Origin: Candidatus Zymogenus saltonus | Lineage (GTDB): Bacteria > Desulfobacterota > Zymogenia > Zymogenales > Zymogenaceae | Direction of reading: 5' to 3' | DNA: 52,157 bases | Assembly: GCA_016929395.1 (NCBI GenBank) | Contig: JAFGIX010000030.1 | Location: 1 to 52,157 of the forward strand | Shown: positions 1 through 52,157 of the stretch, one piece after another | Numbering within the stretch: the stretch's first letter is position 1 | Layout of the letters: each line of letters begins with the position of its first letter | Made by a program: the position numbers and the translations under genes | The notes under the pieces: model-generated | What the model saw: the letters and a program-made list of their open reading frames with translations, nothing else | Database searches by the model: none | What the model was told of the DNA's origin: nothing

Positions 1-524
<524 letters not shown>

Positions 525-1589
525 ATGTCTGAAGATATTTTCCGTCAATTACAGAAGCGGCTCGACCGCTACTCTATGGGATTTCCTGAGACTAAGTCCG
601 GCATCGAGTTGAAAATTCTTAAGTATCTGTTTTCCGAGGACGACGCGGAGATGTTCTTATCGTTGAGCCACGAGCTGGAGAGCCCCGAATCTGTGTCGTC
701 CCGTTTTAGCCGGCCGCCGGAAGAGGTCGCCGCCCTCCTGGACGATATGGCCGAGCGGGGCCTTCTGTTTCGCCAAAAAAAGGGGGGTGCCGTCAGGTAC
801 GCCGCGATACCGTTTGTCCACGGTCTGTTCGAGTTTCAGGTGAAAAACATCGAGCGAGAATTTTCCGAGATGGTTCAACAATATTTTGAAGAGGGTTTTC
901 ACAGGGCGATCGAGAACGGCGCCGAGTATTTTCTCCGCACTGTCCCCGTTCATGAATCTGTGAAGACGGGTTACAACGTTGCGGCCTATGAAGACGCCGT
1001 GGAAATTCTACGCGGCAAGGACAAGATCGTGGTTACGGACTGCATCTGCAGAAAGAGCATGAAGATTATCGACAGGTCGTGCGACAAGCCGCTGGAAGCA
1101 TGCTTCATGTTCGGCTCTATGGGGCAGTATTACCTCGACCGCAAGATGGGAAGGAAGGTCGACGTGGACGAGGCGAAGGAGATCCTGCTGAAATGCCACG
1201 AGGCCGGCCTGGTGACGCAGCCGGCAACGGCTCAAAATCCGGGCGGCATGTGCAACTGCTGCGGGGATTGCTGCGGCGTGATGCGCGCGCTGAACAGACA
1301 TCCGAAACCGGCTGAAATAGTTTTTTCAAACCACTACGCGGTTGTTGACACAGGCCTCTGCACCGGGTGCGAAACCTGCATAGACCGTTGCCAGATGGAG
1401 GCCGTCACTTTAAGCGAGGGCGTTTGCGAGATCAGCCTCGACCGCTGCATCGGCTGCGGACTCTGCGTGACTACTTGCCCGGCGGGGGCCCTGGAGTTGG
1501 TTACCAAACCGGAAGAGGAGTACCGCACACCTCCAGAAAACACGTCTGAGCAGATGATGCTGATGGCTCAAAAACGGGGGCTGGTCTGA
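525..1589 (+). CDS. Cysteine-rich 2x[4Fe-4S] ferredoxin-type protein with N-terminal helical/wHTH-like region
   Basis: The protein has 354 residues. A GGAG Shine-Dalgarno site lies just before the ATG. Residues 1-100 look like a small winged-helix-type region, which is inference from the pattern only. The middle is unusually cysteine-rich, with a CxC pair near residue 172 and a CNCCGDCC cluster near 245-252. The C-terminus carries two classical CxxCxxCxxxC ferredoxin motifs, with cysteines near 279, 282, 285 and 289 and near 308, 311, 314 and 318, each able to bind a [4Fe-4S] cluster. It is probably a cytoplasmic electron carrier or redox-sensing protein. Proteins of this layout are common in anaerobic Desulfobacterota, but I know no assigned reaction. 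It stands alone, between the tRNA-Pro and its decayed copy. Confidence 0.85.
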   Translation: MSEDIFRQLQKRLDRYSMGFPETKSGIELKILKYLFSEDDAEMFLSLSHELESPESVSSRFSRPPEEVAALLDDMAERGLLFRQKKGGAVRYAAIPFVHGLFEFQVKNIEREFSEMVQQYFEEGFHRAIENGAEYFLRTVPVHESVKTGYNVAAYEDAVEILRGKDKIVVTDCICRKSMKIIDRSCDKPLEACFMFGSMGQYYLDRKMGRKVDVDEAKEILLKCHEAGLVTQPATAQNPGGMCNCCGDCCGVMRALNRHPKPAEIVFSNHYAVVDTGLCTGCETCIDRCQMEAVTLSEGVCEISLDRCIGCGLCVTTCPAGALELVTKPEEEYRTPPENTSEQMMLMAQKRGLV

Positions 1590-1902
1590 TTCAAAGATTA
1601 AAAACCAGGAATTCCATTGCCAGGGAAACTTTTTGATACTATTTGAAAACCTAACAATTTAAAGTGTATCATGTTTAACGAAACGTGTTCAAAATCCCTC
1701 GGGTGGAATCGAAATTTAGAACACTGGCCAGTTTATTTGTATGTTATTTATAATATGCGAAATTGTTACAAAAATGTTACAAAAACTAGGGAATTCTAGG
1801 GCATTTCAGGGCATCCTGGAGCAAGATAGGAACACAAAAACACCCCGCAGGGGCACGCAATTAAGAATTATGCAATGATGTCAGTACTTTATCGTCTTGT
1901 CG
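1590..1902. other. Intergenic stretch, no gene seen
   Basis: This is AT-rich sequence between the ferredoxin-type gene and the tRNA-like fragment. It holds short repeated phrases (for example two GGGCAT.. runs near 1800-1815). I see no open frame, terminator or RNA gene that I can support. Confidence 0.4.
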
Positions 1903-1953
1903 CTATGCTTTTGGAGCAGGGGGGCGGAGGTTCAAATCCTATTGCCCCGACCA
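1903..1953 (+). pseudogene. Decayed 3' half of tRNA-Pro (possible attachment-site scar)
   Basis: The sequence closely follows bases 12-62 of the tRNA-Pro at the window start, through the anticodon arm, T arm and CCGACCA end. The anticodon loop and stem carry changes: the stem no longer pairs fully and the loop reads TTTTGGA. There is no 5' half. Similarity continues some 15 bases past the CCA (ATTATC-AACAATA shared). That pattern is expected from a duplicated integration target or a tandem duplication. It is followed by an AT-rich segment with a broken restriction gene. Confidence 0.75.
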
Positions 1954-2382
1954 TGATTATCCAACAATACTTTATATTTGTTGAACTTGCTATTCTTTCT
2001 GATTTTAAAGAATAGCAAGTGAGACTGAGTGCTAATACGATTTTCAACGAATCGAATAATTTCCGGAAGATCAGATATATCGAATCTTTTAATGGGAATC
2101 TCATGAATGAATAGCTTAATGGAGAGAGCTTTGATACACTATTGTAAGTAAAAGTATTGACAGAGAGATGGCGAAGAGAGTACGATACTCTTGCTAAATA
2201 ATGTGATTGTTTATAATCCCCCAATTCCTGAAGCAATGATTCCCCGGTTTTCTGGAGCTTAAAAGGAAACATTCGCCAATAGACTAACTTAAATACTGTC
2301 CAGTTCTCGGGGGCAGGTTATAAGTAGTCGCTGACATTTTTCTTTGTTTTAGTTGTTCTACTTGTGTTTTAGCTATTAGTCA
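1954..2382. other. AT-rich stretch after the tRNA fragment, no gene seen
   Basis: Composition shifts to AT-rich compared with the ferredoxin-type gene. The only long open frame runs antisense through the tRNA fragment and is not credible. Nothing here resembles an integrase. It leads into the broken restriction endonuclease gene, whose ATG is at 2383. Confidence 0.4.
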
Positions 2383-3299
2383 ATGGCAATATCACTTCAA
2401 GAATCACAAGCGATTAATGAGATGGTTGGAACGCTATGTAGCTTCTTACCAGGTACCCCCCATCCTTATGCCTCATTCGACATTTCATTTGAGGGAATCG
2501 CTCAGAAACTTGGTCTATCTAAATATTGGATGGGCGGAAGTAAATCACCAGCGATAAATAGGCTTTTACAGGCCACGTTAGAAACAAGAAGAGACATTTT
2601 TTGTAGGTTAATATTAGAAATAGTTCAAGTGGGCATGACTTATCGGAGTAATAAGGGTGATCCGATAACGCGAGAGGAAATTGTGCAACTAAACGATCAG
2701 ATAGAACGCTTAAGTTTTAAAATCCCTGAACTCTGGAATTCGAACTTCTTGGATTCGCTACCGCGCTCAGAGGAACAAGAAGAGTCTGCTGTCGAGGAAA
2801 TAAATCAAGAGGTACTTCTGAAACTGAAAAACGATTTACTAAGAATAACGGAGTTAGAGGCTCAACCGCGAGGGTACGCCTTTGAAGAATTTCTTAACGA
2901 ATTATTCAAAGCATATAATCTTGACCCACAGAGTTCATTTAGACTAGTAGGTGAACAGATAGATGGGAGTTTCAAATTGGTAATGACACTTATCTTGTTG
3001 AAGCGAAGTGGCAAAACAAGCAAATCGGGCAAAGTGAACTACTGAGCTTTGATAGAAAGGTTGGCGGTAAGTCTAAATGGTCTCGTGGATTGTTCATCAG
3101 TTATAACGGTTTTTCAGAAGATGGGCTTTCAGCTTTCTCAAGAGGCCGCTCAATTGGCATTATAGGTATGAATAGTAGGGACTTATTTTTCATTCTTGAA
3201 GGCAGAATGTCTTTAGTAGATGCTATAAATCTGAAAGCGAGACGCGCCGCCGAAACTGGTGAGTTCTTTATAGAAGTCTATTTATTAAGCACAACATGA
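2383..3299 (+). pseudogene. Mrr-like (PD-(D/E)XK) restriction endonuclease, frameshifted
   Basis: Two adjoining frames together make one protein of about 305 residues. The first frame (2383-3045) holds an N-terminal helical domain and then the start of a nuclease domain with a FEEFLNELF helix and a GEQIDGSF strand; the conserved Asp is at 2962-2964. Near 2975-2985 the frame must slip by one missing base. The second frame then supplies the E-x-K of the active site at 3000-3008 (reading VEAKW) and continues to a stop at 3297-3299. This order (D, then ExK) is that of the Mrr-type restriction endonuclease fold, probably a type IV or orphan type II enzyme acting on DNA. I infer a single-base deletion; a sequencing error could look the same. 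No methyltransferase partner is visible. The AT-rich composition and the tRNA scar upstream suggest transfer. Confidence 0.8.
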
Positions 3300-3411
3300 T
3301 AAGTAAATATTTTTATTCATAGAACAAGTTGATACTAAAAGTAATTGCTATTCATTCCGCGTTTATGAACTGTTGCTTCGTTTATGCGTTGAAGTCGATA
3401 TAAAATGAAAA

Positions 3412-3449
3412 GGGATTCGGCCTATTTCCCTGAACCTGAGGCCGATCCC
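3412..3449 (+). other. Inverted repeat / hairpin before the membrane methyltransferase gene
   Basis: GGGATTCGGCCT at 3412-3423 pairs with AGGCCGATCCC at 3439-3449, with one bulged T. No T-tract follows, so it is not a standard terminator. It lies about 35 bases before the methyltransferase start and would sit in that gene's leader RNA, or at the end of the broken nuclease transcript. Confidence 0.4.
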
Positions 3450-3485
3450 GGTGTTTAATACAACCTTAATCAAGGGAGGCTTATT

Positions 3486-4103
3486 ATGCATCTTATAGGC
3501 GAGCAAGGAGTTGGGATATTCCTGTTCGTGATGCTGGCATTCCAGGGCGGGACTATGATGGTCTTTGCCAGGAGATTTCTCCAGGTCAAGCCCGAAGGAC
3601 GAGGTATAGTAATCGTAGAAAACTATTTCAACACGACCATACTCATCTTATTTATCCCCCTGATTGCCGTTTCCCTGATCATAGGCCGGTATCAAGCCCT
3701 GGACCTGACTCACCTGGTTATAACCACACCCTGGCTGATCTACGGGCTGGAGGCCGTCGGCATTGCCCTGATAATCTGCGGCACCGCGATGATCGTGCTC
3801 GGCTTCATTGCCCTGGGCACAACCTTTCAGCCCGGCGGCTTCGCTCCACGCCCCAATGACCCGCTGGTTACCTCGGGTATATACTCCTGGGTGAGACACC
3901 CGCTGAATGTCGGTGTCTTATCCGTATTGCTGGGCCTCGCGCTTTTAGTACAGTCCCTTTTCGTACTTATCCTGTTTATCGTCTACTTCATACTGGTCCT
4001 GCGCGTGATCTCGATAGAGGAAAGCCATCTGTCCGAGACGTTTGGTGAGGCGTACCTCTCCTACAGCCGGAGGGTCAGGCGGCTGGTTCCGTTTATCTAT
4101 TGA
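3486..4103 (+). CDS. Isoprenylcysteine methyltransferase (ICMT)/phospholipid methyltransferase-like membrane protein
   Basis: This 205-residue integral membrane protein has about five hydrophobic segments. The C-terminal half carries the family hallmark: LVTSGIYSWVRHPLNVG (near 127-143), then two membrane segments, then EESHLSETFGEAYLSYSRRVRR near the end. In the ICMT/PEMT-like family these parts bind S-adenosylmethionine, and the RHP motif and the EE pair are characteristic. The substrate cannot be told from sequence; bacterial relatives act on lipids or are uncharacterised. GGGAGG precedes the ATG at good distance and a strong terminator follows at 4115-4158, so it is probably transcribed alone. 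Confidence 0.85.
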   Translation: MHLIGEQGVGIFLFVMLAFQGGTMMVFARRFLQVKPEGRGIVIVENYFNTTILILFIPLIAVSLIIGRYQALDLTHLVITTPWLIYGLEAVGIALIICGTAMIVLGFIALGTTFQPGGFAPRPNDPLVTSGIYSWVRHPLNVGVLSVLLGLALLVQSLFVLILFIVYFILVLRVISIEESHLSETFGEAYLSYSRRVRRLVPFIY

Positions 4104-4114
4104 CGCCGTAACGA

Positions 4115-4158
4115 GGCCCGGCCCCTTATATATTACAGGGGCCGGTGCCGCTTTTTTT
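4115..4158 (+). terminator. Rho-independent terminator after membrane methyltransferase gene
   Basis: CCGGCCCCT at 4118-4126 pairs perfectly with AGGGGCCGG at 4137-4145. Three further pairs (4115-4117 with 4147-4149) follow past a bulged T, and then a run of seven T at 4152-4158. It ends plus-strand transcription 12 bases after the stop codon. Confidence 0.9.
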
Positions 4159-4328
4159 CAATAAAAACCGTTATCGCCGCCGGGGGCGGCCCGGGGGGGG
4201 TCGGTCGACCTGCCCTCACCCGCGGCGGCGGCCGTTAAAGCACGGGCGATGCGGCCCTATAGTCCTATTGCTCGCCCCATCGCCCGCGTCATCGCTTGCT
4301 TCAACGCTATATATTTTCGGCCGCCGGC

Positions 4329-6749
4329 CTAAACCAGGAGCCTCACCGTGGCGACGGTGCCGGTAAACGGCACTAACACGCCCTTCGAGTCGACCTTCAG
4401 TTGTTCTATGTCCCGCTCCCGGGCGTCTGCGAGAAACGCCTTTTTGATCTTTTTGTCCTTAAGGGAAATCTTCACCCTGTCGGGCCCGAACGATTGGAGC
4501 CTCACGATAAGGCCTTCGCCCCGATGGGCCCGCTTTAGGGCCACCACCGTTACATCCTCACTGTCGAGATCAACCGCTACGCCGATCGCGTCCGGAATTT
4601 CCTCTTCCTTAGGATCAATGCGGGCGTCTTTAATGATGTCGGCGGCCACAGAGAAGAGCCTGTTTTCCCTCCAGTCCCCCTTTCTGGTAAAGCCGGCCGC
4701 GAAATTGAAGGAGTGCTCGGAGCCAGCAAGGCCGTAGGCTGGAAAGGCGGTGGGTATCGGGAAGATACGGTAAGCGCGCTCCATCGGGGCGTTCCTTATG
4801 GCGACGCACTCCAGAGCCCCGTTGGCGGTACCGCTTACGCTGACGGGGCCTCCCATAAAGAGGGCAAAACCCCTCTTCGTTTTTGGATCTGTGATGTGGG
4901 CGAAACCGGCCCCGGCCCAGTAGGTCGGATTATAGATTTTTATTAGGGGCCTTTGGACAACGCCCCCCGGCACATCCATGTAGATGGAATGCGGGAACAG
5001 CCGGGATGAAAAACGGCAGGTGATGGTCTTCCACCTGCGGGCCGAGCCGGTAAGCCTCATGCGAACGAAGGGCGAATCGGAGCTGAACCACATCTCCTTT
5101 TTCATCGCCCTGCCGTCGAGCGTAAATTCGGATGTGACATGGAGGTATCCGTTCTGGTTTTCCATATCCAACTTGGCGGGCCTTCCCGACATGCACTCCG
5201 TCATGAAAAACTGTCCGCCGGCAAACTCATGGCCCATGCGCCACAGACCCCCCGAATCCTTGTAGAGGATTACGTCTCCGGCGAGGCCTGTGAGTAGCTC
5301 TTCGCCCGTCTTCGGATCCCGCCAGCCGTCGACGCACCCCCCCAATTTCTCCGAGAGGGTGATAATATAATGTTTGTTTTCAATCCTGATCTTGCCGTTG
5401 GAGGCGGTGACCTTGGGCGGTTTTACAGGGGATTCGGCGGCAGCCGGGGCCGTATGCAGGGCCTTTGCCTCTTTCTTAACCCGGTCTATCGTCTTCTGCG
5501 CCTCCACAAGCCAGGGTCTCTGCTCCTTTTTCCAGACACGGTCGGGGGAGGTGCCGGTGATGAAGTCGTGGTGATTTGCAACAACCACCGTCTCCCAGAC
5601 GGGGGCCAGCTCGCGTAGCAGGTCTGAGGCCTGCTTTTCATCTTTCGCCAGGGCGAGCGCGCTCTCTATTCTCAACAGATCATCGACGATCTTTTTGCAC
5701 CTCTGTTTCACGTCCGGGCGGGCGGAATAGAAACCGGTCCAGTAGGGGTTGAAATCGATCTCCAACTCCGGCAGTTTGTCTATATGGCACGATACCAGGT
5801 CGAAGTAATCGTCCATCCCCGCGTTCAACACGTATATGCCCGATTCGGGATAGACCTCCCGGTTGTATTTGTCCAACAAGGAGAGAAGGCCGGGGACAGG
5901 CCCGTTGAAGTCAAGACCCATGGGACATAGCATATACGGAGTCTTTGCCAACGGGGCGAGGTCTTTTACATAGGATTCTATCTTTTTCGCCACCTTCTTG
6001 ATGGACCTTGCCCGAAAGCCGAAGGTCACGCCCATCATCCTCACCGGCGCCGCCGCGGCGATGGTGTCGCCCTGCCCGTATGTGTAGGGATTCCAGTGAC
6101 AAAGGAGCTTGGAGCCGTCCGGCCCCCGCCAGACGAAATCGTCGGTTTTGAGATCGCGCCTCAACAGTTCGGCTGATGACCCCGGACGGGGAAACAAGCG
6201 GGGGTCCGCGTAGTCCGTGCCCGGGTAAAAGCACCCGTCGATCCTGGACAACGCCGTATAAGCATAACCGAGGGCATTGAGCACCGTCGGAAGGGTCGGG
6301 ACAACCCCAAAATTGTCCGGCAGGTAGGCAAGCCGGGACTCCTGATTCATGCCGTTTTCCCTGAGCCACTCCTGGCCGATCAGGTAATCCCGGATGATCG
6401 CCTCGAGGCCCGGAACGCAGGTATCGGGGGTTCCCGTGCTGCTGCCGGTTAGGCGAAACCTCCTTTCGTTTACGAGCCTTCGCACCGACTCCCTCCGTTT
6501 CGGCCTGCGCTCCCAGTACATTTTCAGGAAAAATATGCATTCTATGCCGAAGATTCTCCTCGGATCGGCCTCACACTCCTTAACGGCTTGGTCGAGCAAT
6601 CTCCTGATTCTCAGCTTATAATATTCCTTGGATGTAAACATCCAGTTCGGGTCCCAGTGGCTGGACTCACTAAAAAGCAAAACCCTTTTGGCATCATCGG
6701 GGATTTCAAGCTTTTTCCTGAGTGTAATTTCACGTTCAGAACTAGTCAT
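4329..6749 (-). CDS. Glycoside hydrolase family 38 (alpha-mannosidase-like)
   Basis: The 806-residue protein follows the layout of GH38 retaining alpha-mannosidases. An N-terminal catalytic barrel starts with SSHWDPNW, whose His and Asp are the usual zinc ligands (near residues 31 and 33). The YLPDNFG motif contains the expected nucleophile Asp near residue 145. A central helical domain (about 280-410) and C-terminal beta domains follow. There is no signal peptide, so it is likely cytoplasmic and acts on mannosides or mannosylglycerate-type substrates. I chose the ATG at 6749 over an in-frame TTG five codons upstream because GGAGG lies 8 bases before it; the TTG would overlap that site. It stands alone, with no sugar transporter or kinase beside it. 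Confidence 0.9.
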   Translation of the reverse strand: MTSSEREITLRKKLEIPDDAKRVLLFSESSHWDPNWMFTSKEYYKLRIRRLLDQAVKECEADPRRIFGIECIFFLKMYWERRPKRRESVRRLVNERRFRLTGSSTGTPDTCVPGLEAIIRDYLIGQEWLRENGMNQESRLAYLPDNFGVVPTLPTVLNALGYAYTALSRIDGCFYPGTDYADPRLFPRPGSSAELLRRDLKTDDFVWRGPDGSKLLCHWNPYTYGQGDTIAAAAPVRMMGVTFGFRARSIKKVAKKIESYVKDLAPLAKTPYMLCPMGLDFNGPVPGLLSLLDKYNREVYPESGIYVLNAGMDDYFDLVSCHIDKLPELEIDFNPYWTGFYSARPDVKQRCKKIVDDLLRIESALALAKDEKQASDLLRELAPVWETVVVANHHDFITGTSPDRVWKKEQRPWLVEAQKTIDRVKKEAKALHTAPAAAESPVKPPKVTASNGKIRIENKHYIITLSEKLGGCVDGWRDPKTGEELLTGLAGDVILYKDSGGLWRMGHEFAGGQFFMTECMSGRPAKLDMENQNGYLHVTSEFTLDGRAMKKEMWFSSDSPFVRMRLTGSARRWKTITCRFSSRLFPHSIYMDVPGGVVQRPLIKIYNPTYWAGAGFAHITDPKTKRGFALFMGGPVSVSGTANGALECVAIRNAPMERAYRIFPIPTAFPAYGLAGSEHSFNFAAGFTRKGDWRENRLFSVAADIIKDARIDPKEEEIPDAIGVAVDLDSEDVTVVALKRAHRGEGLIVRLQSFGPDRVKISLKDKKIKKAFLADARERDIEQLKVDSKGVLVPFTGTVATVRLLV

Positions 6750-7244
6750 AGAGACTTCCTCCAAAAAGGTAATTTAGAGTGGATTTTAGTAGAAGAAGTA
6801 CAAAAGGTCAAGGACAAACGCTTACTTCAATTCACGACGTCGGCCGCAAATTAATTTTCCACCCCCGATTTGCCCTCGAAAACAAGTCCCCGTAATAGAT
6901 TAGAGCTGGCAGCATAGCCTCACCGAATCTATTTTTACAAAATTTCTACAATTTAATATTGGAAAATGATCCATTAAATGTTATATTTTTGATATAATTA
7001 TTATACATTTATAATATCTTTGGGGACGGCCGCTTTTCTGTTTTTCAATATTACATGCCGTGAGAGCGAAACCGGGGGTCTTAACTTGATGAGGGCCGAG
7101 GATTGAAGACTAATCGTCAAGCGCCCAATCGGGAAAAAGAACCGATTCTCAAGATAGATAGAAGCTATATGTCTTTTTTATATTAACAGTAGAACTCCCG
7201 TCTTAATTTACTATATATAGCTATCGCATTTTTAAGGATTTGAT
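6750..7244. other. Intergenic stretch with AT-rich promoter-like region
   Basis: This lies between divergently read genes. TTGGAA at 6959-6964 followed after 17 bases by TATATT at 6982-6987 is a plausible plus-strand sigma-70 promoter. It would give a leader of about 250 bases for the V4R gene at 7245. A second TATAAT lies at 6992-6997. The tract is so AT-rich that chance matches are likely. No gene is seen. Confidence 0.35.
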
Positions 7245-7820
7245 ATGACCGAAAAGAGCGTTGCCAATGTAGTAATCAGGGTCACCCTTGACGCTACGGA
7301 AGATGTTATGGGGAAAAACGGGATGAAAGCCCTGATGAACTATGCGGGCATGTCCCACCTTTTCGAAAACATGCCCGATTATTCCCCTGAGAAGGGCTTT
7401 ACCGATGACGATCTAAAGGCCATCGACCAGAGTTTCCTGAAGATCCTCGGAATCTCGGGAACCATGGCTCTGTATCGTGTCATCGGCAGGGCGGCCGGCA
7501 GGTACCCCTTGGAGCTGGGGATCTTCGATGGATTTCAGAGCCTGCCGACCGATGAAAAGCTTCTTAAAGTCATAGAACAGATACCCATATTTACGGGGAG
7601 GGGAACTGTATTTGTAGAGGGAGATACCATCGTATACGATAATCCCCTGTGTGCCTTTTGCGAGGGACAGGAGTCCACGAAACCGATTTGCAGCTTCGTA
7701 AGCGGCCTGATGGACGAATTCATCGCCTGGTCGGGCAAGAAAGATTGGCGAGCAGTGGAGACCCGGTGCAAGGCCATGGGCTCCGATTCGTGCAGATACG
7801 AGATTTTGCCAAAGGAGTAG
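7245..7820 (+). CDS. V4R (4-vinyl reductase) domain protein
   Basis: This soluble protein has 191 residues. The C-terminal third carries the V4R signature: a cysteine pair CAFC near 143-146, then PICSFVSGLMDEF, then ETRCKAMGSDSCRYEI near the end. V4R domains bind small hydrophobic ligands or zinc and occur in XylR-type regulators and bacteriochlorophyll enzymes. Stand-alone copies are thought to be ligand sensors. There is no DNA-binding or output domain, so partner and ligand are unknown. A paralogue lies at 17372-17908 inside the Usp block. Confidence 0.8.
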   Translation: MTEKSVANVVIRVTLDATEDVMGKNGMKALMNYAGMSHLFENMPDYSPEKGFTDDDLKAIDQSFLKILGISGTMALYRVIGRAAGRYPLELGIFDGFQSLPTDEKLLKVIEQIPIFTGRGTVFVEGDTIVYDNPLCAFCEGQESTKPICSFVSGLMDEFIAWSGKKDWRAVETRCKAMGSDSCRYEILPKE

Positions 7821-8078
7821 GTTTTGGGCGATACTAGTTTGTGTAACCCCTATTACAGACCCAGTGATGTTAATTCTCTATATTATATTTCTACATATTA
7901 CATACTCATGAAAGCAGCGTCTATTCTAAATTTGGGAAATAATCACATTAAAGAGAGGATAAAAGCATAGAAAACAAACGGTTGAAAAATAGCAAAAAAT
8001 GTATTAATAGTAAAGGTAATAACTTCAAGTCATTTTAAGAATTTGATTTAATTAAAATATTTTCTGGAGATTATCCAT

Positions 8079-8540
8079 ATGGACATTTCGTATATTAAAA
8101 AGCTTAACCTATTTCAAGACTTAAACGACAAAGAGCTTGATACCGTCTCCAAATTGCTAATGATCGAAAATTATCCCAAAGACCATGTCCTATTCCGGAG
8201 AGGTGACAGGGGCGACAAGCTGTATATTATATCAAAGGGGGCGGTAAGGATAAGCCTTGAGATAGAAAACAAAAAGGAAGAGGCCCTGGCTGTCCTTAAC
8301 GCGGGCGAGCATTTCGGCGAGATGGCCCTCGTCGACGACGCCCCGAGATCGGCGGATGTGATCATCCACGAAGACGCCGAACTGCTTGTTCTCTCAAAGG
8401 AAAACTTTAAGGAAATATCCCTGAATCACAGAGACATCGCCTATAAGATGTTCTGGGTGTTGCTAAAGACTATCTCCAGCCGGCTGAGGAATTCCATAAA
8501 CCAGACGGAAGCCTTAATACATATCTGCATGATCTGCTGA
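8079..8540 (+). CDS. Cyclic nucleotide-binding domain protein without output domain
   Basis: The 153-residue protein is almost entirely one cNMP-binding (Crp-type) beta-barrel domain. The phosphate-binding cassette is intact, reading GEHFGEMALVDDAPRSADV near 76-94, with the Glu and Arg needed for cAMP or cGMP binding. Unlike Crp/Fnr it stops after the C-helix, where a helix-turn-helix would begin. It therefore probably acts by binding another protein. GGAG lies before the ATG. Its neighbours are the V4R protein upstream and a tail-anchored protein downstream, each behind its own long gap, so no operon is evident. Confidence 0.88.
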   Translation: MDISYIKKLNLFQDLNDKELDTVSKLLMIENYPKDHVLFRRGDRGDKLYIISKGAVRISLEIENKKEEALAVLNAGEHFGEMALVDDAPRSADVIIHEDAELLVLSKENFKEISLNHRDIAYKMFWVLLKTISSRLRNSINQTEALIHICMIC

Positions 8541-8979
8541 CGGGCGTTCAAGCCCCGCCCTGCCATCCCCAACGAAAAGCCCTATAAAAAAGCCCAACAC
8601 TTGACGGTCCAAATAGGCATTATTTTGGAAAGGAATAGGTGCGTAAAGGTCTAAAAAACATATAACCAAACAGGACGCTCACTCTCGAACCTTCGGCAAG
8701 GCTTACGTTACGTATTGAATCCCCTGATCGGCCAATCAAAAGTATTCTTGTGTTAGGTGCAAAAATGTATTGCATATTTTAAAAATGTAAATAAAAAAAT
8801 CTTGCCAAGCCGATATTTTTTGTTCAAACCTGTAAAAAACCAACCATTTGTTACTAATCCCTCAGCCAAATATCCCCCCTTGAAACCGTTCTTTGGTACA
8901 TAAATTGCGTTAAATATTAATCAAGGGAAGATAAAAACTAATTTATTAATAGCGGCAAGATACTCAAGGAATTTTTGTT
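8541..8979. other. Intergenic stretch, no gene seen
   Basis: A GC-rich inverted repeat (GGGCG/CGCCC, about 8543-8562) directly after the cyclic-nucleotide gene could weakly stop transcription, but it lacks a T-tract. The rest is AT-rich with no supportable gene. Confidence 0.4.
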
Positions 8980-9429
8980 ATGGATAAGACGGTAAATAAT
9001 TCAGACCTAAGGCCATTTACGGATCACCGAATGATTGATCTGCAATACCAAGCGGTTGAACACGAGATTTCTGAACCCTACAACGTCGAAGAGATAAAGG
9101 CCTTTTTGAGATTGGAATCTTTAAATCCGCCAAGGATGAAAGACATACATAAAAATGAAGGCTCCCCAAGCCCTATCGAATCTTCTGGACGGATGAGGGA
9201 AGACACAAAAGTCCAAATCCAGATACCGGAGCCTGATATGAATAGGAACGGCCTTAGTATCGTTAAAGGATTTCAGACACGAAAAGGCGTAGTGAGTCAT
9301 AATGGTGTTTCAGAAGAGTGTATTCAATTCAGAGAGGCGCTTTCCAATCCAATCTCATGGATCGACGTTTTCCTGACCATTGCCGCCGGGTTGTTGATCG
9401 GATTTATTTTGTTCGGGGCCTTTCTATAA
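8980..9429 (+). CDS. Hypothetical tail-anchored protein
   Basis: I do not recognise this 149-residue protein. Residues 1-120 are hydrophilic and probably poorly ordered. Residues 126-148 form one hydrophobic helix (VFLTIAAGLLIGFILFGAF) that ends at the C-terminus, so the protein should be tail-anchored with its bulk in the cytoplasm. AAGGAA precedes the ATG. Codon use looks like that of neighbouring genes, and the open frame is long for this AT-rich area. Function is unknown; a link to the small membrane protein 200 bases downstream is possible. Confidence 0.6.
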   Translation: MDKTVNNSDLRPFTDHRMIDLQYQAVEHEISEPYNVEEIKAFLRLESLNPPRMKDIHKNEGSPSPIESSGRMREDTKVQIQIPEPDMNRNGLSIVKGFQTRKGVVSHNGVSEECIQFREALSNPISWIDVFLTIAAGLLIGFILFGAFL

Positions 9430-9633
9430 TAGATGCGAGGGATTCAGCAAATAGTTCCAATCAAAACTGTTGTTTCCAGAGGTTGTCGCGACATCGAAAC
9501 ATATTATTGAAATAAAGTTCATCCGGGGGAAATATATATTTTTTCAGGAAATAAAGGGAGAACCAAAGAGGCTTTTCCCTCGGATTTTTAACTAATTGTT
9601 CAACCCCGTTTTTTAAATTATGGAGGGGAAACC

Positions 9634-9831
9634 ATGAATTCAATATGGTGTTTATGGGTCAACGCCGCCGTCATATTCGTATATCTTGTTATAGCGGTTG
9701 GAATAACCGTATTGAGGTTGTCCGAGAAGCAGTTCTTTTGCTCGATTAAAACAAACACACTCTCAACTATATTTTCGTGCCGCGTGCGTATTTGTCCTAA
9801 CAAAGATCATCCAACTAAGGGGGCCGTTTAG
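9634..9831 (+). CDS. Small single-pass membrane protein, unknown function
   Basis: This is a 65-residue open frame with a strong GGAGGGG ribosome-binding site five bases before the ATG. Residues 4-27 form one hydrophobic helix. The remainder is short and basic with three cysteines. I recognise no family. The good ribosome site and the membrane helix are the only support, so it may be a genuine small protein or chance. Confidence 0.4.
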   Translation: MNSIWCLWVNAAVIFVYLVIAVGITVLRLSEKQFFCSIKTNTLSTIFSCRVRICPNKDHPTKGAV

Positions 9832-10163
9832 GAGCAAATTAGGTTTTCAATAATCGGTTCCGGTCGTACGTGAAAGAAAGCGGCTATATCAATTGTTCAA
9901 TCACGCAATTGTTCAATCATGCGATTCCACAATCCCTCGATCCCGCCGTTTTCAATCCTAAAAAGGCGCACCGATAAGCCGGATTCTCCAACCGCTTCAT
10001 GGATTTTGTCTATTCATGAATCTTTAGGATCATCACGATGAGTCCCTGCCTCCCTACCCGCTCGATTTTTTTCCATCTTTGATGCAACACGAGGGCCCCG
10101 CCAATGCAAATGCTGAAAGGAAATTGGATATAAAGCCGAATGCCTCTCACATTTAGTGCAAAC
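9832..10163. other. Intergenic stretch with a short tandem repeat
   Basis: No gene is seen between the small membrane protein and the convergent ECF-type gene. It contains the 16-bp tandem repeat listed at 9891-9922. Confidence 0.4.
9891..9922. repeat. 16-bp direct tandem repeat, two copies
   Basis: AATTGTTCAATCACGC at 9891-9906 is followed at once by AATTGTTCAATCATGC at 9907-9922, with a single mismatch. Confidence 0.8.
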
Positions 10164-10685
10164 TCATTCGTCTATACTCTTTACTTTAAGTACCCTGGTA
10201 ACCGCCAGGTAGACCACTCCCCCCAACAAAGCGGTCACAATCTGGGGCCATGAGAAAGCGAAATACAACGCCCCCACGAGCTTTGCCGGAAGGCTGGTCA
10301 TCTTCAAGAAAATCGCAACGGATGCAAAGAGAAATGAGAACTTGAGTATCGCCCCTACGCCTATCCCATAAATCCTCCTCTTCAATAAATAGAAGACGAG
10401 TACCAGGATAAAATTTCCGATCCCGATAAACGGCAAGAACGGAATTGGAACTGGAGCTCCGGTCAGTACCGCCGTGAACGGTGTGACGAAGGCTATTACG
10501 GAGGCGCCCTTGATCCCGGCGTATTCAACGGAGATGAGCAGGCAGGCGTTCACAAGGGTCCCCACAATGAACATATTCATGGGCCCCAGAAACGAGGTGA
10601 AATACCTGCCCGCTATCTGTATCGCCGCGGTCAGGGCGAGCAGAATGGCGGTCCTTGCAATAACTTTGGTTCCTTTTTCCAACAT
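10164..10685 (-). CDS. ECF-transporter S-component-like membrane protein
   Basis: The 173-residue protein has about five to six hydrophobic segments. Its N-terminus (TKVIARTAILLALTAAIQ) is typical of substrate-binding S components of energy-coupling-factor vitamin transporters. The segment GPMNMFIVGTLVNACLLISVEYAG also fits. Ligand type cannot be read. No ATPase or EcfT gene is adjacent, so it would share a module encoded elsewhere, as group II ECF systems do. GAGG lies 8 bases before the ATG. The leader carries a possible pseudoknot (10707-10757) that might be a ligand-responsive element. Confidence 0.7.
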   Translation of the reverse strand: MLEKGTKVIARTAILLALTAAIQIAGRYFTSFLGPMNMFIVGTLVNACLLISVEYAGIKGASVIAFVTPFTAVLTGAPVPIPFLPFIGIGNFILVLVFYLLKRRIYGIGVGAILKFSFLFASVAIFLKMTSLPAKLVGALYFAFSWPQIVTALLGGVVYLAVTRVLKVKSIDE

Positions 10686-10706
10686 TTAACTTACCTCTTC
10701 CTTTCT

Positions 10707-10757
10707 GAAGGCAAACGGAAATAAGAGTCGGGGTTTCCTCTTTTAGCCCCCGCCTTC
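10707..10757 (-). promoter_or_regulatory. Possible H-type pseudoknot in leader of ECF-like gene
   Basis: Read on the minus strand, GAAGGC (10757-10752) pairs with GCCTTC (10712-10707) as an outer stem. Inside it, GGGG (10750-10747) pairs with CCCC (10733-10730), and AAGAG (10742-10738) pairs with CTCTT (10727-10723). The two inner helices interlock, which is an H-type pseudoknot. The element ends only a few bases before the ribosome-binding site. Its class is not one I recognise; it may be a riboswitch or chance pairing. Confidence 0.35.
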
Positions 10758-10766
10758 AAATACCGA

Positions 10767-10784
10767 TTAACATCAGATTAACAT
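10767..10784 (+). promoter_or_regulatory. Pho-box-like pair of TTAACAT direct repeats
   Basis: TTAACAT at 10767-10773 and again at 10778-10784, an exact 11-bp period, matches the repeat form in the three 48-bp elements elsewhere in the window. It lies about 80 bases upstream of the ECF-like gene, but in the opposite orientation, so its role is uncertain. Confidence 0.4.
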
Positions 10785-10990
10785 CTATATCCAGCGTCTT
10801 AGAAATATCCTTTTATCTTTGGCCGATCTCGCCCGCTTGTTAAATGCCCTTGAGATCCCCCCATTCAATGCCCAAACCGCTTTTGCCGCTTACAGGTGAA
10901 AGGCCAAGCCCCGTCAACAATACAGCACAGATCCGCCGCCCGCCGTTCGGACGGGATTTGTTATACCGTTTGTCTATTATATATGGGGGG

Positions 10991-12025
10991 CTATTCCCTA
11001 ACGCCTTTTCGTGGAATGTGAATCGTAAACTCCGTGCCTGTAGGGCCGCTCTCTTTATCTGCGTTGGACTTGACGGTTATCCTGCCCCTGTGCATCTTTA
11101 TAATTCCGTGGCTTACCGAAAGTCCCAGTCCTGTTCCCTTTCCTATCTGCTTTGTCGTGTAGAAAGGCTCGAAAATTTTGCCAACCTTGTCGGCTTCAAT
11201 CCCGACACCGGTGTCCTTGATAGCCAGCCGAACATCGTTTTCATCGCCTTCAACCGACACGGTCAGTTTTCCCCCCTCCGGCATAGCATCCACCGCGTTA
11301 CTTACTATATTTGTTATCAGCTGGACAATCTGGTCGTCGTCCACCTCGGCTACGGGGTCGTCGCAGTTGCACTCAACACTCGCTTCTATGTTATCCGGAA
11401 AATCCGTCAATTCCAGGCAGTGAGCGGCTATCTCATATAGATTTTCCGGTTTCAAGAGAACCTTGTTCTTTCTGGCAAATTGGAGAAGATCAGATACGAT
11501 CTTCTTGCAGCGATCGGCCTGCTCCACTATTATTCGAGAGTCTTCACGGACACCTTCGTCCGGCGCCTCGTCTTGAAGTAAATGAGCATACATAAGGACG
11601 ACGCCCAGCGGGTTGTTGATTTCATGGGCGATACCGGCGGCAAGCTGGCCCAGGCTCGCCAGCTTCTCCGCTTCCACCAACGCCTTTTCGCTTCTGCGCA
11701 GATCTTCGTTCGCCTTTTCGATCTTTTCGCTCAACAACATAACGACAATGCCGATAATGATGAACATAAATGCCCGAAAATAGTCGTTTATGTCGGAGAC
11801 ATAATCCCTCAGGAAAATATTGCTGAATATCAGAAACAACGACAAGAAAAGCGCTACGATCAGACCCCGTCTTTTCCACCAATAGGCCGATAAAATTATT
11901 GGAATGTAAAATAAGTGTGTGAATACGGTTCCCGTGTTAAGTACCTTATGAAAATAGAACGTGATCAAGCATAAAATGATCAAAACCACCACTATAAATA
12001 GAATTTTTATTCTTTCTCGTTTCAT
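10991..12025 (-). CDS. Membrane sensor histidine kinase
   Basis: The protein has 344 residues. The N-terminal 100 residues form four hydrophobic helices with little outside the membrane, and a short coiled coil leads to the kinase. The phosphoacceptor H-box reads GIAHEINNPLG (His near 136), the form seen in NtrB/HoxJ-like kinases. The ATPase part has the N-box (NIVSNAVDAMPEGG), G1 (DTGVGI) and G2 (GKGTGLGLS). It autophosphorylates on His and must pass phosphate to a regulator. No regulator is co-transcribed; the PhoB-like regulator at 12417 is divergent and has its own kinase. It probably senses a membrane or lipid-soluble signal. Confidence 0.92.
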   Translation of the reverse strand: MKRERIKILFIVVVLIILCLITFYFHKVLNTGTVFTHLFYIPIILSAYWWKRRGLIVALFLSLFLIFSNIFLRDYVSDINDYFRAFMFIIIGIVVMLLSEKIEKANEDLRRSEKALVEAEKLASLGQLAAGIAHEINNPLGVVLMYAHLLQDEAPDEGVREDSRIIVEQADRCKKIVSDLLQFARKNKVLLKPENLYEIAAHCLELTDFPDNIEASVECNCDDPVAEVDDDQIVQLITNIVSNAVDAMPEGGKLTVSVEGDENDVRLAIKDTGVGIEADKVGKIFEPFYTTKQIGKGTGLGLSVSHGIIKMHRGRITVKSNADKESGPTGTEFTIHIPRKGVRE

Positions 12026-12416
12026 AACAAAAAAATCCGCTGGTTAAAGTTGAGGATATTTTGTAAGGGTGACCTCCTCCGATATAATTTACCTATACAA
12101 GATAGAACCGCTTCAACAAGGGAATCCGTTTTTTCGAGGCCGTTTTTCCCAAGGATACTATCACGTTGTTGAGAAAAATAACAGTCAAAAAAGGTAAAAC
12201 CGGTCATTAAAAACCTCTCAGTATCTGTTATGTGATTCAAAGGAACGCGAAAATTCAAGGTCTATTATCGAAGCGTTTTTCTTCATATCGGGGACGCTCG
12301 GTCTTTAAAAAATTTGACACCTCCCTGCAATTCCGGTTATAAAAGAATATATTGAAATATTGCCGGGATAAAGGTAGTATTATGAGAGGGATTTCACTCA
12401 ATTTAGAGACCAAAAG
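12026..12416. other. Divergent promoter region between kinase and PhoB-like regulator
   Basis: This gap serves a minus-strand kinase and a plus-strand regulator. A clear plus-strand promoter is listed at 12314-12342. A 78-codon minus-strand frame lies just upstream of the kinase, but it begins with TTG, has no recognisable ribosome site and no family, so I do not call it a gene. Confidence 0.4.
12314..12342 (+). promoter_or_regulatory. Sigma-70 promoter for PhoB-like regulator
   Basis: A perfect TTGACA -35 box at 12314-12319 is followed after 17 bases by TTATAA at 12337-12342 (or TATAAA after 18). This gives a leader of about 70 bases before the ATG at 12417. It is the best -35/-10 pair I found in the window. 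Confidence 0.7.
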
Positions 12417-13097
12417 ATGGAAAAATTGATAGTCATTTTAGACGATGAGCCGGATATTGTCAAAATCGTGTCGGAGAGCCTTAAAAACTTCGGCTTCAAT
12501 GTAGAGGGGTTTTACGATGCTAAAACCTTTTATCAATTTATCAAGGATAAAAAACCGAGCCTGATACTGCTCGATCTGATGCTTCCGGACGAAGACGGCT
12601 TTGAAATATGTAAGAACCTGAAAACTAAAAGCGATTACTCCGACATTCCAATAATCATTTTGAGCGCAAAGAGTGCGGAGACCGATAAGGTAGTAGGCCT
12701 GGAGCTCGGCGCGGACGATTATATCACAAAGCCTTTTTCCACCCGGGAACTGGTGGCGAGGGTAAAAACGGTCTTGAAAAGAAGTGTGGAAAACAAGGGG
12801 ACAAAGATAATAAAAATCAAGGACGACTTTTTAATAGACTTGGACAAATATGAGGTTACGGTTGACGGGGAAAAGATAAAACTCACCACAACTGAATTTA
12901 AGATTCTTAAACTCTTGACTTCAAAGATCGGCGTCGTATTTTCCAGAGAAGAGATTCTCGACTACCTTTGGGGTGAAGAAAAATATGTTATTGACAGAAC
13001 CGTCGATATACACATAAGGCATTTGAGACAAAAGCTCAAATCGGCTTCAGGAGTAATAAAAAGCTTCAGGGGAATAGGATATAAGGTAGAGCTATGA
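12417..13097 (+). CDS. phoB: OmpR/PhoB-family response regulator
   Basis: The 226-residue protein has an N-terminal receiver with the acidic pair in ILDDEPD, phosphoacceptor Asp near 53 in LILLDLMLP, and the conserved Lys in YITKPF near 103. The C-terminal winged helix (about 130-226) ends with the typical RTVDIHIRHLRQKL recognition helix and FRGIGYK wing. It binds direct-repeat DNA as a dimer after phosphorylation. It overlaps the following kinase gene by four bases (ATGA), so the two are translationally coupled. The PhoB assignment rests on the pairing with a PhoR-type kinase and on Pho-box-like repeats in the window; no pst or phoU genes are seen here, so another stimulus is possible. Confidence 0.85.
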   Translation: MEKLIVILDDEPDIVKIVSESLKNFGFNVEGFYDAKTFYQFIKDKKPSLILLDLMLPDEDGFEICKNLKTKSDYSDIPIIILSAKSAETDKVVGLELGADDYITKPFSTRELVARVKTVLKRSVENKGTKIIKIKDDFLIDLDKYEVTVDGEKIKLTTTEFKILKLLTSKIGVVFSREEILDYLWGEEKYVIDRTVDIHIRHLRQKLKSASGVIKSFRGIGYKVEL

Positions 13098-14827
13098 AAA
13101 AATCCCTGTTCCTGAAGTTCTTTGTAAGCTACTTTTTTATAGTATTCTTCTTTTCATTGTTTGTCGTTATCTTCTCCTTCCATTCCATAAGATCCCACTA
13201 CACCGACAGTTACGCCAAAGATCTTGAGAGTCTTTGCAAGATACTCAGCCCCCTGATTGTTCAGTATATGAATTCGGGCCAAGAAGAAGAGCTCAACAAG
13301 CTCGTAGACAATATAAGAAGCGAAACCGACACGAGAATAACCATAGTAGATATAAACGGCAGAGTTCTAAAAGACTCCGAAGAAGATCCGAAATTAATGG
13401 AGAACCTGAGTGATCGTGAAGAGATCTTCAACGCGAAGGAGTCGGGTGTGGGCAGATCAATCCGCTTCAGCGACACGGTCGGGGAGCAGATGATATTCGT
13501 TGCCATGCCGCTCAAGGAAGATAAAAACACAATAGGCGTTTTGAGATTAGGTTTATACCTGAAGGATGTAGAAATCCTTTTGAACAGATTAGAGCTGGAA
13601 ATCCTATATATAGTCCTGTCTTTCCTGTTCTTGGCCCTTGCCGGCTCGATCTTTTTTTCCAGAAACCTTGTAAAGCCCATAAAGGATCTCAACTACGCAA
13701 CGAAAAAGTTAGCGGAAGGCGATTTCAGCATAAGGACTTCCGTAAACAGGAACGACGAGTTAAATACCCTTTCAGAACATTTTAACTTCATGACGGAAAG
13801 AATCAATAAATTATTCACGGAGCTTTCACAGCAAAAGGACGATTTGTTTCTCATAATATCCTCGATGCAGGAGGGGGTTTTGGTCCTGGACAGAAAAGAG
13901 AGAATCTTGTTTACTAATTCAAGCCTCACCGAAGTAATGGGAAGGGAATTCATTTTGGGTAAATTTTACTGGGAGGTCATAAGAGAGGGCGACCTGGTCG
14001 AGCTGATAAGCAGGGTCAGGCAGGAAGCGGACAACGTCTTGAAAGAGCTGTATCTCGGAGACAATGTTTTTCTTTGCAGCGCAACCTTCTTGAAGGCCAA
14101 AGGAGAGATAGTGCTGGTCTTTCACGACATAACGGAGATGAAAAAACTCGAAAATATGAAGAAGGATTTTATAGCCAACGTATCCCATGAATTGAGGACG
14201 CCGCTGACATCGATCAAGGGGTCGCTCGAGATGCTGGAAGAAAGTCCACCCGAGAAAAAGGATCAATATCTGGATATTATGAAGAGGAATACCGAAAGGC
14301 TCATCAATATTATTCAAGATATTGCAATCCTGTCGGAGCTCGAGAAAAAAGAGCTGCCCCTTGAATTGGAAGAAGTGAATGTCAAGCAGATCGTAGAGGA
14401 TGTTATCAAGATCTTTGAAAGGGAAATAGCGGAAAAGGGTCTTAACCTCAATTTCATGGCCGACGACAAGCAATATATTATATCCGCTGACCCATTTAAG
14501 CTGGAGCAGATGATCATAAACTTGATATCCAATGCAATCAAATACACCGATCGTGGAGAGATACTGATCTCTTTAAGGACACAAGACACGAAGTTGATCC
14601 TAACCATAAAGGATACGGGCATCGGGATACCCAAAAAAGACCTTCCAAATATTTATGAAAGGTTTTACCGCGTGGATAAGTCCCGCTCGAGAAAATTGGG
14701 GGGAACCGGACTGGGCCTTTCAATCGTGAAAAGCATTGTAGTGCAGCACAAAGGAGATATCAAGATAGACAGCACTCCCGGCCAGGGGACTTCCTTCACG
14801 ATCAAGCTCAATAAAGACTTGAATTAA
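13094..14827 (+). CDS. phoR: PhoR-like sensor histidine kinase (TM-sensor-TM-HAMP-PAS-HisKA-HATPase)
   Basis: The protein has 577 residues. In order it shows a first membrane helix (about 10-30), an extracytoplasmic sensor of about 135 residues, a second helix (about 166-188), a HAMP linker, a PAS domain (about 250-345), and the H-box FIANVSHELRTPLTSIKG with phospho-His near 365. N-box, G1 (DTGIGIPKKDLP), F-box (YERFYRVDKSRSRK) and G2 (GGTGLGLSIVK) follow. The F-box wording is typical of the PhoR/WalK group. It phosphorylates the regulator encoded just upstream, with which its start codon overlaps. The large outer sensor differs from E. coli PhoR, which has almost none, and resembles Gram-positive and deltaproteobacterial PhoR. 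Confidence 0.9.
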   Translation: MKKSLFLKFFVSYFFIVFFFSLFVVIFSFHSIRSHYTDSYAKDLESLCKILSPLIVQYMNSGQEEELNKLVDNIRSETDTRITIVDINGRVLKDSEEDPKLMENLSDREEIFNAKESGVGRSIRFSDTVGEQMIFVAMPLKEDKNTIGVLRLGLYLKDVEILLNRLELEILYIVLSFLFLALAGSIFFSRNLVKPIKDLNYATKKLAEGDFSIRTSVNRNDELNTLSEHFNFMTERINKLFTELSQQKDDLFLIISSMQEGVLVLDRKERILFTNSSLTEVMGREFILGKFYWEVIREGDLVELISRVRQEADNVLKELYLGDNVFLCSATFLKAKGEIVLVFHDITEMKKLENMKKDFIANVSHELRTPLTSIKGSLEMLEESPPEKKDQYLDIMKRNTERLINIIQDIAILSELEKKELPLELEEVNVKQIVEDVIKIFEREIAEKGLNLNFMADDKQYIISADPFKLEQMIINLISNAIKYTDRGEILISLRTQDTKLILTIKDTGIGIPKKDLPNIYERFYRVDKSRSRKLGGTGLGLSIVKSIVVQHKGDIKIDSTPGQGTSFTIKLNKDLN

Positions 14828-14893
14828 AACTCGCCGCTCCCCAAACAAACAGTTTTTCAAGAATCGCTTTCTTGTCCACATATTTTCAAAAAT

Positions 14894-14941
14894 AAAAATT
14901 AACACAAAATTTACATAACCTTTATTTGGAATAAACACGCA
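14894..14941 (+). promoter_or_regulatory. 48-bp Pho-box-like promoter element, copy 1
   Basis: This is one of three copies that differ from a common sequence by at most one base. It begins AAAAATTAACAC and contains 11-bp spaced repeats (TTAACAC, TTTACAT, TTTATTT) like PhoB half-sites. It ends in AATAAACACGCA. TATTCAT about 6 bases beyond may be the -10 box. It lies some 160 bases before the diguanylate cyclase gene and just after the PhoB/PhoR-like operon. Confidence 0.75.
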
Positions 14942-15100
14942 AATGGTATTCATTTTACCGAGGGTATCAGGTGCAAAAAAAGAGGGAGGGGGAAGGGGGA
15001 GTAAATATATGAAGGTCACCAAAAGATCATATGACATGAAAATCTAAACATAAAAGAACAATTAACGGAGTGACAAAAATCGGTGTTTTTGGGGCCTTAA

Positions 15101-16123
15101 ATGCGACAAGACTTAAACATGGTGGATGTAAAAAACAAAAAAGGACAATTTGCAGACAGCGGTTTTGATTGGGATCTAAAAAACAGGGAAGCCGAGAAAT
15201 CCGAAAACCGCAGAGAGCCGAACGCGGAAACGATATTCCAAAGCGAAGAACTTTATCGTACGTTGATTGAAACTTTAAACGACGGTCTGGGATTACAGGA
15301 CGAAAACGGGATCTTCACCTATCTGAACGACAAATTGTCCGAAATGTTCGGATATTCGAGGGATGAAATGATCGGCCGACCCGTAACCGATTTCTTAGAC
15401 GACCATAATCGGAAGGTATTTGAAGCTCAAATGGCAAAGAGGATGAAAGGCGACAGCTCTCATTACGAAATTGTATGGACGGGAAAGGACGGCCGTAAGA
15501 TCCCTACAATCATGTCACCTCGACCGATTTTTAACGATAACGGAACCTTTAAAGGCAGCTTTGCAATATTTACCGATATTACAGAGCGCAAAAAGATGGA
15601 GGAAGAGCTGATACACCTCTCTATCACCGACGATCTTACCGGTCTTTACAACCATCGCTATTTCTACAAGAAGATCAGTGAAGAGGTAAACAGGGCTAAA
15701 AGGATGTCATATCCGTTGACCCTTCTGATATTCGATATAGATGATTTCAAATCCTTCAACGATACATATGGGCACATTGCGGGTGATGATGTTTTAAGAA
15801 AGGTGGGCAGGATAGCTACAAAAAATATAAGAAAGGATGTGGACTCCGCTTTCAGATATGGAGGGGATGAATTCGCGATTATACTGCCCTATACCGATCG
15901 GGAGGAAGCGATCGCTTTATCCGCTCGTATCAGCCGGTGCATAGAAAGGGAGATAAACAAAACCAGAATCAGTATCGGTATTGCGTCCTCGAACCACCAT
16001 AAATCATTCGAAGAAGTAATTAAAGCCGCGGACGAAGCGATGTACGTTGAAAAAAGTCTGCGCAAGGAGAATAGGTCGAGCAAGTCTCTTCAAAAAAGAT
16101 TGTTTAAGAAAAAAACTGCGTAA
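15101..16123 (+). CDS. PAS-GGDEF diguanylate cyclase
   Basis: The 340-residue protein has no membrane helix. Residues 45-165 form a PAS domain with the usual ending (FAIFTDITERKKMEEEL). Residues 172-325 form a GGDEF domain starting SITDDLTGLYNHRYF. The active-site motif is intact (YGGDEFAI near 256-263), so it should make cyclic di-GMP from two GTP. The inhibitory site five residues before the motif reads KDVD, not RxxD, so product inhibition may be weak. The lysine-rich tail is a short disordered extension. It is preceded by copy 1 of the 48-bp element, which suggests control by the PhoB-like regulator. Confidence 0.9.
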   Translation: MRQDLNMVDVKNKKGQFADSGFDWDLKNREAEKSENRREPNAETIFQSEELYRTLIETLNDGLGLQDENGIFTYLNDKLSEMFGYSRDEMIGRPVTDFLDDHNRKVFEAQMAKRMKGDSSHYEIVWTGKDGRKIPTIMSPRPIFNDNGTFKGSFAIFTDITERKKMEEELIHLSITDDLTGLYNHRYFYKKISEEVNRAKRMSYPLTLLIFDIDDFKSFNDTYGHIAGDDVLRKVGRIATKNIRKDVDSAFRYGGDEFAIILPYTDREEAIALSARISRCIEREINKTRISIGIASSNHHKSFEEVIKAADEAMYVEKSLRKENRSSKSLQKRLFKKKTA

Positions 16124-16219
16124 TCAGTTATTTGGGAGAGGCAACAAGCTTCCTGAAAAAATATTTAAAGGATTCTCAAATAAGTTCCCAAAAATATTTA
16201 TTATGAATGGAGGCATAAA

Positions 16220-16681
16220 ATGTTACCGGTTAAAAAGATACTTTGTCCCGTCGATTTCAGCGAGCCGTCATACGAGGCGCTCAAGGTGGCTGAAGAGATA
16301 TCGACTCATTTCTCCTCGGAGTTGAACATAGTGCATGTTGTGAGGGAGATCTCAAGCTCGCTGTACGGGCCGGAATTTTCGGACTTCGATGTCGATTCGT
16401 ATCAGGAGGAACTGGAAGAATCAGCCAAAAATAAGCTGAGTGAGGTAGTCAAAGAGAGGTTGCCGATGGATTTAAGCGTGAAGCAAATTACCTTGAAGGG
16501 AAAGGCCGCGGATCAGATAGTCAACCTTTCCGATAAGGACGATATCGACTTGATTGTAATAGCGACCCACGGCCAGACGGGCTGGCGGCACTTTGTCTTC
16601 GGCTCGGTAACCGAAAAGGTCGTCAGATTAGCGCGGTGCCCGGTACTTACGATTCATGCCCCGAGAGAAGAGGGTGATTAA
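16220..16681 (+). CDS. UspA-family universal stress protein (1)
   Basis: The 153-residue protein is a single Usp domain. It starts VKKILCPVDFSEPSYEAL, whose Asp contacts ATP, and has the late ATHGQTGWRHFVFGSVTEKVV loop, an ATP-binding form with the first Gly changed to Ala and the final Ser kept. It is cytoplasmic and probably dimeric. GGAGG precedes the ATG. A second, very similar Usp gene follows 70 bases later, sharing GQTGWRH and the start motif, so they are likely tandem duplicates. Confidence 0.93.
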   Translation: MLPVKKILCPVDFSEPSYEALKVAEEISTHFSSELNIVHVVREISSSLYGPEFSDFDVDSYQEELEESAKNKLSEVVKERLPMDLSVKQITLKGKAADQIVNLSDKDDIDLIVIATHGQTGWRHFVFGSVTEKVVRLARCPVLTIHAPREEGD

Positions 16682-16751
16682 TTGCTTGATTTGCCGCTCC
16701 TTGTTGTTACTCAGGCGCCTGTTTTTTTTGAGTGGGGTTTTTAGATCAGAG

Positions 16752-17231
16752 ATGTTGACGATAAAAAAGATTCTTTGCCCGGTCGACTTCAGCGAGCCGT
16801 CATACGAAGCGCTCAGAATTGCCGGCGAGTTGGCCTCGAATTTCTCCGCCGAGCTGTGTGTTATTCACGTGGTCACGGAAAACATCAACTTCGACGGTCT
16901 TGTTAATATTTTAAGCTTGGATGTCAAATCGATTCAGCAGAGAATTTTGGAAAAATACAAGAAAAAGTTAAAAAAAGTAATCGAGAAAAAGGTCTCTATG
17001 AATGTTCGCGTGGATCCGATAGTCTTCGAGGGGAATCCGGCAGGCGACATAGTAAAGATCGCCGAGCTTGAGAACCCCGACATCATCGTTATGGCGACCC
17101 ACGGCCAGACGGGCTGGCGGCATCTCGTTTTCGGCTCCGTGGCCGAAAAGGTCGTCAGGCTCACGAAGTATCCCGTTCTTACGATCAACGCCCCACAAAA
17201 ACAGAGAAGGATGATGTCGCAGCAGAGTTGA
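16752..17231 (+). CDS. UspA-family universal stress protein (2)
   Basis: The 159-residue protein closely resembles the preceding Usp (same ILCPVDFSEPSYEAL start and THGQTGWRHLVFGSVAEKVV loop). The family start motif LTIKKILCPVDF puts the initiator at the ATG 16752. An in-frame upstream ATG at 16656 would add 32 residues of leucine-rich sequence overlapping the previous gene, which I reject. It probably binds ATP and forms homo- or heterodimers with its neighbour. Confidence 0.92.
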   Translation: MLTIKKILCPVDFSEPSYEALRIAGELASNFSAELCVIHVVTENINFDGLVNILSLDVKSIQQRILEKYKKKLKKVIEKKVSMNVRVDPIVFEGNPAGDIVKIAELENPDIIVMATHGQTGWRHLVFGSVAEKVVRLTKYPVLTINAPQKQRRMMSQQS

Positions 17232-17371
17232 CGAAGTTTTCAGGATAAATGTATTTGATATGATTCCTTAGAATTATACTATTGCCTTAAAGATAAAAAA
17301 ACCATATACAGTTATCATTAGTGCTTTTATATTGCTATTGCCTATAGTATCTTAATGGAAGATTATTTATT

Positions 17372-17908
17372 ATGAAAAATTTGAAACACTGGGATTCCAA
17401 AGACGCTTTAGAAGAGATAAAAAATTCCTTATCGGTGGATGAGGATGAGATGTTCACGATGCTTGGAAGGAGAATCGTCATCACGCCTCAGGCCACATTC
17501 GGTCTCATGATGCGCTCGGCGGCCGACCTCGGTGGAATAAACGCGGCAAAGATTTTCATGAGGAAGGCTGGATATGAAATCGGTACAGATATGGCCAAGA
17601 TCATGAAAGAGCTTTTAAAGCTTCAAGGAGAAGAGCTTATTACCTTTTACTGTGAGACCGCGGGGAAAAGGGGTTGGGGCTTCAATATAATTGAAGAGAT
17701 TGACGTGGAGAGGGGACTTTTTAAGACGAATCTCTACTTTTCTCCTTTCGTCACCGGTTTTCCTGAGAGATCCAAGGTCTCCGTCTGCGATTTTCAGGCG
17801 GGAGCGATTGAGGGGATGTTTAACGCCACAGGGAAAAAGGTACAGATTGTCGAGACCAAATGCGTGGCAAAGGGGGACGATGTCTGTGTGTTTGAAAATA
17901 AGAAGTAA
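17372..17908 (+). CDS. V4R domain protein (2)
   Basis: The 178-residue soluble protein has the V4R pattern in its second half: VCDFQAGAIEGMFNATGK, then VETKCVAKGDDVCVFE with the paired cysteines near the C-terminus. The N-terminal half (HWDSKDALEEIKNSL... GRRIVITPQATFG) fits V4R proteins with a leading ligand-binding segment. It is a relative, not a close copy, of the V4R protein at 7245. Lying among three Usp genes, it may sense a ligand connected with stress or energy state, which is inference from position only. Confidence 0.8.
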   Translation: MKNLKHWDSKDALEEIKNSLSVDEDEMFTMLGRRIVITPQATFGLMMRSAADLGGINAAKIFMRKAGYEIGTDMAKIMKELLKLQGEELITFYCETAGKRGWGFNIIEEIDVERGLFKTNLYFSPFVTGFPERSKVSVCDFQAGAIEGMFNATGKKVQIVETKCVAKGDDVCVFENKK

Positions 17909-17964
17909 AAAACTTATCATGTAATCATAGAAAGAATTTTATCTGTAAGGAAAGGTAAACCAAA

Positions 17965-18426
17965 ATGGAAGACTTGAACAGGCCCATAAAAAACATTCTT
18001 GTACCTGTTGATTTCTCCGAAACATCGAGGGTCCTCGCCCATTACGCCAACATCTTTTCGGAGAAATTTAAGGCAAAAATCCATCTACTTCATGTTTTTC
18101 AGGAATATGAAGGGTTAACGAAGCTCGTTCTGACAAACAAGGTACTGGAAAACCTGATGGACGAGCTTGACGATTCCGGCGTAAAGGAGATGGGGGATTT
18201 TTGTAGAAAATATATCGACAAAAATGTCGAGTACGAAACATTATTTTTAAAAGGCGACCCTTTCAAAGAGATCTTGGAGACCATCAAGGATAGAAATATC
18301 GACCTGGTCATTATGGGGACCCACGGCAAAACGAGGTTTGACCATTTCTTTTTCGGCAAGACGGCTGACAGGGTGGTACGAAATGCCAACTGCCCGGTAA
18401 TGACGGTCAGGGTTACATCTTGGTAG
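17965..18426 (+). CDS. UspA-family universal stress protein (3)
   Basis: The 153-residue Usp domain starts IKNILVPVDFSETSRVLA and ends with GTHGKTRFDHFFFGKTADRVV. The G-xx-G-x9-G core of the ATP loop is kept, but the following Ser/Thr position is Lys, so nucleotide binding may differ from the two other Usp proteins here. It is more distant from them than they are from each other. It lies 70 bases before the CoA-transferase/GNAT gene and is probably co-transcribed with it. Confidence 0.92.
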   Translation: MEDLNRPIKNILVPVDFSETSRVLAHYANIFSEKFKAKIHLLHVFQEYEGLTKLVLTNKVLENLMDELDDSGVKEMGDFCRKYIDKNVEYETLFLKGDPFKEILETIKDRNIDLVIMGTHGKTRFDHFFFGKTADRVVRNANCPVMTVRVTSW

Positions 18427-18499
18427 ATAGGAGCCGGGGCAAAGCCGATTATCGTTCAGCTTAAACGGACCTACAGGGCGAATAAAAAGTGGAGGTGTG

Positions 18500-20371
18500 G
18501 TGGAAAAGGAAGCTTATAAAGAAAAATATCCCGAGAAGCTGCTGGAGACCGATAAAATATTTGAACGCATACACCGCGGCGACAGGATATTTATAAGCAC
18601 CGGATGTGGAGAGCCGAGCTATCTCGTGGGGGAAATCATAAAATATGTTGAATCCCACCCGAAGGCGGTGGTGGATGCGGAGATATTTCACGTGTGGACC
18701 CTCGGCGTCGCCCCCTACGCCGATGACAAATTCAAGAGCAACTTTCGCCACAACTCCTTTTTCATAGGGGACAATACAAGAGGCGCCGTCAACCAAGGAA
18801 ACGCGGATTACACGCCCGTGTTTCTATCCGAGGTTCCGAGTCTGCTGAACCGAAATATGATACCGGTGGACGTGGCCCTTATTCAAACCACACCCCCTGA
18901 CAGTCACGGCTACATGAGTCTCGGGATAAGCGTGGATATTGTAAAGGCGGCGGTAGAAAATGCGTCCCTTGTGATCGCGCAGATAAACTCGAACATGCCC
19001 AGAGTACACGGAGACGGATTCATCCATATTGAACAGGTCGATTTTCTCGTTCCCCACGATGAGCCCTTGATGGAGTATGAGGATCGGATTCCGGACGAGA
19101 TCTCTCAAAGAATCGGGAATTACGTAAGTCGCATCATTCAGGACGGCGACACAATACAGGTGGGATACGGAAGCATCCCGAACGCGATACTGTCGAACCT
19201 GAAAGACAAGAAGCACCTCGGCGTCCACACGGAGCTTTTGACCGACGGGATCGTGGAGCTGATGAAAGCGGGCGTCATAGATAATTCACAAAAAAGCCTG
19301 GATCGTGGAAAGACCGTCGCCACTTTCTCAATGGGAAAGAAGAAGACCTACGATTACATCCACGACAACCCGAGCGTCGAGTTCAAGTCGGTGGATTATA
19401 CCAACAATCCCCTGATTATCGCCCGCCACGAAAACATGGCCGCAATCAACAGCGCCCTGGAGGTCGATTTGACGGGTCAGGCTACCGCCGAGTCGATCGG
19501 CAACACCTTCTACAGCGGGATCGGCGGACAGGCGGACTTCATGAGGGGGGCAGTCCTGGCCCGTGGGGGAAAAACCATCTTGACCATTCAGTCGACGGCG
19601 GAAGGGGAGAGTATTTCGAGGATAGTGCCCTATCTCAAGGAGGGGGAGGGAGTGACCCTAAACAGGGGCGATATTCATTACGTGGTTACCGAATACGGGA
19701 TCGCGTACCTGCACGGTAAAAACATCCGGGAGAGGGCCATGGAGCTCATTTCCATAGCCCACCCGAAATTCAGGCCCTGGCTAATAGATGAGGCAAAAAA
19801 GCTCAATTTCATATACAGAGACCAGGCCTTTATTACGGGGGAGTTCGGGGAATACCCGGAGCACCTCGAGGCATACAGGACTACAAGGACCGGTCTCAAA
19901 ATACTTCTCAGGCCGGTAAAGATCAGCGACGAGCCTCTCCTCAAGGAGTTCTTCTACGATCTTTCGGACGAGACCCTCTACCGGAGGTTCATGTCGATGA
20001 GGAAAGATATGCCCCACGACAGACTGCAAAACTTCGTTGTGATCGATTACACCAGGGATATGATAATCCTCGCCGTCTTGAAAGAGGAGGAAAAGGAAAC
20101 CATCCTCGGTATGGCCCAATACATCTCGGATGAGAAGTCCCTCCAGGTGGAGGCGGCCATAGTGGTCAAAGACGAATTTCACAGGCAGGGGATTGGGTGG
20201 GAGCTGGTCCAATATCTGGTGCTTCTGGTAAAGAGGAAGGGGCTGACTGGCGTCATGGCCTCGGTATTGATAGAAAACAGACCTATGATGAGGCTTTTAG
20301 AAAAGAGCGGATTCGATATAGAAAAGGAGAGCATCCAGGGTGTCTACGAGATGAAACTGAATTTTAGATAA
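18500..20371 (+). CDS. Acetyl-CoA hydrolase/CoA-transferase fused to GNAT acetyltransferase
   Basis: The protein has about 623 residues. Residues 1-430 match the acetyl-CoA hydrolase/4-hydroxybutyrate CoA-transferase family. GVHTELLTDGIVEL holds the likely catalytic Glu that forms the CoA thioester, and GIGGQADFMRGA is the typical glycine motif. Residues about 465-623 form a GNAT domain, with LRPVKISDEPLLKEFF at its start and the acetyl-CoA loop FHRQGIGWELVQYL. It could move CoA between acids and also acetylate a protein or small amine. GGAGG at 18491-18495 sits too close to the GTG at 18497, so I favour the GTG at 18500. It is followed after 62 bases by a second CoA-transferase of the same family lacking GNAT. 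Confidence 0.9.
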   Translation: MEKEAYKEKYPEKLLETDKIFERIHRGDRIFISTGCGEPSYLVGEIIKYVESHPKAVVDAEIFHVWTLGVAPYADDKFKSNFRHNSFFIGDNTRGAVNQGNADYTPVFLSEVPSLLNRNMIPVDVALIQTTPPDSHGYMSLGISVDIVKAAVENASLVIAQINSNMPRVHGDGFIHIEQVDFLVPHDEPLMEYEDRIPDEISQRIGNYVSRIIQDGDTIQVGYGSIPNAILSNLKDKKHLGVHTELLTDGIVELMKAGVIDNSQKSLDRGKTVATFSMGKKKTYDYIHDNPSVEFKSVDYTNNPLIIARHENMAAINSALEVDLTGQATAESIGNTFYSGIGGQADFMRGAVLARGGKTILTIQSTAEGESISRIVPYLKEGEGVTLNRGDIHYVVTEYGIAYLHGKNIRERAMELISIAHPKFRPWLIDEAKKLNFIYRDQAFITGEFGEYPEHLEAYRTTRTGLKILLRPVKISDEPLLKEFFYDLSDETLYRRFMSMRKDMPHDRLQNFVVIDYTRDMIILAVLKEEEKETILGMAQYISDEKSLQVEAAIVVKDEFHRQGIGWELVQYLVLLVKRKGLTGVMASVLIENRPMMRLLEKSGFDIEKESIQGVYEMKLNFR

Positions 20372-20433
20372 ATATGTGCATGAGCATTACCCTCATAATT
20401 TCCTACAAGAATAATTATGAAAGGAGAAATCTT

Positions 20434-21738
20434 TTGGACTGGCAAAAAGATTATAAGAAGAAGTTGGTAACGAGCGACGAAGCAGCGGCGGTAATCAAGT
20501 CGGGAGACACGGTGGGCATGCCGGGCGGATGCAGCCAGCCCGTCGATGTCGTCAATGCGCTCTGCAAGAGAAAGGACGAGCTCGAAAACGTGACGCTCTA
20601 TTCCGGAATATCTATGTATCCCTATGAAGTCTTCAAGCCGGAATACAAGGGCCATATTAATTTTATATCTTTATTTGTAGGACCGCTGGAGCGTGCGTTT
20701 CTGAAGGGAGGGAACGTCGATCCGATTTCATATCATTTCTCCCATGCCCGCGCCATAAGCTTCAAGGCCGACTGCAACATATTTATGTGTGAGGTTTCGG
20801 AGCCGGACGAGAGGGGCTACATGAGCTTCGGCCCAGTGGGGGCGTACAACAACGAGATAATGATGCAGATCGCCGATATCGTGATCATTCAGGTAAATAA
20901 GCAGACCCCCTTCGTCTTCGGCAATCAGACCGTCACCCATGTCAGCAACGTTGACTACATCGTGGAGAGCGATCATCCCCTTCCGGAAATACCGGAGATA
21001 CCGATCAGCGACGTGGAAAAAAAGATCGGAACCCTGATCGCGGAGCGCATTCCTGACGGGGCCACGATACAGATCGGCATCGGAGCGGTGTCCGACGCCG
21101 TCGGAAACCTCTTGGTCGACAAGAAAGACCTGGGCGTTCACACCGAGATGATGACCAACTGCATGATGAACCTGGCGAAGAAGGGGGTCATCACCGGCAG
21201 TAAGAAGAGTTTCCACCCGGGCAAGATGGTGGCGGCGTTTGCCATCGGGAACAAGGAACTGTACGATTTTATCGACCGCAACCCGGTGTGCGAGTTTTGC
21301 CCCGTCTACTACGCCAACGATGTAAACAACATCGCTAAAAACGACAACATGATCTCGATAAACAACACCATGACCGTAGACCTGACCGGCCAGTGCGCCT
21401 CGGAGTCCCTCGGCTTCAGCATGTTCAGCGGCACCGGCGGGCAGCTCGATTTTGTCAGGGGAGCCACCAAGTCGAAGGGGGGGATGTCCTTTCTCGCCCT
21501 TCCCTCCACGGTGGAAACAAAATCAGGGACCTTATCGCGCGTCGTCACGCAGTTTAAGCCGGGGACGATAGTCACAACCCCGAGGTCGGATGTTCAGTAT
21601 ATCGTCACCGAATACGGCATCGCGGACATGTGGCTCAAAAGCGTCCCCCAGAGGATAAAGGAGATGATCTCCATTGCCCATCCGGACTTCCGTGACGAGC
21701 TGGAAAAAGAGGCGAGAGAGGTGGGATTGCTGTATTAG
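20434..21738 (+). CDS. Acetyl-CoA hydrolase/4-hydroxybutyrate CoA-transferase family protein
   Basis: The 434-residue protein is full length for 4-hydroxybutyrate/acetate CoA-transferases. Key features are GMPGGCSQPVDVVNAL near the N-terminus, LGVHTEMMTNCMMNL with the catalytic Glu, the GTGGQLDFVRGA glycine loop and the YIVTEYGIADM motif. It swaps CoA between acyl-CoA and acetate-type acids in the cytoplasm. I chose the TTG at 20434 because AAGGAG lies 8 bases before it and the protein then begins MDWQKDYKKK, as in relatives. Upstream in-frame codons overlap the end of the previous gene region and would add an unlikely hydrophobic lead. Confidence 0.9.
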   Translation: MDWQKDYKKKLVTSDEAAAVIKSGDTVGMPGGCSQPVDVVNALCKRKDELENVTLYSGISMYPYEVFKPEYKGHINFISLFVGPLERAFLKGGNVDPISYHFSHARAISFKADCNIFMCEVSEPDERGYMSFGPVGAYNNEIMMQIADIVIIQVNKQTPFVFGNQTVTHVSNVDYIVESDHPLPEIPEIPISDVEKKIGTLIAERIPDGATIQIGIGAVSDAVGNLLVDKKDLGVHTEMMTNCMMNLAKKGVITGSKKSFHPGKMVAAFAIGNKELYDFIDRNPVCEFCPVYYANDVNNIAKNDNMISINNTMTVDLTGQCASESLGFSMFSGTGGQLDFVRGATKSKGGMSFLALPSTVETKSGTLSRVVTQFKPGTIVTTPRSDVQYIVTEYGIADMWLKSVPQRIKEMISIAHPDFRDELEKEAREVGLLY

Positions 21739-21865
21739 ATCAGAATGTAATGAAAGAAAACTGGCGGTTTTTGGCAATAGAGGTTTAGGAATCAAAATTA
21801 AGCGAGACAGTTTTTTGTTGCCGATGCATGAAGACGGAGAATTCATGGCGCAATAAGGAGGAGAT

Positions 21866-22234
21866 ATGAGAGAAAAAGAGGGAAGGAAAGATTTCTTTAA
21901 GAGGATGTTTTACTTGAGCACCATGGGCCTCTCAATGGCGTTTGCAATCTTTATAGGCCTCGGCGTCGGTATATTCCTTGACAATCACTACAAAACACAC
22001 CCACTTTTTACAATGATCTTACTGATAGCGGGGATATTGGCAGGATTCAGGAATATATACGTCCTTTTTGTAAAATACGGATTACAGAAGGGCAAGAAGG
22101 ATGTGGGCGATGAGATTAAAGATGCAAGCAAGAAGATCCCGGACTGGGCGATCTCTATGGGAAAGAAAAGGGATGTTAGAGGCAAGGAAACCAAAAAGAG
22201 CTCGGACTCTTCGACCTCAAACTCCAATAAGTAA
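21866..22234 (+). CDS. atpZ: AtpZ/AtpI-family protein
   Basis: The 122-residue protein has two membrane helices (about 18-40 and 48-70) with the family pattern FAIFIGLGVGIFLDNHYKTHPLFTMILLIAGILAGFRNIY. AtpZ/AtpI proteins help assemble the c-ring and carry Mg2+ for the F1Fo ATP synthase. The C-terminal 50 residues are charged and end in a Ser-rich tail, longer than usual. GGAGGAG precedes the ATG. The next gene is subunit c; subunit a, normally between them, is absent. Confidence 0.8.
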   Translation: MREKEGRKDFFKRMFYLSTMGLSMAFAIFIGLGVGIFLDNHYKTHPLFTMILLIAGILAGFRNIYVLFVKYGLQKGKKDVGDEIKDASKKIPDWAISMGKKRDVRGKETKKSSDSSTSNSNK

Positions 22235-22398
22235 ATCCGTTGCGGGATTTTTTTAAGATCGCCGGCATCGGCAAAGGTAAAATCCTTCTGGGATATTTAT
22301 TACCTTTTTCACCTTCTGAAGATGTTTTGTATCAGAGATGATATAAAATGATTGGTATAAAGAGGAAGACTTAAACCTAACATTGGAGGAGATCTAAA

Positions 22399-22770
22399 AT
22401 GACGAAAAAGCTGGTCTGTCTTATTATCGTTCTTTCGGTGATTTTCATCTCGTCGATTGCAATAGCGCAGAGCCACGAGGAGGATCAGGCAAAGGAAACG
22501 GATCCTCAACTGGCGACCTTAATCTACATGGCCTCTATCCTCGGAGCCTGTCTGGCAATTGGATTGGGCGTTGTCGGGCCCGGAGCCGGAATGGGACATG
22601 CGGTGAGGGGTGCAATGGAGGGAATGGCCAGGAATCCACAACAATACAGCAGGCTTCTCGGCACCATGATGATCGGACTTGCGATTATCGAATCCCTTGC
22701 GATCTACGCGCTCATCATATCGCTGATCGTACTTTTCGCCAATCCATTTATAGCGAAAATGGGTTTATAA
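22399..22770 (+). CDS. atpE: F1Fo ATP synthase subunit c
   Basis: The 123-residue protein has a signal-peptide-like first 24 residues (cleavage likely near AIAQ), as known for several deltaproteobacterial c subunits. Two membrane helices follow, joined by the polar loop GMARNPQQ. The ion-carrying acid is Glu98 in AIIESLAIY. Ser99 and Tyr103 match two residues of sodium-binding c subunits, but the first-helix Gln of that site is Met65 (GPGAGMGHA), so specificity is unclear and protons are plausible. GGAGGAG lies before the ATG. No other Fo or F1 gene is near apart from atpZ. Confidence 0.92.
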   Translation: MTKKLVCLIIVLSVIFISSIAIAQSHEEDQAKETDPQLATLIYMASILGACLAIGLGVVGPGAGMGHAVRGAMEGMARNPQQYSRLLGTMMIGLAIIESLAIYALIISLIVLFANPFIAKMGL

Positions 22771-22794
22771 GGTCAATGGTTTGAGAGTAAAGGA

Positions 22795-23034
22795 TCAGGT
22801 AAGCGATATCGTCTTGCAGAATTGCGGGATTGTCCGATACAATTCTGAAGTTGCTTAAGTTTCACCGACCGTATTGTCAGCTCAGACATGGAAGCAGTTC
22901 CGTTGGGTCGAACCCAGCGTTAAGGCGGGACATTGCATGCAAAGAAGTTTAACGGGGTGGAGCAAGGGAAAACGCCCCACCCCGGACCTTCCAACCTTAT
23001 ACCTGAGACTGCGAAGCGATTAACAGTTACCTGA
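22795..23034 (+). ncRNA. Candidate structured RNA downstream of atpE
   Basis: About 240 bases without a coding frame hold many nested inverted repeats. The ends pair perfectly (TCAGGTAA 22795-22802 with TTACCTGA 23027-23034). CTTGCAG (22813-22819) pairs with CTGCGAAG (23009-23016) past one bulge. Between them lie CAGAATTG/CAATTCTG (22817-22847, which overlaps and competes with the previous stem), TGTC/GACA, GGAA/TTCC, a CGTTGGG/CCCAGCG hairpin with a TCGAA loop (22901-22919), and a GGGGTGG/CCACCCC hairpin (about 22954-22984). It does not match the SRP, tmRNA, 6S or RNase P landmarks I know. It could be a new RNA or an extended 3' end of the atp transcript. Confidence 0.35.
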
Positions 23035-23659
23035 AAATTGAATTGGTATTTCAGAGATTCCCACGGCTCACCGGACTCACAGCACTGAAGGGATTTTAAG
23101 CTTACCGTATTCTATTTGGGAAGGGACGGTGCTTTATCTCGCGCTTTATCTCGCGTTTTATCTCGCTCGATATGGGCGCGATATGGGCGACACCGGCATC
23201 GATTATGGGGATCAAGAGATTATCTTTGAGCGTTTGGAAAGGTTGACGGGAAAATCTTAAAGGACGCGGTTTCTGAAATTGCTCTAATTACCCCGCCGAT
23301 GGTGTTCATCGACGACCTTCAAGATCTCAGCAACCTTGACGAGGGAATTCGATCCTATTTAGGCTCAAAACAATAACTCAAGTTTTTTCTTGAAAAATCC
23401 CCATCGAATAATAAATTCTTTCAGCAATGATGAGATACGCTCGATTAACGTTCGAATTAATTACTTTCCGAAAATATTAATATTGGTGTCAATGTTAAAT
23501 AGGTATTAGAGCTTAACACCCACGACAGCGTAAAGAGTTATCCAACCGGGCCTTATGGAATTGTAGAAACATAAAAAGCTCAACCTTTAGGCGCTTACTT
23601 CATAATTGAGCTATTTAAAAGAGATTTTGAAGATTATTTACTTTAAAACTCTGCCGAAC
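23035..23659. other. Intergenic stretch with short tandem repeats, no gene supported
   Basis: Apart from the tandem repeats at 23131-23189, an unstarted open frame at about 23230-23376 could be the tail of a lost gene; 48 codons is too short to judge. The region is otherwise AT-rich and leads to copy 2 of the 48-bp element. Confidence 0.4.
23131..23189. repeat. 12-bp tandem repeat x3 followed by 11-bp tandem repeat x2
   Basis: GCTTTATCTCGC occurs at 23131-23142 and 23143-23154, then as GTTTTATCTCGC at 23155-23166. CGATATGGGCG follows twice, at 23168-23178 and 23179-23189. All are head-to-tail. Confidence 0.85.
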
Positions 23660-23707
23660 AAAAATTAACATAAAATTTACATAACCTTTATTTGGAATAA
23701 ACACGCA
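23660..23707 (+). promoter_or_regulatory. 48-bp Pho-box-like promoter element, copy 2
   Basis: It differs from copy 1 at one base (TTAACAT for TTAACAC) and from copy 3 at one base. The 11-bp spaced TTAACAT and TTTACAT are good PhoB-type half-sites. A TATTCAT-type -10 follows as in copy 1. It lies about 70 bases before the receiver-kinase gene at 23778. Confidence 0.75.
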
Positions 23708-23777
23708 TGTGTTATTCATTTTATAAATCCATCATATAACCGCGATAAAAGCGGCAATTTATGATTTTAATCGGTGA

Positions 23778-24989
23778 ATGGACTTCGTTATGGATCGTTT
23801 ACGTGTACTTGTTGTCGACGATGAATTGGGAATGTGCCTCGGTATAGAGCGCGCTCTCAAGGATTTCGCCGTCACAATACCGGATTTATCCGAAGAAGTC
23901 AGATTTGACATTGACAAGGCTTTAACGGGCAATGAGGCGCTGTCGATTATCGAGGCAAAGCCGCCGCATATCATACTTCTGGATTACAGGCTCCCGGATA
24001 TGCTCGGATCGGACATTCTTGAAACTCTCAAGGCGGATAAGAGAACTGATATTCTTGTCATTATCATCACCGCCTTTGCATCGATTGAGACCGCCATAGA
24101 AACGATCAAGCTCGGCGCTTACGATTTCCTCGCGAAACCCTTCACTCCGGACGACCTCAGAAATGTTTTGAGAAAGGCCGCCGGAAGGCTGATCCTCCAG
24201 AGAAAGGCGAAATCTCTGCTTATGGAAAAGCGCCAGATTCGTTTTCAGTTCATATCGGTTCTCGCCCACGAATTGAAGTCGCCTCTAAACGCCATCGAGG
24301 GATACCTCGGGATTATGCGCGACAGGAAGCTTGGCGAAGAGATAGATAAGTATGATCGAATGATAGAGCGCTGTATCATTCGCATCAGCGGAATGAGAAA
24401 GTTGATCTTCGACCTGTTGGACCTCACCCGAATCGAGTCCGGCCAGAAGAAGCGTTCCTTTGAAAAGGTCGACCTCTGCAAAGTAGCCGTGGATTCGATA
24501 GAGATGATGTCAAATGACGCCAAGGCCCAAAAAATAGATATTGAAATGAAAAGCAAGGGCCCAATTATTCTAACCGGCGTACGCGACGAGGTCGAAATCA
24601 TATTCAACAATCTTATTTCCAACGCCGTAAAATACAACAAGGAAGGCGGAAAGGTCACGGTCGACATCGGACTTAAGGACAACATCGCCAAGATCAGGGT
24701 GACCGACACCGGCATAGGGATGAGCTCCGATGAGGCGGCAAAGATATTTGACGATTTTGTGCGCATCAAGAACTCGAAGACCAAAAACATCATGGGAAGC
24801 GGTCTCGGGCTCTCCACGGTCAAAAAGCTGGTCGTCTTATACAAGGGCAATGTGTCCGTAACAAGCAAAGAGGATAAGGGGAGCACCTTTACGGTCACCC
24901 TAAGAACGGATTTAACACCGGAGTCGGAAAGTGACATATATGATGAAGGGTGGGGCCTTACTACCCAAGGAAACATTCAAACCATATAA
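23778..24989 (+). CDS. Receiver-histidine kinase hybrid (left of hydrogenase operon)
   Basis: The 403-residue cytoplasmic protein has an N-terminal receiver (VVDDE at 12-16, phospho-Asp69 in ILLDYRLP, conserved Lys in FLAKPF near 120). A short helical linker leads to a histidine kinase with H-box VLAHELKSPL (His164), N-box NLISNAVKYN, G1 DTGIGM and G2 GSGLGLS. The architecture suits a kinase controlled by phosphorylation of its own receiver. ATG 23790 (four codons later) is an alternative start. Copy 2 of the 48-bp element lies upstream. The same architecture occurs at 32933-34072 on the other side of the hydrogenase genes. Confidence 0.92.
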   Translation: MDFVMDRLRVLVVDDELGMCLGIERALKDFAVTIPDLSEEVRFDIDKALTGNEALSIIEAKPPHIILLDYRLPDMLGSDILETLKADKRTDILVIIITAFASIETAIETIKLGAYDFLAKPFTPDDLRNVLRKAAGRLILQRKAKSLLMEKRQIRFQFISVLAHELKSPLNAIEGYLGIMRDRKLGEEIDKYDRMIERCIIRISGMRKLIFDLLDLTRIESGQKKRSFEKVDLCKVAVDSIEMMSNDAKAQKIDIEMKSKGPIILTGVRDEVEIIFNNLISNAVKYNKEGGKVTVDIGLKDNIAKIRVTDTGIGMSSDEAAKIFDDFVRIKNSKTKNIMGSGLGLSTVKKLVVLYKGNVSVTSKEDKGSTFTVTLRTDLTPESESDIYDEGWGLTTQGNIQTI

Positions 24990-25103
24990 TTGTATAACAT
25001 AATCGGAGTCCTTTAGTGCCGGAATAAAAGTTTTCGTAGAGAGAGGGTGGTGTTGGTAAATTTTGAAAGGACTCTTAACTGTTTGGATAAAAAAAGAAAA
25101 AAT

Positions 25104-25127
25104 TTCTAAAAAACCGTTTTTTTAGAA
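25104..25127 (+). promoter_or_regulatory. AU hairpin abutting ribosome-binding site of receiver gene
   Basis: TTCTAAAAAA (25104-25113) pairs with TTTTTTAGAA (25118-25127) as a ten-pair stem directly before the AGGAGG ribosome site at 25129-25134. It could weakly terminate read-through from the upstream kinase or expose the ribosome site. Evidence is the pairing only. Confidence 0.4.
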
Positions 25128-25140
25128 CAGGAGGTGTGAG

Positions 25141-25515
25141 ATGAAAGGCGGCAAGCACGTGATAATGGTGGTTGACGACGACCAGGACGTCCTCGACGGA
25201 TTAAGGGCGATTCTGGAGTCCGGGGGATACAAAATGGTTGAGGCCAGCAGCGCCGAAGATGCGGCAAAGGTATTTGAGGACGAAAACCCTGACCTTCTTA
25301 TCGTTGACATGATGATGGAGCAAATCGACTCCGGCCTGAATTTTGTAAAAATGGTCAGAGACAGCGGATCAAAGGCGCCGATGTACATGTTGAGCTCCGT
25401 CGGCGACGAGCTGTCTAAAAATATCAGCAGTTCCGATCTGGGCGTGGCCGGCATACTTCAGAAACCGCTGGACAGTGAATTTATACTGCGGGTACTGGAG
25501 ATCCAGCTTCATTAG
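25141..25515 (+). CDS. Single-domain response regulator (receiver only)
   Basis: The 124-residue protein is one receiver domain: VDDDQD at 11-16, phospho-Asp56 in LLIVDMMM, and Lys in LQKPLD near 108. There is no output domain, so it relays phosphate or binds a target protein, as CheY does. A strong AGGAGG lies before the ATG. It probably takes phosphate from the receiver-kinase encoded upstream. It aligns residue for residue over the first 60 positions with the receiver at 32354-32749 (Asp56 in both). Confidence 0.9.
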   Translation: MKGGKHVIMVVDDDQDVLDGLRAILESGGYKMVEASSAEDAAKVFEDENPDLLIVDMMMEQIDSGLNFVKMVRDSGSKAPMYMLSSVGDELSKNISSSDLGVAGILQKPLDSEFILRVLEIQLH

Positions 25516-25728
25516 GGATAGGTATGCGCAGATCCTCGCAGACATGGGATTCAAGGAACAACTTATTACACTTGAGTTGGGATTGAGGATAGACTAAAAA
25601 AATGGATGTAACCGCAATGCGACAATATCAAACAAATCGGGCAAACAAATCGGGGCGAATAAAGTCAGAGCGAACTAAATCAGAATATATTCATACACAC
25701 ATTGCCGCTTAAAGAGAAAACGCTTGAA

Positions 25729-26038
25729 ATGAACGATAACAAAACGGTGACGGATAAAGACAGGGACAAGTTAGAGCGGTTCAGGGAGATAAATCATTGG
25801 TATAAAACAATGGAGGATATAAAGGGCGTGGAGGCGATAGCCGTCTTGACCGACGAGAGGCCCGATCTTCTTATCGCCGGGGTGATGATGAGGGAAATAC
25901 GCATCGACTTGGATTTTCAAAAAATTGTCGAAGGAGGCGGAGTAAAAAACGTCCATTGAAATATTAAGTACTGTCGGTAACGCAGCGGTTCCGATCCGCT
26001 TTCAGCCATCGGACCTCAAGAAGTTGTTGGTCATGTAA
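25729..26038 (+). pseudogene. Decayed receiver-domain copy, frameshifted
   Basis: The frame from 25729 to a stop at 25957-25959 reads ERPDLLIAGVMMREIRIDLDFQKIVEGGGVKN. This matches the ENPDLLIVDMMMEQ...GLNFVKMVRDSG part of the receiver gene just upstream, with Gly in place of the phospho-Asp. One base on, the next frame continues as ILSTVGNAAVPIRFQPSDLKKLL up to TAA 26036-26038, matching the LSSVGDEL... part of the same gene. The acidic pocket near the start is also lost. It is therefore a duplicated receiver that has decayed through substitution and a single-base insertion. Confidence 0.75.
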
Positions 26039-26240
26039 TATATTATTAAAGATTATCCAAGAAACTATTTGATCAGAGATTGAAATAAACCGAAAGAGAG
26101 GGGGGAGAAAGTTTTTTAGAAAGCCAAGCATTCCGAATAAGTGGATAAGTCTAATATCTGATAAGGTAGGTCTCTAAAAAATATGTCGGCACTAAGGGAA
26201 GTGCTTAAAAAGCTAAACAGATTTTATAAAGGGGATCGTT

Positions 26241-26747
26241 ATGTCAATTGAAATATCGTGTTGTAATTGTGAAGCTTGTGAAGCTTCTGAAGCCGAGCTT
26301 TTTGAAAGACTGGATGAAGTATTAAAGGACTACGCCAATAAGCCCGGAGGTCTTATTCCAGTGCTTCAGATTGCGCAAGGAATCTTCGGCTACCTGCCGG
26401 AAAGTGTCCTTAAGCGGATTTGTCTGGCTCTTAACAAGTCTTACAGCGAAGTTGCAGGAGTGGTAGGGTTTTATTCCTTTTTTTCCACCGTGCCCCGAGG
26501 CAAACATGTAGTTCGGATATGTATGGGAACCGCCTGTTACGTGCGTGGGAGTAAAAAAATACTCGATACCCTGAAAAACACTTTAGGCATAGACGTTGGA
26601 GAGACGACGGAAGACAAGCTGTTTTCGCTTGAGGTTGCTCGTTGCTTTGGTGCATGCGGTTTGGCCCCCGTGATATCCATAGATGATGAGATATACAAGC
26701 AGGTAAAGGCCTTGACCGTAAACAATATCCTAAAGCAGTACAGTTGA
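26241..26747 (+). CDS. hydC: [FeFe] hydrogenase subunit HydC (NuoE-like, [2Fe-2S])
   Basis: The 168-residue protein matches the NuoE/24-kDa thioredoxin-like ferredoxin family. The helical N-terminal part includes LIPVLQIAQGIFGYLPE. The [2Fe-2S] site is formed by CMGTAC (near 96-101) and CFGACG (near 135-140). The extreme N-terminus has an extra CCNCEAC cysteine cluster that the core fold does not need. In HydABC enzymes this subunit helps pass electrons between NADH and the iron-sulfur chain. The gene is first of a three-gene operon, 16 bases before hydB. Confidence 0.93.
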   Translation: MSIEISCCNCEACEASEAELFERLDEVLKDYANKPGGLIPVLQIAQGIFGYLPESVLKRICLALNKSYSEVAGVVGFYSFFSTVPRGKHVVRICMGTACYVRGSKKILDTLKNTLGIDVGETTEDKLFSLEVARCFGACGLAPVISIDDEIYKQVKALTVNNILKQYS

Positions 26748-26763
26748 TATCAGGAGATGAAAA

Positions 26764-29700
26764 ATGGTGAAACTTAAGATTGAAGATTTTCAGAAGATAA
26801 GGGATGACATATTGAAGAGCATGTCCCAAAGAGAAGAGGGGATGAGGGCTCAGAGCTTGGTTAAGCCGGAAGCTCCTGATGTTGAACCCGGCGAAGTCGA
26901 AGCTGTTGCCGTAACCCCCGAGGTCTTGAAAGAGGGCCGATTCGACCTGCTGATATGCGGCGGGACCGGCTGTCACTCTTCCGGGAGCATAAAGATCAGA
27001 GAGAGACTTTTGAAAGAGATCGAGGACAGGGGGCTCTCGGAGAAGGTCAGGGTGGTGGAGACCGGGTGTAACGGTTTTTGCGCTCAAGGGCCGATAATGG
27101 TGGTCTATCCGGGGGGGATTTTTTATCAGCTCCTCACCCCCGAGGACATGCCCGAGCTGATCGACGAGCACATCGTGAACGGACGTCTCGTGGAGAGGCT
27201 GATGTATCTGGACCCCATCGAGAAGAAGCATCTACCGAGGATGAAAGATATATCTTTCTTCAAACATCAGGAGCTGAGGGTTCTTCGGAACAGGGGCCTA
27301 ATCGCCGCCGAAAAGATCGACGAGTATATCGCGAGGGACGGCTATACGGCCATGATCAAGGCCTTTACTAAGATGACCCCCAAAGAGATCGTCTCCGAGG
27401 TAAAGGACTCGGGTCTCAGGGGACGCGGCGGTGGGGGCTTCATAACCGGACTGAAGTGGGAGCTCTGCAGCAGGTCCGAGGGTGACGTCAAATTTGTCAT
27501 CTGCAACGCCGATGAGGGCGACCCGGGAGCGTTCATGGACAGAAGCGTTCTCGAGGCCGATCCCCATGCGGTCCTTGAGGGGATGATGATAGCCGCAAAG
27601 GCGATCGGCGCCCATAAGGGCTATATCTACTGCAGGGCCGAGTATCCGCTGGCGATAACCAGGCTGACAATCGCCATCGAGCAGGCCGCAAACTACGGAC
27701 TTTTGGGTAAGGATGTCCTTGGCACCGGCTTCGACTTCGATATCGAGATCTGTCAGGGCGCCGGCGCCTTCGTCTGCGGGGAGGAGACGGCCCTCATGCG
27801 CTCCATCGAGGGAAAGAGGGGCGAGCCGCGTCCCCGGCCCCCGTTTCCCGCCATAAAGGGGCTCTGGGACAGCCCGTCGGTGCTCAACAACGTAGAGACA
27901 TTCGCAAACGTCCCATCCATCATAAATCACGGGGCGAAGTGGTACCGCTCTATGGGGACGGAGAGGAGCCCGGGAACCAAGATCTTCGCACTTACCGGAA
28001 ACGTGAACAGGGTCGGCCTCGTGGAGGTCGAGATGGGGATACCTCTCGGAAATATCATCTACGACATCGGCGGCGGTATTCCGAACGATAAAAAATTCAA
28101 GGCCGCGCAGATAGGCGGCCCGTCGGGCGGGTGTATCCCCAGGGAACACCTGAATGTGCCCATAGACTTCGAGTCCTTGACGGAGCTGGGCGCGATAATG
28201 GGTTCCGGCGGATTGATAGTCATGGACGAGGATACCTGTATGGTGGATATGGCTCGCTTCTTCCTCGAGTTCGTCCAGGAGGAGTCGTGCGGAAAATGCA
28301 CCCCCTGCAGGGTCGGAACAAAGCGTATGTTGGAGATCCTGACTAATATATGCCAAGGAAAGGGGAAAGAGGGCGACATAGAGAGATTGATCGATCTGGG
28401 CGAGACCATAAGGGACACCTCACTGTGCGCACTGGGACAGACCGCCCCGAATCCGGTCCTTTCGACGATAAGATATTTCCGCGACGAATACGTGGCCCAC
28501 ATTCGGGACAAAAAGTGTGTCGCCGGAGTCTGCCCCGATTTGGTGAGGGCGCCCTGCCAGAACGCCTGTCCTGCTGGAGTCGACGCCCCTGGATACATCT
28601 CCCTTATCGGGGAAAAGCGCTACGACGAGGCGATTCTACTCCACAGGGAGAGAAATCCGCTCGCCGCGATCTGTTCGCGCGTCTGCTTCCACCCCTGCGA
28701 GGATAAATGCCGAAGGGGATCTTTGGATTCACCCGTGGCCATTCGCCGCATAAAGAGGTTTATGGCCGACAAGGATAAAAACTTCAAGATTCCCGAGGTG
28801 CGCGTGAATGAACAAAACGCCAAGAAAAAGATAGGAATCATCGGCTCCGGACCCGCCGGACTGTCGTGTGCCTATTTTCTTGCCCGCCTGGGCTATAAAC
28901 CCACGATCTTCGAGGCCGAGTCTAAGCCCGGGGGAATGCTCCTGCAGGGAATTCCGGCCTACAGACTTCCGAGGGATATCCTCAAAAAGGAGATCAAGAT
29001 GATCGAGGATATGGGAGTCGATATCAAGACCGATGTCAGACTGGGGAAGGACATTACTCTTGAAGGCCTGCGTGATCAGGGATACGACGCCGTCTTCATC
29101 GGTGTGGGGGCGCCCACGGGGAGCCTTATGAAGGTGAAGGGCGAGGATACCCAGGGTGTAATAGACGGAATCGGCTTTCTGCGTCAGTTCAATATGACGG
29201 GGAAGGCCCAGGCAGGCAAGAACGTTATAGTCATAGGCGGAGGCAATGCGGCCGTGGACGCCGCCCGTACGGCTCTACGGCTCGGTGCGGAGTCCGTCAC
29301 GATAGCCTACCGTCGAACGAGGGAGGAGATGCCGGCCTACAAAGACGAGGTCGAGGAGGCGGAGCGCGAGGGCGTTAAGTTGAGGCTTTTGATGGCTCCC
29401 GACGGGGTAGTCGCCGGCAAGGACGGCCGTGTAAAGGGGATGACGTTCAAGCAGATGGAGCTCGGCGAGTTTGACAAAAGCGGGCGGCGGCGTCCCGTGC
29501 CGATAAAGGACGCAGACCTCTTCATAGAGGCGGATCAGATAATCGCCGCTATAGGCCAGACACTGAACCCGGAGGAGATGCTCGACAAAACCAAGCCCAA
29601 GCTTAATAAGTGGGACTATTTCGAGGTGAATCCGATTACGGGTCAGACATCGATAGAGTGGGTATTCGCCGGCGGCGATGCGGTTACCGGGCCCTCCTCC

Positions 29701-30006
29701 GTAACGGAGGCCGTGGGTCAGGGCGAGAGGGCCGCCTTCGGGATAGACCTTTTCCTGACCGGAGCCGATCACGCATTCTGGAGAGTGTACAAGGAGTCGG
29801 ATGTGTTCTTTGACCCGGAGGCGGACCCCAAAGATTACCCGCGCGCCGAAACCAAACTCCTGGATGTGTCCAAGCGCAAAAAGAATTTTAAAGAGGTAGA
29901 GCTTGCCTGCGCCGAGAAGGTCGCCATATGCGAGGCGAAGAGATGTCTTCGCTGCGATTACAGAGAAAAAGAGGAGGTTACACAAAATGCTGCATCTAAC
30001 TATTAA
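26764..30006 (+). CDS. hydB: [FeFe] hydrogenase subunit HydB (NuoF-like) fused to GltD-like FAD/NAD(P)H module
   Basis: The protein has 1080 residues against about 600-630 for usual HydB. Residues 60-150 form a thioredoxin-like [2Fe-2S] domain (Cys65, 70, 102, 106). Residues 165-580 form the NuoF core with the FMN/NADH motif GRGGGGFITGLKW and a [4Fe-4S] site (CGKCTPC near 508-514, last Cys near 555). Residues 590-1080 add a glutamate synthase small-subunit-like domain: cysteine-rich linker (APCQNACP, CSRVCFHPCEDKC), FAD motif GIIGSGPAGLSCAY near 692, and a second nucleotide motif VIVIGGGNAAVDAA near 821. The complex should couple NADH and ferredoxin to H2 by flavin-based bifurcation; the extra module may add an NADPH site. 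hydA overlaps its 3' end by 20 bases. Confidence 0.93.
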   Translation: MVKLKIEDFQKIRDDILKSMSQREEGMRAQSLVKPEAPDVEPGEVEAVAVTPEVLKEGRFDLLICGGTGCHSSGSIKIRERLLKEIEDRGLSEKVRVVETGCNGFCAQGPIMVVYPGGIFYQLLTPEDMPELIDEHIVNGRLVERLMYLDPIEKKHLPRMKDISFFKHQELRVLRNRGLIAAEKIDEYIARDGYTAMIKAFTKMTPKEIVSEVKDSGLRGRGGGGFITGLKWELCSRSEGDVKFVICNADEGDPGAFMDRSVLEADPHAVLEGMMIAAKAIGAHKGYIYCRAEYPLAITRLTIAIEQAANYGLLGKDVLGTGFDFDIEICQGAGAFVCGEETALMRSIEGKRGEPRPRPPFPAIKGLWDSPSVLNNVETFANVPSIINHGAKWYRSMGTERSPGTKIFALTGNVNRVGLVEVEMGIPLGNIIYDIGGGIPNDKKFKAAQIGGPSGGCIPREHLNVPIDFESLTELGAIMGSGGLIVMDEDTCMVDMARFFLEFVQEESCGKCTPCRVGTKRMLEILTNICQGKGKEGDIERLIDLGETIRDTSLCALGQTAPNPVLSTIRYFRDEYVAHIRDKKCVAGVCPDLVRAPCQNACPAGVDAPGYISLIGEKRYDEAILLHRERNPLAAICSRVCFHPCEDKCRRGSLDSPVAIRRIKRFMADKDKNFKIPEVRVNEQNAKKKIGIIGSGPAGLSCAYFLARLGYKPTIFEAESKPGGMLLQGIPAYRLPRDILKKEIKMIEDMGVDIKTDVRLGKDITLEGLRDQGYDAVFIGVGAPTGSLMKVKGEDTQGVIDGIGFLRQFNMTGKAQAGKNVIVIGGGNAAVDAARTALRLGAESVTIAYRRTREEMPAYKDEVEEAEREGVKLRLLMAPDGVVAGKDGRVKGMTFKQMELGEFDKSGRRRPVPIKDADLFIEADQIIAAIGQTLNPEEMLDKTKPKLNKWDYFEVNPITGQTSIEWVFAGGDAVTGPSSVTEAVGQGERAAFGIDLFLTGADHAFWRVYKESDVFFDPEADPKDYPRAETKLLDVSKRKKNFKEVELACAEKVAICEAKRCLRCDYREKEEVTQNAASNY

Positions 30007-31759
30007 TGATATTTCGGTTGAGGTTCCGGAGGGCACGACCATCCTCGAAGCCGCTAAAGGCTCCGGCATACACATCCCCTCATTGTGCTATATGAAGGAC
30101 CTCACGCCTATTGGGGCATGCCGCGTTTGTCTTGTCGAAGTCGAAGGGGCAAAGACGCTTGTGGCCTCCTGTATAACCCCCGCAAGAGATGGAATGAAGG
30201 TATATACAAAGACCGCGAGGGTTAGAAACGCCCGGCGCAACGTGGTGGAGCTCCTGCTCTCCGAACATATAGGAGAGTGTCAAACGTGCGACAGGAACTA
30301 CGACTGCGAGCTGCAGGCCGTCGCCCGGGAGCTTGGGGTCAGGGATATTGCGTATCCGGGGGAAAAGGGCAGGCAGTTGATCGATAAAAGCACCCCGGCG
30401 CTGGTACGGGATACGGGCAAGTGCATAAAGTGTCGGCGTTGTGTCACCGTGTGCGGGGAGGTCCAGGGAGTATCGGCCCTCTTCCCCCAGGAGCGCGGTT
30501 TTGACACGGTCATCGGCCCCGCCTTTGCCCTGGAGCTCGACGACATCGTCTGCGTACAGTGCGGTCAGTGCTCGGCGGTCTGTCCCGTTGGGGCGATCAG
30601 CGAGAAAAACCAGATAGGCGAGGTCTGGGCGGCGCTGGACGACCCGGACAAGCACGTTGTGGTTCAGACGGCCCCAGCCATTCGCGCCGCCCTGGGCGAA
30701 TGCTTCGACAACCCCCCGGGAACCCTTGTTACCGGAAAGATGGTCTCCGCGCTCAGGAGAATCGGCTTTGACGCCGTGTTCGACACCAACTTCGCGGCGG
30801 ATTTAACCATCATGGAAGAGGGGACGGAGCTTCTGACCCGTCTTAAAACGGCGCTGGTCGACAAAAAAAAGGTCGCCCTGCCGATGTTCACGAGCTGCTC
30901 TCCCGGCTGGATCAAATACATAGAACACTTTTACCCCGATATGCTCGCGAACGTATCCACATGCAAATCGCCCCAGCAGATGTTCGGTGCGGTCGCCAAG
31001 ACCTACTATGCCGAAAAGCTGAATAAAAAGCCCGAGGATATATTCGTGGTGTCCATCATGCCGTGCACTGCTAAGAAGTACGAATGCCAGCGGCCCGAGA
31101 TGAACGACAGCGGCGTTAGGGATGTAGACGTTGTGTTGACCACAAGAGAACTCGGCCGTATGATCAAGGAGGCCGGCATAGACTTTAATTCTCTCCCCGA
31201 CGACAAAATGGACGCGCCGCTGGGAATGTCCTCCGGAGCGGCCGACATCTTTGCGAATACGGGCGGCGTTATGGAGGCGGCTCTCAGGACGGCCTACGAG
31301 ATTGTAACGGGCAAATCACTGCCGTTTGAGAATCTCCATGTCAAAGATATAGTGGGACTCGAAGGCGTCAAAGAGGCGTCCGTCACGATCTCCGAGACCG
31401 TCCCTGAGTGGTCTTTCCTGAAAGGGGCGACCTTGAACGTGGCTGTCGCCCACGGCCTGGGAAATGCAAGGAAGGTGATCGAGAGGGTCAGGGCAAAAGA
31501 GGCGGATTACCACTTCATAGAAATTATGGCCTGCCCGGGCGGGTGCATAGGTGGAGGCGGCCAACCGCGCATGACCACAAAAGAGACCCGACTGGCCAGA
31601 ATCAACGCAATATACCGCGAAGACGAGGGGAAGAAATTGAGGAAGTCTCACGAGAATCCCGAGATAAAACAGATTTACGATGAGTTTTTGAAAGAGCCGC
31701 TGGGCAAGAAATCCCATAAACTGCTGCACACAAAGTACACGCCCAGAACGAGGGTTTAG
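29987..31759 (+). CDS. hydA: [FeFe] hydrogenase catalytic subunit HydA
   Basis: The 590-residue protein has, in order, a plant-type [2Fe-2S] domain (cysteines from about 33 to 60), a His-Cys3 [4Fe-4S] site (HIGECQTCDRNYDC near 92-105), two [4Fe-4S] ferredoxin motifs (CIKCRRCVTVC and CVQCGQCSAVC), and the H-cluster domain. The latter shows L1 (TSCSPGW near 301), L2 (MPCTAKKYE near 358) and L3 (MACPGGCIGGGGQP near 513). It reduces protons or oxidises H2 and fits group A3 with HydB and HydC. I chose ATG 29987 because GAGGAGG lies 9 bases before it and relatives start at MLHLTIND. L1 has Ser where the usual motif has the second Cys. Maturation genes hydEFG are not in the window. Confidence 0.95.
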   Translation: MLHLTINDISVEVPEGTTILEAAKGSGIHIPSLCYMKDLTPIGACRVCLVEVEGAKTLVASCITPARDGMKVYTKTARVRNARRNVVELLLSEHIGECQTCDRNYDCELQAVARELGVRDIAYPGEKGRQLIDKSTPALVRDTGKCIKCRRCVTVCGEVQGVSALFPQERGFDTVIGPAFALELDDIVCVQCGQCSAVCPVGAISEKNQIGEVWAALDDPDKHVVVQTAPAIRAALGECFDNPPGTLVTGKMVSALRRIGFDAVFDTNFAADLTIMEEGTELLTRLKTALVDKKKVALPMFTSCSPGWIKYIEHFYPDMLANVSTCKSPQQMFGAVAKTYYAEKLNKKPEDIFVVSIMPCTAKKYECQRPEMNDSGVRDVDVVLTTRELGRMIKEAGIDFNSLPDDKMDAPLGMSSGAADIFANTGGVMEAALRTAYEIVTGKSLPFENLHVKDIVGLEGVKEASVTISETVPEWSFLKGATLNVAVAHGLGNARKVIERVRAKEADYHFIEIMACPGGCIGGGGQPRMTTKETRLARINAIYREDEGKKLRKSHENPEIKQIYDEFLKEPLGKKSHKLLHTKYTPRTRV

Positions 31760-31829
31760 CAAAAGGCGGGAAGCCAAAGGGAGGCGCCAATAATCGGGAT
31801 GCGGTGAAAAGAGGGTGGGTGCGAGCGTC

Positions 31830-31948
31830 GGATGGGAGATGATAGTTGGAAGGGCGGACGGAAGGTGATTGTTGGAAGGGTGGATGGGGGATGAAGGGAT
31901 GGACGGGAGATGATAGTTGGATGAATGGACTGGAGATGATAGTCTGAA
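31830..31948. repeat. 26-bp purine-rich tandem repeat, about 4.8 copies
   Basis: Units start GGATGGGAGATGATAGTTGG or a near variant at 31830, 31856, 31882, 31901 and 31927. All are 26 bp except the third, which is shortened to 19 bp, and the incomplete last. It lies 70 bases after hydA and does not encode a credible protein. The rest of 31760-32353 has no gene. Confidence 0.85.
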
Positions 31949-32094
31949 ACCACGATTTTTTCGCGATCAGCGCGATCAGTTATAAATCCGACATAAGCTT
32001 GAAATCAAAAACATTTGTGGCTCTTGGAACTGAAGTTGTTTTAAGCGGAATATGGCAGGTGTTTCTTGTTAAATGTTTTTGACGATTCAAGCGA

Positions 32095-32130
32095 AGCGGG
32101 AAATCTTAAAGAGATTTCCCGCTTTTTTTT
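32095..32130 (+). terminator. Strong Rho-independent terminator after hydrogenase operon
   Basis: AGCGGGAAATCT (32095-32106) pairs perfectly with AGATTTCCCGCT (32112-32123) round a TAAAG loop and runs into eight T. Two further GCCGCG-T-run phrases follow at once. It is the first clear terminator downstream of hydA, some 335 bases after its stop. Confidence 0.9.
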
Positions 32131-32353
32131 GCCGCGTTTTTTTTTGCCGCGCTTTTTTTGATAGATCAATAGAATAGAGATCAAAGATTGTTCACCGGAA
32201 TAATGGAATCACAAACAGTTATCCCCGCATCATAGAGCGGCAAGGCGGCGGCTTTACCACCGACAACGGCGGGGCGTTCCCCCGTTCCCCTCTCCCCGTC
32301 AACCCTTAAAAGAGTACCAATGCATAGACGATCAATGAACGGGGGGGAAGCCT

Positions 32354-32749
32354 CTATTTCTTTCTTCTCTCAAATGCCGACTCGATTGTTTTAATAAGCT
32401 CTTCCTTTTTCACCGTCTTTTGAAGGATAAACTCCGTCTTGAGCTCCTCGGGAGCGATCATGTCCAAATCCTGCTTGATTCCAAGGGTGGACAGGATAAT
32501 CCTGGGGATGTCCTTTATCTTCGCGTTTTCAGCGAGTCTCTGAATCATATTGAAGCCCTCGGTGTAGGAATCCATGATAACATCGATGATGATTAGGTCG
32601 GGGGCCTCCGATTCGGCCTTCTCGAGTCCCTCCACGCTGTTTTCCGCCTCAATGACTTGATATCCGTCCGATTCGAGAATCTTTCTGGTCGCCCGCCTGA
32701 AATCCTTGTCGTCGTCAACCAACAGTATCTTCTTCTCACTTTTTTCCAT
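32354..32749 (-). CDS. Single-domain response regulator (right of hydrogenase operon)
   Basis: The 131-residue protein is one receiver: VDDDKD at 11-16 and phospho-Asp56 in LIIIDVIM. The usual Lys-Pro is Lys-Thr (LQKTVKK near 109), which may alter the active-site loop. It aligns closely with the receiver at 25141 across the hydrogenase genes (shared KILES-GY-V-EA and PDL-I-D patterns). It is downstream of, and probably co-transcribed with, the receiver-kinase at 32933-34072, from which it would receive phosphate. No output domain is present. Confidence 0.9.
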   Translation of the reverse strand: MEKSEKKILLVDDDKDFRRATRKILESDGYQVIEAENSVEGLEKAESEAPDLIIIDVIMDSYTEGFNMIQRLAENAKIKDIPRIILSTLGIKQDLDMIAPEELKTEFILQKTVKKEELIKTIESAFERRKK

Positions 32750-32932
32750 CTCTGTTTCCCCCTCTAAAGTCTACAAGTTCATAAAGAAACCCAATTAATA
32801 ACCTTTGGACATCACTGAAAACCGCAAAGCCTCCCCTCTTTATTCAATTCTCTTAAATCCCCATTCCTATACCACCACCCCCCTACCCCCCCACCTCGAC
32901 TCCCCCTACTCTTACTCCCCCTGCCCACCGAT

Positions 32933-34072
32933 TTAACCCTTGAAGATCGGCAGATAAACCGTAAAAGTGCTTCCCTCCCCGTATTTGCTCTTGACCTCGA
33001 TCGTTCCGCCGTGTGCCTCGACGAATTTTTTTGTAATGGAGAGTCCCAGCCCCGTTCCCTCTATGTCTTTTGTTTCCTCCGACTTGACCCGATAAAACCT
33101 GTCGAAGATCGATGGCATATCCTTCTCCGGTATTCCGATACCGCTGTCCTCAAAAGATATAAAGCAGTTCTCCTCGCCGTAACCGACGGTTATCGTTATC
33201 TTTCCCGAGTCGCGGTTGTATTTTACCGCGTTCGAGATCAGGTTCGCAAACACCTCGCCGATGACCCGCACACTTCCATATACCGGCGGATGATCATTTG
33301 GGCAGTCAAGCTTGATTTCGATATTACGCTCCTTAATAAAGGGCATCAGGAACTCGACGCGCTCATTGAGCACCTTCACGATATCGATCGGCTTGAAATC
33401 GCTTCTGGCCTTCTTGGGGTCAAACTGGGCGAAGACGAGCCAGTCCTTTATCGAATCAATCAACTCGCTGAGGCGTATATAAGAGCGCTCGAGGAGCTCG
33501 CGGGTCTCACCCGAGATTTCACCCGTAATATTTCCCAGAACCACCTCAAGATATTTATTTATTGCTATCAACGGCGTCTGAAGCTGATGGGATATAATAG
33601 AGATGAAGAATTCCGACTGGATCCTCTTCTCCCTCTCAATGGCCTCCTTTTCCGCGGCAAGCCTTCCTGCCTCCTGACCACGCTGAACGGTCAAAAGGAT
33701 CTTTTCCGGGGAGACCGGCTTTGCCAGAAAATCATAGGCCCCCCTTCTCATCGATTCCACCGCATACTCAACTGTCGCGGAATCGGTCAGGGCGACCTTA
33801 ACGATTTTGGGATCAATCCCGGTTATCTTCTCGAGGAGCTGAAGACCCTCGCCGCCCGGCGCCCCGATGTCCACGATAACCAAATCGGGCTTGAGGCTTC
33901 TTACCTTGTCAATCCCCGCCTCACTGTTTTCCGCAAGCTCCACCCTTAAGCCTTTCGTCGAGAATATATCGAGACACGAATCGCGAACGACTTTATCTTC
34001 ATCCATTATAAGGATTGTCGACTCCTCGCGAGATACTTCGTTTAAAACCGTTTTTTTCTCTCTATCCGCCAA
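32933..34072 (-). CDS. Receiver-histidine kinase hybrid (right of hydrogenase operon)
   Basis: The 379-residue protein has the same layout as the one at 23778: a receiver (acidic MDED at 23-26, phospho-Asp68, Lys in FLAKPV near 119), a helical linker, then a kinase. The H-box reads IISHQLQTPLIA (His162), with Gln where most kinases have Glu and Arg. The ATPase motifs NLISNAVKYN, DSGIGIPEKDMP and GTGLGLSITKKF are complete. The Glu after the phospho-His is thought to act as base in HisKA kinases, so the change may favour phosphatase or slow kinase activity. It is cytoplasmic and followed by a single-domain receiver. Confidence 0.92.
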   Translation of the reverse strand: MADREKKTVLNEVSREESTILIMDEDKVVRDSCLDIFSTKGLRVELAENSEAGIDKVRSLKPDLVIVDIGAPGGEGLQLLEKITGIDPKIVKVALTDSATVEYAVESMRRGAYDFLAKPVSPEKILLTVQRGQEAGRLAAEKEAIEREKRIQSEFFISIISHQLQTPLIAINKYLEVVLGNITGEISGETRELLERSYIRLSELIDSIKDWLVFAQFDPKKARSDFKPIDIVKVLNERVEFLMPFIKERNIEIKLDCPNDHPPVYGSVRVIGEVFANLISNAVKYNRDSGKITITVGYGEENCFISFEDSGIGIPEKDMPSIFDRFYRVKSEETKDIEGTGLGLSITKKFVEAHGGTIEVKSKYGEGSTFTVYLPIFKG

Positions 34073-34543
34073 TTATAAGGCTCCCTGATTGTTTTGAAAA
34101 TCCCGATATCCCTTGTTACAAAAATTATACTGCTATTCTTGCATTATTCAACAAAGAACTTTCTTAAATTCAATTTTTATAATCGCCTTTCAACAGGATA
34201 TTCTCCTTCACGGCATAAAGCCGTCGGTTCAAGGACCGACCTTTACTTTACCGGAAAGAAGACCGTCACACTATAACATCCTGCGATAACGTCCTAATAT
34301 AAGTATAAGAATTGTATTTCATCCTCTCGAGTATTCTCCCGCTTCGAAATTCCCTATATTCTAACATATCCTCCGTCACAATTTTAAGATAAATCGATAG
34401 CGGTCACAGACGGATGTTCGCTTTTTTGTGGGCAATTTTACTTACAATACTCTCTTTATCTCATGGATTAAAAAATCCAAAGCCGTTTGAGTTTATAAAG
34501 CAAAATGCCCTTATATTTACATGTTCCTCCGTTCGAAGAATTC
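34073..34543. other. Intergenic stretch with two small hairpins on the kinase leader side
   Basis: Read on the minus strand, GTCGGT...ACCGAC and ACGGC...GCCGT lie next to each other at about 34203-34229, some 130-160 bases before the receiver-kinase start. They could be leader structure. No gene is seen. Confidence 0.35.
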
Positions 34544-35386
34544 TTACAAAAATATCTGTATTATTGTAGTCAATCCCAATATTATCGTAACAATTCCTAT
34601 GATGATTTTCATGATTCTGCTTTTTACTATCTTTACCGTGTAAGCGGAAAACGGTACGGAAATAACCGCGCCGATTATAAGATAGGGAGCCAACAACCAA
34701 TCGATCACATCCTTTGTAAGGATGTATGCAGCTACGCCGACGATGCACGTAATCCCTTCCGCCAGCGAAGTTATAGCAACGGCGTTTTTTTCGCTGACTC
34801 CGGAAACCAGCTGCCCCCCTACAACTACGGGCCCGTAACCGCCGCCGCTGATCCCTTTGTTAAAGGAGGCTATCAGTCCAAGAATAGTGATCTTCTTCCA
34901 CGAGAATTTATACTCCTTGTTGATCGTAGCGATAATTACTATGCCGATTAAAAAGATCAGAATCCCTATATAAAGCTTGAGGTAAAACTTCGGCAAGTTT
35001 ATCGCGATAAAGACAGCGGCTACGGTCCCGACAACACTGCAGAGGGTTATGACTATGACAACTTTAAGACTCTGTGGAAATCCGAGTCTTATGCTGTTTA
35101 AAACCCCTATCTCTTTTAACGAGGAGTAAATCCTTTTAACGTTCATAGTTTTGGGTTTGAAATCGACATTGCCGATTGCGTGATGGGTAAATCCGGCCAA
35201 TAATCCCGTTATCAGCTCGGAGAGCAAAATAGAGGGAACAATTTGAAGGGGCTCATATCCCATAAGCAGCAGAAGCGGGGTCAAGGTCGTTCCGTAACCC
35301 ATGCCTAACGAAGAGTCAATGTATTCTGCAAGAAATGCCATTACTACAATGACTATTCCTATCTGTAATCCTAATTCTAAAAGCAC
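34544..35386 (-). CDS. TauE/SafE-family sulfite exporter-like permease
   Basis: The 280-residue protein has about eight membrane helices and the TauE/SafE pattern (AEYIDSSLGMGYGTTLTPLLLLMGY near 20-44 and FNKGISGGGYGPVVVGGQL in the second half, the two repeat halves of the family). Members are thought to export sulfite, sulfoacetate or similar small anions. It starts with GTG behind AAGGAG. Copy 3 of the 48-bp element lies about 200 bases upstream in the same direction, suggesting Pho-type control and a possible role in anion balance. Confidence 0.88.
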   Translation of the reverse strand: MLLELGLQIGIVIVVMAFLAEYIDSSLGMGYGTTLTPLLLLMGYEPLQIVPSILLSELITGLLAGFTHHAIGNVDFKPKTMNVKRIYSSLKEIGVLNSIRLGFPQSLKVVIVITLCSVVGTVAAVFIAINLPKFYLKLYIGILIFLIGIVIIATINKEYKFSWKKITILGLIASFNKGISGGGYGPVVVGGQLVSGVSEKNAVAITSLAEGITCIVGVAAYILTKDVIDWLLAPYLIIGAVISVPFSAYTVKIVKSRIMKIIIGIVTIILGLTTIIQIFL

Positions 35387-35835
35387 TTTTGTTCTCCTTT
35401 AAAAACTATACATTTGAACTGTGTGAATATTTATCATTGTTCTATTAAGACACGATAATGCCTTGAAAAAAGGCAAAATCCCCTTTCCACATCCAGTCTT
35501 TGATACTATCTCGAAGACAAAAGAACACAAAATACAAATCGGTTTTGTACTTAAAAAGACCTTTTTCCATTTATTATTACCAAATGCGTGTTTATTCCAG
35601 ATAAAGGTTATGTAAATTTTATGTTAATTTTTTCCGGGCGCGCGTGTGTAAAATCTGAGGGTCAAAGAGGCAGCTATTATCGAAATCCCGCCGTAAATAT
35701 CTATATTTTTTAACATCTTCAATCCAATTTAAGCCTGCAATTTGAATTTCACCTTCAATTAGACTATACTTAAAGAGACCATATTGATACTGACATCTAA
35801 TTTTGAGACATCTAATTTTGAAAATTCGGTGATTT
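35387..35835. other. Divergent intergenic region holding 48-bp element copy 3
   Basis: This lies between the TauE-like gene (minus) and ubiE (plus). Apart from the element at 35585-35632, a short direct repeat (CATCTAATTTTGA at about 35794 and 35810) precedes ubiE. No gene is seen. Confidence 0.45.
35585..35632 (-). promoter_or_regulatory. 48-bp Pho-box-like promoter element, copy 3
   Basis: Read on the minus strand, it matches copy 2 at 47 of 48 bases (CTTTATCTGG for CTTTATTTGG). TTAACAT and TTTACAT are 11 bp apart, and TAATAAT follows the element where the other copies have TATTCAT. It points to the TauE-like gene whose GTG is at 35386. Confidence 0.75.
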
Positions 35836-36537
35836 ATGAAACCAAAAAGCGGTGGAAATATTTCCGCACTCTTTGACGATATCTCGAGGAAGTACGACTT
35901 TCTAAACCGGGTTCTGAGCTTCAACGCCGACATCGGCTGGAGGAGGAAGCTTGTCAAATTATCCGGAGCTTCAACCGGAGATAAGGTTCTCGACGTTTGC
36001 GCGGGAACGGGCGACATTGGGATAGAGTTAGCCACGGTTGCCCCCGTGGACAAGATATTCGGCGTCGACTTCTCCCTCGAAATGCTTAAAGAGGGATCAA
36101 AAAAGATAGGGGAAAAAGGTTATAAGGGCAGGGTCATAAGTTTCATCGCCGATGCCCTGAACCTCCCCTTCGGGAGCGAAACCTTTAACGTGGTGACAAT
36201 AGGATTCGGCCTCAGAAACCTCACCGATTACAGGGCGGGAATCTCGGAGATGACGAGGGTCCTTAAAGGGGGCGGGCGGCTTATGATCCTCGAGTTTGCC
36301 ATGCCGGAACGGAAGATCGTAAGCACCATCTACGGCCTCTACCTGAAGCGGATACTGCCTATAATCGGGGGGGTCTTGACCGGCAAAAAGAGCGCCTACG
36401 ATTACCTGTCCGATTCCATTGCCGGCTTCCTCAAGCCGATGGAAGTGATTGAAATAATGAGGGCGGAGGGTCTTGTAAATCTCGAGTCATTCCCCATGAT
36501 GGCGGGGACGGTGTATATTTACAGGGGCGAAAAATAG
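35836..36537 (+). CDS. ubiE: Demethylmenaquinone/ubiquinone C-methyltransferase UbiE (MenG)
   Basis: The 233-residue protein matches UbiE in length and motifs: FDDISRKYDFLNRVLSFNADIGWRR at the start, SAM-binding VLDVCAGTGDIG near 50-61, IGFGLRNLTD near 116-125, and the late AYDYLSDSIAGF. It methylates the quinone ring in the last step of menaquinone synthesis. In a strict anaerobe this implies a membrane quinone pool. It is cytoplasmic or loosely membrane-bound. The flavin reductase-rubredoxin gene follows after 116 bases. Confidence 0.95.
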   Translation: MKPKSGGNISALFDDISRKYDFLNRVLSFNADIGWRRKLVKLSGASTGDKVLDVCAGTGDIGIELATVAPVDKIFGVDFSLEMLKEGSKKIGEKGYKGRVISFIADALNLPFGSETFNVVTIGFGLRNLTDYRAGISEMTRVLKGGGRLMILEFAMPERKIVSTIYGLYLKRILPIIGGVLTGKKSAYDYLSDSIAGFLKPMEVIEIMRAEGLVNLESFPMMAGTVYIYRGEK

Positions 36538-36653
36538 ATGCAATTCCTTGTAAAGAAAGATTGTTATGCTATAATTCGGCCGTGAGTCCACCGCCATAAA
36601 GGACTTTTATATTGTTTCAATTCAATAATTCTCTAAACAAAGGAAGGAGCATC

Positions 36654-37358
36654 ATGAACACCAAAGCTCTTCATAAAATCAGTTACGGTATGTACATTTT
36701 GACGTCAAAAAAGGGAGATAAGATCAACGGACAGATAGCCAACGCCGTAATTCAGGCGACCTCGGAGCCGGTCACCGTCATCGTATGTGTGAACAAACAA
36801 AACTTTACACACGAGTGTATGGAAATCAGCAAGGTCTTCACGCTTTCGATCCTGGCGGAGGATGCCCCGATCAAATTGATCGGGAACTTCGGCTTCAAGT
36901 GCGGAAGGGATATAGACAAGTTCGAGGGGATAAACTACAAATTAGGTCAAAACGGCGTCCCTATAGTCTTGGACAACGTCGTGGCCTTTTTGGAATTTGA
37001 GCTGATAAATCAGATCGATGTGGGAAGCCACACAATATTCGTGGGAGTATTTATCAACGGGGACATCCTCTCCGAAGAAAATCCCATGACCTACGCGTAT
37101 TATCATTACATCAAGGGCGGAAAGGTCTCTAAAAATGCGCCCCATTATATAAAAGCTGAAAATGAAAATAGCTCCAAGGCAAAAGGAGATGCAAAAATGG
37201 ACAAGTATGTGTGTACCGTTTGCGGGTACATTTACGATCCCGCTGAGGGTGATCCCGAGGGCGGTATAGAGCCCGGGACTCCATTCGAAAAGCTGCCCGA
37301 CGATTGGGTCTGTCCCGTGTGCGGAGCGTCCAAGGACGAGTTTGAGAAGGAGGAGTAG
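36654..37358 (+). CDS. Flavin reductase-rubredoxin fusion (high-molecular-weight rubredoxin type)
   Basis: The 234-residue protein has an FMN-binding flavin reductase domain (about 1-160; [27 protein letters not shown] at the start) and a C-terminal rubredoxin (about 182-234) with the iron site CTVCGY and CPVCGA. In Moorella and other anaerobes such Hrb proteins pass electrons from NADH:rubredoxin oxidoreductase to flavodiiron proteins to remove O2 or NO. I chose ATG 36654 because AAGGAAGGAG lies just before it; an upstream in-frame start would add 14 residues without a ribosome site. No flavodiiron protein is adjacent. Confidence 0.93.
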
Positions 37359-37618
37359 AGGGAAGGGGGAGTTGCGAGTTGAGAGGAGGGGCTTCATTGA
37401 GAAGATCACTCCCATTTTTTAATGGTAACTTTTGGCTTTTTGTCATCTAAAGAGGACAGATGAGGGCCGGTAGGCCGTTGGATATTGCCTCGCGACAATT
37501 ACTGACCAAGGATCGCCCGCAGGAATTTAAGAATTAAAATAGTCACAAATATCTATTTCCCGCTTAAGTTTATCGTGAATTTTTCGCGCATATTGAAAAT
37601 CTCTATTCGGAGGAGGAG

Positions 37619-38269
37619 ATGAAGAAAACAAGGTCTTTTCTGATTATCTTTGCGCTGTCCATTTATATTGCAATTCTCATCAACCCGCTCAACGCCTTTG
37701 CCCAAAACGCCGACGACTGGTTCATTAAGGGCTTCGACAGCACCGATCCGAAAGAGGAGATCAAGTACTACACCAAGACCATCGAGATCGATCCCACGTA
37801 TGTACAGGCGTACCTCTATCGGGGAAACGCCCACCAGAAGCTCAAGATGTACAAAGAGGCGATATACGACTACACAAAGACGCTCGAGCATGACACCGCC
37901 TACGGCTTTATAGACCTCGCCTACGACGGCCTGGCGTGGTGCCATTTATATCTGGGAGAGTACGAAAAGGCATTAGACGATATCAACAAGGCCCTTGATT
38001 ACAAGCCGGATTTCTTCACGCTTTTGATCACGAGGAGCAATATCTACCAGGCGATGGGGAGGTACGAAGAGGCGCTTACCGATCTCAACAAGGCCTCGGC
38101 GGAAGACCCAGGCCCCGGCTACAGTCCCATCTACTACCGCGCCTTCTATGAGAGGGGGCTCCTCTACAAAAAGATGGGGAAGATTTCAAAGGCGGTGAGC
38201 GATTTCAAGACCGCCTGCGACATGGGGGGCGAGGAGGCCTGTGAGGCGTTGAAAGAGCTGAATAAATAG
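37619..38269 (+). CDS. Exported TPR-repeat protein
   Basis: The 216-residue protein has a signal peptide (about 1-29, ending NAFAQ). About four tetratricopeptide repeats cover the rest, with the usual spacing of Ala, Gly and Pro (YLYRGNAHQKLKMYKEAIYDY, AYDGLAWCHLYLGEYEKALDD, LITRSNIYQAMGRYEEALTDL). The end (AVSDFKTACDMGGEEACEAL) resembles Sel1-like caps. It probably acts as a scaffold in the periplasm. GGAGGAG precedes the ATG and a strong terminator lies at 38458-38494. Confidence 0.9.
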   Translation: MKKTRSFLIIFALSIYIAILINPLNAFAQNADDWFIKGFDSTDPKEEIKYYTKTIEIDPTYVQAYLYRGNAHQKLKMYKEAIYDYTKTLEHDTAYGFIDLAYDGLAWCHLYLGEYEKALDDINKALDYKPDFFTLLITRSNIYQAMGRYEEALTDLNKASAEDPGPGYSPIYYRAFYERGLLYKKMGKISKAVSDFKTACDMGGEEACEALKELNK

Positions 38270-38457
38270 AGATCGGTAAGTTTCCTCTCCTGATCCGTAT
38301 CGATAGGCTGCATCGACTTCTTTGGATTTAGATCGCTGGCGATGTTTTGAAATTAAGGGAGGAAGACTCCACATCGCCATGTTGATACCGATATTTTAGG
38401 TCCAATTGAGATAAATACGCTTTAAGAAGCTTTTATCGATTCCTGATTCAAATAGAT

Positions 38458-38494
38458 GGAGCGGCCAGTAAAAACCAACGGCCGCTCCTTTTTT
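38458..38494 (+). terminator. Rho-independent terminator after TPR gene
   Basis: GGAGCGGCC (38458-38466) pairs perfectly with GGCCGCTCC (38480-38488), followed by six T (38489-38494). Confidence 0.92.
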
Positions 38495-38543
38495 GACAAA
38501 ACTGGATTTTTCCTATCGCCGATTCAATCCTTTGCCGTTTGAT

Positions 38544-38945
38544 CTATTGCTTGCGGTACTTGACGTAAAAGTATCCCCACGCGACGAAGAAGGCCGCAAA
38601 CAAAATGACCATCATCCAAAATGTCGCCGGTATAAGACCGAGCATAACCGAGCGAAGGAAAGTAAGTGCCGCAAATAATGTCCAGACAACTTCAAAAAGC
38701 ACAACAATCCTTACCTCACTCCATTGTTTTGCGAGATATCCGAACAAGTCTTTTATCGCAAGGGATAGGGTAAAAGCACCGATAACCCTAATCGGTTCAG
38801 GGTCCAAGAGAGCCCATTGCATCGATTTTGCCCATGTAAGAGGGATGAAGAGGAGTAAAACCCCAGAAATCAAACTAATAATTCCATGGACTGCAAAAAC
38901 CGCTTTCAATCCCCTCGATAATCCGGTTTCTTTTCCTTTAGCCAT
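38544..38945 (-). CDS. Small four-helix membrane protein, unknown function
   Basis: The 133-residue protein has four hydrophobic helices (about 13-36, 51-70, 78-100 and 105-127) and a basic start and end. I do not recognise the family with certainty; it resembles small DUF-type inner-membrane proteins of unknown role. AGGAGG on the minus strand, before the ATG at 38945, supports the start. It is flanked by intergenic gaps and is probably a single-gene unit. Confidence 0.75.
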   Translation of the reverse strand: MAKGKETGLSRGLKAVFAVHGIISLISGVLLLFIPLTWAKSMQWALLDPEPIRVIGAFTLSLAIKDLFGYLAKQWSEVRIVVLFEVVWTLFAALTFLRSVMLGLIPATFWMMVILFAAFFVAWGYFYVKYRKQ

Positions 38946-39345
38946 GACAGCCTCCTAAAATAAGGTTAATGGACACGTAAAAAACCTATGAGCATTCCCA
39001 ACCTCTATCAAACCATTAACAATGGTTTTTTAAATCACGGATTTTTTGAAGCCAGCCGAATATTTACCAAACCTGAATTTTCAGAGGAAGATCGTAACCA
39101 ACAAGAGGTAACAGAAAGGGTAAGAACGTCAACCTTTTTTACGACAAAGGAGATTCGCAGTATTAGGAACAGAAGACCTTAAACAATTTTCAAAGCGAAT
39201 TTTACAAAAGAAAACCTAATTGGTGTCAAGTCTTACGGTTATTTATTACGGTTCAATTTAGCATTAAACAATTTCCTTTGTCAAGCCTTATTTTCGGCAG
39301 TACGACGGGAAGAACGGCATGAGAAAAACATGATTCTTCAAAACT
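38946..39345. other. Intergenic stretch with a terminator-like hairpin
   Basis: A 64-codon plus-strand frame at 38988-39182 has no ribosome site and no family, so I do not call it. AAACCATT (39011-39018) pairs with AATGGTTT (39022-39029) and runs into T (to 39032); it looks like a short terminator on the plus strand but has no obvious gene to serve. Confidence 0.35.
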
Positions 39346-39990
39346 TCAGGGAGATAATTTGCCTATAATCTCCGAAAGCTCAAAGAGGGATTCCCCGATC
39401 ACCAGGTCCGAGGCCGCGGCAACGTCTTCAGAGACGTTCCCGAACCCGACCGAAAAGCCCGCCTCGACAAACATCGGGATGTCGGAGGGGCCGTCCCCTA
39501 CGGCGATCACTTCGGCCGGATCGATCCCCATCGAATCGGCGAAGCGGACAAGCGCCGTCCCCTTTTCGTCGTGCCCCACGGCGATCTCCACGCCCCCGGT
39601 AAAGACGCCGTCCTCCAAGACGAGGCGGTTCGCAACGGAAAAGTCGACCCCGAAGTCCCCGGCGATCCTGTCGGTCAGAAGCGTCAGCCCCGTGGAGATG
39701 AGCCCGGCAACGAGCCCCGAAGCCCCGATCCGGTCAAAAAGCTCCCCTATCCCGTCCCTGTAGGGGAGCTCCATTACCATCTCCTCCATCCTTGCCGCCC
39801 GAATCCCGGCCCAGAGGAGGGCGTCTCTTTCGCAGAACTCTCTATAGGAAATCAAACCGGCGAAGAAATCCTCCTGGAACTTCTCCGCATTCCCCGCCCA
39901 GAGGCCGAGCCTTTCGTGGATATACTGCCATACGCTCTTCTCCGTCGTCAAAACGCCGCAGACGTCGAGGGCCACCGCCTTGTATCTCAC
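39346..39990 (-). CDS. HAD-superfamily phosphatase, SerB-like, with altered motif I
   Basis: The 214-residue protein has the haloacid dehalogenase fold in phosphoserine-phosphatase style. Motif I reads LDVCGVLT (Asp9 as nucleophile), motif II has STG near 99-101, a Lys lies in GHDEKGTALV near 142, and motif IV is GDGPSDIPM near 165-173. The second Asp of the usual DxD, which protonates the leaving group, is Cys11 here. The reaction may therefore differ from a simple phosphatase, as in other HAD enzymes with DxA or similar. It starts with GTG. No serine-synthesis genes are nearby. Confidence 0.8.
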   Translation of the reverse strand: MRYKAVALDVCGVLTTEKSVWQYIHERLGLWAGNAEKFQEDFFAGLISYREFCERDALLWAGIRAARMEEMVMELPYRDGIGELFDRIGASGLVAGLISTGLTLLTDRIAGDFGVDFSVANRLVLEDGVFTGGVEIAVGHDEKGTALVRFADSMGIDPAEVIAVGDGPSDIPMFVEAGFSVGFGNVSEDVAAASDLVIGESLFELSEIIGKLSP

Positions 39991-40167
39991 GGCCGAATAT
40001 CCCTTAAAACCAACAGTAAAATATCATTTTTGACGATATAAAAAACATCATAAAATAGCAAGAACAAATGAACCCGCAAAAAGGAGGGATAAAAGGGAGT
40101 TTAGGCTTGCGAAATCCGGCCGTAGGAAGTATAATTCTACATCAAAACGCAAATCGAGGAGGATTGT

Positions 40168-40500
40168 ATGAAGGGTTTGACCATAAAAGGTTTAAGGGCG
40201 GGCGCCTTTTCATCCAGCGCCGGAAAAATATCGATCTCCCTTCTCACCATTCTTCTTCTCTCCCTCTTTTGCTTCTCCACCGCAACAGCCAACGACGACG
40301 CGGAGAATTCAATCCCCCCTGCATCGAGTAAACGGATATGTACAATGGCGGTCAGCGGTGGGCGCGAGCTGGGCCTCCTTGTCCTCGGGATCGGCTGGGA
40401 GGCGGTCAGGATCGTGCTGCCGGAGGCGCGCCCGGAGAAGGATAAGGACATCGATGAGCTGATTATCTCCATAAAGGAGCGAAAATCAAAGTTGCATTAG
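40168..40500 (+). CDS. Hypothetical exported or single-pass membrane protein
   Basis: The 110-residue protein has a basic N-terminus and a hydrophobic segment at about 22-41 ending TATAND, a likely signal peptide. The rest is short, with one hydrophobic patch (LGLLVLGIGWEAVRIVL) and a charged tail. I recognise no family. AGGAGG stands five bases before the ATG, and the acyl-CoA dehydrogenase gene begins 30 bases after its stop, so the two are probably co-transcribed. Confidence 0.65.
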   Translation: MKGLTIKGLRAGAFSSSAGKISISLLTILLLSLFCFSTATANDDAENSIPPASSKRICTMAVSGGRELGLLVLGIGWEAVRIVLPEARPEKDKDIDELIISIKERKSKLH

Positions 40501-40529
40501 AATATTCGATAATTTGAAAGGAGACTCGA

Positions 40530-41672
40530 TTGCTGTACGAAATTTCTGAAGAGCAGAGGATAATTATCAACACGCTGAGGGGCTTTTGCGAGGAGAAGGT
40601 AAAACCGGTCGAGGAGGAGAACGACAGGGAGGGGAGATACCCCGAAGATCTGGTAAAGGAGATGGCGAAGCTCGGCTTTTTCGGCTCGGCCATCCCGGAG
40701 AAGTACGGCGGGAACTTCGTCGACTACTTCACACTTACCCTCCTCTCCGAGGAGTTCTCAAAATATTCCCCGTCCCTTGGAACCATTATGGGGGCGTCGT
40801 CGCTCCTTTTCGGGAACAACCTCTCCCGAAACGGAACGGAGGAACAGAAAAAGAAATACCTGCCGCTTGTGGCCTCCGGCGAGTGGATGGGCTGTATGGG
40901 GCTTACCGAGCCGGGGGCGGGATCGGACGCCATGGGACTCTCCACGACGGCCAAAAAGGTAGGAGACGAATATATTTTAAACGGCACCAAGACCTTCATC
41001 TCCAACGCCCCCGTTTCGGACGTGGCACTGGTCTACGCGACGCTGGATAAATCCTTGGGCCCCAAGGGAATCTGCACCTTCATCGTGGAGAGCGGCTTCG
41101 AGGGATACTCGGCGGGCAAGAAATTCGACAAGATGGGCCTTCGTTCATCGCCCACGGGCGAGCTTGTCTTCGAAGACTGCCGCGTGCCGGCGGCCAACCT
41201 CGTCGGCGGCGAAGAGGGTCTCGGCGCAAAGCAGATGATAGGCGGACTTGACACAGAGAGGGTCGGGTGGGGAGCGATGAGCCTGGGGCTTGCCCAGGGA
41301 GCCTTCGACGAGGCGTTGAAGTACTCGATGGAGCGGGAACAGTTCGGCGGCCCCATCTATAACTTCCAGATGATTCAGAAGATGATCGCCGATATGGCCA
41401 CCGAGATCGAGGCGGCAAGGCTCCTCCTCTACAACGCTGCCGCCATCCTGGACAAGGGTGGAAAGGCCCGCCTCGCGGCATCGTATGCAAAGCTGTTTTC
41501 CTGCGACATGTGCATGAGGGTCACCACGGACGCTGTTCAGATCCACGGCGGATACGGGTATATTAAGGAGTTCCGGGTCGAAAGGATGATGCGGGACGCG
41601 AAGATCTTCTCCATCGGCGCCGGGACGTCCGAGGTCCAGAGGATGATAATCTGCCACTACCTGAGACCGTAG
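40530..41672 (+). CDS. Acyl-CoA dehydrogenase
   Basis: The 380-residue protein is a standard FAD-dependent acyl-CoA dehydrogenase. It shows MGLTEPGAGSDA near 128-139, WGAMSLGLAQGAFDEAL, and the C-terminal IHGGYGYIKEFRVERMMRDAK signature. The YEGT position of short- and medium-chain enzymes reads GAGT, without Glu. A Glu in GGLDTERVG (near 243) sits where isovaleryl-CoA-type enzymes carry their base, which suggests a branched-chain-like active site. It starts with TTG behind GAAAGGAG. No electron-transfer flavoprotein gene is adjacent. Confidence 0.93.
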   Translation: MLYEISEEQRIIINTLRGFCEEKVKPVEEENDREGRYPEDLVKEMAKLGFFGSAIPEKYGGNFVDYFTLTLLSEEFSKYSPSLGTIMGASSLLFGNNLSRNGTEEQKKKYLPLVASGEWMGCMGLTEPGAGSDAMGLSTTAKKVGDEYILNGTKTFISNAPVSDVALVYATLDKSLGPKGICTFIVESGFEGYSAGKKFDKMGLRSSPTGELVFEDCRVPAANLVGGEEGLGAKQMIGGLDTERVGWGAMSLGLAQGAFDEALKYSMEREQFGGPIYNFQMIQKMIADMATEIEAARLLLYNAAAILDKGGKARLAASYAKLFSCDMCMRVTTDAVQIHGGYGYIKEFRVERMMRDAKIFSIGAGTSEVQRMIICHYLRP

Positions 41673-41747
41673 ATACCTCAAAGGCCAAATAAATAAACAA
41701 ATGGACTACGGCGGGTGGAAACGATGAACGGCGGTGAGAGATAGGTT

Positions 41748-41831
41748 ATGGCCGACTTTCCCACGGCGGACATGATTGAAAAGGAGCCGAACCGATCAAT
41801 CTCAGGGGGGGGAGGGATGAGGAAAGAGTGA
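41748..41831 (+). CDS. Possible short upstream frame coupled to yidD
   Basis: This 27-codon frame begins with ATG 41748. Its stop TGA (41829-41831) overlaps the yidD ATG as TGATG. The peptide is unremarkable. It may couple translation to yidD or be chance. Confidence 0.2.
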
Positions 41832-42163
41832 TGGAAGATTCAATCACGACGAATGGAATAGAGGTCAGGCCGAACAGACCGGCCAGGGGGGGTGATGCAG
41901 GGGGAAGGAGGGGAGCGCTCTACTTCTTGAGATACATCCCAATGGGATTGATCCGGCTTTATCAAAAGACCCTCTCCCCGGACCACAGTCCGTTGATGAT
42001 GAGGCTCCTCTCCCACGGTGTCTGCAGGTTTTACCCGACCTGCTCCGAGTACACCTATCAGGCCGTCGAAAAGTACGGGATCGTAAAGGGGGGCTGGCTG
42101 GGATTGAAGAGGATCGTCCGGTGTAACCCTTTTAACCCGGGGGGGATCGATCCGGTGCCTTAA
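41831..42163 (+). CDS. yidD: Membrane protein insertion efficiency factor YidD
   Basis: The 110-residue protein has the full YidD core: [10 protein letters not shown], then [41 protein letters not shown] at the end. YidD helps YidC place proteins into the inner membrane and sits at its inner face. It has an N-terminal extension of about 30 residues, mostly charged and glycine-rich. I prefer ATG 41831 over GTG 41828, as GAGGAAAG then lies at better distance. It is usually next to rnpA and yidC; here it is away from them. Confidence 0.93.
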
Positions 42164-42249
42164 TTTTTTTCGCCGTTGCCGTCCTTCATGTCTCATCCGC
42201 TGACCGAGGCGGCGATGATCTCTTAAATTTCATAAATTGGAGTCAAATT

Positions 42250-43203
42250 ATGAAGCATAAAACGAAAGCAGTCTCAAAAAAAATGTCAAGGCTCGCCGCG
42301 ATTCTCCTTGTGGCCCTGGCCATATTTCTGCCAAGGGCGCTTCTCGCCGAGGAGACCCTGAAGCTCGCCACAGACGAGCGCGGGAAGTTCCTTTGGGTAA
42401 TGGGGACAAAGATCGCAAAGGCCCTGAACGACTCTGGGATTCCCACAGAGGTTCTTGTCACGGGGGGGGAGGATGAAAACCTCAAACTGCTGTCAAGCTC
42501 AAATGTTGATATAGCCCTCGTAACCGCGCCGGCCCTGAACGACTATCTGAAGGATAAAGGAGGAAACAACGGTCTCTTAACGATCACGGCCCTCTGGCCC
42601 AGGATGGCTCATTTCGCACTTCTGGACAAATTCATCAAAACAGGAACACTGGCCGACTTCCACCGGAGGAGAGTCTACCTGGGGCCTGAGGGGAGTCAGG
42701 AGAGGCGGATCGCCGAGGAGATTTTTCGATCGATGGACATAAAGACCAAGAGATTGGTTATGAACGTCGACGAAACCAACATCATTGATATCATGACAGA
42801 CTATATCGTTCAAAGGCTGGACGGGGCGGTCTTCATAGATTACGTTCCATCGTCCACCGTGGCCTCTATCCTCGGCAAGACCGGCCATTACTACAAGCTG
42901 ATCCCCGCCGAAAAAGAGCCCGCCGGCCTTGAAAAAGGCTACTTCAAGGCGGTGGTGCAGGAGGAATTATATCCATATCAACACGAGGATTACATAACGA
43001 TCGGGGTTGGAAGCTACCTGATATCGAGGGGTGAGCTGTCGGAAGACACGGCCCATAAAATCGTTGAGGCGATCTTCAACAGCGTTGAAGATATCGAGAA
43101 GGACTTCAGCTACGGCTTCGGATTGAAGAGGGAGAACGGGGCGATGAATTTCGTATTACCCATTCACCCGGGCGCCGAAGAATATTTCAGGGCCGTCCCC
43201 TGA
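42250..43203 (+). CDS. TAXI-family TRAP-type solute-binding protein
   Basis: The 317-residue protein has a long basic signal peptide (about 1-34, ending ALLAEE). The rest matches the TAXI/TRAP periplasmic binding fold (LKLATDERGKFLWVMGTKIAKAL, then EVLVTGGEDENLKLLSSSNVDIALV). It should bind a small acid in the periplasm. The usual fused DctQM-type permease gene is not beside it, so it may serve a permease elsewhere or act as a sensor-like binding protein. The family consensus GGT-hxxG near the start is reworked to ATDERG. Confidence 0.8.
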   Translation: MKHKTKAVSKKMSRLAAILLVALAIFLPRALLAEETLKLATDERGKFLWVMGTKIAKALNDSGIPTEVLVTGGEDENLKLLSSSNVDIALVTAPALNDYLKDKGGNNGLLTITALWPRMAHFALLDKFIKTGTLADFHRRRVYLGPEGSQERRIAEEIFRSMDIKTKRLVMNVDETNIIDIMTDYIVQRLDGAVFIDYVPSSTVASILGKTGHYYKLIPAEKEPAGLEKGYFKAVVQEELYPYQHEDYITIGVGSYLISRGELSEDTAHKIVEAIFNSVEDIEKDFSYGFGLKRENGAMNFVLPIHPGAEEYFRAVP

Positions 43204-43598
43204 TCTCGATCAACGGGGGACGTTTCGACCGATGCAATCTATTAAAGGGGAGAGTCTCGATCGGGCGTTTGAGCCCCTTGAAGTTGAACAGGGCGGGCCA
43301 TTACTTTTATAAGGTGTGACGCCGCTTTATCCCCGTGTTCCCCCGTCTCTTTATCACGTCACGTCTTCTATTTGAGGCCATTCAACCGTCCTTGCAAGCA
43401 ACGTTTGAATCACAATCAAGCCAAATCCCAACATGAGGAGCCGGGCCGACTGGGATTGCCGAACGTCATTCCCCCTTTAAGCCGTACGGCTGATTTTTAG
43501 GGGCCGGCGGCCAAGATCGAAGCGAGACCGCAAGACCACTCTCAACAACGGCCGTTAAATATATGAGATTTGAGGCTATCCCGCCCTCTGTACAATCC
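43204..43598. other. Intergenic stretch between convergent genes, no gene seen
   Basis: This lies between the ends of the TAXI-type gene (plus) and the retropepsin-like gene (minus). I see no open frame or T-tailed hairpin that I can support. Confidence 0.4.
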
Positions 43599-45137
43599 CT
43601 ATTCCTTTAGCGGGATGAGGTAGAGGACGCCCCCCTCGTAGTCGAAGATCAGGTCGTACCTCTCGAGGAAAGAAAGCCCCAGCCCGCCGACCGTCGATTC
43701 CGGGAGGCAATCCCGCCTCGATACCTGATCGAGATCGACGTTCTCAAAGACCATTCCGCCGATGTTAAGGGACCCTGCGGCATAAGCGTCACCTTCCCCC
43801 TCAACCCCCTCCTTTTTAACAATGAATCCAAACCCCCCGAAGCCGGTGTCGACTGCAAAGGAGCCGGAGACGCCGTCCACGACGCCGGAGACCAGGGGCA
43901 CCCCCCCGTCTACGGCGATCCTGAGCTTTCTGGCCCCCTCAGGCGGCGTGAAACCTTTCCTGTCGTATATGGTCAGCTTTCCACCCGCAAGATCGAGGCG
44001 CACGGGATTTTTCGCCATGAGGGTATACCCGATGACCCCTTTAACGGAGACCCCCCTTTCCCCCACAATCATTCCCAGCTCCTCCGTTGCAAAGAGGGCC
44101 GAGGTTATCTCAAGTTTTTTCCTCATCAATCCGAGCGTGAGATCGAGGGGCCTGGTTACACAAAAGGGTGCGCCGCCGGAGTCGGTGCGGTGATCGAAGA
44201 TCTCCCCGGGGCAATCCCCCCTTCCGGCATCGACGGCGGGAAGGCTGCCCCAGCCGGTGTCCAATATGAACTTTTTCCCGATTCCGCCGATATTTACATT
44301 AAGGGCTATATATTCTCCCCCTTTGCCTTTTATTTTGGAGAGGATTAACTCCACGGCTTCGGCACCGTCCGTAAACGAAGCCCCGCCGCTCTCAACGGGG
44401 GGAGGGAAGTCACAGGCTTTAAGCCCCGGGTTCAGCTTCAGGGACTCGACGTTTAATACCATCGTCGTTTTGCCTGCAAAAATCAATCTCCCGGGGAACT
44501 TGACCCCGGCCATAGATTTATAGTCCTCAAAGGACACCTCAAACTTGCCCCCCCCGGTCTCCATGGCGAGGCCCTTTATCAGGTGTGTCTCCGGGTCGAG
44601 CCTGATTTCTGTTCCGAAGTTGGCGCCCGTGTCCATTGTGAATACTTCGGGATCGTCCTCACGCTCCGGCATTAGGGGGATTGTCATATCCTTGATGTAT
44701 GCGTAATTGAAGACGGCGGATAGGGCATACAGCGACTCAGAGTCAAGGCCCGAAAGCTTATTCACCGCGCCGTCCGCTGTTTTGACGAACACCCCCGCCG
44801 GCGACCTGAACCAGACCGCCTCGAAGATCTCGTTTTCTATCTTTACCTCGAAGTAATCCTTGTAGATACCTCTTATAGTGACAGTGCCGGGAATGCCGTA
44901 AAAATCGGCCGTCCCCGAGATGGCGAAGCTATCGACCGATTTTATCTTTCCCCTCCCGCCAACGGCGCTTATGTGCCTCGAGATCACCGTTTCGGGATTC
45001 GTGGCGTCGGCCCCGACCGGAAACAGAAGAGATACGAGCGTGAAGGCCGTCAGAAAGAGCAATGTCAAAAACAGCGAAAGAGACATCGCTTTAAAGCCGC
45101 TGCAGATGGATTTTAAACACGATTTGGATACAAACAT
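43599..45137 (-). CDS. Exported two-domain retropepsin-like aspartyl protease family protein
   Basis: The 512-residue protein has a hydrophobic signal or anchor at about 18-45. Residues 46-245 look like a LolA/outer-membrane-lipoprotein-sorting-type beta domain (ETVISRHISAVGGRGKIKSVDSF at its start). Two retropepsin-like domains follow, each with an aspartyl protease triad: LDTGWGS near 291 and VDTGFGG near 430, with later hydrophobic-Gly motifs (GVIGYTLM, GGLGLSFL). Two DTG motifs in one chain could form a pepsin-like active pair without a dimer. It is probably periplasmic or surface-exposed. GGAGGGGGAG precedes the ATG. Confidence 0.8.
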   Translation of the reverse strand: MFVSKSCLKSICSGFKAMSLSLFLTLLFLTAFTLVSLLFPVGADATNPETVISRHISAVGGRGKIKSVDSFAISGTADFYGIPGTVTIRGIYKDYFEVKIENEIFEAVWFRSPAGVFVKTADGAVNKLSGLDSESLYALSAVFNYAYIKDMTIPLMPEREDDPEVFTMDTGANFGTEIRLDPETHLIKGLAMETGGGKFEVSFEDYKSMAGVKFPGRLIFAGKTTMVLNVESLKLNPGLKACDFPPPVESGGASFTDGAEAVELILSKIKGKGGEYIALNVNIGGIGKKFILDTGWGSLPAVDAGRGDCPGEIFDHRTDSGGAPFCVTRPLDLTLGLMRKKLEITSALFATEELGMIVGERGVSVKGVIGYTLMAKNPVRLDLAGGKLTIYDRKGFTPPEGARKLRIAVDGGVPLVSGVVDGVSGSFAVDTGFGGFGFIVKKEGVEGEGDAYAAGSLNIGGMVFENVDLDQVSRRDCLPESTVGGLGLSFLERYDLIFDYEGGVLYLIPLKE

Positions 45138-45293
45138 CTTCTCCCCCTCCTAATCATTTGTTTGACATTATTTCATCCGGGGGTATTATGTCAAGATGGA
45201 GCGGATTAGATATTCATTAGACAGGAATTAAATTTTTTTAATCTAATTTTTTCTATATGTGGACTGTCCAAAAACCGGGCATTTTTCAACAAG

Positions 45294-46328
45294 ATGAAGA
45301 AATACAGGGTAAAAACAGCCGTTTTTTCTGCGGTCATGACGATCGCCATTGTCGGCCACGGGTCGACAACCGCTGGCTATAAAACGCCGGTTCCAATATC
45401 TATCTGGCTTGTAAAAAGCTGGGCCTGCCAGCTGCAGGGGCTCGAATACGATGGGGCGGTCGAGAAGCTCGCAAGTCTTGAGGTCGACATGCTGGTCGTC
45501 GAGCCTATGTCCACGCTGAAAGAGGACGACGGCTTCGACGCGGTGGGGATGGTTAAAAGGCTCATGGATTCAGGCTCCACAAACCCTAATTACAGAAAGC
45601 TGATCTTAGCCTATGTGGACATCGGCCAGGCGGAGGAGTGGCGCACCTACTTTAAAGATGACTGGCGCCCCCCCGCACGGTTTCGCCCGGGGCGGCCCGA
45701 CTTTATGGTAGGCATTGACCCGGACGGCTGGTCGGGAAACTACCCTGTCGCCTACTGGGACAAGAGGTGGAAGGAAATAGTAATCTACGGAGTTATCTAC
45801 GGCGAGAGGAGCGTCTTGAAAGAGGTCGTCGACCTCGGCTTTGACGGGATATACATGGACTGGGTGAAGGCCTACGACGACGAGTCGGTGATCAAAAAGG
45901 CGAGGGTTGAGGGGAGAGATCCGGCCGCGGAGATGGTCAAGTTCATAGGCGAGATAAGGGAATATTCAAGTAAGAGAAATCCCGACTTTCTCGTAGTCGC
46001 CCAGAATGGACCGTATCTTATTGAGGAGGCCAAAGGCTATCTCGACGTGATCGATGCGATAGCCATAGAAGACCTCTCATTTTCCGGGGGCGGGGACACC
46101 TACTGGGACGACCCCGAGAGCGGGGATATAAAAACCCCGAGGGGCACATGCAGATGGTGCCGGGATGACCTCGCCAGGGTCCTTGTGAAATACCTGAAGG
46201 CGGGCAGGCCCGTCTTTACGGTCGACTACTGCATAAGGGCAGAAAACGCGAGGGAGGCGAGGGAATATTCAATCTCCAGGGGATTCGTCCCCTTCGTATC
46301 CAGGACTCCCTTGGACAGGCTCCCATGA
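45294..46328 (+). CDS. TM1410/MJ1477-type putative extracellular glycoside hydrolase (GH114-related)
   Basis: The 344-residue protein has a signal peptide (about 1-28). The mature part is a TIM-barrel of the MJ1477/TM1410 group related to endo-alpha-1,4-polygalactosaminidases. The features are KLILAYVDIGQAEEWR near 104-119, DPDGWSGNYPVAYWDKRWKE near 145-164, GFDGIYMDWVKAYDD near 191-205 with the likely catalytic Asp, and VAQNGPYL then DAIAIEDLSF near 245-270. It probably cuts a galactosaminogalactan-like polymer outside the cell, but the substrate is not shown. No clear ribosome site precedes the ATG. It converges with the M28 peptidase gene. Confidence 0.85.
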   Translation: MKKYRVKTAVFSAVMTIAIVGHGSTTAGYKTPVPISIWLVKSWACQLQGLEYDGAVEKLASLEVDMLVVEPMSTLKEDDGFDAVGMVKRLMDSGSTNPNYRKLILAYVDIGQAEEWRTYFKDDWRPPARFRPGRPDFMVGIDPDGWSGNYPVAYWDKRWKEIVIYGVIYGERSVLKEVVDLGFDGIYMDWVKAYDDESVIKKARVEGRDPAAEMVKFIGEIREYSSKRNPDFLVVAQNGPYLIEEAKGYLDVIDAIAIEDLSFSGGGDTYWDDPESGDIKTPRGTCRWCRDDLARVLVKYLKAGRPVFTVDYCIRAENAREAREYSISRGFVPFVSRTPLDRLP

Positions 46329-46389
46329 TTATCGGAAGCCCTGACAATAAACCATGACCGCCAATTTAACTTGATGGACATCAGCTCCC

Positions 46390-47577
46390 TTAATCTATCT
46401 CCTTTTCCGCCTCCTCAATTATCCCGAGGCAGACGGAGAGGGCGTCGGCGAGCCTCTCCTCGCCTATGTTCTCCGGTTTGTCCTCCGGCGAGTGCCAGAG
46501 GCTGAAGAGGTTCGTTTCGTCCATCCCGAAGAGGCAGGCGGATTTTCCGCCCCCCTTGATTATCGCGTAGGAGTCCGTCCCGCCGTAGGTGATTGCGACC
46601 TCCTCGAGGTCGAACCCTCTGCGCCCGCCCCCCCTCTTGATAATCTCGATTACCTCGGGAGAATAGGCCATCCCGTGGTGTTTCTCCCTCTCGATTATCG
46701 CCAACGTCCCGGCGCCCACCGTCTCGATGTTGACGTTGAGGGCATCCTTTATCGTCCCCCGATGGGCCTCGGCAAAACCGTTAGAGCCGTAGCCGAAGAC
46801 CTCCTCAGACCCGAAGGATACGAGCCAGACCTCGGTATTTTTAAGTCTGTTTTCCTTGAGACAATTCCCTATCCCTATGAGGACCGCCACCGCGGACAGG
46901 TTGTCGTTGGCTCCGAGGTTCTCCTCGTTCGTGAGCATATTTGCCCTGAAAAAGAGGGCCAAAAAAAGCCCCAGGACTATGACCGGAAAGAGGGTGTCCC
47001 ACCAGCCCATGCTTTTCGGAAAATCGTACAGGTTTATCACGGGGCCGGCGAAGATCGCCCTCGCAACGCCCGCCGGGATCGTGAGGACGAGTCCAAAGAC
47101 CACCCCGTTTTCCATCCTGTGGACGTTCCGCTTATACGGCGGGGAGAGGAGCGGCATCATGTACGGGCTGTCGTGGTGGCCGGAGAAGATAAGAGTCTTC
47201 TTTTTCTCCCCCTTCGCCCTGTAAACGCCGACCACGTTTTGGGTCTCGCCCGCCTTCAAAAAGAAATCGATGACCTTCGGCGAGACCTTCCGGGCGAGGA
47301 GGAGAAAGGCCAGCGCCGCGGACGTAATCAAAACTGTGGCGGCGGGAAAGAAGGGATATGCGACAACCGCAGCGAGGTAAGAATAGGCCAATATCCTTAT
47401 CATCGCCCTTAAATGCTCCGGGTACGTGGGCATTCTTTCGATGGAGGTCTCGGCGCCCCTCTCTCGAAACTCCTTAGCGATCATCTCGGCCGCCGCAGCC
47501 TCACCCTCGCTTCCGGCAGTCCTTGTGCCAACATCGGCGATCACCCTCTCTATGAAGGGCTTCAACCTCTTTTTCAT
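46390..47577 (-). CDS. M28-family zinc aminopeptidase with membrane insert
   Basis: The 395-residue protein has the M28 metal-binding residues in order: GHHDSPY (near 132), GANDNLSAVA (near 222), SEEVFGYGS (near 256) and the late WHSPEDKPENIG (near 363). Unlike secreted M28 enzymes it has no signal peptide. It instead has two hydrophobic helices at about 58-92 and two more at about 158-216, between the first and second metal ligands. It is thus a membrane-embedded peptidase whose catalytic part may face either side. GAGAGGA lies before the ATG. Confidence 0.87.
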   Translation of the reverse strand: MKKRLKPFIERVIADVGTRTAGSEGEAAAAEMIAKEFRERGAETSIERMPTYPEHLRAMIRILAYSYLAAVVAYPFFPAATVLITSAALAFLLLARKVSPKVIDFFLKAGETQNVVGVYRAKGEKKKTLIFSGHHDSPYMMPLLSPPYKRNVHRMENGVVFGLVLTIPAGVARAIFAGPVINLYDFPKSMGWWDTLFPVIVLGLFLALFFRANMLTNEENLGANDNLSAVAVLIGIGNCLKENRLKNTEVWLVSFGSEEVFGYGSNGFAEAHRGTIKDALNVNIETVGAGTLAIIEREKHHGMAYSPEVIEIIKRGGGRRGFDLEEVAITYGGTDSYAIIKGGGKSACLFGMDETNLFSLWHSPEDKPENIGEERLADALSVCLGIIEEAEKEID

Positions 47578-47772
47578 AATATCCTCTCCGTAATCAACGC
47601 CAAGAATTCAGACATCCAGCACCCCGCCAATACTAAAATTGCATAATTATCGCCCGATGTCAATAAAACGGGTGGAAAAAGTTTTTGACTTCCCCAGGCC
47701 TTTCATGTATACCTTTATCTAAAATTATAACGTTTTTCGAGCGATAATCTAAATCGTTGAAAGGGGGAAGTC

Positions 47773-49125
47773 TTGAAGAAGGATTTAAGAAGATTTGTGC
47801 CAAGCACCAAACCGCTGACCCTCAAGGAGATCATCCTTTACAACCTCGCCGGATTCTCATTCAATATTTATGATACAATTTTATACGCCTGGGTCATGTA
47901 CTTCTACATCACCGCCACAACCGGACACGCCCAATATATCACCACGATGCTCGTCGGGGTCATCCTCTTCGGGGGGAGGATTCTGGACGCCCTGACCGAC
48001 CCGTTCATCGGGTACATGAGCGACCGGACGAAGACGAGGTGGGGACGAAGGAAGCCGTACATGTTCATCTCGTACCCCATCCTCTTCATCTCGTTTGTCC
48101 TTGTCTGGACGCCCCCCGTAAACGGCACTCACATATACAACGCCCTCTACCTCGGCGCCGTACTCTTTTTCTATTACTGGTCATACACCGGGGTCTTGAT
48201 CCCCTGGTTCGCAATGCTCCCCGAGATGAGCAGGGACAACCAGGAGCGGGTGAAGATCGCCTCGATAGGCGTCGCCATCGGCGTATTTGCGGCGCTCCTC
48301 GCCGGGGGTATCGCCCCCATCCTCTACCAGAAAACGGGCGCCTTTATGATGGCGCTGGTATTCGGACTCGTGGGCTTTATAGTCGGGGAGTTCGGCCTTT
48401 TCGGCACGAGGGAGCGCTATCGGCCCGATCTGGAAGAGGAGACACCCGGCTTTTTTACCGCGATGAAGGCGACTTTTCAGGACAGGCAGGTCCTCTCCTT
48501 CGCGATAATGATCATGCTCGTTCAGCTCACGTACCAGCTTATGCTCATGATAGTCCCGTTCCTGACGACACTGGTGCTCGGCCTGGAGGAGGGGATGTCC
48601 TCCATAATCCTGGGAGAGGTGATATTTCTCATGGGGGCCGTGGTCCCGCTCTGGTTCTACCTCCTGTCGAAGTTTCCAAAGCGCAACGTCTTTCGGGGGA
48701 TCATCGTCACTATGATCGTGGGATTTGTCGGCTGCTACTTCATCGGCGAGTACCCATTCGGCTCCCCCCTCGTTCAAGCGATGTTGATAATCCCAATAGC
48801 GGCGATACCCATCGGGGGGATGTTCACCGCTGTTCTTGGGATCATCTCGGACCTGACAGACCTGGGGGAGCTCAAGACCGGAAAGAGACGGGAGGCTATC
48901 TACTTCGGCATCTACGGGATAGTGAGGAAGTTCGGCTGGGCCTTCTCCTCCATCATACTGACCGGCGTCTTCACGATCTTCGACCCGAGCGGCAAGCCGA
49001 CGGTATTCGGCGTCAGGGTGGTGTGGCTCATGTGCGCGGCGGTCTGCCTCCTGGGGCTTTTGGCGTTCATACCGTATAAGCTTGGCGACACAAAGGAGGA
49101 AACGAAAAAGATCATGGGGCTGTAG
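47773..49125 (+). CDS. GPH-family sugar:cation symporter (MFS)
   Basis: The 450-residue protein has about twelve membrane helices. The N-terminal half has the glycoside-pentoside-hexuronide family signature DALTDPFIGYMSDRTKTRWGRRKPY (near 76-100), and the second half has GGMFTAVLGIISDLTDLGELKTGKRREAIYFG. Such carriers import sugars or sugar acids with H+ or Na+. The substrate is not readable; no sugar enzymes are adjacent except the TM1410-type glycosidase 1.5 kb upstream. It starts with TTG behind GGGGGAAG. Confidence 0.92.
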   Translation: MKKDLRRFVPSTKPLTLKEIILYNLAGFSFNIYDTILYAWVMYFYITATTGHAQYITTMLVGVILFGGRILDALTDPFIGYMSDRTKTRWGRRKPYMFISYPILFISFVLVWTPPVNGTHIYNALYLGAVLFFYYWSYTGVLIPWFAMLPEMSRDNQERVKIASIGVAIGVFAALLAGGIAPILYQKTGAFMMALVFGLVGFIVGEFGLFGTRERYRPDLEEETPGFFTAMKATFQDRQVLSFAIMIMLVQLTYQLMLMIVPFLTTLVLGLEEGMSSIILGEVIFLMGAVVPLWFYLLSKFPKRNVFRGIIVTMIVGFVGCYFIGEYPFGSPLVQAMLIIPIAAIPIGGMFTAVLGIISDLTDLGELKTGKRREAIYFGIYGIVRKFGWAFSSIILTGVFTIFDPSGKPTVFGVRVVWLMCAAVCLLGLLAFIPYKLGDTKEETKKIMGL

Positions 49126-49435
49126 CTGGACGGATAAAAAGCCTTTAATCCCTGTCATTCTGGCTGTTGTGTTTCAACGGGAAGGGGTTAGACTTCGACG
49201 ATCGAAGTTCCTTACGAGACTTAACCAGTCTTTCGATACTACGGATCGATTTTGATAAGGAAATCAGATGATTTAAACCTTTGAAAAAGGCTTGCAAATA
49301 TTGCGATCCCAAATATGGCAAGTAACTAGCGTTTTTAAGATTTCTGCAAATAAACGGAATTTTGAAGATAATTATGCAAGATTAATGGGGCAGGCTTATC
49401 AGAAAAATTTGTTTGAGGAATGAAGATAACTATTA
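49126..49435. other. Intergenic stretch entering AT-rich island, no gene seen
   Basis: Composition falls to AT-rich by about 49250. I see no gene, hairpin with T-tract or direct repeat that would mark an island edge. Confidence 0.4.
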
Positions 49436-49741
49436 TTATCTTTTTTTGTAAGAAATACCTGTTGCCGTTCCTGTTTTTATAACATATACCGTCTTATCTG
49501 GCCTATCTATATGATACATAACTCTGGTATTACTTTCCTTCCATCTATAAATTCCCTTATATTTTTTACCCTGTAATTTTACTATACGTTTCGGTTTAGG
49601 ATGATAAAAGGGATTGTTTTTAACGTCAATTTCAAAATGATCTTTGCATAACTGTTGGTCTGGATGAATTATGAAAAAGGAGTAGTATTCCTCTTCTATG
49701 TTGTCAGTTCCAAAGCCGATCTTCCATTCTATATCAGACAT
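49436..49741 (-). CDS. RelE/ParE-fold toxin-like protein
   Basis: The protein has 101 residues from ATG 49741. The C-terminal half has the RelE-type order: a helix ending in DVKNNPFYHPKPKRIVKLQG, then KYKGIYRWKESNTRVMYHIDRPDKTVYVIKTGTA, then ISYKK. Basic Arg, Lys and a late Tyr sit where RelE-fold ribonucleases place catalytic residues. It overlaps the end of the preceding gene by 8 bases (ATGTCTGA), the usual antitoxin-toxin coupling. An in-frame ATG at 49777 is possible. AT-rich codon use differs from flanking genes. It may also be a RelE-fold protein without toxin function. Confidence 0.65.
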   Translation of the reverse strand: MSDIEWKIGFGTDNIEEEYYSFFIIHPDQQLCKDHFEIDVKNNPFYHPKPKRIVKLQGKKYKGIYRWKESNTRVMYHIDRPDKTVYVIKTGTATGISYKKR

Positions 49742-49997
49742 TGCTCTTTTCTGATAATTTCTTTTTAAGAGACTCATACCTTGATAAGACTTCTTGTCTT
49801 AATTCTGGTATAGAATTTATTTCTGCGGCTTCTTCCCAGCCCCAAATGTAATTTTGTATTTCTTCTTTATCCCCAGAAAAAGATAGTTTTAAAAGTCCAC
49901 ATAAAAGATCGGCTTTATCATCTTCTGAAATATTATCAAGAAGAAAGCTAATTCTATCTTCAATAGAATTTTCTATATTATTTTTCATCTTTGCCAT
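49734..49997 (-). CDS. Small acidic helical protein, putative antitoxin
   Basis: I do not recognise this 87-residue protein by family. It is acidic and predicted helical (ISFLLDNISEDDKADLLCGLLKLSF, then IPELRQEVLSRYESLKKKL). It overlaps the upstream DUF3467-like gene by 20 bases (or 11 with ATG 49988) and the RelE-like gene downstream by 8, so the three are translationally coupled. Size, charge and place directly before a RelE-like gene suggest an antitoxin, but no DNA-binding motif is visible. Confidence 0.55.
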   Translation of the reverse strand: MAKMKNNIENSIEDRISFLLDNISEDDKADLLCGLLKLSFSGDKEEIQNYIWGWEEAAEINSIPELRQEVLSRYESLKKKLSEKSNV

Positions 49998-50292
49998 AAG
50001 ATTTTTTATATATATCGTAATTTGTTTTAAGGGCTTTAATAATAGGCTCCATTAATCCAATTGGTATGGCTATTTCTACTTGAACTGATGCAGCCATAAT
50101 TTTAGAATCAATCACATCATTTTTTTCTGTATCAGTTAGTGGTGGTCTCGCATCACAAAATGTAAAAGTAAAGTCAAAAGGCCCGTGATTAACTGTAAAG
50201 TAATTGGCATAGATCCTTTTAGATTCGGTATCTCTCGTTGGGATTACTTTAACATCAATTGTCTTATTTGATTGTTTATCATTATCCAACAT
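49978..50292 (-). CDS. DUF3467-like protein
   Basis: The 104-residue protein fits the DUF3467 pattern: YANYFTVNHGPFDFTFTFCD near 28-47, a loop, then VQVEIAIPIGLMEPIIKALKTNYDIYKKSYG to the end. The family is of unknown function, small and usually cytoplasmic. AAGGAG lies before the ATG, the only strong ribosome site of the three-gene cassette, so translation of all three probably starts here. Its AT-rich composition suggests acquisition with the two genes downstream. Confidence 0.7.
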   Translation of the reverse strand: MLDNDKQSNKTIDVKVIPTRDTESKRIYANYFTVNHGPFDFTFTFCDARPPLTDTEKNDVIDSKIMAASVQVEIAIPIGLMEPIIKALKTNYDIYKKSYGKDEK

Positions 50293-50726
50293 ATTATGTA
50301 CTCCTTATCTATATCTCATGTGATGTCATATAATACCTTATATAATTATCCTCCTCTGCATAAAATATATCAATACTTTTCTATTTATTTTTAAAAAAAG
50401 TTATTGTAAAATACAATAATAAAATGTTTTTACTCATTTAATCCCTCTACTGCTAAATTGTACATCTCAAACAAGAAAATGATTAATCACACTTTTCCCA
50501 GAATATCATTTCCAAATGCAGTCAAACCATTTATTTGTCGATGATTCTGTTAAACTCTCTTAAATCCTTCACCGGCTTGAAGGGAACCGGGTATTTCCGA
50601 CCGCAAGGAGTAATCTCCCCAACAGAGTATGTAAAGCCCCTCCGGTTTATACGCCCGGCGGGGCTTTTTTAGCTAGATGAATGAAACGGTTCGATCTCGA
50701 ATAAAACTCTCTTCCCAAAGCCCCGG
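50293..50726. other. AT-rich intergenic stretch, possible small RNA before terminator
   Basis: No plus-strand gene lies upstream of the terminator at 50634-50670, so a short transcript from about 50530 is possible. Inverted GC-rich phrases (CACCGG...CCGGGT near 50570-50592) would be inside it. The promoter is not clear. Nothing else is seen. Confidence 0.35.
50634..50670 (+). terminator. Rho-independent terminator without an obvious upstream gene
   Basis: AAGCCCC-T-CCGG (50634-50645) pairs with CCGG-C-GGGGCTT (50655-50666) with a single mismatch, and T's run to 50670. The T-tract is on the plus strand; in the other direction, after the alcohol dehydrogenase gene, only three T follow. Confidence 0.8.
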
Positions 50727-51932
50727 CTACCCGTGCCTCAACGCCACCTTGATCGCCCCGTTCTTCCCCTTGTTCAAAAACAGGTCGATCCCCTTGAGGT
50801 AGTCCTCCATCGGGAGCACGTGTGTGACAAAGCCGTCGAAGTTGAGATTTCCCTCCTTGTACAGGATATAGGCCGCCTCGAAGCTCGTCATCTCTTTGCC
50901 CCGAAATGTCTCCATCCCGTGGCAGTTGATCCCTTTAAGCTCCACCTCTTGATACCAGAAGGGGGAGTAGTCGAGCCTCTTCGGTGAGAAGTTTATCCCC
51001 ACGATGACCACCGTCCCCTCGGCTCTTGCCCACCTGGCGGCGTTCTTCAGGGTCTGGTCGTTTCCCACCGTGTCGTATATAACGTCAAAGCCGCCGATCA
51101 CCATCTCGTTTCTGAAGGGGGCCTTGAAGTATTTTCCTCCCGTGATGTCGGCCACCTGTTTAAATATATCCCGCCCCTCGATTATCCCGGTCGCCCCGAG
51201 CCTCTTCGCCATATCGGTCTGGTGGGGGTAGCGGGTCGCGATGTAGACCTCGGAGTCGGGCGCCAGCGCCCTTACCACGCTCAGCATGTTCAGCCCGATC
51301 GACCCCGCCCCGATTATCAGGACCTTCTCCTTCGGCATCGGCGGCCTCTTAAGGACGGCCCTCACGGAGCAGGCGGTCGGCTCGATCAATATCGCGTCCT
51401 CGTCCGGGATGTCCTTGTCGACCTTCATGAGCTGGGTCTTGTGGACGACCATGTAGGGCGAAAACCCGCCCCCCTGGTTTTTGGGCATATCGGGCCAGCC
51501 CGGGTTCTCGCAGAGGAGGTAGTTCCCTTTTGCGCACTCCCGGCACATGGGATCAGCCTCATTCTGGAAGCAGCTGGGCCAGTCGATGGTTAGGATGACC
51601 CTGTCCCCGTCGCTGAACCCTACCGCCCCCGTTCCCGCCTCTACCACATCCCCCACCACTTCGTGGCCGATGAACTTCCTCGTTACCGCAGGGACGGCGG
51701 CGGGCGCGATCTTCGGGTCTATCTCCAGGAAGATGAAGTGGATGTCGGAGCCGCATATCCCGCAGAGCCTGTTTTTCACCTTGACCCAGTTCGGGCCCGG
51801 GAGCTTCGGCTCTTCCACCTCCCCGTATCTCACCGGGGAGAGGGGCGAGAGGGCCGCCCGCTTCCAGATCGGCGAGAGCGCCTTTATCAGCGCGATCTTC
51901 TTTATATCGGCGTCGAAATATAGTCCTTTCAT
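50727..51932 (-). CDS. Zinc-dependent alcohol dehydrogenase (MDR family)
   Basis: The 401-residue protein is a medium-chain dehydrogenase/reductase. Catalytic zinc ligands are Cys in CGICGSDIH near 58 and GHEVVG near 89-94. A structural zinc site follows in the SCFQNEADPMCRECAKGNYLLC region. The Rossmann motif is VLIIGAGSIGLNML near 204-217, for NAD(P)H. The N-terminus is about 35 residues longer than in classic ADH. It oxidises or reduces an alcohol or polyol whose identity is not readable. GAGGAGA precedes the ATG. It is read alone toward the AT-rich island. Confidence 0.92.
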   Translation of the reverse strand: MKGLYFDADIKKIALIKALSPIWKRAALSPLSPVRYGEVEEPKLPGPNWVKVKNRLCGICGSDIHFIFLEIDPKIAPAAVPAVTRKFIGHEVVGDVVEAGTGAVGFSDGDRVILTIDWPSCFQNEADPMCRECAKGNYLLCENPGWPDMPKNQGGGFSPYMVVHKTQLMKVDKDIPDEDAILIEPTACSVRAVLKRPPMPKEKVLIIGAGSIGLNMLSVVRALAPDSEVYIATRYPHQTDMAKRLGATGIIEGRDIFKQVADITGGKYFKAPFRNEMVIGGFDVIYDTVGNDQTLKNAARWARAEGTVVIVGINFSPKRLDYSPFWYQEVELKGINCHGMETFRGKEMTSFEAAYILYKEGNLNFDGFVTHVLPMEDYLKGIDLFLNKGKNGAIKVALRHG

Positions 51933-52157
51933 AATCTTCTCCTCGGTGAAAAATATCTAAAAGTTGCCCCTTTTATACCACTATTTCGACGTGTTTTGAA
52001 GGTAATTTAGAGAGTTTTTTCGGAAGATTTTTAGGATTGCATTGGTCTTGAAGTGAATTGTTAAAATGCTTAATTGAAAAAGTTACGATCTTACCTTACA
52101 GTTTAGTCGTTTAAAGAGAAGATATTTTATCATAGAAGAGCCATCCCCGAACTTTAA
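51933..52157. other. Leader side of alcohol dehydrogenase gene to window end
   Basis: This is AT-rich sequence with no gene seen; it should contain the minus-strand promoter of the alcohol dehydrogenase gene. Confidence 0.4.

Follow-up and report, generated by a model that had tools for sequence, protein, structure and literature searches.

A hairpin-rich non-coding stretch behind an orphan atpZ-atpE pair of Candidatus Zymogenus saltonus, probably an ordinary spacer

The stretch considered here occupies positions 22795-23034 of a 52,157-nucleotide window (the whole stretch of DNA that was analysed) and lies in the long spacer that follows the second atpE copy of the genome. The genes and features of this locus are as follows:

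21866-22234, plus strand: gene for an AtpZ-like protein (Pfam PF09527, ATPase_gene1)
22399-22770, plus strand: atpE, F0 subunit c, the second copy of the genome (PF00137, ATP-synt_C)
22771-23777, no strand assigned: spacer of 1007 bases from atpE to the next gene (ORF list, GC profile)
22795-23034, plus strand: hairpin-rich non-coding stretch (sequence, fold, own-genome match)
22795-22802, plus strand: 5' half of the closing complement, TCAGGTAA (sequence and fold)
22901-22919, plus strand: hairpin CGTTGGG-TCGAA-CCCAGCG, of which the fold pairs 22902-22908 with 22912-22918 (sequence, fold)
22954-22983, plus strand: GC-rich hairpin GGGGTGG...CCACCCC with no T run behind it (sequence, fold; not terminator-like in the scans)
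23027-23034, plus strand: 3' half of the closing complement, TTACCTGA (sequence and fold)
23778-24989, plus strand: next gene, a receiver-histidine kinase hybrid (Pfam)

The stretch begins 24 bases behind the atpE stop codon. Only 164 bases separate the AtpZ-like gene from atpE, too few for atpI or atpB, and the two genes (21866-22770) stand as an orphan pair without either. The other atpE of the same genome, on contig C63, is 48% identical to the copy at 22399-22770 and is preceded by two frames, to which the names atpI and atpB were given by eye rather than from a family search. Three other genomes of the genus or family yielded one atpE match each, 48-54% identical to the copy in the window, and a scan of named genomes, which may omit the genome of the window or very close relatives of it, returned 52 atpE loci; the top locus by E-value shares 49% identity over 80 residues, and identity peaks at 58% over 36 residues. 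A 61% relative of the downstream kinase (23778-24989), in genome G003, is flanked by another regulator and kinases, and its neighbourhood contains neither the stretch or its spacer nor an adjoining atpE. The locus is thus not common to the sampled relatives.

The first-pass annotation, which had proposed a structured non-coding RNA of about 240 nt, saw no coding frame here, and this was borne out. No frame of at least 50 amino acids starting with ATG, GTG or TTG overlaps 22795-23034, and the sequence lacks 3-base periodicity, its value of 0.13 falling below those of all 189 coding windows and all 57 spacer windows compared, the latter a set that excludes the stretch's own spacer and three short spacers used in the folding control. 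Between stop codons, an open piece of 54 codons lies within the stretch on the plus strand and one of 63 codons overlaps it on the minus strand. The GC content is 50%, as against a median of 38% for spacer windows and 54% for coding windows; it exceeds that of 84% of the 57 spacer windows, the remaining 16% being as GC-rich. Along the spacer, GC content stays at about 47-50% over 22771-23250, approximately the first 480 bases, and then drops to 30-37%. This gene-like composition and the subsequent fall would suit the remnant of a decayed gene, as would the impression that atpZ-atpE is what is left of a larger F0 operon, with no room for the atpI and atpB that, in contrast, seem to precede the C63 copy. 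Nevertheless, such a remnant is quite improbable given a periodicity below that of every coding and spacer window, and a Pfam search at E<=1 of stop-masked six-frame pieces covering at least 22771-23340 gave no match except a sub-threshold one to RALF (E 0.2). Four translated pieces, two of them touching the stretch, matched nothing in NCBIfam, and tblastn of the 54-residue piece against plasmids found no match. Whether this piece might be left over from a group II intron, a retron or a transposon was also considered, and the idea was dropped for want of any Rfam, Pfam, NCBIfam or plasmid tblastn match. No reverse transcriptase was recognised by eye among the frames of 18000-28000, and the literature search returned nothing that joins the 54-codon peptide with 'reverse transcriptase'. 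Further along the same spacer, 23131-23189 consists of tandem repeats, three GCTTTATCTCGC units followed by two of CGATATGGGCG.

The predicted fold of 22795-23034 is multi-branched with a closing stem, and the structural elements previously read from the letters recur in it. The ends are complementary, TCAGGTAA and TTACCTGA forming eight perfect pairs across 240 bases; the second stem reported just inside them corresponds to an inner stem (stretch positions 14-18 and 20-25); and several further local hairpins are found in the minimum-energy fold, as had been described. Both stems that had been singled out are present, CGTTGGG/CCCAGCG being shifted by one base in the minimum-energy fold to GTTGGGT/ACCCAGC and the GC-rich GGGGTGG pairing as GGGGTGG/CCACCCC. 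The plus strand folds at -82.1 kcal/mol against a shuffle mean of -65.9, with none of 200 shuffles as low, a z-score (-3.26) that is somewhat flattering because the coordinates were chosen at the closing 8-mer pair. The minus strand reaches a z-score of -2.86, with 3 of 200 shuffles as low. All shuffles for the folding controls preserved dinucleotide content, as is called for in the accessible part of PMC2453142.

Two comparisons within the window place these values in context. When 240-base windows were sampled from both strands of the full 52 kb, with 10 shuffles per window and 60 for the target, the excess stability of the plus strand was matched in 9 of 866 windows, putting it in the best 1.0%, and that of the minus strand in 17 of 866. 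The second comparison was restricted to 22 spacers picked by hand out of the ORF list, with 30 shuffles each and with the 14 windows overlapping the target excluded. Here, z-scores as low as that of the plus strand occurred in 12 of 338 windows (3.6%), drawn from six of the spacers, and as low as that of the minus strand in 30 of 338, drawn from ten spacers that include the rest of the stretch's own. Judged by excess energy, the windows as stable as the target number 8 (plus) and 12 (minus) of 338, and its spacer ranks seventh of the 22 when each is represented by its best grid window. The folding is therefore moderately in excess of chance. The closing stem is near chance: when 22771-23060 was shuffled 500 times, 6.2% of the shuffles held an 8-mer closing pair of the same kind, and the window has 146 perfect inverted 8-mer pairs with a span of 180-300 nt (2.8 per kb). 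Near-equal folding of the two strands is what inverted repeats would be expected to give, rather than an RNA under selection on a single strand.

The same control drew attention to two other spacers. The minus strand of 31900-32170 is the most structured of the 22, with long hairpins and a z-score of -5.45 in the control and -5.39 for that stretch itself; its plus strand carries a sub-threshold match to an L20 leader (20.3 bits against a gathering score of 58.7). The 1.6-kb spacer at 49126-50726, which has no frame of at least 120 amino acids inside it and one minus-strand frame overlapping its edge, also contains strongly folding windows, with a z-score of -4.59 at 49686.

The search with all Rfam covariance models that the first-pass annotation had proposed was carried out with Rfam 15, and 22700-23200 matched no family, even at E<=10. 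At gathering thresholds, the only match in the whole window was to a tRNA fragment at its edge, where a tRNA is truncated by the window start, also a contig end, so that positions 1-59 hold its 3' part; ARAGORN found nothing. The earlier view that the stretch matches none of SRP RNA, tmRNA, 6S RNA and RNase P RNA accordingly agrees with both programs. Its score lies below the gathering scores of 6S RNA (RF00013, 46.4 bits, with no match at E<=10), bacterial small SRP RNA (RF00169, 40 bits) and RNase P RNA (RF00010, 100 bits), and tmRNA was recovered in it by neither ARAGORN nor Rfam. The genome carries a clear 6S RNA on contig C3 (109.2 bits), a true SRP RNA on C32 (79.2 bits) and a true RNase P RNA on C4 (325.1 bits), so the stretch is no diverged stand-in for any of the three. 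It is like 6S RNA in size class (187 model positions against 240 bases), in its spacer location and in having a closing stem, but its fold is multi-branched, cmscan gave no match and the 6S RNA of the genome is the one on C3. Similarly, a GTCAG...GGAAGCAG string in the stretch, which we take to bear a slight resemblance to SRP domain IV, comes without a cmscan match to RF00169, and the true SRP RNA is that on C32.

A looser likeness exists to the candidate RNAs found by the GC-IGR approach of PMC6429828, in that the stretch belongs to a long, relatively GC-rich spacer of no known content. According to the part of that article available to us, candidates are picked by spacer length and GC content, preferably in genomes of very low GC, and ranked by the number of representatives and the quality of the consensus model; on that scale, a lone sequence lacking such a model would count as 'unnamed', or as 'low-ranking' at best. 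Here GC content is a weak criterion because the median GC content of the coding windows is itself 54%.

Searches for relatives recovered little beyond the stretch itself, which is its own single match in its genome. BLAST against 99 genomes of the phylum returned the stretch and one 27-nt match in a coding frame, and against 395 genomes, an overlapping set, the stretch and five short matches, every one of them within a long open frame. The 27-nt match, in G081, was rejected because it lies in a frame that reads by eye as pheT-like, and the four further short matches, in G118, G151, G235 and G343, were rejected for their location in long open frames. A combined sequence-and-fold model, made by entering a single sequence twice and hence of short reach, was run against 297 genomes with stricter filters and at E<=0.1 retrieved the stretch and three weak matches, of which the one in G284 (19.9 bits) was rejected as lying inside a long open frame and those in G171 and G281 are weaker still. 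With laxer filters, 37 genomes gave the stretch and matches at E 0.43 and 0.75 (G001 and G002), and a run on the window with ten loci, four atpE regions of the family among them, gave the stretch and two matches in L030, at E 1.9 and 7.1. These phylum searches are samples, the genome sets of the BLAST and structure-model searches overlap, and among 99 to 395 genomes, each searched at E<=0.01, a few matches of this kind are expected. Plasmids and phages searched with the whole spacer gave short, weak matches only, all outside the stretch; E. coli genomes gave no match, and neither did viral contigs searched with two exact patterns. No homologue whose stems could be compared for covariation emerged from the searches made. 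This is a poor guide to how far the stretch is conserved within the species, since the genus or family offered only three other genomes, whose atpE is 48-54% identical. No literature record was found that joins intergenic non-coding RNA, atpE and Desulfobacterota, and the accessible part of PMC11124144 makes no mention of atpE.

Signals that might frame a transcript were sought on both strands. On the plus strand, no promoter-like site was found from 22428 to 23034 and no terminator-like site from 22300 to 23900, a second scan agreeing over its own range; nor does a terminator pattern separate the atpE stop codon from the stretch. On the minus strand, a TTCCCA-18-TAAAAT arrangement at 23122-23093 could start a transcript that runs through the stretch, whose minus-strand fold (z -2.86) would be compatible with such a product. 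This origin is highly improbable, however: the site has 9 of 12 consensus matches, which is near chance, as is the total of five promoter-like sites against shuffle means of 3.1 and 3.6, and no relatives of the stretch were found.

Two readings of the plus strand then have to be weighed. The first is a structured RNA of some 240 nt that is specific to the lineage, encoded by its own gene or processed out of the atpZ-atpE message at its 3' end, which would possibly act in trans or by binding protein. In support of this, none of 200 shuffles folds as stably (z -3.26), the GC content of 50% is above the spacer median of 38%, 3-base periodicity is lacking and the fold is multi-branched with a closing stem. 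On the other hand, no relatives and no Rfam match were found, no promoter or terminator pattern frames the stretch on the plus strand, other spacers reach similar z-scores and both strands fold alike. We regard an RNA of this kind as rather unlikely, leaning against it because both a z-score of about -3 and a GC content of 50% also occur in other spacers of the window. Slightly more doubtful still is the narrower version, in which a large multi-branched RNA of about 240 nt, restricted to the lineage and without an Rfam 15 relative, would be made from the 3' flank of the message of an orphan F0 subunit. Such an RNA, if real, would be one more orphan in a thinly sampled bacterial lineage; before an attractive fold of a single sequence is labelled an RNA, it should be backed by homologues or expression data and set against the spacers around it.

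The second reading, which we favour as the probable one, sees in 22795-23034 no dedicated RNA gene but an ordinary spacer confined to this species, or a 3' flank of the atpZ-atpE orphans. This is argued by the spacer windows that equal or better its z-score (12 of 338, in 6 of 22 spacers), by a minus strand that folds nearly as well, by a closing stem that 6.2% of shuffles reproduce, and by the negative outcome of the homologue and Rfam searches and of the plus-strand promoter and terminator scans. Against it stand the GC content of 50% and a plus-strand stability within the best 1.0% of all windows and 3.6% of spacer windows, both of them traits that would be sought in an RNA gene. The sequence features are real but weak. 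If transcribed at all, by transcription that would enter from upstream, such a spacer would form the 3' flank of the atpZ-atpE message, and its local hairpins may act as in any stable 3' flank, slowing 3'-to-5' exonucleases or helping to end read-through.

Separately from the stretch, a sequence of 55-67 bases occurs in three copies in the window, at 14891-14957 (plus), 23657-23723 (plus) and 35578-35632 (minus), with 93-95% identity to the copy at 23657; in the own-genome BLAST with the spacer, the next match after these has an E-value of 0.145. The copies sit approximately 54 to 191 bases upstream of same-strand genes, which encode a PAS-GGDEF protein, a receiver-kinase and a TauE protein, and each holds TTAACAT- or TTTACAT-like repeats spaced by 11 bases. 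The pattern TTWACAT-N4-TTWACAT, with up to two mismatches, was found eight times against 1.0 expected; six of these matches are two registers of the three copies, which leaves a perfect match at 10767 and a poor match at 50160. Repeats of the TTWACAT type resemble, as we assume, Pho boxes. A receiver/Trans_reg_C regulator and a kinase are encoded at 12417-14827, and the three copies may be putative binding sites of that regulator.

Follow-up and report, generated by a model that had tools for sequence, protein, structure and literature searches.

The window, by which we mean the whole 52,157-nt stretch of Candidatus Zymogenus saltonus DNA that was analyzed, contains a cassette of three overlapping genes on its minus strand (50292–49436), with all three open reading frames present in the sequence. 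Gene 1 (49978–50292, minus strand) codes for a divergent DUF3467 protein of 104 amino acids, which scores above the cut-off of Pfam family PF11950 and has orthologues in other cassettes. Gene 2 (49734–49997, minus strand) codes for a putative antitoxin of 87 amino acids, helical and acidic, which belongs to a conserved family and occupies the antitoxin position. Gene 3 (49436–49741, minus strand) codes for a putative toxin of 101 amino acids and pI 9.4, assigned to the RelE/ParE superfamily by profile comparison; its homologues favour the start at 49741 over a longer frame beginning at 49777. Genes 1 and 2 overlap by 20 nt and genes 2 and 3 by 8 nt (ATGTCTGA). A ribosome-binding site, AAGGAG (50301–50306, minus strand), lies 8 nt 5′ of the gene 1 ATG. 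The description given in an earlier note on this DNA, of three small genes overlapping by 8 to 20 bases behind one good ribosome site, was therefore correct. No strong ribosome site precedes gene 2 or gene 3, which, together with the overlapping frames, fits translational coupling. In a related cassette (G313, see below) the ribosome site is GGAGG, 4 nt ahead of the ATG.

Upstream signals were searched for as well. A promoter-like sequence, TTGATA-17-GATAAT (10/12 matches; 50345–50373, minus strand), is a weak candidate; the promoter scan returned 7 sites in the region against 7.4 expected by chance. Operator palindromes above chance were not found upstream.

The GC content of the cassette is 31%, compared to 55–60% in the transporter and dehydrogenase genes on either side, and the AT-rich stretch (approximately 49130–50560) exceeds the cassette on both sides. 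Other kilobases of the window, at 2–3, 8–9, 12–13 and 34–36 kb, have a GC content of only 38–40%, so the compositional contrast with the neighbours is real but less unusual than the earlier note had claimed. Bordering the AT-rich stretch and adjoining the dehydrogenase gene, a GC-rich hairpin followed by six T residues lies on the plus strand (50633–50672). This terminator-like element was skipped by the terminator scan because its loop is 9 nt long.

Conservation, distribution and surroundings of the cassette

We searched 395 genomes of the phylum Desulfobacterota with the gene 3 protein as a query. Two clear homologues, 43–45% identical, were found, in genomes G313 (family f98) and G112 (family f9). 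In both, a DUF3467 gene, a middle gene and the toxin gene stand in immediate succession, an order identical to that in the window. The G313 genes overlap by 4 and 8 nt, while those of G112 are separated by a 1-nt gap and then overlap by 4 nt. A separate search with gene 1 recovered the same two loci (44% identity in G313 and 34% in G112) together with solitary DUF3467 relatives. A profile built from the three toxins gave a bimodal distribution of scores: three matches with E < 1e-49, each in a full cassette, and a next match at 7.5e-7, from which point upward ordinary RelE/ParE proteins were found. Toxins of this type are present in exactly three of the 395 genomes, and all three have the whole cassette. 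Linkage of the three families across genomes, proposed earlier as a check, is thus conserved. Leave-one-out profiles recovered every member of each family, with E values of 1e-22 to 1e-28 for the toxin, 1e-17 to 1e-30 for DUF3467 and 2e-4 to 4e-10 for the middle protein.

That the three genes are chance neighbours was considered and rejected, since the trio recurs and adjacency in three cases of three is too improbable: the chance adjacency for one toxin was estimated at about 7/395 × 600/3,000,000, i.e. a few in a million. The number of full copies known is only three, and two of these are on short MAG contigs of 6.5 and 9.2 kb. Relatives of the three proteins were not found in viral contigs; the window toxin had no match in plasmids or phages, the middle protein none in phages and the DUF3467 protein none in plasmids. 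We conclude that the three genes constitute a rare but conserved cassette.

Among the genomes searched, none from the same genus or the same family has the cassette. Its neighbour genes are unrelated in each of the three genomes that do. The cassette is richer in AT than its host in every case (GC of 31 vs about 55%, 32 vs 45% and 39 vs 47%). The patchy distribution, the AT-richness in all three hosts and the unrelated neighbours fit horizontal transfer of a mobile toxin-antitoxin (TA) module. Horizontal transfer, which the earlier note had proposed from composition, is thus plausible, and the marks of an insertion were not seen: no convincing tRNA, direct repeat or att repeat was found at the ends of the cassette, no mobility gene was seen that would prove the transfer, and comparison with the relatives G002 and G003 revealed no clean empty site. 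In G002 and G003 the neighbouring dehydrogenase is kept and is followed by different genes (a TPR protein or a response regulator, then ndk and rlmN). The stretch beyond the dehydrogenase differs in each genome and is possibly an insertion hot spot. The dehydrogenase of the window (50727–51932) is 66–69% identical to genes of family relatives (L079, L080) that are located close to ndk and rlmN. The suggestion that the cassette is a defence unit found no backing: PADLOC models gave no match up to an E value of 1, and no defence genes were seen beside the cassettes. Beyond general analogy, nothing specifically points to a defence function.

The toxin candidate and its putative antitoxin

By profile comparison, the gene 3 protein belongs to the RelE/ParE superfamily, as its earlier description as RelE-like had implied. 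Comparison of the gene 3 family with 11 ordinary RelE/ParE toxins by hhalign gave a probability of 97.8% (E 7.4e-13). A generic profile of 11 ordinary RelE/ParE proteins scored the cassette toxins at 28–40 bits, compared to 10.7 bits for the best of 900 shuffled sequences. The best PHROG match of gene 3 was the RelE-like toxin phrog_1213 (E 0.0046) and the best PDB match the archaeal RelE chain 1wmi_A (E 0.037). Taken singly, none of the three cassette toxins matched a Pfam family, and gene 3 had no NCBIfam match either. The next-best matches of the cassette toxin profile are ordinary RelE/ParE proteins; most of those inspected had a short overlapping upstream gene, and all four that were scanned matched ParE_toxin PF05016. 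The cassette toxins are basic in all three copies (pI 9.4–9.8). An AlphaFold model of the gene 3 toxin from single sequence (pLDDT 51) was too poor for fold comparison.

The site of RelE action is the A site of the ribosome, and in the E. coli enzyme substitutions R61A, R81A and Y87A each lower cleavage, R81A without abolishing it; only the R81A/Y87F double substitution nearly abolishes cleavage (PMC2807027). According to the alignment, the equivalents of Arg61 and Tyr87 are R73 and Y98, and both are kept in all three cassette toxins. The equivalent of Arg81, the arginine of the usual P-R-G-D-x-Y ending, is lost in all three, and a basic tail, YKKR or YKRK, follows at the C-terminus. The mRNA interferase residue set (Arg61, Arg81, Tyr87) is therefore incomplete, and catalysis by the gene 3 protein may be altered or absent. 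Since R73 and Y98 are kept and single mutants of E. coli RelE still cleave, enzymatic activity is plausible, though not certain. A decayed or repurposed module, in which gene 3 retains the fold but is non-toxic for want of the Arg81 equivalent and the operon serves some other regulatory purpose, would account for this loss in all three copies, and ParE-type members of the superfamily lack the RNase residues (PMC11980606). Yet all three copies are intact and free of stops at 43–45% toxin identity, implying that the protein is under selection, and loss of Arg81 alone does not inactivate the E. coli enzyme. We consider such decay or repurposing quite improbable.

The gene 2 protein occupies the antitoxin position, and family-level similarity to DUF6247/Phd proteins weakly suggests that it is related to antitoxins. 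Singly, it matched no Pfam or NCBIfam family, and no DNA-binding domain was recognized in it. Its family is conserved, with members in all three cassettes as well as in genus g14, where homologues (G086, G014) directly precede canonical RelE genes without a DUF3467 gene. The earlier view of a short, acidic, helical protein in antitoxin position is thus borne out as regards position, but acidity does not characterize the family: the window and G112 proteins have pI values of 4.6 and 4.3, and the G313 protein is basic (9.8). Two of the cassette middle proteins matched DUF6247 weakly (E 0.01 each). The four-member gene 2 family aligned by hhalign with the C-terminal half of Phd/YefM-DUF6247 antitoxins (88%, E 3.1e-6), and three of the four members exceeded all shuffles with a DUF6247 antitoxin profile. 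The window copy does not score on its own (3.8 bits), so the link to DUF6247 rests on the family. DUF6247 was not mentioned in the literature searched.

Two of the relatives are incomplete. At L082 (604–1109; G014:C182) the canonical RelE gene after the gene 2 homologue appears frame-shifted, through either sequencing error or pseudogene formation. At L081 (1–440; G051:C333) a gene 2 homologue is followed by remains of the usual toxin start and, after these, by a BrnT-like start (EWDEKKAKRNLLKHGVSFEEA) that is cut off by the contig end, possibly a case of toxin replacement or decay.

The DUF3467 protein and its relatives

The assignment of gene 1 to DUF3467 was confirmed with PF11950 at 28.4 bits (E 1.7e-6; gathering cut-off 25), and the other two cassette members also exceed the cut-off, at 37.1 and 31.3 bits. 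No HTH family was matched in Pfam by the cassette DUF3467 proteins, DUF3467 being the only match. Their pI ranges from 4.8 to 9.3; given this variability and the lack of an operator palindrome, a repressor role is unproven. An AlphaFold model made with three relatives (pLDDT 45) was too poor to use.

Solitary relatives, approximately 40% identical, are present in three genomes of one genus (G008, G044, G079), and the search of the 395 genomes with gene 1 also returned a weak one in G050. A scan of genome contigs with DUF3467 added nothing to the three solitary MAG relatives. Because relatives of gene 1 also occur alone, membership of DUF3467 does not in itself mark a TA protein. In a tree, the cassette proteins and the solitary G008/G044/G079 copies form one subgroup (support 89/100), long-branched and apart from the DUF3467 proteins of Bacteroidota and others.

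Genes 2 and 3 might accordingly be an ordinary two-gene RelE-type TA pair, with DUF3467 a co-transcribed passenger that has no TA function. The genus g14 pairs, which do without DUF3467, the solitary relatives and the lack of TA genes next to most DUF3467 genes are all in line with this explanation. However, DUF3467 holds the same position in all three copies of the toxin subtype even though the copies are only 33–44% identical to one another, so their linkage is old on the scale of sequence divergence, and the genes have moved together. We therefore judge the passenger explanation unlikely.

The DUF3467 family occurs in Bacteroidota, Thermus, Methanosarcina and others. No function has been described for it in the literature searched, where its sole mention is a passing one in a proteomics table. 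In Bacteroides a DUF3467 gene directly precedes rpsL-rpsG-fusA, and in Parabacteroides a copy lies shortly after rpoC (L083 4001–4309; L084 3974–4288). These neighbourhoods hint at a link of DUF3467 to translation or transcription. If the protein were associated with the ribosome or RNA polymerase, it could tether the TA complex to the translation machinery or sense the state of that machinery, tying toxin release to translation; the action of RelE in the A site would agree with this (PMC2807027). The neighbourhoods are limited to Bacteroidota, though, and the cassette proteins fall into the separate long-branched subgroup, which makes a tether or sensor very improbable.

The genome of the host also encodes a second, distant DUF3467 protein (L014 1465–1758; G000:C54), whose gene has a counterpart in a same-genus relative (L013 1477–1770; G001). 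Next to it, in both genomes, are genes for a TetR-like regulator and for a zinc-ribbon-like protein rich in cysteine. As the arrangement is syntenic, this is a separate, vertically inherited gene.

Comparison with known systems and proposed organization

Like type II modules of the RelE/ParE kind (PF05016, PF15781), the cassette combines a basic toxin, placed in the same superfamily by profile, with a short antitoxin gene overlapping it from upstream (by 8 nt in the window, 8 nt in G313 and 4 nt in G112), and its distribution is likewise patchy. It differs from them by the loss of the Arg81 equivalent, by toxins without a Pfam match of their own, by an extra conserved DUF3467 gene and by an antitoxin without a known DNA-binding domain. 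Type II antitoxins are expected to have such a domain and to autoregulate; neither a domain nor an operator palindrome was found here. PaaA2 is a known exception, likewise lacking a DNA-binding domain. In the PaaR2-PaaA2-ParE2 system of E. coli O157:H7 prophage CP-933P the regulator is encoded first, ahead of this antitoxin (PMC8630535). By analogy, this is the closest known layout: a single operon with a third component, an antitoxin and a RelE/ParE-superfamily toxin in the same order. PaaR2, however, is an HTH regulator, whereas gene 1 codes for a DUF3467 protein without a recognized HTH, and no prophage context was found at the cassette. Lacking an HTH regulator as third protein, the cassette is not a member of the PaaR-PaaA-ParE system. 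In toxin-antitoxin-chaperone (TAC) modules the third protein is encoded last, unlike DUF3467, which comes first in its operon and showed no likeness to SecB in the searches. Modules of the TAC type, for example HigBA-SecB-like, have been described (PMC11980606) and share with the cassette a RelE-superfamily toxin and a third protein with the potential to protect the antitoxin.

We propose, with a probability of roughly 0.7, that the cassette is a three-component type II-like TA operon, which encodes the third protein, the antitoxin and the toxin in this order and is analogous to PaaR-PaaA-ParE. The gene 3 toxin would most likely target the ribosome or mRNA in the manner of RelE. The gene 2 antitoxin, without the usual DNA-binding domain, would use a helical segment around W-E-x-x-A-E to wrap the toxin. 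The overlapping frames would couple translation, so that antitoxin is made before toxin. DUF3467, made first from the same message, would be an accessory component, and the separate third proteins of the PaaR-PaaA-ParE and TAC systems provide a model for its role: its likeliest job would be to regulate the operon or to hold, stabilize or place the antitoxin. Toxicity, neutralization, target, autoregulation and everything that DUF3467 may do here are inferred.

The link between DUF3467 and a TA pair, which the earlier note had regarded as possibly new, was not found for RelE-type systems in the literature or family libraries searched. A conserved and plausibly mobile cassette that ties DUF3467 to a RelE-type toxin makes the function of DUF3467 directly testable, and TA systems whose antitoxin has no DNA-binding domain would gain a third component of a new kind. 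A stronger proposal, that DUF3467 is obligatory as the third component of a new three-part TA class, acting as co-antitoxin, chaperone or sensor of the translation state, is tentative, and we would put the odds somewhat against it. If true, it would provide the first function for a widespread family whose genes in Bacteroidota lie beside core ribosomal and RNA polymerase genes.

The DUF6247 comparison also led to an actinobacterial gene pair. In Nonomuraea, Rhodococcus and Streptomyces plasmids, DUF6247 is the C-terminal half of Phd/YefM-like proteins whose genes overlap a downstream gene for a 118-aa protein. While the gene 2 family matches this C-terminal half, the pair differs from the cassette in having a DNA-binding domain fused to the antitoxin and no DUF3467. 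The 118-aa protein has a W-x-x-x-F start and an R-x-x-Y-x-x-D pattern similar to those of the cassette toxin; homology of the two is suggestive by eye but was rejected, as the profile comparison did not support it (hhalign 2%, E 0.024). The overlapping pair is conserved in dozens of actinobacterial plasmid records (L049 1788–2599; L052–L059), from Nonomuraea, Rhodococcus, Streptomyces, Gordonia, Mycobacterium and Prescottella. It is annotated almost only as hypothetical and looks like an unnamed TA family.
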